From Candidatus Zixiibacteriota bacterium (GTDB taxonomy: Bacteria > RBG-13-66-14 > B26-G2 > WVWN01), in assembly GCA_030613505.1 (NCBI GenBank), contig JAUWLW010000043.1:1-22016 (forward strand): DNA of 22,016 nt, written 5' to 3'. This document shows positions 1-22,016 of the stretch, one piece after another. How positions within the stretch are numbered: the stretch's first letter is position 1; each line of letters starts with the position of its first letter. The notes below the pieces were generated by a model that saw only the letters and a list, made by a program, of their open reading frames with translations, was not told the DNA's origin and searched no databases. The position numbers were made by a program, and so were the translations under genes.

Positions 1-110
1 GGCGCCGCGCCCTCAAAACGCGAAGGCGCGCCGTCGACGATACAATCCGCCGACCACGCGCCCACGACGCTGGCCAATATCAACGCCGCCACCGACGGCG
101 CTCTCTTCAC
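1..110 (-). CDS. Secreted or membrane-anchored protein, N-terminal fragment
   Basis: Only the first ~37 residues lie in the window; the gene continues past the left edge. From a GTG at 110 the protein begins MKRAPSVAALILASVVGAWS, a short basic stretch followed by a hydrophobic core and a plausible signal peptidase I site (WSA before Asp-Cys). I prefer the GTG because GAGGGG lies a few bases upstream (119-114). An in-frame ATG at 134 would add eight residues (MGRKKEGS) and has only a weak GAGGT directly against it. A good minus-strand promoter at 225-198 supports expression. No function can be assigned from the part that is visible. Confidence 0.5.
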   Translation of the reverse strand, partial: MKRAPSVAALILASVVGAWSADCIVDGAPSRFEGAA

Positions 111-197
111 GCTCCCCTCTTTTTTCCGTCCCATACCTCAAGGCGCCCGTATAAACCGCCAAAACCCGTCCCGGCGAACACCTCTCCTGTGCCGAAT

Positions 198-225
198 TCT
201 ATATTAATTAGGGGCAAGTTGTCAA
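198..225 (-). promoter_or_regulatory. Sigma-70-type promoter for the leftward secreted-protein gene
   Basis: Read on the minus strand, a perfect -35 TTGACA (225-220) is followed after 16 nt by TATAGA (203-198). The transcript would start near 191 and have a leader of about 80 nt before the GTG at 110. The site is in one of the few AT-rich patches here. Confidence 0.55.
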
Positions 226-271
226 CGGTTTTTTCTCACGCCCGCCGTGCGGCGCCGTTTCCCCTTTTTCC

Positions 272-300
272 TTTACTTCGTAAGTATAATTTAATAAAAT
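272..300 (+). promoter_or_regulatory. Promoter for the ligase/branching-enzyme pair
   Basis: TTTACT (272-277), 17 nt spacer, TAAAAT (295-300). The predicted start is near 307, leaving a leader of only about 13 nt before the ATG at 320. No Shine-Dalgarno sequence is visible in that leader, so the mRNA may be nearly leaderless. A TATAAT at 285-290 also exists but has no partner at a usable distance. Confidence 0.45.
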
Positions 301-319
301 CCTTCAAACTCCCGCGATT

Positions 320-1411
320 ATGAAAACAACTTCCGAACTCCACTTCGGCGTGGAGGAGGAGTTCGCGCTCCTCAACGCCGACGGCTCGCTGGCCAACGAG
401 GTCGACGCGCTGCTGGCCCGCGTCCCGGACCGGTACAAACCCGACCGCGTCAAGCGCGACCTCCACTATTGCATGGTGGAGGTGACGACGCCGGTGTGCG
501 ACTCTCCCGCGGCGGTCGAGCGCTCGTTGACGGAGCTCCGGCGGGTGGTGGGCGAGGCCGCCGCGACACTCGGCCTGCGCGTAATCTCGAGCGGCGTCCA
601 CCCCACCGCGCCGATGGAACAAGGGAAACTGGTCGAAACGCCGCGCTTCCGGCGCCTCATAGACGGCGGCGCGCTGCGGGGCGACGGCGTGCACTTCGGC
701 TTCCACCTCCACGTCTCGCTCGACGGCCCGGAGGCGCGCGTGGGCGTCGTCAACCGCCTGCGCTGGCATATCCCGGAGCTGGTGGCGCTATCGGTGAACG
801 CGCCCTTCTACCGCGGCGAGTACCACGACGTGAAGTCGGTCCGGCTGGAGTACTACGACCCGGTCCCCACCGTCGGCCCGCCGCCCGTCATTGAGGAATT
901 CGCCGACTGGGCCGACGTGCTGAAGTCCTTCGCGCGCTACGGCGTCGAAGGCGAACGCGACCACTACGGCGACATCCGCCACCGCTCGAGCCCCCCCACG
1001 CTCGAGGTGCGTGTAATGGACACGCAGCAGTCGGTCGCCGAGACGCTGGCCGCGGCGGCGTACGTGTGGGCGCTGGTACGCCACTACCTGACCATCCTGG
1101 ACGACGAGTACCTGCCGCCGATGACGGAGGACGAGCTGGCGGCGAACCGCGAGGCCGCGTGGCAGCACGGCCTCGACGGCGTCTTCCGCTTCTACGGCGA
1201 CGCCGTACCGCGGGCGGATTACATCGGCCACACGCTCCACCACCTGCTCGAGCGCAATACGCCGGAAGCTCCCTACCTGGAGCGGTTGGCGGCGCGCGTC
1301 GCCGCGGGCGAGACCGGCGCGGACGCTCAGCTAACCTTCCTCGAAAGCGACCGCGTCGACGGCCCGGCGCTACTGGCCGAGCTCGAGCGCAAATTCGCCG
1401 AGGGGCTCTAA
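320..1411 (+). CDS. YbdK-type carboxylate-amine ligase (glutamate-cysteine ligase family 2)
   Basis: The 363-residue protein matches the GCS2/YbdK family in length (E. coli YbdK is 372) and pattern. The diagnostic GVEEEF lies at residues 10-15, followed by an EVTTPVCDS-type segment near residue 54 and an arginine-rich DIRHRSSPPTLEVRVMD motif at about two thirds. Family members join an amino group to a carboxylate with ATP; E. coli YbdK has weak glutamate-cysteine ligase activity, but the natural substrate of most members is unknown. The ATG at 320 puts the motif at the usual distance from the N-terminus. It overlaps the next gene by one base (TAATG), so the two are probably co-translated. It is cytoplasmic, with no signal peptide. 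The family call is firm; the substrate is not known. Confidence 0.85.
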   Translation: MKTTSELHFGVEEEFALLNADGSLANEVDALLARVPDRYKPDRVKRDLHYCMVEVTTPVCDSPAAVERSLTELRRVVGEAAATLGLRVISSGVHPTAPMEQGKLVETPRFRRLIDGGALRGDGVHFGFHLHVSLDGPEARVGVVNRLRWHIPELVALSVNAPFYRGEYHDVKSVRLEYYDPVPTVGPPPVIEEFADWADVLKSFARYGVEGERDHYGDIRHRSSPPTLEVRVMDTQQSVAETLAAAAYVWALVRHYLTILDDEYLPPMTEDELAANREAAWQHGLDGVFRFYGDAVPRADYIGHTLHHLLERNTPEAPYLERLAARVAAGETGADAQLTFLESDRVDGPALLAELERKFAEGL

Positions 1412-3114
1412 TGGCCGCGAACGGCAGCCGGCGTCATTTCAGCTTCGTCCTGCACGGCCACTTGCCGTACGTACTGGGCCACGGCGGCTGGCCCCACGGC
1501 ACGGACTGGCTCTTCGAGGCCGCGTGCGAGACGTACCTCCCTCTCCTCCGGACGTTCCGCCAACTCTTGGACGAGGGAATCAAGGCCCGCGTCACGATGG
1601 GCATCACGCCCGTCCTGGCGGAGCAACTCGCCGACCCGGCCTTCGCCGCCGGCCTGGGCGATTACGTAGAGATAAAAATCCGCGCCGCCCACGACGACGC
1701 CGCGGCCTTCCACGCCGCCGGCCAGGCCGAGTTGGCGTCGCTCGCCGACGCGTGGCGCGACTTCTACGGCGCCGCCCGGGCCGAATTCCAAGACGCTCTC
1801 GCCGGCGACATAATCGGCGCGTTCCGAGAACTGCAGGAGGAGGACGCCCTAGAGCTCGTCACCTGCGCCGCGACCCACGCCTACCTCCCCCTCCTGGGCC
1901 GCGAGGAATCGATAGGATTGCAAATCCGCGCCGCCGTGAACGCCCATCGGCGGCACTTCGGCCGCGCGCCCGCCGGCTTCTGGCTGCCGGAGTGCGCGTA
2001 CCGTCCGGGCTACGAGTGGCGTTATCCCCTCGAGCCCTGGTCGGCGCGCCCCGCCCGCCCCCGCCCCGGCCTCGAGGAGTCGCTCTCTCGCGCCGGCCTA
2101 AAATACTTCGTCGTCGACACCCATCTTCTGACCGGCGGCAAGACCCTGGGCGTATACGCGGCGCGATTCGAGGCGCTGCGGCGGATCTACCAGCAGATGA
2201 GGGCGGGGGCTGAGCCGTCGACGCCCGGGGCGGACCTCACGCCGCACCGGCCGTATTACGTCGGCGCCGCGGACCCGGCCGTGGCCTGCTTCGTACGCGA
2301 CGCCGAGACCGGCCTCGTCGTGTGGTCCGGCGAGCACGGCTACCCGGGCGACGGTTGGTACCTGGACTTCCACAAGAAACACTTCCCCGGCGGCCTGCGC
2401 TACTGGCGCGTCACCGCCGCCGCGGCCGACATGGGAGCCAAGGAGCCGTACCGCCCGGCCGAGGTGCCGGCGCGTATAACCGAGAATGCGGACCACTTCG
2501 CCTCGCTGGTGCGGCGGCTACTGAGCCAAGAGAGCGCGCCGTCGCCTATGCTGACGGCGCCGTACGACGCCGAGCTCTTCGGCCACTGGTGGCACGAGGG
2601 GCCGGCCTGGCTGGGCGAAGTTCTGCGGCGCCTCGACGCCGCACCGGACGTAGAGCTCGCGACTTGCGGCGAATACCTGGAGCGCTTCGCGCCCGACGTC
2701 GCCGTCGCGCTGCCGGAGGGGTCGTGGGGAGAGGGTGGCTTCCACGGCATCTGGTTGAATCCCGATACCGAATGGTCGTGGCGGTTGATATACGAGCTCG
2801 AGGACGAGCTGGTCGAGGAGGCCGCGGCAAGCCGGTCGCCTTTGGCGGAACGGCTCTTCGAGCAGGCGCTGCGCGAGTTTATGCTGCTTACCGCTTCCGA
2901 CTGGCAGTTCCTTATAAACACCGGGACCGCGCGCGACTACGCCGAAAGCCGCCTCCGCGGCCACCACGATTCGGCGCGGCGGCTGCTGGCGCTCGCGGGC
3001 CGCGAGCGAGAGGGCGCGCCGCCAAGCCGTGAAGAAATGGACTACTTGGCCGGCCTCGAGCAAACCGACCGGCTTTTCCCGGATTTAAAGGCGGCCTGGT
3101 TCTCCCCGCTTTAA
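1411..3114 (+). CDS. GH57 1,4-alpha-glucan branching enzyme
   Basis: 567 residues from the ATG that overlaps the upstream stop codon (TAATG at 1409-1413); earlier in-frame codons are inside the previous gene. It has the GH57 order of motifs: FVLHGHLPYV at residues 12-21, FWLPECAY at 190-197 with the likely nucleophile Glu194, and TAPYDAELFGHWW at 382-394 with the likely acid/base Asp386. This spacing fits GH57 branching enzymes of the TK1436 type (Glu183/Asp354). The C-terminal ~150 residues fit the DUF1957-type helical domain that follows the barrel in these enzymes. It would transfer alpha-1,4 glucan segments to make alpha-1,6 branches in glycogen, in the cytoplasm. No glycogen synthase or phosphorylase is in the window. 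Confidence 0.88.
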   Translation: MAANGSRRHFSFVLHGHLPYVLGHGGWPHGTDWLFEAACETYLPLLRTFRQLLDEGIKARVTMGITPVLAEQLADPAFAAGLGDYVEIKIRAAHDDAAAFHAAGQAELASLADAWRDFYGAARAEFQDALAGDIIGAFRELQEEDALELVTCAATHAYLPLLGREESIGLQIRAAVNAHRRHFGRAPAGFWLPECAYRPGYEWRYPLEPWSARPARPRPGLEESLSRAGLKYFVVDTHLLTGGKTLGVYAARFEALRRIYQQMRAGAEPSTPGADLTPHRPYYVGAADPAVACFVRDAETGLVVWSGEHGYPGDGWYLDFHKKHFPGGLRYWRVTAAAADMGAKEPYRPAEVPARITENADHFASLVRRLLSQESAPSPMLTAPYDAELFGHWWHEGPAWLGEVLRRLDAAPDVELATCGEYLERFAPDVAVALPEGSWGEGGFHGIWLNPDTEWSWRLIYELEDELVEEAAASRSPLAERLFEQALREFMLLTASDWQFLINTGTARDYAESRLRGHHDSARRLLALAGREREGAPPSREEMDYLAGLEQTDRLFPDLKAAWFSPL

Positions 3115-3146
3115 CGGCGGGTTCCGGCCGCGCCGTTCGCATCGCC

Positions 3147-3887
3147 GTGACGAGGATTATAAAAATAACGCTGGAGTACGACGGTACCGACTACGCCGGC
3201 TGGCAAGTCCAACCGGACGCGGCCACGGTGGAGGGGACGGTGGAGGAGGCGCTCGAGAAAATCCTGAAGGAGCCGACGCGGGTCCGCGGCGCGGGCCGCA
3301 CCGACGCCGGCGTCCACGCCGCGGGCCAGGTGGCCCACTTCGAGACTTCCTCGCACATGACGACCGACGAGTTCGTGCGCGCACTCAACAGCGTGCTCGG
3401 CGAGGACGTGCGCGTCCTGTCGGCCGAGGAAGCGCCGGCCGGCTTTCACGCCCGGCGCTCGGCCCAAAGCCGCACCTACCGCTACGCCGTTACGCGCGTC
3501 GATTCCGTCTTCACGCGCCGGAACGCGTACTACGTGCCCGGGCCGCTGAACATAGAGGCGATGCGCCAGGCCGCCGCGGCCCTCGTGGGCGAGCACGACT
3601 TCGCCGCCTTCGGCAACCTATCGGACGACTACGACGCGACGACGCGCCGCGTTACGGAGCTCCGCGTGGAAGAGACGCTCAACGGCCTGGAGTTCTACGT
3701 CACCGCTAACGCCTTCCTCTATAAAATGGTGCGCAACGTCGTCGCGACGCTGCTGGCGGTAGGGCGGGGGGAGCTCGCGCCGGCCGACGTCGCCCGCTTG
3801 TTGGCGGCGGGAGACCGCGCGGCGCTGGGGCCGCCGGCGCCGCCGCAAGGCCTTACGCTGATGCGCGTAACGTACGGAAGCATTTAA
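3147..3887 (+). CDS. truA: tRNA pseudouridine synthase A (positions 38-40)
   Basis: 246 residues, close to the usual TruA length. The N-terminus has LEYDGTDYAGWQ at 9-20, and the catalytic motif RGAGRTDAGVHA carries Asp53, equivalent to Asp60 of E. coli TruA. A late KMVRNVV segment also fits. TruA makes pseudouridine at positions 38, 39 and 40 in the anticodon arm of many tRNAs. The start is GTG at 3147, giving the typical VTRIIKITLEYDGT opening; there is no ATG alternative and no clear Shine-Dalgarno sequence. It lies 32 nt after the branching enzyme, and a tRNA gene follows directly, with the tRNA promoter only 1 nt past the truA stop. Confidence 0.93.
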   Translation: MTRIIKITLEYDGTDYAGWQVQPDAATVEGTVEEALEKILKEPTRVRGAGRTDAGVHAAGQVAHFETSSHMTTDEFVRALNSVLGEDVRVLSAEEAPAGFHARRSAQSRTYRYAVTRVDSVFTRRNAYYVPGPLNIEAMRQAAAALVGEHDFAAFGNLSDDYDATTRRVTELRVEETLNGLEFYVTANAFLYKMVRNVVATLLAVGRGELAPADVARLLAAGDRAALGPPAPPQGLTLMRVTYGSI

Positions 3888-3888
3888 T

Positions 3889-3917
3889 TTGACTTCGTCG
3901 GGGGGATATGATAAATA
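3889..3917 (+). promoter_or_regulatory. Promoter of tRNA-Leu
   Basis: TTGACT (3889-3894), exactly 17 nt, then TAAATA (3912-3917) preceded by TG at 3909-3910 (extended -10). Transcription would begin near 3924, just before the mature tRNA 5' end at 3928. Confidence 0.65.
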
Positions 3918-3927
3918 TTAACCGCAC

Positions 3928-4013
3928 GCCCGGGTGGCGGAATTTGGTAGACGCGCATGGTTGAGGGCCATGTGGGATACTTTCCTGTGCGGGTTCGAGT
4001 CCCGCCCCGGGCA
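3928..4013 (+). tRNA. tRNA-Leu (anticodon GAG)
   Basis: An 86-nt class II tRNA folds cleanly. The acceptor GCCCGGG (3928-3934) pairs with CCCGGGC (4006-4012), with discriminator A at 4013. The anticodon stem is CATGG/CCATG with loop TTGAGGG, giving anticodon GAG at 3963-3965. There is a long variable arm (about 3973-3988), and the T-stem GCGGG/CCCGC encloses TTCGAGT. The long variable arm and discriminator A fit leucine. The 3' CCA is not encoded (AAT follows), so it must be added after transcription. A promoter sits just upstream and a hairpin terminator just downstream, making it a single-tRNA unit. Confidence 0.95.
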
Positions 4014-4020
4014 AATGATA

Positions 4021-4048
4021 AGCGGCCCTTTCGGGCCGCTATTTTATT
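4021..4048 (+). terminator. Rho-independent terminator after tRNA-Leu
   Basis: Perfect 8-bp stem AGCGGCCC/GGGCCGCT with a TTTC loop, followed by ATTTTATT. The T-rich tail is on the plus strand, so it ends tRNA transcription; the same hairpin lies just beyond the stop of the convergent DUF4388 gene. Confidence 0.85.
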
Positions 4049-4066
4049 CGTCGTGGTGTCGCCGTG

Positions 4067-4822
4067 CTAACTTGCCGACGCAACCGCCCGCTCGCTCTCG
4101 CCGGGCGCGTGGAGCCGGATCATGTTCATGTTAATTAAGCCGAACACGACGCGGCACACCTCGAACCGGCTCATGCCGCCGTCCTCAGCGATGGAGGATA
4201 TGTCGCGCTTGCCGTCCAGGAAGCTGACAACCCTCCACTCCGACGGCGAAAGCTTTATGTTGCCGGTCGCCGCCGGGTTGGGGTTTATGACGTACACCTC
4301 GTGGTACGAGCGTATGACGTCCTTAATCTGGCTCCACTCCTCGATGCGACGCGCCCCCTCCAGGATGACGTGTTCCACGTCCATCGAGACCAATATGTCC
4401 TCGTCTTCCAGGTCCAGCTCCGGGAAGAAGCGGAAGCGCCCGGCCCGCTCGCCGATGGCGGCGTAGATCGACTCTTTGATCTGGTGTTTGATTTTGCCTT
4501 CCAGCGTCGCGCGGTCCAGGGCCTCCATCGCCACCAATATTGTGCCCAGGCGGTTGGGATTCCCCTCGGCCTGCATCTTCTTCTGCGCCCGTAGGCCGAG
4601 CTCGAGCTGCTCCTCGGTTATCGCCCCTTCCCTCAATAGTATGGTACCCAATTGTTCGCGCTGGTTCGACGGCGTCGCGAAGACCGCCTTCCCGTCCTTG
4701 AAGTAAACCCATATCGTCTCGCGTTCGCCCTCCACGGACAGAGTACCGGTCTTCCGGCCCTGGCCGATAATTTGTATGACTTCCACGAGCGAAAAATCCC
4801 TTATGTCGCCCTCGATAGACAT
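4067..4822 (-). CDS. DUF4388-domain protein with MshEN-like and winged-helix-like segments
   Basis: 251 residues from ATG 4822 (MSIEGDIRDFSLVEVIQIIG). Residues 1-55 are a typical DUF4388 start: GDI..FSL.EVIQ, then GTLSVEG and a FKDGKAVFA strand. Residues 57-115 (LGTILLREGAITEEQLELGL, repeated as LGTILVAMEALDRATLEGKI) resemble the N-terminal domain of type II secretion/MshE ATPases. The last ~50 residues (LSPSEWRVVSFLDGKRDISSI, then VVFGLINMNMIRL) look like a winged helix. DUF4388 proteins are associated with gliding motility and two-component signalling, but this protein's role is unknown. A TTG at 4834 would add four residues; neither start has a good ribosome site. It is alone on this strand. 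Confidence 0.75.
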   Translation of the reverse strand: MSIEGDIRDFSLVEVIQIIGQGRKTGTLSVEGERETIWVYFKDGKAVFATPSNQREQLGTILLREGAITEEQLELGLRAQKKMQAEGNPNRLGTILVAMEALDRATLEGKIKHQIKESIYAAIGERAGRFRFFPELDLEDEDILVSMDVEHVILEGARRIEEWSQIKDVIRSYHEVYVINPNPAATGNIKLSPSEWRVVSFLDGKRDISSIAEDGGMSRFEVCRVVFGLINMNMIRLHAPGESERAVASAS

Positions 4823-4942
4823 AGCGTAAGGCAAACGTGCGCGTTACTTCATACCGCAGTGTAACTTCACGCCGCCGGGAAAGCCGCCGGCACGACTACG
4901 AAACGGCCGTTTTTAACGCCGCCCGGTTACTTCGCCCTCGAC

Positions 4943-5155
4943 TTACTTTCTGGGCTGCCGGCGCCCCTGCCGCCAGGCGACAGCGTCTTCGGGGAGGCAG
5001 CACACCGCGCCGCCGACGCGGACTACCGGTAAACCTTCCTGCTCTTTCCTCTTTGCGGTAGCTACCGAACAATCGAGGAAATCCGCAATCCGCATCCACC
5101 CCATCAGTATTCTAGACTGGCGGGTACTCTTCTTTTTAACCACCAGATACACCAC
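4943..5155 (-). CDS. Small helix-turn-helix (HTH_17/excisionase-like) DNA-binding protein
   Basis: About 70 residues. Residues 17-61 have the pattern of MerR-like/excisionase HTH proteins: GWMRIADFLDCSVATAKRK, then EGLPVVRVGG, then LPEDAVAW, which is the usual helix-turn-helix plus wing and a final Trp. A basic tail (RQGRRQPRK) follows. The start is uncertain. GTG 5155 is used here, but the same frame stays open upstream to 5185 (…ISYEAKSGVVYLVV), with no ATG or GTG before 5155. The nearest good ribosome site (AAAGGAG, 5199-5193) instead serves an ATG at 5183 in another frame. No integrase or phage gene is nearby, so excision is not implied; a small regulator or a relic of a lost element is possible. 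Confidence 0.6.
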   Translation of the reverse strand: MVYLVVKKKSTRQSRILMGWMRIADFLDCSVATAKRKEQEGLPVVRVGGAVCCLPEDAVAWRQGRRQPRK

Positions 5156-5200
5156 CCCACTCTTCGCTTCGTAAGAAATCCATGCCTACTATCTCCTTTC

Positions 5201-5229
5201 ATTATAGCAGATTCCGAACTCGCGGGCAA
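5201..5229 (-). promoter_or_regulatory. Extended -10 promoter for the small HTH gene
   Basis: On the minus strand TTGCCC (5229-5224), 17 nt, then TATAAT (5206-5201) preceded by TGC, a full extended -10. The predicted start is near 5194, inside or just before AAAGGAG (5199-5193), so the leader would be extremely short. Confidence 0.5.
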
Positions 5230-5257
5230 ATTTATTATGACCCGAATTTAAATCAAA

Positions 5258-8200
5258 CTATACCGCGCCCCCCGCCGATAACGCGTCGCGAGCCAACCGC
5301 GGCGCCTCGCCGAGCAATTCCTCGCCGCGCGAAAGCAGCGCCGCCGCCGGCCCGGGCTCCACCACGCGTTCGCCCGCGGGCGCCCGCGGGAAGACAAGGT
5401 ACGCCCGGGCGACCGCGCAAGCCGTCACTCGCGCCAGCGCCGCCGCATATACCGCCATCTGGTCGCCGTACTTCCCTTCCGCCCGCTCCGCCCCCCCGGC
5501 CTCGTCCGTCTTGTAGTCCACGACAACGAGCCCTTCGGCCGTCTCGTATACCAAATCCGCCTTCCCGGTAACGACGGCGTCTCCCACCGTCACGGCGAAA
5601 GGCATCTCCCGGTAATACGCCGGCGCGGCCGCGGCTTCCCGGACCGGCGCCGTCGCCAGGCAGTCCCGCGCCCAGGCCGCCACGGCGGCCGCGTCTTCGT
5701 CGCCTAAACCCTCGCGAGCGCAAGCGGCCGCGGCGATTTCCTCCAACGCGGCGCCCGTCGCCAGGTCCACTTCCTCCATGACGGCGTGCAGCGCGGAGCC
5801 CAGCTTGAGGGCGTCGGGCCGCGACGCCGGCGCCTCCTCGAACTCCGCCGGCACCTCCTCTTCGACCCGCGCCAACGCGGTGGCCGCGATTACCGCTACG
5901 GGTACGCTGGCCCGGTCGAGCTCTTCCGCCAGGCTTTTCTTCCACCCTTCGCAACCCGGGCCGAGTTCCGGCGCCGCCGGTTCCTCGGGACGGGGCCGAC
6001 GGACCCGACGCCGTTCCTCGGCGGGGTCGACGCGCACCACCCCCACCGACCGCGCCGCCTCGGCCTCGGCCAACGTCTCGGCGAGCGAGTTTTCGCCCGC
6101 TTCCGCCATACGGGGCAGGACGAGGAGGTCCCGCGCCCGCGTCGCGGCGACGTAGTCCAGCCGCCGCTCCTCCGCCTCGCCGAAGCGGCCTTCGCGAGCC
6201 GCCGCGTCCTCGTACCCGGGCGTAAGCAGCTGCGTCCCTTCGCTCCGGCTGCCGGCGCGCACGTGCAGCAGGCCGGTCCGGCGGTCGACGAACGCCGTCT
6301 CGCCCCGGCCCTTCCCGGCGTCCCTCGCCCAATCGACGAAGACGACGGCGTTGAACTCCAGCCCCTTGGCGCCGTGTACGGTCATGATACGCACGAAATC
6401 GTCGCCGGGCTCGAGCGCGGGCGACTCGTGCTCCGCCTCCTCGCGCCCCGCCATCTCGCCCAGCCAGCGCGCGAACGCCCGCAGGCCGACGCCGCCGGTC
6501 TGGACGAACTTCCGGGCCGACGCCAAAACCTTGCGGACGTTGGCCACGGCGCGCGGGCCGTCGCCCCAAAGCGCCGCCTTGGTGAGCAGGCCGGTATATT
6601 CCGCCAGCCGCGCCAGCGTCGCCGCCGGCGACCTTTCGGCGCGGCCTTCGTGCAACCTCTTCAACAAACCGAGGGCGTCGGCGAAGCGGCGCGGCCCCGC
6701 CCGCGGGGGGTCTACGCGGTAGTCGAAAACGCCGCCCGCCAACTTGAAGCGAAGCAGCTCGTCGGCGTTGAAAGAGAACAGCGGCGACGTGAGCGTAGCG
6801 ACCAGCGCCGGCTCGTCGGCGGGGTTGTCGAGCGCCCGCGCCGCGGCGGCCATGGCCTTGACCTCCGGCCGCACGTAGAACGTCCGGCCGCCCAGCGTAT
6901 AGAAAGGAACGCCCCACGCCTCCAACGCCTCCTCCCACGTAGGTACGTTTGTACGCGCCCGGAAAAGTAGCGCCACGTCGCGGTACGCTAACGGGCGGCG
7001 CACGCCGGCCTCTTTATCGTAAACCTCGAACTCGCCGGCGTCGACGGCGCGCCTTACAAACGCCGCCACGGCCTCGGCCGCCTCCTCCTCCGCCTCGAAG
7101 GCGCCGTCGGGGCCCTCCAAAAACCTGGCCGCGGGCGCGTCGCGCTGGCGCTCGCGGGTTAAGGGAGAGGGCGCGAGCGCACCGTAGGCCGGCTGATACG
7201 GCGGGTCCCCCTCGCCGAAGACGCCGCCGAAAGCGTCGTTCACGAAGGATACCAGCTCGGGCGCCGCGCGGAAGTTGTCGGTCAGCCGCAGGACCTCCCC
7301 GCCCTCCCGCGTCACGACGTCGCACGCGGCCTCGTATATCTCCACGTCGGCGCGCCGGAACCGGGAGATGGATTGCTTGGGGTCGCCGACGACGAAGAGC
7401 TTTCCGGGCACCAGCGCCACGTCGCGCCAGTCCGTCGCCACGGCGCCCTCCTCCGCCAGGAAGAATATCAACTCCACCTGGAGCGGGTCCGTATCCTGGA
7501 ACTCGTCCACCAGGACGTGGCGGTAGCGCCGTTGGAAGTACTCGCGTGCGCCGTTCTCCTTACGGCGCAGCAGCCGCACCGCCCGGAGCAGCAAGTCGTG
7601 GAAGTCGAGGCCGCCGAGCTCTTCTTTGCGCCCGTCGAAGGCCCGGGCCGCGCCGGCAAGCCACGAGACGAGCGGCGGCAGCATCGCCCGCTGGCGGCCG
7701 TCGCACACCCGCGCCAGCGCCTCCGCCACCGGCCGCAACCACTTTTCGTTTAATTCGTCCTTCGTCTCCCCCGGGCGCCAATTCTTTTTGGCCCCGCCGG
7801 CCTTTATCGAAAGCGAGCACGCCCGCTCGAGGTCGCCGGCCTCGAGCGCTTGCGCCAGGTCGTCGAGAGAAGCGAACGTGCGGTAACAGGCGTCGCCGCG
7901 GTCGAGGCACCGGTCGCGCACCTCGTCGAAACGCGCCCGCGCGGCGCGCACCGCCTCGCGCACCTCGCCCGGGTCCACGGCGGGGATATCGTACCCTTCC
8001 ACGTCGACGACGTCGCGCTCCGCCGACGCCGCCGCTACAACGCGCTCCAGAAGCTCGAGCCGGGGCGAGCCGAAGTGGGCCCACGCCGACGCCCAGGGCG
8101 CCGCGCCTTCCGCCCGTTCCGCCTCCGCCTGCAGCCACTCCTCCCATACTTGCTCGAAAAGCAGCGTCGCCCCCACCGCGTCGAGAACTTGAAAAGCCGG

Positions 8201-8560
8201 ATCCACCGCGGCCTCCACCGGCAGCTCCCGCAACAACGAGGCCGCGAAGGAGTGAATGGTAGAAATCTGCGCCTGGTCGAAACGCTCCAGCGCGTGTTCC
8301 GCCTGCTCGTCGCCGGGGTGGGCCGCGGCCCAATCCTCGAGCGCCGCCCGGAGCCGTGCCGATAGCTCCGCCGCGGCCTTCTCGGTGAACGTTATCGCGA
8401 CGAGACGGGACGGCTCGTAACCGGGAGTCAGCAGCGCCGCGAGCGCCCGGTCGCACAGCAGCCGCGTCTTGCCGGTGCCGGCGCTGGCCTCGACGAAGAA
8501 GGTCCGGCCCAAATCCACGACCGCGTCCCGCGCCTCGCTGTCCGACAGTTCCTGCGTCAT
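5258..8560 (-). CDS. addA: AddA-type helicase-nuclease (UvrD/Rep superfamily)
   Basis: 1100 residues with the complete SF1A motif set: Walker A ASAGTGKT (25-32), AITFTEKAA (55-63), TIHSFAASLLR (101-111), Walker B VDEFQDTD (351-358), VGDPKQSISRFRRAD (391-405), MTVHGAKGLEF (726-736) and YVAATRARD (803-811). The C-terminal ~190 residues are a RecB-family PD-(D/E)XK nuclease with His925 (GSALHAVME), Asp1002 (GKADLVYE) and Asp1015-x-Lys1017 (VVDYKTD), then a GDQMAVYAAAL helix. With AddB it would unwind and trim double-strand ends so that RecA can load. It starts 9 nt after addB in the same direction. Length and motif order fit AddA (about 1150-1240 in other bacteria). Confidence 0.9.
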   Translation of the reverse strand: MTQELSDSEARDAVVDLGRTFFVEASAGTGKTRLLCDRALAALLTPGYEPSRLVAITFTEKAAAELSARLRAALEDWAAAHPGDEQAEHALERFDQAQISTIHSFAASLLRELPVEAAVDPAFQVLDAVGATLLFEQVWEEWLQAEAERAEGAAPWASAWAHFGSPRLELLERVVAAASAERDVVDVEGYDIPAVDPGEVREAVRAARARFDEVRDRCLDRGDACYRTFASLDDLAQALEAGDLERACSLSIKAGGAKKNWRPGETKDELNEKWLRPVAEALARVCDGRQRAMLPPLVSWLAGAARAFDGRKEELGGLDFHDLLLRAVRLLRRKENGAREYFQRRYRHVLVDEFQDTDPLQVELIFFLAEEGAVATDWRDVALVPGKLFVVGDPKQSISRFRRADVEIYEAACDVVTREGGEVLRLTDNFRAAPELVSFVNDAFGGVFGEGDPPYQPAYGALAPSPLTRERQRDAPAARFLEGPDGAFEAEEEAAEAVAAFVRRAVDAGEFEVYDKEAGVRRPLAYRDVALLFRARTNVPTWEEALEAWGVPFYTLGGRTFYVRPEVKAMAAAARALDNPADEPALVATLTSPLFSFNADELLRFKLAGGVFDYRVDPPRAGPRRFADALGLLKRLHEGRAERSPAATLARLAEYTGLLTKAALWGDGPRAVANVRKVLASARKFVQTGGVGLRAFARWLGEMAGREEAEHESPALEPGDDFVRIMTVHGAKGLEFNAVVFVDWARDAGKGRGETAFVDRRTGLLHVRAGSRSEGTQLLTPGYEDAAAREGRFGEAEERRLDYVAATRARDLLVLPRMAEAGENSLAETLAEAEAARSVGVVRVDPAEERRRVRRPRPEEPAAPELGPGCEGWKKSLAEELDRASVPVAVIAATALARVEEEVPAEFEEAPASRPDALKLGSALHAVMEEVDLATGAALEEIAAAACAREGLGDEDAAAVAAWARDCLATAPVREAAAAPAYYREMPFAVTVGDAVVTGKADLVYETAEGLVVVDYKTDEAGGAERAEGKYGDQMAVYAAALARVTACAVARAYLVFPRAPAGERVVEPGPAAALLSRGEELLGEAPRLARDALSAGGAV

Positions 8561-8569
8561 AGGGTACGC

Positions 8570-11500
8570 CTATTTAATTTCCCTCAACTCGGCGAGCCGC
8601 GCCGCCCGGGGCGAAGTCCACTTCTCGACACTCAGGTAGCCCGGGCCCGCGTCGCACACGGTTCGGAATTCGCAATAACGACACGCGCCGCCGGCACGGC
8701 TCGAGCCGTCCCGCCCAGCGACGAATACGCCGTCGTACGCCAAACCCAGCAAACCCGCTACCAGGCGGCGGACCGTCGCCGCGTCCGGGGGCCGTTTTTC
8801 CGAAACGACGAATTTATACTTCTTACCGTCCTCAAGGGGAAAGCAGTACCCGGCCGCCGACGACGCCGTGTCGGCGCCGAAGAGCTTCTCGTAGGCCATC
8901 AAGTACAGCGGCGGCTGCAGCTGGCGGCCGCCGTCGACGCTCTCCACGAAGCGGCCGCGCCGGCCCGTCTTGTAATCCAACACCCGGACGCCGTCGCCGC
9001 GGAGGTCGACGCGGTCGATGCGGCCGTGGATCTCCGCCGCCGCCGGCCCGGCTTCGCCCTCGGCGGCTTCCTCCCGCAAGTCCAGCAGGAGAGGGCTTTC
9101 GGTGGACGCCGCGTCGTCGCTCGCCGCGGGGCGCCGGCCGAAACGCAATTCGAAGTGGGCCGGCTCCCAGCCGTCCCCGGCCGCCGCGTCCTCGCGTACG
9201 TAGGCGGCGAGCTTGCGCGAGAGCAGACGGCGCTCCATCTCAAAGACGAAAGGTAGCGGCAACTCCCCCTCCGCTTCCAGCGCCGCCAACGCCCCTTCCG
9301 TCAAGCGCGCCACCTCGGCCGAAAGTTCGGCGCCGGCGAGCGCGGATGGGACGCCCTCGGCGTAAAGCTCGCGCAGGACGTCGTGGACCACTTTTCCTCG
9401 AGCGGCGGGCGACAGCGCGAGCGCCTCCTCCGGTTCCTCCCACGCCCTCAGCCCCAGGATTCTCCCGAAGAAATATTTCCGGGGGCAGGCGGCCAGCGCC
9501 TCCAAATCGGACGCGCCCACCGGCACCGCGCCCCGGCCGTAGCGCTTCGCCAGGAAGCCCTTTCCCTCTTCGGAGGATATCAAGCCGTCGAAGGGCGTCA
9601 GGTCCGGCGCCCGGGGGGAGGCGGCCGCGTCCCGGGCCGCGGCCCACCGGTCGCTCGCGGCCGCCAGGTACGCCGCCACCGGCGCCTCGCCCAGCTCGCG
9701 GGCGCGGCCCGCCCAATACTCGCCCTCGTCGACGGCGTCTTCCGCCGAGGGCGCCTCCGACGCCCCCACCCGCCGGAACCACGGGTACGCCGACGCCGCG
9801 CGGTCGAAGCCCTCGGCGCCGAACGTCGCCCCCGCCATCGCCCCGGCGAACTTCAAAACGTAATGGGAGGGAAAGCGCTCCCGCCCCTCGCCGTCCAGGC
9901 GGTGGTACGAGACGCGGAGGAATTCCCCGGCGGCGCCGAGCGCGAGGTGGAATATCAACGGCTCCTCCGCCAACCGCTCGCCGCGGAGGTTGAAGCGCCA
10001 CCGCCCCCGGGCGAGCTCGTTGAACGCCGCCCGTTCGGCGTCCAACATCACCGGGTCCTGCGACGGGCGGAAGGGGTACGCCCCCTCGACCGCGGCCGGT
10101 ACGAAGACGGCCCGGAAAGCGAGGCCGCGCGCCTGGTCCGTTTTTATTAAATTGATGCCGTCGCGCTCGAAGCGACCCGCGGGCACGGTCGCTTCGGCCA
10201 GGCGGTGCGCGAAGGTCTCGACGAAGGTTTTCAGCGGGACCGGCGCCGCAACGAGGTCGTCGTATGCGGCCATGCCGCGGGCGAGGCCGAGGGCCTGTTC
10301 ACGTTCTCGGGACGGCTCAAAATACTCGGTTACGACATCGGCGAGGCCGTCCGCGAAATCGCGCCACGAGCCCTCGCCCGGGAAACGTTCCAAATCCGTG
10401 AAAAGTTTTTCCGTAAAGCACTTCAAAGCCTTAACATCTGCGGCGTCGTGCCTTCTCTTCTCCGCCGGCATTCGTTCGCACGCCGCGGCGTAGCGCGCCA
10501 GCCGCTCGGCCCACTCCGCGCGGCCGTAGACGACGCCGGCGGCCGCGGATATGTCGTCCCACAGCGCCGGCTCGAGCTGAGCGCCCTCGCCCGCCGCTTC
10601 CGACTTGAGGGGCGCCGTCTCCACGAAATCGACCACCTCGCGTCGGCCGAAGGGGTGGGCGGACGTTTGCGCGTGCCACGCCAGCTCGAGCAGCCGCCGC
10701 GCTCCCTCGCCGGCACGCGTGACAGTCAGGGGCCGGCCGCCGTAAACGTAATACTTGCCCCGGCCGTCGTCGCCGGCGAGGACGCGGTCGAAGACTTCCG
10801 TCAATACGGCCAGCGTCTCGTCGCCGCGGTAGAGGACCGCCATCTCCGCCAGCCGCACGCCGTGCTCGCGGCTGAGCCGCAGCGCCTCACGCGCGACCTC
10901 GCGCGCCTCCGCCTCCGCGTCCGGGGCCGAGATTATTTTCACGCCCTCCGCCGAGGCCGGCCCGTCGCGGCCGCCGAACCAGTATCGGGCCGCCTCGACG
11001 CCGGCCGCCGCCTCGCCCGCCGCGGCGACGTCCGCCCGGAACCCCAAACCGTCGAGCCAGTCCCGGGTGGCGCGCGCGAAGCGGAACTCGCGCCCCTCGC
11101 CGTACGGTACGTACAGCGTCAAACGAACGTCCCGACTCAAGGCTTCGAGCAAGCGACGTTGCAGCTCGTTAAAATCGTAAAAGCCGAATACGAACAGCTC
11201 CTCGGCGCCGAAGGTTCCGGCGAAGGCCGCGGCTCGAGCCGCCGCCGCCGAAAAGACGTCGTACTCGTCCCGGTAAACCCGCCGCCCTTTCGCCAGCTCT
11301 CCCCGGTACCGGTCGAAGAGTTCGCCGAACAATATTAGCCTGTCGCCGAGGTTGAGGTCGGCGTGCCAACGGCCCAGGCCGGCCTGGCGGGCGTCTTCGG
11401 CCGCGGCCGCGAGCGTCTCCGCGAACCCGGCCTTGTCCTTCACCGGCCCGAAGAACGACTCGACGGGCAGGCCGGCCGCGAGAGAGCCGAACACTACTTG

Positions 11501-11770
11501 CTCGCCGCCGGCGGGCACGTCGTCCCCCGGGCCGGCCAGCCGCCGGGCGAGGTCGACGAACGTCAGAAAGCGGACGTTGGCGTGGCCGCCCGCCTCGCGA
11601 GCCAGGCGACGGGAGAGCTGGAGGGCTACGAGGTTGGAGCGCACCAGGACGACGACCGGCGCCAGCGGCCGCCCCTCCCGGGCGACACGGACGTCGCCGA
11701 GCAACCGAGCCGACAAGGCCGCCTCGGCCGTCGAAAGGTGGAGCGCGTGCTTTGAAGCTTCGGCCGACAT
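8570..11770 (-). CDS. addB: AddB-type nuclease/inactive helicase with Fe-S cluster
   Basis: 1066 residues. The C-terminal nuclease shows His796 (GKVVHDVLRELY), Asp919 (HGRIDRVD), Asp932-x-Lys934 (LDYKTG) and QLQPPLYLMAY. Four cysteines in the AddB arrangement bracket it: Cys762 (ACPRKYFFGRILGL), then Cys1030, Cys1033 and Cys1039 (CRYCEFRTVC), as expected for a 4Fe-4S cluster. The N-terminal half has the UvrD-like layout (VVVLVRSNLVALQLSRRL, later AVLYRGDE) but I find no GxxGxGKT loop, so ATP binding is probably lost, as in proteobacterial AddB. The ATG at 11770 lacks a clear ribosome site. It is divergent from the DUF3108 gene across 136 nt, in which I found no convincing addB promoter. Confidence 0.88.
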   Translation of the reverse strand: MSAEASKHALHLSTAEAALSARLLGDVRVAREGRPLAPVVVLVRSNLVALQLSRRLAREAGGHANVRFLTFVDLARRLAGPGDDVPAGGEQVVFGSLAAGLPVESFFGPVKDKAGFAETLAAAAEDARQAGLGRWHADLNLGDRLILFGELFDRYRGELAKGRRVYRDEYDVFSAAAARAAAFAGTFGAEELFVFGFYDFNELQRRLLEALSRDVRLTLYVPYGEGREFRFARATRDWLDGLGFRADVAAAGEAAAGVEAARYWFGGRDGPASAEGVKIISAPDAEAEAREVAREALRLSREHGVRLAEMAVLYRGDETLAVLTEVFDRVLAGDDGRGKYYVYGGRPLTVTRAGEGARRLLELAWHAQTSAHPFGRREVVDFVETAPLKSEAAGEGAQLEPALWDDISAAAGVVYGRAEWAERLARYAAACERMPAEKRRHDAADVKALKCFTEKLFTDLERFPGEGSWRDFADGLADVVTEYFEPSREREQALGLARGMAAYDDLVAAPVPLKTFVETFAHRLAEATVPAGRFERDGINLIKTDQARGLAFRAVFVPAAVEGAYPFRPSQDPVMLDAERAAFNELARGRWRFNLRGERLAEEPLIFHLALGAAGEFLRVSYHRLDGEGRERFPSHYVLKFAGAMAGATFGAEGFDRAASAYPWFRRVGASEAPSAEDAVDEGEYWAGRARELGEAPVAAYLAAASDRWAAARDAAASPRAPDLTPFDGLISSEEGKGFLAKRYGRGAVPVGASDLEALAACPRKYFFGRILGLRAWEEPEEALALSPAARGKVVHDVLRELYAEGVPSALAGAELSAEVARLTEGALAALEAEGELPLPFVFEMERRLLSRKLAAYVREDAAAGDGWEPAHFELRFGRRPAASDDAASTESPLLLDLREEAAEGEAGPAAAEIHGRIDRVDLRGDGVRVLDYKTGRRGRFVESVDGGRQLQPPLYLMAYEKLFGADTASSAAGYCFPLEDGKKYKFVVSEKRPPDAATVRRLVAGLLGLAYDGVFVAGRDGSSRAGGACRYCEFRTVCDAGPGYLSVEKWTSPRAARLAELREIK

Positions 11771-11850
11771 ATCTACGGATAAATTACTATAATTCAGATA
11801 AATAACAAACCGAAATCAAGCCCCGGCCCCTCCCCGTCGCCAGAATATAA

Positions 11851-11879
11851 TTGACACCCATTTGCAAATCTGGTAAATT
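11851..11879 (+). promoter_or_regulatory. Promoter of the rightward DUF3108-pyrF gene run
   Basis: Consensus -35 TTGACA (11851-11856), 17 nt, TAAATT (11874-11879) preceded by TG at 11871-11872. Transcription should start near 11886. The ribosome site AGGAGG at 11895-11900, 6 nt before the ATG at 11907, is the best in the window. Confidence 0.7.
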
Positions 11880-11906
11880 TTAACGACGCATAACAGGAGG
11901 ACCGTA

Positions 11907-12635
11907 ATGCCAAAGAGAGCCTCGATACTTATCCTAGTCGCTTTCGTCGCCGGCGGCGTATGTCACGGAGCGCCCTTCAAGGCCGGCGAGAAGTTGATTT
12001 TCTCGGTATCCTGGTCCGACATCGTCAAAGCGGGCACGGCCACGCTGTCGGTCCCGGGAGTCAAAGTCTTCAACGGCCGCAAGGTCTACCACATTATATC
12101 CACGGCCTCCTCCGGGCCCCAGGTCTCGGCCTTCTTCTACACCCGCGACCGCATCGACGTTTACCTCGACGCCGTAGATTACACTATCTGGAAATCGGAG
12201 AAACATCTGGTCGAAGGGACGTACAAGAACGACGAGGTGATATACTTCAACCCGGCCAAACGCACCGCCACGCGCGGCGTCATTACCATGCGCACCCTCC
12301 CCGAGCCCCGCGACGCGCTGGGCGGCTTCTACTACGTCCGCTCTCTCGACCTTCCGGTCGGCAGCCGGGTCACGTTGAACTACGCCGACGGTAAAATCGC
12401 CAAGCCCATCGTCATCAAAGTTCTACGCAAGGAACAGGTCACGGTCCCGGCCGGGACCTTCGATACCATCGTCATCGAGCCGGTGCTCGATGAGACGGAG
12501 GGCGTCTTCAAGCAGGAAGGTCGCATCTGGATCTGGGTGACGGACGACGATAAGAAGATGCCGGTCTTCTTGAAGTCGAAGATCGCCATCGGCAATATCG
12601 AGGTCAAACTCGAGTCGTACACGTTAGGGTCGTAA
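11907..12635 (+). CDS. Secreted DUF3108-family protein
   Basis: 242 residues with a signal peptide (MPKRASILILVAFVAGGVCHG, cut near residue 21). The mature part starts with the DUF3108 hallmark FKAGEKLIFSVSWSDIVKAGTA and continues with GRKVYHI, STASSGPQVSAFF, RDRIDVYLD, and a late VTVPAGTFDTIVIEP followed by GRIWIWVTDDDKKMPVFLKSKI. These repeated beta-strand motifs are typical of the family, which is periplasmic or outer-membrane facing and of unknown biochemical function. A strong promoter and an ideal AGGAGG six bases before the ATG suggest good expression. It heads a run of same-strand genes ending in DUF2085. Confidence 0.85.
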   Translation: MPKRASILILVAFVAGGVCHGAPFKAGEKLIFSVSWSDIVKAGTATLSVPGVKVFNGRKVYHIISTASSGPQVSAFFYTRDRIDVYLDAVDYTIWKSEKHLVEGTYKNDEVIYFNPAKRTATRGVITMRTLPEPRDALGGFYYVRSLDLPVGSRVTLNYADGKIAKPIVIKVLRKEQVTVPAGTFDTIVIEPVLDETEGVFKQEGRIWIWVTDDDKKMPVFLKSKIAIGNIEVKLESYTLGS

Positions 12636-12649
12636 GCTCACATCGCGAT

Positions 12650-13594
12650 ATGGCCGCGGACGAATCAGATTTTTCCAAAGTAAAAACCTACCCGTTCGCG
12701 GAGCGACGGAACCTCGTGCGGGTAGAAGATTTTCGAAGGCCGCCGGAAGACCCGGCGGCCATCGCTCCTTTGCTCGCGTCGCTCCCCGACGTACTGGGGG
12801 CGCGGGCCCTGCTCGCGCTGGCGCGGGCGACGGTGGGCGCGCGGCGCTCGAGCCGGGGCGTGATATTCGCGTTGGGGGGACACGTCGCCAAGACCGGCGC
12901 CGGCCTGCACCTCATTCCCCTCCTGCGGGAAGCTTTCGTAACCCACCTCGCCGTCAACGGCGCCTTCCTGATCCACGACTACGAGCTGGGACGCTTCGGC
13001 GCTACGTCGGAGGACGTGGCCGCCAACCTGCCGGAGGGCCGCTTCGGCCTGGCCGAGGAGACGGGCGCGGAGCTGAACGGCCTCGTGGCCGAGGCGGCCG
13101 AACGGGGCGAGCCGCCGGCGCTCCTGGCGGGCCGGGCCGTCGCCGAACGCGGCGAGCACGCCGACGCGAGCGTACTGGCCGCGGCCGCGGCGGCGGGCGT
13201 ACCCGTCACCCTTCACGTCGCGCTGGGCGCGGACGTCGTCCACCAACACCCGGCGGCGGACGGCGGGGCGTGGGGCGAGACGGGCCTGGCCGACTTCCGG
13301 CGGCTGGCGTCGGCGTTAAAATCGCTCGACGGCGGCGGCGTCTTCGTCAACGTGGGCTCGGCGGTGCTCTTGCCGGAAGTCTTCGTCAAGGCGCTCAACC
13401 TGGTCCGGAACGTCGAGCCGCCGGTGGAAAATTTCACCACGGCCAACCTGGATATGATACAACACTACCGGCCGCGGCAAAACGTACTGGCTCGGCCCAC
13501 CGCCGGCAGCGGCGAGGCGTTTGCCATAACGGGGCACCACGAGATAATGGTGCCGCTTCTCTCGGCCGCGGTGCGGGCGTTCGCCCGGGAGTAA
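12650..13594 (+). CDS. Conserved protein of unknown function, possibly deoxyhypusine-synthase-like fold
   Basis: 314 residues, soluble, no signal peptide. It reads as a compact alpha/beta enzyme. Conserved-looking blocks are KVKTYPFAERRNLV near the start, VIFALGGHVAKTGAGLHLIPLL (71-92), HLAVNGAFLIHDYELGRFG followed by TSEDVAA, FGLAEETG, VTLHVALGADVVHQHPAADGGAWGE, FVNVGSAVLLPEVFVKAL, ENFTTANLDMIQHYRP and ITGHHEIMVPLL. I remember proteins with these blocks in other bacteria as uncharacterised. The glycine-rich strand-loop pieces suggest an NAD-binding Rossmann-like fold, with deoxyhypusine synthase as a possible distant relative, but I cannot show that. The many His and Asp residues could bind metal or substrate. 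It lies 14 nt after the DUF3108 gene. Confidence 0.7.
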   Translation: MAADESDFSKVKTYPFAERRNLVRVEDFRRPPEDPAAIAPLLASLPDVLGARALLALARATVGARRSSRGVIFALGGHVAKTGAGLHLIPLLREAFVTHLAVNGAFLIHDYELGRFGATSEDVAANLPEGRFGLAEETGAELNGLVAEAAERGEPPALLAGRAVAERGEHADASVLAAAAAAGVPVTLHVALGADVVHQHPAADGGAWGETGLADFRRLASALKSLDGGGVFVNVGSAVLLPEVFVKALNLVRNVEPPVENFTTANLDMIQHYRPRQNVLARPTAGSGEAFAITGHHEIMVPLLSAAVRAFARE

Positions 13595-13637
13595 GGACAG
13601 AAAGGCCGCCGACGCGGAAATATTAAAAACAAGCTCA

Positions 13638-14564
13638 ATGCTGCACGTCTTCATAACGAAGGACCACTTCCCAAGGTGCCACGAGGCGGCGCTCTACGGC
13701 GTGCGGCCGTCGTCGGTGAATCAACTCGCCCAGGTAAGCGACGGCGACACGGCTTACCTCTACCAGCGGGTGGCGGGGGCGCTGTACGGCCCGTACGCCT
13801 GCCGGGGGCCGGTGCGGTACCTGGGGCCGACGGTGCCGGCGCCGGTATGGGAGGCCGCGGCGCCCGGGTCGAAGCGGGAGAAATTCCGGTTCGTGGTGCG
13901 GCTCGAGGCCGGCCCGGAAGTAAGCCGCATATCGGTATCGCAGCTCTACGAACTGGCCGGGGCGTCGGGGGTCGAGCTCGTACCGGCGGACTTCATCAAA
14001 CGCAGCGTCTACACCTTCCTGCCGGCCGACGGCGCGCGCGTGGCGGAGGCGCTGCTCGCGGCGCCGCGCCAACTGGCGATGCCGTTTTTGCCGCGGCCGC
14101 GCCCCTACCCGCTCGAGCGGTGCGTACCGGTGTGCGGCGACGGCCTGAAACATATATTGCAATACGAACGGCTCGGCGAGTCGCTGCTGGAGTTCGTACT
14201 CGCTCGGGAGGAGACGTCGCTCGCGCGCGACCTGGCCGCCCGGCCGGCGTTCAACCAACTCCGCATCGACGACCGCGGCAACCGCATCGACCTGGTTTAC
14301 GCCTCGCCGGCGGCGCTGTACGTAATCGAACTCAAACGCGGCCGGCGGGACGCCGAGGCTCGGCGCGACATCCTGCGCTACGAGATATGGGCGCGCGGCC
14401 GGCGCGAGGGGCTGGCCCGGGGGTTGGGCCTCAGCTCACCGCGCCCCACCGTAACGCCGGTGCTGGTAGCGGACGGCGGCCCGGCGCGCCCCGCCGAGTG
14501 CCGCATATACGATTGGCAACTGGAAGACGAACCGACGCGCCTTTCGTTCACGCGCGTTCAATAG
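13638..14564 (+). CDS. EVE/DCD-like domain fused to a NucS-like PD-(D/E)XK nuclease
   Basis: 308 residues in two parts. Residues 1-92 have the EVE/DCD (PUA-like) pattern: VFITKDHFPRCHEAALYGV, then a VSDGDTAYLYQ turn, GALYGPYACRGP and the closing strand FRFVVRLE. Such domains often bind modified bases in nucleic acids. Residues ~160-308 look like the NucS (DUF91) nuclease: ERLGESLLEFVL (177-188), then Asp218 (NRIDLVYAS) and Glu231-x-Lys233 (YVIELKRGR) for the PD-(D/E)XK centre, followed by a DILRYEIWAR helix. A plausible role is cleavage of modified or mismatched nucleic acid; the target is unknown. It is 18 nt before gmhA, in a housekeeping run, so a repair role is as likely as defence. Confidence 0.7.
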   Translation: MLHVFITKDHFPRCHEAALYGVRPSSVNQLAQVSDGDTAYLYQRVAGALYGPYACRGPVRYLGPTVPAPVWEAAAPGSKREKFRFVVRLEAGPEVSRISVSQLYELAGASGVELVPADFIKRSVYTFLPADGARVAEALLAAPRQLAMPFLPRPRPYPLERCVPVCGDGLKHILQYERLGESLLEFVLAREETSLARDLAARPAFNQLRIDDRGNRIDLVYASPAALYVIELKRGRRDAEARRDILRYEIWARGRREGLARGLGLSSPRPTVTPVLVADGGPARPAECRIYDWQLEDEPTRLSFTRVQ

Positions 14565-14582
14565 AACGGGCGATGATACCTT

Positions 14583-15167
14583 ATGACGTTAATCGAAAAG
14601 GTCCACGAGCAGTTCCGCGAGGCCGCCGACCTCGCCACCCGCTCGCTGCCCGTCGTAGATAAATACCTGGTAAAACTCGCCGAGGAGACGGCCTCGCGGG
14701 TCGTGGTGGGCGGCAAGGTCCTCTTGATGGGCAACGGCGGCTCGGCCGCGGACGCGCAGCACATCGCCGGCGAGTTCGTCGTAAAATTGAATTACGAGCG
14801 CGCGGCGCTGCCGGCCCTCGCGCTCACCACCGACCCCTCCGTCGTCACCGCCGCCGCCAACGACTTCGGGTACGCCGAGATCTTCGCGCGCCAGATACAG
14901 GCGCTGTGCAACGTAAACGACCTCGTCGTCGCGCTCTCCACCAGCGGAAACTCGCCCAACATCGTCCGGGCGCTGGAGACGGCGCGCGAACGCCGCATCT
15001 TCACAGCGGCCTTCCTGGGGGGCGACGGCGGCGAGGCGGCGCGCCACGCCGACGTCCAAATCATAATCCCCTCCAACAACCCGCAACGCGTCCAGGAACT
15101 GCACGCCATTATGGGCCACGTCTGGGTCGCGCTGGTGGAGGAGCTCGTCTTCAGTGGAGCGCGCTGA
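14583..15167 (+). CDS. gmhA: Sedoheptulose-7-phosphate isomerase
   Basis: 194 residues, against 192 in E. coli GmhA, with the SIS-fold pattern throughout. MGNGGSAADAQHIAGEFV (49-66) supplies His60 and Glu64, matching His61 and Glu65 of E. coli. LSTSGNSPNIVRAL (118-131) is the phosphate-binding loop, and RVQELHAIMGHVW (169-181) places His179 where E. coli has His180. It turns sedoheptulose 7-phosphate into D-glycero-D-manno-heptose 7-phosphate, the first step to ADP-heptose for LPS core. The next gene is the kinase for the second step. Confidence 0.94.
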   Translation: MTLIEKVHEQFREAADLATRSLPVVDKYLVKLAEETASRVVVGGKVLLMGNGGSAADAQHIAGEFVVKLNYERAALPALALTTDPSVVTAAANDFGYAEIFARQIQALCNVNDLVVALSTSGNSPNIVRALETARERRIFTAAFLGGDGGEAARHADVQIIIPSNNPQRVQELHAIMGHVWVALVEELVFSGAR

Positions 15168-15174
15168 TAACGTC

Positions 15175-16179
15175 ATGCCGGAACCGGCGGGACTCCTCGA
15201 GCTCCTTGACCGCGTCGCCTCCGTGCGCCTCCTCGTAATCGGCGACGCCATGCTCGACCACTACATCTTCGGCGACGCGGCGCGACTCTCGCCCGAGGCG
15301 CCGGTGCCGGTGGTCCGCGTGGAGCGCGACATTTTACGCCCCGGCGGCGCGGCCAACACCGCGGTCAACGTCCGGGCGCTGGGCGCGACCGCGGAACTGG
15401 CGGCCGTCGTGGGCGACGACGAGAACGGCCGGGAGCTGCGCCGCGCGCTGAAGGAAGGCGCGGTCGACGTCCGAGGGCTGGTCGTCGCCACCGGCCGCCC
15501 CACGACGTGGAAAGGCCGCGTAATCGCGCGGCAGCAGCAGCTCGTCCGGCTGGACCGCGAGGTCGACGGCGACATAACGGCCGAGCTGGAAGGCAAGCTA
15601 TTGGCGCATTTCGCCGACGCTCTCGAGCGCGCCCACGGCGTCATCCTCTCCGACTACGGCAAGGGAACGGTAACGGCGCGCGTCGCCGCGGAAGTCATAG
15701 CGCGAGTCCGCGACGCCGGCAAGGTGGTATGCGTCGACCCCAAGGAAAATCACTTCGGCCTATATAAAAACGTAACCTCCGTTACGCCCAACCATCACGA
15801 AGCCGCAGCCGCGGCCGGCATCCGCGAGCGCGACGACCCCGAGCTTCAGCGCACCGGCGCCGCGCTGCTGGAGATGCTCGGCGCCGACTCGGTACTCATA
15901 ACGTGGGGCGAGAGGGGCATGGTCCTGTTCGCCGCGGACGGCTCGACGGCCCACATCCCGACGCGGGCGCGCGAGGTTTTCGACGTAGCCGGCGCGGGCG
16001 ACACCGTGGCCGCGACCTTTGCCGCCGGGTTGGCGGCGGGAGGAAGCCACCTCGCCGCGGCCCAACTCGCCAACTTCGCCGCCTCCGTCGTCGTCGCCAA
16101 GGTGGGGACGGCCACCGCAACGCCGGCGGAGATTAAGTCGGCCGTAGAAGCGTACTACGAGACGACGCCCCGTGAATAA
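15175..16179 (+). CDS. rfaE1: D-glycero-beta-D-manno-heptose-7-phosphate kinase (RfaE domain I only)
   Basis: About 334 residues of PfkB/ribokinase fold. Key blocks are LLVIGDAMLDHYIFGDAARL near the N-terminus, LRPGGAANTAVNVRALGA, ILSDYGKGTVT, VCVDPKENHFGLY, a VTPNHHEAAAAAG segment, and the anion-hole signature DVAGAGDTVAATF with the catalytic Asp. It phosphorylates heptose 7-phosphate at C1. The nucleotidyltransferase domain of bifunctional HldE is absent, and neither it nor the GmhB phosphatase is in the window. ATG 15175 gives the usual short lead into the first strand; a GTG at 15154, overlapping gmhA, has a better ribosome site (GGAGGAG at 15137-15143) and would add seven residues. Confidence 0.9.
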   Translation: MPEPAGLLELLDRVASVRLLVIGDAMLDHYIFGDAARLSPEAPVPVVRVERDILRPGGAANTAVNVRALGATAELAAVVGDDENGRELRRALKEGAVDVRGLVVATGRPTTWKGRVIARQQQLVRLDREVDGDITAELEGKLLAHFADALERAHGVILSDYGKGTVTARVAAEVIARVRDAGKVVCVDPKENHFGLYKNVTSVTPNHHEAAAAAGIRERDDPELQRTGAALLEMLGADSVLITWGERGMVLFAADGSTAHIPTRAREVFDVAGAGDTVAATFAAGLAAGGSHLAAAQLANFAASVVVAKVGTATATPAEIKSAVEAYYETTPRE

Positions 16180-17059
16180 CGCTCCCAACTTCGCCGACCG
16201 CCTGGTCGAACGCATACTCCGGATAAAGAGCCGGGTGTGCGTGGGCTGCGACCCGGACCCGGCGCTCTTTCCTCCCGAGCTCGCGGAGGAGGAAGACGCG
16301 GTCGCGGCGACGGCCACGTTTGGCTTCGAGCTGATGGCGGCGGTGCGCGAAGTGGCGGCGGCCGTAAAGTTCCAGGCCGCGTTCTACGAACGCTTCGGCC
16401 CGGCGGGGATAGAGGTCCTGGCGCGGCACCTCGCCGCGGCGCGGGAGGCCGGCCTTATAGCGATCCTCGATTGCAAGCGAGGGGACGTAGGCCACACGAT
16501 GCGGGCGTACTGCGAGGCGTACCTGACGCCCGGGGCGCCGCTGGAGGCGGACGCCGTCACGCTCGCGCCCTACATCGGGGCCGACGGCCTGGCACCGTTC
16601 AGCGTATGCGCCGGCGAACACGGCAAAGGCTACTTCGTCGTCGTGAAGAGCTCCAACCCCTCCACGACGGACGTGCAAGACGTCCGGATGGAGGACGGCC
16701 GGCCCGTGTACCACCGCGTCGCGGAAATGACGGCCGCGGTGGGGCGGCACCTCGTCGGCGAGAGCGGATACTCGGCCGCGGGCGCCGTCGTGGGCGCGAC
16801 CTACCCCGACGTCGTGGCGCGGCTGCGCGAGCTCATGCCGCAGCAAATTTTCCTGATGCCGGGCGTGGGGGCCCAGGGCGCCGACGTCGGCCTATTGGGG
16901 CCGGCGTTCGACACCCGCGGCCTGGGCGCGCTGGTCTCCTCGAGCCGGGGCGTGGCGTACGCCTGGCGAGAGCGCGAAGGGATGAGCTGGCAGGAGGCGG
17001 CGCGGGAGGCGGCGCGCGACCTACGCCGCGCGGTCAACGAAGCGCTGCCGATATGGTGA
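16172..17059 (+). CDS. pyrF: Orotidine 5'-phosphate decarboxylase, long (type 2) form
   Basis: 295 residues, the size of the PyrF type 2 subfamily. SRVCVGCDPDPALFP (20-34) is the family's opening strand. AVKFQAAFYERFG (64-76) follows, and the catalytic LDCKRGDVGHTM carries Asp100, Lys102 and Asp105. The end has FLMPGVGAQGADVG and a LVSSSRGVAYAW phosphate-binding region. It converts OMP to UMP, the last step of pyrimidine synthesis. The start is a GTG at 16172, overlapping the heptose kinase by 8 nt, and the DUF2085 gene overlaps its end by 7 nt, so the three are probably translated from one mRNA. Confidence 0.93.
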   Translation: MNNAPNFADRLVERILRIKSRVCVGCDPDPALFPPELAEEEDAVAATATFGFELMAAVREVAAAVKFQAAFYERFGPAGIEVLARHLAAAREAGLIAILDCKRGDVGHTMRAYCEAYLTPGAPLEADAVTLAPYIGADGLAPFSVCAGEHGKGYFVVVKSSNPSTTDVQDVRMEDGRPVYHRVAEMTAAVGRHLVGESGYSAAGAVVGATYPDVVARLRELMPQQIFLMPGVGAQGADVGLLGPAFDTRGLGALVSSSRGVAYAWREREGMSWQEAAREAARDLRRAVNEALPIW

Positions 17060-17715
17060 CCGGAGAGCTGCTGGGCGAGATATGTCACCAGCTGCCGGCC
17101 CGCTGCCTCGTCGTAGCGGGCGTCACTATGCCGGCGTGCGCGCGATGCTCCGGGATTTACATGGGGGTATTGCTGGCGGCCGCGTTCTACGCCGTCCCAG
17201 GGAGACGCCGCCTGTTCCTGCACTACCCGAGCTACGGCGCCGCGGCGCTGGCGGCGGTGGCGACGGTACCTTGCGCCGCGGATATGTTTCTGGGGATGGC
17301 GGGACACCCGCTCTTCGCGGGCAACGGCGCGCGCTTCGTCGCGTCGCTCTTCGCCGGATGGGGGGCGTGGATATTGCTCGCCGGCGCGGCGACTTGGCTC
17401 CGGTGGGGCGTCGCGTCCGAGAGGCGGCTCGACTTCGGCCACGTCGTCGGCTCGCTCGCGGCTTTGCTCGTACCCGGGTTGTTGGTTGCGACGCCGCGCC
17501 CGGCCGCGGCAAGACTCTTCGCCGCGGCGACGCTGGCCGGCGCGGTCACCTTCTACGCGCTATTGAACTACGTACCGCTCGCGCTGTTCTTACATAAAAA
17601 GAGGTACCGGGTCGCGGCCGGGCTGGCCATCCTATGCGGCCTGGTCGGCCTGGCCGTCGCCGAGATAAGGTGGGGAAACGCCTTTTTCGAGAGGGTCGAG
17701 TTTATACTTCCTTAA
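17053..17715 (+). CDS. DUF2085 family membrane protein
   Basis: 220 residues. The DUF2085 signature opens the protein: ICHQLPARCLVVAGVTMPACARCSGIYMG, with Cys11, Cys18, Cys29 and Cys32 spaced like a small metal-binding or redox site at a membrane face. Around six hydrophobic helices follow: roughly residues 33-50, 60-82, 94-116, 134-152, 155-180 and 190-206. Function is unknown for the whole family. The start is ATG 17053 inside the pyrF stop region; GTG 17056 is the only close alternative. A hairpin cluster ends the transcript 24 nt downstream. Confidence 0.82.
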   Translation: MVTGELLGEICHQLPARCLVVAGVTMPACARCSGIYMGVLLAAAFYAVPGRRRLFLHYPSYGAAALAAVATVPCAADMFLGMAGHPLFAGNGARFVASLFAGWGAWILLAGAATWLRWGVASERRLDFGHVVGSLAALLVPGLLVATPRPAAARLFAAATLAGAVTFYALLNYVPLALFLHKKRYRVAAGLAILCGLVGLAVAEIRWGNAFFERVEFILP

Positions 17716-17738
17716 AGCGAAACCTGGCGGCGGGCGCC

Positions 17739-17805
17739 GAGAGGGCGTAGGCCGCGCCTCTCCATAAACGCGGAAGCAATCCCGCTCCTTCGCGGGGCGC
17801 CTTTT
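17739..17805 (+). terminator. Hairpin cluster and T-run ending the DUF3108-DUF2085 run
   Basis: A first hairpin GAGAGG-GCG … CGC-g-CCTCTC (17739-17762, one bulged G) is followed by CCCGC/GCGGG (17781-17796), a short GCGCC and TTTTT (17801-17805). The second stem is short and its T-run slightly offset, so efficiency is uncertain. Confidence 0.5.
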
Positions 17806-17833
17806 TCAACAACGTTAACAGGAGGGTACGACC

Positions 17834-18187
17834 ATGACGGGCAAACGGGTATTAGCGTGCACGCTCTTCGGCATCGTCGCCGGCATCCTGTGCTGGCTGG
17901 GCTCGCAATACATGGGCAAGACGCCGATAGTTTTCACCACCGGCATCATCCTGGGCATAATATTGAACCGGGCGTTTATCGGCTTCACGCTCGGCATCTC
18001 GAAGTGGCGGACGAACTGGGCCTTTCACGGCGTCGTCATCGGCCTGGTGGGAACGCTGCCGCTGTCGGTCTACGCCCTCGACGGCCCCAACGGCCTGAGC
18101 GGTTTCCTGCTGCTCGAGCTCGCCGGCGGCGTGTGGGGCTTCCTCATCGAGTTGGGCGCGCTGGCGGTGGGGGCGAAGAAGAAGTAA
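17834..18187 (+). CDS. Small four-helix membrane protein of unknown function
   Basis: 117 residues, very hydrophobic, with four likely membrane helices at about 5-24, 31-54, 62-82 and 89-113, and a KKK tail. The central stretch NRAFIGFTLGISKWRTNWAFHGVVIG (45-70) has two short charged turns between helices and looks like the conserved core; I have no named family for it. A strong AGGAGGG (17820-17826) precedes the ATG by 7 nt. It has a terminator on each side, so it is probably a single-gene unit with its own promoter, although I see no clear promoter in the 118 nt before it. Confidence 0.75.
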   Translation: MTGKRVLACTLFGIVAGILCWLGSQYMGKTPIVFTTGIILGIILNRAFIGFTLGISKWRTNWAFHGVVIGLVGTLPLSVYALDGPNGLSGFLLLELAGGVWGFLIELGALAVGAKKK

Positions 18188-18210
18188 CTTCAACGTAGGT
18201 CAGGACGGAA

Positions 18211-18247
18211 AAAGGCAGGTGGGAACACCTGCCTTTAACTTTTTAAT
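18211..18247. terminator. Strong bidirectional terminator
   Basis: Perfect 11-bp stem AAAGGCAGGTG/CACCTGCCTTT with a GGAA loop. On the plus strand AACTTTTT follows; on the minus strand the stem runs into TTTTTCC. It separates the membrane-protein gene from the convergent AT-rich cassette and marks the left edge of the composition change. Confidence 0.9.
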
Positions 18248-18258
18248 AAAAATAAAAA

Positions 18259-19389
18259 TTACTTATTCTTCAAATATAGTACCGCCTTATTTAGCATATT
18301 TTCTCCACCCGCTTCCTTCTTTAGAATTTCCCGCATAGGTTTAGTTAAATAAGTTGCCGTTTTAATTTTCGAATTATTCAGAACCCCGTAACGTTCGAGC
18401 GTGTCTTTTAAAATGTTTAATTCGTCTTCGTCTAAACTAATGCCGAAACGGGGAGAAGGACCAAGCGTTACGTACGGAACCCCGCGCCGGTAAGTATTAA
18501 CCACCTCGTAACCCTCGAGGTAGTTTAGTACCCTTTCTATATCCGGAGGCCACGGCCCATCAACTTGACGTAGATATATAGAACCGGTTATTCCACGTTT
18601 TAACCGTTCGTAAGCAGTAAAATCAGCCAGGTATAGAAGTTTAGTAAGCTTAAATTTAGAAACCGTCCGACACCTTGATACTAAAAAATTTATAGCTTGC
18701 ACTAGGCCAAATAGCTTTTCATCTGGCCGGAAATCGGAAACCTTGGCAGGGCGAGTTTTACGAGCTATAAGACCACGTAACGGACGGACCACTTTAGCTA
18801 ACTTATAAAAATCGTTTCTTTGAGCGGCTAAAGAACGGTGCACTACCGCTCTTTGGCTTGGGTGATATAAGGGTACTATCTTACGTCCAAACCAAGGTAC
18901 CAACGTTCCGACCTTCGATTTTAAAGAGTAATTATGGGGTTGGATAAAAGACAAACTTCTAAGCGCGACGGCGCCAAGTGTGACAATGACGTCAGGTTCT
19001 ATTACTTCGATAGTCATACTTAGGAACTCAGAACAATTGCTGATTTCTTCATTAGTTGGTGGAGCGTTCCTTCCCTTTTTATCGCGGGGATTGCAAAGTA
19101 CCGCGTTCGTAATAAAAACCTTATCCCGAAACCAGCCAACATTTTTTAATAGTGTTTCAAAATTATCTCCAGCCTTATCGCCGCATAAAGGCACCCCCGT
19201 TTTATCGGCCCCGAGACGGCCAGGCGCTTCAGCTACAAACAAAACTTTAGAATCGATATTCCCGTTAGCCAACGTAAGGACTTTTTTCCTTCTAGCCATC
19301 CTCGGGCAAATATCGCAATAGCTAACAGCGTCGGTTAACGCGGCGAACTTTTTTTCTTTTTCGAAACGTTGTAGCGTAATTTGTACCAT
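18259..19389 (-). CDS. Uracil-DNA glycosylase-like domain fused to a Panacea (DUF4065, SocA-like) domain
   Basis: 376 residues. Residues 1-205 follow family-4 uracil-DNA glycosylases: Fe-S cysteines Cys25, Cys28, Cys99 and Cys119 (YCDICPRM, NAVLCNPRD, ISNCSEF), motif A VAEAPGRLGADKTG (52-65), VTLGAVALRSL (136-146) and motif B YHPSQRAVVH (175-184). After a basic linker, residues ~225-340 fit the Panacea domain: FKLTKLLYLADFTAYERLKRG, then GSIYLRQVDGPWPPDIERVL and DEDELNILKDTLERYG. Panacea domains occur in SocA-like antitoxins and phage-related proteins. ATG 19389 is preferred over TTG 19395 because AGGGG (19400-19396) lies six bases upstream, overlapping the stop of the radical SAM gene. Both domain calls are from motifs; activity is unproven. 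Confidence 0.75.
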   Translation of the reverse strand: MVQITLQRFEKEKKFAALTDAVSYCDICPRMARRKKVLTLANGNIDSKVLFVAEAPGRLGADKTGVPLCGDKAGDNFETLLKNVGWFRDKVFITNAVLCNPRDKKGRNAPPTNEEISNCSEFLSMTIEVIEPDVIVTLGAVALRSLSFIQPHNYSLKSKVGTLVPWFGRKIVPLYHPSQRAVVHRSLAAQRNDFYKLAKVVRPLRGLIARKTRPAKVSDFRPDEKLFGLVQAINFLVSRCRTVSKFKLTKLLYLADFTAYERLKRGITGSIYLRQVDGPWPPDIERVLNYLEGYEVVNTYRRGVPYVTLGPSPRFGISLDEDELNILKDTLERYGVLNNSKIKTATYLTKPMREILKKEAGGENMLNKAVLYLKNK

Positions 19390-19398
19390 TAACAACCC

Positions 19399-20427
19399 CT
19401 AATTAATAGATAAGCACATTGGGTCAGGTGCTTTTTTTAATGAACCACTCGCGATGACCTTTTGGGCAAGACAACCGGAAAGGCAACGTTTTAGTAAATA
19501 ACAATCGCAACAAGGTTTTTCGAAAGGGGTACTAAGATATTCTCTAATTTCTTTAAAATAAAACGATTTATCCCAACAATCTATTAAAGAATATTTATCA
19601 AGCCGCGAATACTCATCGGTCCCTACCATATCCAAAGCTTCTAACTGCTTAAACGCATCGCAAGGATAAATACTAAATTCAGGGCCTACAATAAGCCTAT
19701 CGATACCCGCCAAACATTTAGGGCTTTCATTGACCAACAGGAAATTATATGGAGAACCAGCCCTTATATCAAATGATTTTCTACCGTTTTCAATTAACCT
19801 TTTTAATTCGATATTTTGCTCTCTTGTTAACCCCATAGTAGAACTTATAGCTCCGCGGCCTTGGGGTACGAATCTCAATATACTAACGCGTTTCGCTTCG
19901 ACCCCCGATGCCAAGCTGACGACGCCCGGAAGATCTTCGTAGTTAATACTTAATGGCACAAAATGGAATTCGAATTCAATACTGTTATTAAAAGCTTCTT
20001 CGGTAGCTTTTAACGTTTTAGAAAAACTTCCATAACGCCGCGTTACCCGTTCGTGTTTTTCTGCGTCGCCGCCAAAGATACTGAATGCTATCTGGGATAC
20101 CCCAACATCTTTCAACTTCTTAAACACTTCTGCCTGATTTGCAAAGTTCCCCGACGTGTAAACCAACGTCCTAATGCCGGCCTTCGTGCAAGCTAAAATA
20201 GCTTTTTCAATTCCCTTCCAAATTAAAGGCTCCCCGCCCGAAAACACAATTTCCTCAACCCCGTAGTCCATAACTTGGTTTAAAAGCCCCATCGCGGCGG
20301 CGAAAGACATTTCCCGATCGCAACCAGGTGTCGCTTCGCTAGAACAATGCAAGCAAACCAAAGGGCAACGGTGGGTTACTTCAATTTTAATTTCCCTTAA
20401 AATGTAATTATTAGATTCCCGTACCAT
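19399..20427 (-). CDS. Radical SAM enzyme with SPASM-type C-terminal cysteines
   Basis: 342 residues. The radical SAM cluster motif is Cys21, Cys25 and Cys28 (HRCPLVCLHC), followed by the SAM-binding SGGEPL at 63-68 and a typical barrel (YTSGNF, IAFSIFGG). The C-terminal third has a SPASM-like cysteine set: KCLAG (238), IYPCDAF (256), KPCCDCYLLKRCLSGC (306, 307, 309, 315, 319) and PMC (338), enough for one or two more Fe-S clusters. Such enzymes modify peptides, nucleotides or cofactors. No precursor-peptide gene is visible. The start ATG overlaps the stop of the TS-like gene by one base (TAATG), suggesting translational coupling. AT-rich codon use matches its two neighbours. Confidence 0.85.
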   Translation of the reverse strand: MVRESNNYILREIKIEVTHRCPLVCLHCSSEATPGCDREMSFAAAMGLLNQVMDYGVEEIVFSGGEPLIWKGIEKAILACTKAGIRTLVYTSGNFANQAEVFKKLKDVGVSQIAFSIFGGDAEKHERVTRRYGSFSKTLKATEEAFNNSIEFEFHFVPLSINYEDLPGVVSLASGVEAKRVSILRFVPQGRGAISSTMGLTREQNIELKRLIENGRKSFDIRAGSPYNFLLVNESPKCLAGIDRLIVGPEFSIYPCDAFKQLEALDMVGTDEYSRLDKYSLIDCWDKSFYFKEIREYLSTPFEKPCCDCYLLKRCLSGCLAQKVIASGSLKKAPDPMCLSIN

Positions 20428-21158
20428 TAATTCCCAAGTATACCTTTGATTAAGCTTACGAAACCGGGACCCTTTTGTTCCAAATAAGCATGACTAGATA
20501 CGCAAGTTAAGGGCCCGATACGAGAGCTCGTTTCTCTACATATAAACTCTAATAAACGACCGAGCCCTAGGAAGTTCCCGTACGCCTTTCCTGAGTAATC
20601 TTGGTTCCTATAAACAGCTAGCATCCCGATTATATTCGGTTCACCGCGTTCTAACTGGAGGGTTAAATAATTCAAGCAAGGCCCTCCCCGAGGCCGTGTA
20701 CATTCTTGGGCTGGCTTTTGGATATTTATGGTATAGGCAGCTTTTAATAGTCTTGCCCTCCCGTTAATAGCTTCAATAATATTACCCAGTTGGTTAACGG
20801 GTTCCCCATCGACTTCGTAATAAGTAATCCTCCGGAAATAAGTACCCCAACTAGTTTTTATCCTTTCGTACAAACCGCCGGGTTTATTATAGTCCCTATA
20901 TAATCGTACCGCGTCTCTACCGGAAGCGAAGCCCATCGGGAAAATCGTATAAGCCACGTGTTTCGGTAAAAGCAATCCTTCTTGGCGGCAGAACTCGTCG
21001 TATCTGGAACGTATTTCTCCGTCTTCGGTGATAGGCTCCCTAATATAAACAAATAAGTTCCGGGCTTCCCCAGAACTTATAATCAACCTTTCACAAGCCT
21101 CCACCCACGCCCGAGAAATTGAACTCGCGTCAACTACGTATGGAGGGTTAATTCCCAT
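20427..21158 (-). CDS. Thymidylate-synthase-fold protein, divergent
   Basis: 243 residues, shorter than ThyA (264 in E. coli). The second half lines up with thymidylate synthase: catalytic Cys161 in GGPCLNYLTLQL, Arg184 and Asp187 in VYRNQDYSG, Asn195 in AYGNFLGLGRLLEFI, and His223-x-Tyr225 in SSHAYLE. The spacings match E. coli Cys146, Arg166, Asp169, Asn177, His207 and Tyr209 closely. SWGTYFRRITYY with VNQLGNIIEAI (103-130) resembles the YGxQWR…DQ region. The first ~80 residues are unlike ThyA and I cannot find the catalytic Glu (E58) segment. It probably acts on dUMP or a related pyrimidine (methyl or hydroxymethyl transfer), not necessarily to make dTMP. It starts at ATG 21158 with GAGGA just upstream and is the first gene of the cassette. 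Confidence 0.75.
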   Translation of the reverse strand: MGINPPYVVDASSISRAWVEACERLIISSGEARNLFVYIREPITEDGEIRSRYDEFCRQEGLLLPKHVAYTIFPMGFASGRDAVRLYRDYNKPGGLYERIKTSWGTYFRRITYYEVDGEPVNQLGNIIEAINGRARLLKAAYTINIQKPAQECTRPRGGPCLNYLTLQLERGEPNIIGMLAVYRNQDYSGKAYGNFLGLGRLLEFICRETSSRIGPLTCVSSHAYLEQKGPGFVSLIKGILGN

Positions 21159-21198
21159 CGAATCCTCAAAACTTATACCAAACGCCCTATACGCTCAA

Positions 21199-21227
21199 AA
21201 TTTACGTTCACCGTATTAATAAGTCAA
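21199..21227 (-). promoter_or_regulatory. Promoter of the three-gene AT-rich cassette
   Basis: On the minus strand TTGACT (21227-21222), exactly 17 nt, TAAATT (21204-21199). The start would be near 21192, leaving a leader of about 34 nt to the ATG at 21158. The element has the same form as the promoters at 3889 and 11851. It lies in the 89-nt gap after the EF-G gene, where no terminator hairpin is evident. Confidence 0.6.
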
Positions 21228-21247
21228 CCCCTAAAATAAGTTTACCC

Positions 21248-22016
21248 CTACTTCTCGTTTTCTTTGCCCTTCTGCGCCGCCTCGACGACCTTCCTGGCAA
21301 CGTCGGCGGGCGCCTCCTCGTAGTGGGAGAACCGCACCGTGAACGAGCCCTTGCCGCCGGTCATGGAGCGCAGGTCCGAGGAGAAGCGGAAGATCTCGGC
21401 CTGCGGCACCAGCGCCTTGACTTCCTGAAAGATGCCGGCAGGCTCCACCCCCATGACGCGGCCGCGCTTGCCGCTCAAGTCCCCGGTGACTCCGCCCATG
21501 TAATCCGCCGGGACGCGCACCGCGACCTCCACTATGGGCTCGAGCACGATGGGCGACGCTTCGCTGAAGGCTTTCTTGAAACCGAGCGAGCCGGCGATTT
21601 TGAACGCCATATCCGACGAGTCCACGGTGTGGAAAGAGCCGTCGGTGAGCCTGACGCGCAAGTCGACGACGGGGTAGCCGGCCTGGACACCGCTCTCCAT
21701 CGCCCCCACCACGCCCTTCTCTACCGACGGTACGAACTTCGTCGGGATGGCGCCGCCGAAAATTTTATTTACGAACTCGAAACCGGCGCCGCGCTCGAGA
21801 GGCTCGAGCTCGAGCCACACGTCGCCGAACTGGCCCCGGCCGCCGGTCTGCTTCTTGTAGCGTCCCTGGGCCCTGGCCTTCTTGCGGATGGTCTCGCGGT
21901 AGGCGACGCGCGGCAGCTTCGTCTCGACGGCCACGCCGAAGCGGGATTCGAGCTTGGAGAACATCACCTGCAGGTGCTGCTCCCCCATCCCGGAGGCGAC
22001 CAGCTCTTTGGTCTCG
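21248..22016 (-). CDS. Elongation factor G-type GTPase, C-terminal part (domains III-V)
   Basis: The last ~256 residues of a translational GTPase; the GTP-binding part lies beyond the right edge and the frame is open there (…ETKELVASGMGEQHLQVMF). MGEQHLQV and FGVAVET close domain III. Domain IV begins near VAYRETI and includes GRYKKQTGGRGQFGDVWLELEP and AMESGVQAGYPVVDL. Domain V has LEPIVEVAVRVPADYMGGVTGDLSGKRGRVMG. The GRYKKQTGGRGQFGDV stretch and GEQHL rather than GELHL recall the second type of EF-G-like protein found beside the canonical fusA in many bacteria, so I leave out a symbol. It reads toward the AT-rich cassette in the same direction. Confidence 0.88.
   Translation of the reverse strand, partial: ETKELVASGMGEQHLQVMFSKLESRFGVAVETKLPRVAYRETIRKKARAQGRYKKQTGGRGQFGDVWLELEPLERGAGFEFVNKIFGGAIPTKFVPSVEKGVVGAMESGVQAGYPVVDLRVRLTDGSFHTVDSSDMAFKIAGSLGFKKAFSEASPIVLEPIVEVAVRVPADYMGGVTGDLSGKRGRVMGVEPAGIFQEVKALVPQAEIFRFSSDLRSMTGGKGSFTVRFSHYEEAPADVARKVVEAAQKGKENEK

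What the first reader, a model, noticed from the sequence alone, without database searches (positions are those of the whole stretch)
18259..21158. Possible undescribed three-gene system: TS-fold enzyme, radical SAM/SPASM enzyme, UDG-Panacea fusion
Seen: three co-directional genes with a one-base overlap (TAATG) and then a 9-nt gap, one promoter, one terminator, and base composition clearly unlike both flanks. Known: TS homologues and radical SAM enzymes occur in phage pathways that hypermodify thymidine, UDG-fold proteins recognise altered pyrimidines in DNA, and Panacea domains belong to toxin-antitoxin or phage-related proteins. Inferred: the first two enzymes make or alter a pyrimidine, and the third senses or excises a base, with the Panacea part controlling it. 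I do not know a described system with this set.
Basis: partly seen in the sequence, partly recalled or inferred. Interest (0 to 1): 0.88.

Follow-up and report, generated by a model that had tools for sequence, protein, structure and literature searches.

The report
Mobile three-gene nucleotide-modifying defence module
A foreign three-gene block, recurring in other bacteria beside anti-phage genes, encodes two enzymes that probably build an altered DNA building block and a third that probably cuts altered bases out of DNA, making it a likely new type of bacterial immunity.

Summary
A low-GC operon (GC3 38-43% against 86-89% nearby) on the minus strand, 18259-21158, encodes a thymidylate-synthase-fold (TS) enzyme, a radical SAM/SPASM enzyme and a UDG-Panacea fusion. 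It is an insertion of about 3.0 kb: three congeners keep the same neighbours with an empty site.

The trio recurs, same order and same fusion (44-52% identity), in Moorella mulderi and Syntrophomonas, beside OLD-like ATPase, SIR2, AIPR and restriction-helicase genes. A fourth copy has a UDG without Panacea; a fifth is broken, beside transposases. So it is a real, mobile, defence-island module, and Panacea is optional.

It is an outlying variant of a wider family: HTH-ImmA/IrrE-TS-(HMUDK or UDG)-MazG_C loci on plasmids, prophages and chromosomes. In 17 TS loci the TS partner is either a UDG (9) or the 5-hmdU DNA-kinase domain HMUDK_hel (8), never both. The same radical SAM family sits beside HMUDK in two further loci.

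Best reading: TS (then rSAM) makes a C5-modified deoxyuridine-type nucleotide; the UDG acts on that base in DNA. Defence context is well supported; chemistry, and whether Panacea is a brake, are inferred. TS and 5-hmdU-kinase domains were recently validated in phage defence; this set was not found described.

The parts
20427..21158 (-). TS-superfamily enzyme, 243 aa; C161, R184, D187, N195, H223, Y225 align with E. coli ThyA C146, R166, D169, N177, H207, Y209
   Evidence: ORF; hhalign to ThyA (E 3e-10); AF2 model pLDDT 87; PDB matches Z 18.4 (AfhB), 17.4 (MilA), about 15 (TS)
19399..20427 (-). radical SAM/SPASM enzyme, 342 aa; CxxxCxxC at C21/C25/C28, SPASM Cys C238, C256, C306, C309, C315, C319, C338, all invariant in four relatives
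18259..19395 (-). UDG-Panacea fusion, 378 aa from TTG 19395 or 376 aa from ATG 19389
18832..19266 (-). UDG domain (PF03167 match); family-4-like with four Cys, EAPG motif 1, N94, HP motif 2 retained (A7 numbering)
18349..18648 (-). SocA_Panacea domain (PF13274 match); signature GPV motif present as GPW
   Evidence: motif in PMC8832971
18240..21245 (.). approximate extent of the inserted low-GC segment; empty site in three congeners
18211..18236 (.). bidirectional terminator hairpin, counterpart present in congeners lacking the trio
21199..21227 (-). weak sigma-70-like promoter candidate TTGACT-17-TAAATT, 9/12
   Evidence: number of promoter-like hits not above shuffles

Best explanation
The trio is a mobile anti-phage module built on a modified deoxypyrimidine. 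Shown: a conserved, horizontally acquired three-gene unit found in defence islands and related to TS/HMUDK/UDG/MazG_C loci. Inferred: (1) the TS-like enzyme modifies a dUMP-type nucleotide at C5; (2) the radical SAM enzyme elaborates or activates that group; (3) the nucleotide, or the base after incorporation, ends up in DNA, above all in rapidly replicating phage DNA; (4) the UDG domain excises that base, leaving abasic sites that stop replication and packaging; (5) where present, the Panacea domain restrains the glycosylase or the synthase pair until infection. In sister loci HMUDK, whose phage namesakes phosphorylate 5-hmdU in DNA, takes the place of the UDG. My estimates: mobile defence-type module 0.85; TS works on a deoxyuridylate-type nucleotide 0.7; UDG acts on the resulting base in DNA 0.5; Panacea as brake 0.35.
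For: Same order and fusion in Moorella mulderi and Syntrophomonas; a UDG-only trio in G340 and a broken copy beside transposases in a near relative of M. mulderi. Empty site in three congeners, GC3 halved. Neighbours: OLD/AriA-like ATPase (PADLOC E 5e-45), SIR2-TPR and HNH (L015); AIPR, ResIII helicase with REase domain, MNT-type nucleotidyltransferase (L016). TS fold with ThyA-equivalent catalytic Cys, phosphate-binding Arg, base-reading Asn and Asp169 equivalent. In L013 TS is followed by a Thymidylate_kin-HMUDK_hel fusion and a radical SAM 46% identical to the window's, implying a dNMP product that is phosphorylated. UDG or HMUDK, never both, in 17 TS loci. UDG keeps four Cys, EAPG, base-reading Asn and HP. 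UDG-superfamily glycosylases defend against phages with modified bases (PMC11078745, PMC13160076); TS and 5-hmdU-kinase domains validated in defence (PMC13092281).
Against: No activity is known for any member. The TS lacks an obvious equivalent of ThyA Glu58 (Thr-Ile-Phe-Pro region instead), so it may not do folate-dependent C1 transfer; the best structural match is a flavin-dependent dCMP hydroxylase, so substrate base and cofactor are open. The UDG pocket differs from family 4 (F54 to Leu, E47 to Ala, one-residue insertion; with residue numbers from own knowledge). The UDG-Panacea model failed (pLDDT 36). SPASM enzymes more often modify peptides. The 17 loci are not phylogenetically independent. 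No defence gene lies inside this 22-kb window itself.
Confidence: 0.42

Rival explanations
1. Brig-like restriction glycosylase: the UDG excises a hypermodified thymine made by the phage, and TS and rSAM act on the phage's own modified nucleotide pool (sensing, trapping or converting it) rather than making a host product.
For: Brig1 and Brig3 are UDG-superfamily enzymes that excise phage modified bases; phages make 5-hmdU-derived bases; the UDG pocket differs from canonical family 4 at base-facing positions.
Against: TS looks catalytically complete rather than a dead sensor; TS is also paired with TMP kinase/HMUDK, which fits synthesis; Brig1 and Brig3 need no TS or rSAM.
Confidence: 0.2
2. 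DarTG-like toxin-antitoxin logic: TS and rSAM make a toxic nucleotide or DNA base, and UDG-Panacea is a dual antitoxin that removes the base (type IV) and binds the toxin (type II).
For: Panacea domains neutralise toxins by binding, with a conserved GPV-type motif (GPW here); the Panacea paper cites DarG as a dual antitoxin; fusion conserved in three distant copies.
Against: In G340 the UDG has no Panacea; sister loci replace the UDG by a kinase-type domain, which is not an obvious antidote; excising a widely incorporated base would itself be harmful.
Confidence: 0.2
3. Host DNA self-marking: the trio modifies host thymines as an epigenetic or self/non-self mark, with the UDG editing it.
For: TS plus radical SAM resemble phage thymidine-hypermodification pathways (own knowledge; background).
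Against: No cognate restriction enzyme or transferase in the conserved unit; sparse distribution.
Confidence: 0.07
4. Ordinary metabolism or repair: a vertically inherited nucleotide-salvage or base-excision-repair operon, or a peptide-maturation pair with an unrelated UDG.
For: UDG family 4 and TS have housekeeping members; the rSAM matches PqqE/NirJ-like SPASM profiles.
Against: Empty site in congeners, foreign composition, absence from 13 other genomes of the phylum, a broken copy, defence-island neighbours, no precursor peptide gene noticed in the unit.
Confidence: 0.06

Closest known systems
TS, dNMP kinase and 5-hmdU-kinase defence genes (DefensePredictor, PMC13092281), and predicted MazG/MazG-C/UDG/NMAD/HATPase systems in its Fig. 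6F
   Same: TS-superfamily enzyme in phage defence; UDG, MazG_C and HATPase appear in the predicted sets, and all occur in relatives of this trio
   Different: The text held mentions no radical SAM and no Panacea; sequence kinship of their TS with this one could not be tested
HTH-ImmA/IrrE-(C1)-TS-HMUDK or UDG-MazG_C loci on plasmids and prophages (L003-L010, L012-L014, L049-L051)
   Same: Homologous TS (26-33% identity); UDG or HMUDK beside it; mobile contexts
   Different: Trio lacks HTH, ImmA/IrrE, ACP, C1 peptidase and MazG_C; has rSAM; its UDG is a different, 4Fe-4S family-4-like lineage
Phage thymidine hypermodification (5-hmdU made, incorporated, phosphorylated by 5-hmdU DNA kinase, then elaborated)
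   Same: TS-superfamily first step, HMUDK; radical SAM steps known from the literature (own knowledge: Lee et al., Pathways of thymidine hypermodification)
   Different: Host-encoded, no transferase (AADT/aGPT-Pplase), a glycosylase takes the kinase's place
Brig1/Brig3 defence glycosylases
   Same: UDG-superfamily enzyme in a defence island
   Different: Other partners or none; act on modified cytosines; no TS or rSAM
PanAT (Panacea) toxin-antitoxin systems
   Same: Panacea domain with GP motif in a small operon
   Different: Panacea is fused to a UDG, with two metabolic-type enzymes, and can be absent

Membership tests
Thymidylate synthase (TIGR03283 / ThyA) | Score above the curated family cut-off | tested here: not met
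   34.5 bits against 174.55; no Pfam match
Thymidylate synthase superfamily fold | TS fold with active-site Cys and nucleotide-binding Arg/Asn | tested here: met
   AF2 pLDDT 87; AfhB Z 18.4, MilA 17.4, TS 15.2 over about 195 residues; residue mapping by hhalign
Folate-dependent ThyA chemistry | Glu58 equivalent and C-terminal closing segment | tested here: inconclusive
   hhalign places no Glu at the Glu58 region and the protein is shorter at the C-terminus; low identity makes the local register unsure
Radical SAM/SPASM | CxxxCxxC plus SPASM cysteines | tested here: met
   PF04055 E 3e-20; C21/25/28 and C238, 256, 306, 309, 315, 319, 338 invariant in four proteins
UDG family 4 (TIGR00758) | Curated cut-off 125.3 bits | tested here: not met
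   93.9 bits; Moorella 97.3, G340 93.7
UDG family 4 (TIGR00758) | Four 4Fe-4S cysteines, EAPG motif 1, HP motif 2 | tested here: met
   C24, C27, C98, C118, E53, N94, H175-P176 invariant in A7
UdgX | TIGR03914 cut-off 189.95 bits | tested here: not met
   70.9 bits
Panacea (SocA_Panacea, PF13274) | Curated cut-off and GP motif | tested here: met
   31.8 bits against 25.7; GPW present
PanAT toxin-antitoxin | Panacea protein neutralises a toxic partner | not testable with these tools
   needs a toxicity assay
TS/HMUDK/MazG_C nucleotide-modification loci | HMUDK_hel or MazG_C beside TS | tested here: not met
   absent in all trio loci; UDG in HMUDK's place
Anti-phage defence system | Protects against phage | not testable with these tools
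   only context evidence; the trio itself has no PADLOC system match (only generic viperin hits for the rSAM)

The most novel reading that the evidence does not exclude
A previously undescribed immune chemistry: the host itself makes a new C5-modified deoxyuridine nucleotide with a TS-fold and a radical SAM enzyme, lets it enter replicating phage DNA, and turns it into abasic lesions with its own dedicated glycosylase, whose Panacea domain is the safety catch.
Probability: 0.28. Interest if true: 0.92.

Novelty: new variant of a known kind. Interest (0 to 1): 0.74.

Why it matters
Host-encoded TS and 5-hmdU-kinase domains have only just been tied to phage defence, and I know of no established mechanism. 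The trio is a minimal three-gene form of that network, present in a cultivable genus (Moorella), with a glycosylase where relatives have a DNA-base kinase domain. That exchange makes a sharp prediction, that the pathway's product is a base in DNA, which nucleoside mass spectrometry and a glycosylase assay can test directly. If true, bacteria poison phage DNA with a home-made base.

Tried and rejected
Single-protein pattern scans with the TS or UDG-Panacea of the window found nothing in genome or viral contigs, and A5/A7 found nothing in viral contigs: the trio is not seen there at that sensitivity. Multi-sequence A1 gave no usable genome pattern. UDG-Panacea structure failed, so no fold evidence for that protein beyond sequence. 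PDB sequence search with TS profile A8 gave only chance hits. No E. coli homologue of the TS-HMUDK locus by distant blastn, so the DefensePredictor E. coli system was not compared. Iyer 2013, Burroughs 2015 and Lee 2021 are not held. RiPP reading of the rSAM rejected: no precursor gene seen, partner TS instead. Ordinary ThyA reading rejected on score. Phage-moron reading of the window copy rejected: no phage genes around it. A tree of rSAMs groups trio plus HMUDK-linked ones at 92/94, below the strict threshold; taken as supportive only.

Full report
OBSERVATION. The finding is real and correctly read. On the minus strand lie 21158..20427 (243 aa), 20427..19399 (342 aa) and 19395/19389..18259 (378/376 aa). 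The first junction is TAATG; from the rSAM stop to the ATG of gene 3 there are 9 nt. Domain calls hold: a remote thymidylate synthase match (TIGR03283, 34.5 bits) backed by a confident model, radical SAM plus SPASM, and UDG plus SocA_Panacea. GC is 41-45% and GC3 38-43%, against GC3 86-89% in neighbouring genes. The promoter candidate is weak.

INSERTION. The block is absent from the 13 other genomes held of this small phylum (TS search). In three congeners the order pyrF - hypothetical - 117-aa protein - terminator - EF-G is kept with about 100 bp where the window has about 3.1 kb. No direct or inverted repeat above 7 nt marks the ends and no integrase is present, so the route of entry is unknown. 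The terminator at 18211-18236 has counterparts in congeners.

RECURRENCE. A search with the two-sequence rSAM profile A4 found Moorella mulderi DSM 14980 (L015) and Syntrophomonas sp. UBA5432 (L016), each with TS, rSAM and UDG-Panacea in the same order. Identities to the window: TS 44/47%, rSAM 52/48%, UDG-Panacea 50/48%. A TS profile (A5) over 398 genomes of Moorella's phylum added G366 (L026), with 99% identical DNA to M. mulderi across the TS-rSAM stretch but with the rSAM cut short beside transposase genes and the UDG gone, and G340 (L027), with TS, rSAM and a 213-aa UDG without Panacea followed by a HATPase. Thus the unit is conserved, mobile, subject to loss, and Panacea is optional.

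DEFENCE CONTEXT. L015: OLD/AriA-like AAA_15 ATPase (PADLOC PD-T4-4_A E 5e-45), SIR2-TPR protein, HNH protein and transposases. L016: AIPR (PF10592 E 6e-25) directly upstream, ResIII helicase with an N-terminal REase domain, and an MNT-type nucleotidyltransferase. The window itself carries only ordinary genes near the trio.

WIDER FAMILY. The TS has relatives on 24 plasmids, in viral contigs and in 3 of 377 Pseudomonadota genomes. Those examined sit in HTH-ImmA/IrrE-(C1 peptidase)-TS loci, mostly with MazG_C and either HMUDK_hel or a UDG. Over 17 TS loci having either, 9 have a UDG and 8 have HMUDK, none both. The UDGs are of two kinds, the family-4-like one of the trio and a divergent one in the C1 loci, so the exchange seems to have happened at least twice; the loci are related, so I give no P value. 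In L013 the TS is followed by a Thymidylate_kin-HMUDK_hel fusion and by an rSAM 46% identical to the window's. In a Parabacteroides plasmid an rSAM 31% identical lies in TIR(ThsB)-Nmad2-HMUDK-rSAM. PqqE-type rSAMs are 22-27% identical.

ENZYMES. TS: hhalign places C161, R184, D187, N195, H223 and Y225 on ThyA C146, R166, D169, N177, H207 and Y209. By ThyA precedent (own knowledge) N177 favours a uracil-type base. The Glu58 region is not conserved. Structure search ranks the flavin-dependent dCMP hydroxylase AfhB and the CMP hydroxymethylase MilA above TS, so the reaction may be hydroxylation, hydroxymethylation or methylation. UDG: four Fe-S cysteines, EAPG, base-reading Asn and HP are kept; Phe of the pocket is Leu and motif 1 has one extra residue. 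It scores below the family-4 cut-off. Panacea: the GPV signature described in PMC8832971 is GPW here.

MECHANISM. A TMP-kinase-like partner argues for a modified dNMP; HMUDK, which in phages phosphorylates 5-hmdU in DNA (PMC6449724), argues for a base in DNA; a UDG in HMUDK's place argues for excision of that base. I therefore favour synthesis of a C5-modified deoxyuridine nucleotide by TS and rSAM, its use in DNA during phage replication, and excision by the UDG. Panacea as brake is a guess by analogy. Rivals are a Brig-like glycosylase acting on phage bases and a DarTG-like arrangement.

LITERATURE AND NOVELTY. DefensePredictor (PMC13092281) lists a TS and a 5-hydroxymethyluracil kinase among domains newly validated in defence and predicts MazG/MazG-C/UDG/NMAD/HATPase systems, citing Burroughs et al. 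2015. No held paper was found that describes TS, rSAM and UDG-Panacea together, but key papers of the field are not held. I file it as a new variant of the TS-centred nucleotide-modification conflict systems, with function untested.

Noticed in passing
L056 2870-7512: Parabacteroides distasonis plasmid: ThsB-type TIR protein, Nmad2, HMUDK_hel, radical SAM and a 521-aa protein with an HD-like motif in one operon near an integrase; looks like a TIR-armed relative of nucleotide-modification systems.
   Followed up: partly
L013 4475-9567: Viral contig with ACP-HTH-ImmA/IrrE-TS-(TMP kinase-HMUDK fusion)-rSAM beside phage tail-type genes.
   Followed up: partly
L005, L008, L013, L014, L049: A small acyl-carrier-like protein precedes HTH and ImmA/IrrE in several TS loci; its role with a nucleotide-modifying set is unexplained.
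   Followed up: no
L026 9311-10998: Broken copy of the trio beside transposases in a near relative of Moorella mulderi: TS intact, rSAM truncated, UDG lost.
   Followed up: yes
L027 5396-7135: HATPase gene directly behind the Panacea-less UDG; HATPase also appears in predicted defence sets of PMC13092281.
   Followed up: partly
17834-18187: 117-aa membrane-type protein has one copy here but two or three tandem copies in three congeners.
   Followed up: partly
L004 1735-2895: Shedu nuclease gene close to the TS-UDG-MazG_C set on a Bradyrhizobium plasmid.
   Followed up: no
5258-11770: AddA/AddB-like pair (UvrD helicase with PDDEXK, and a PDDEXK protein) on the minus strand; probably a housekeeping recombination nuclease.
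   Followed up: partly
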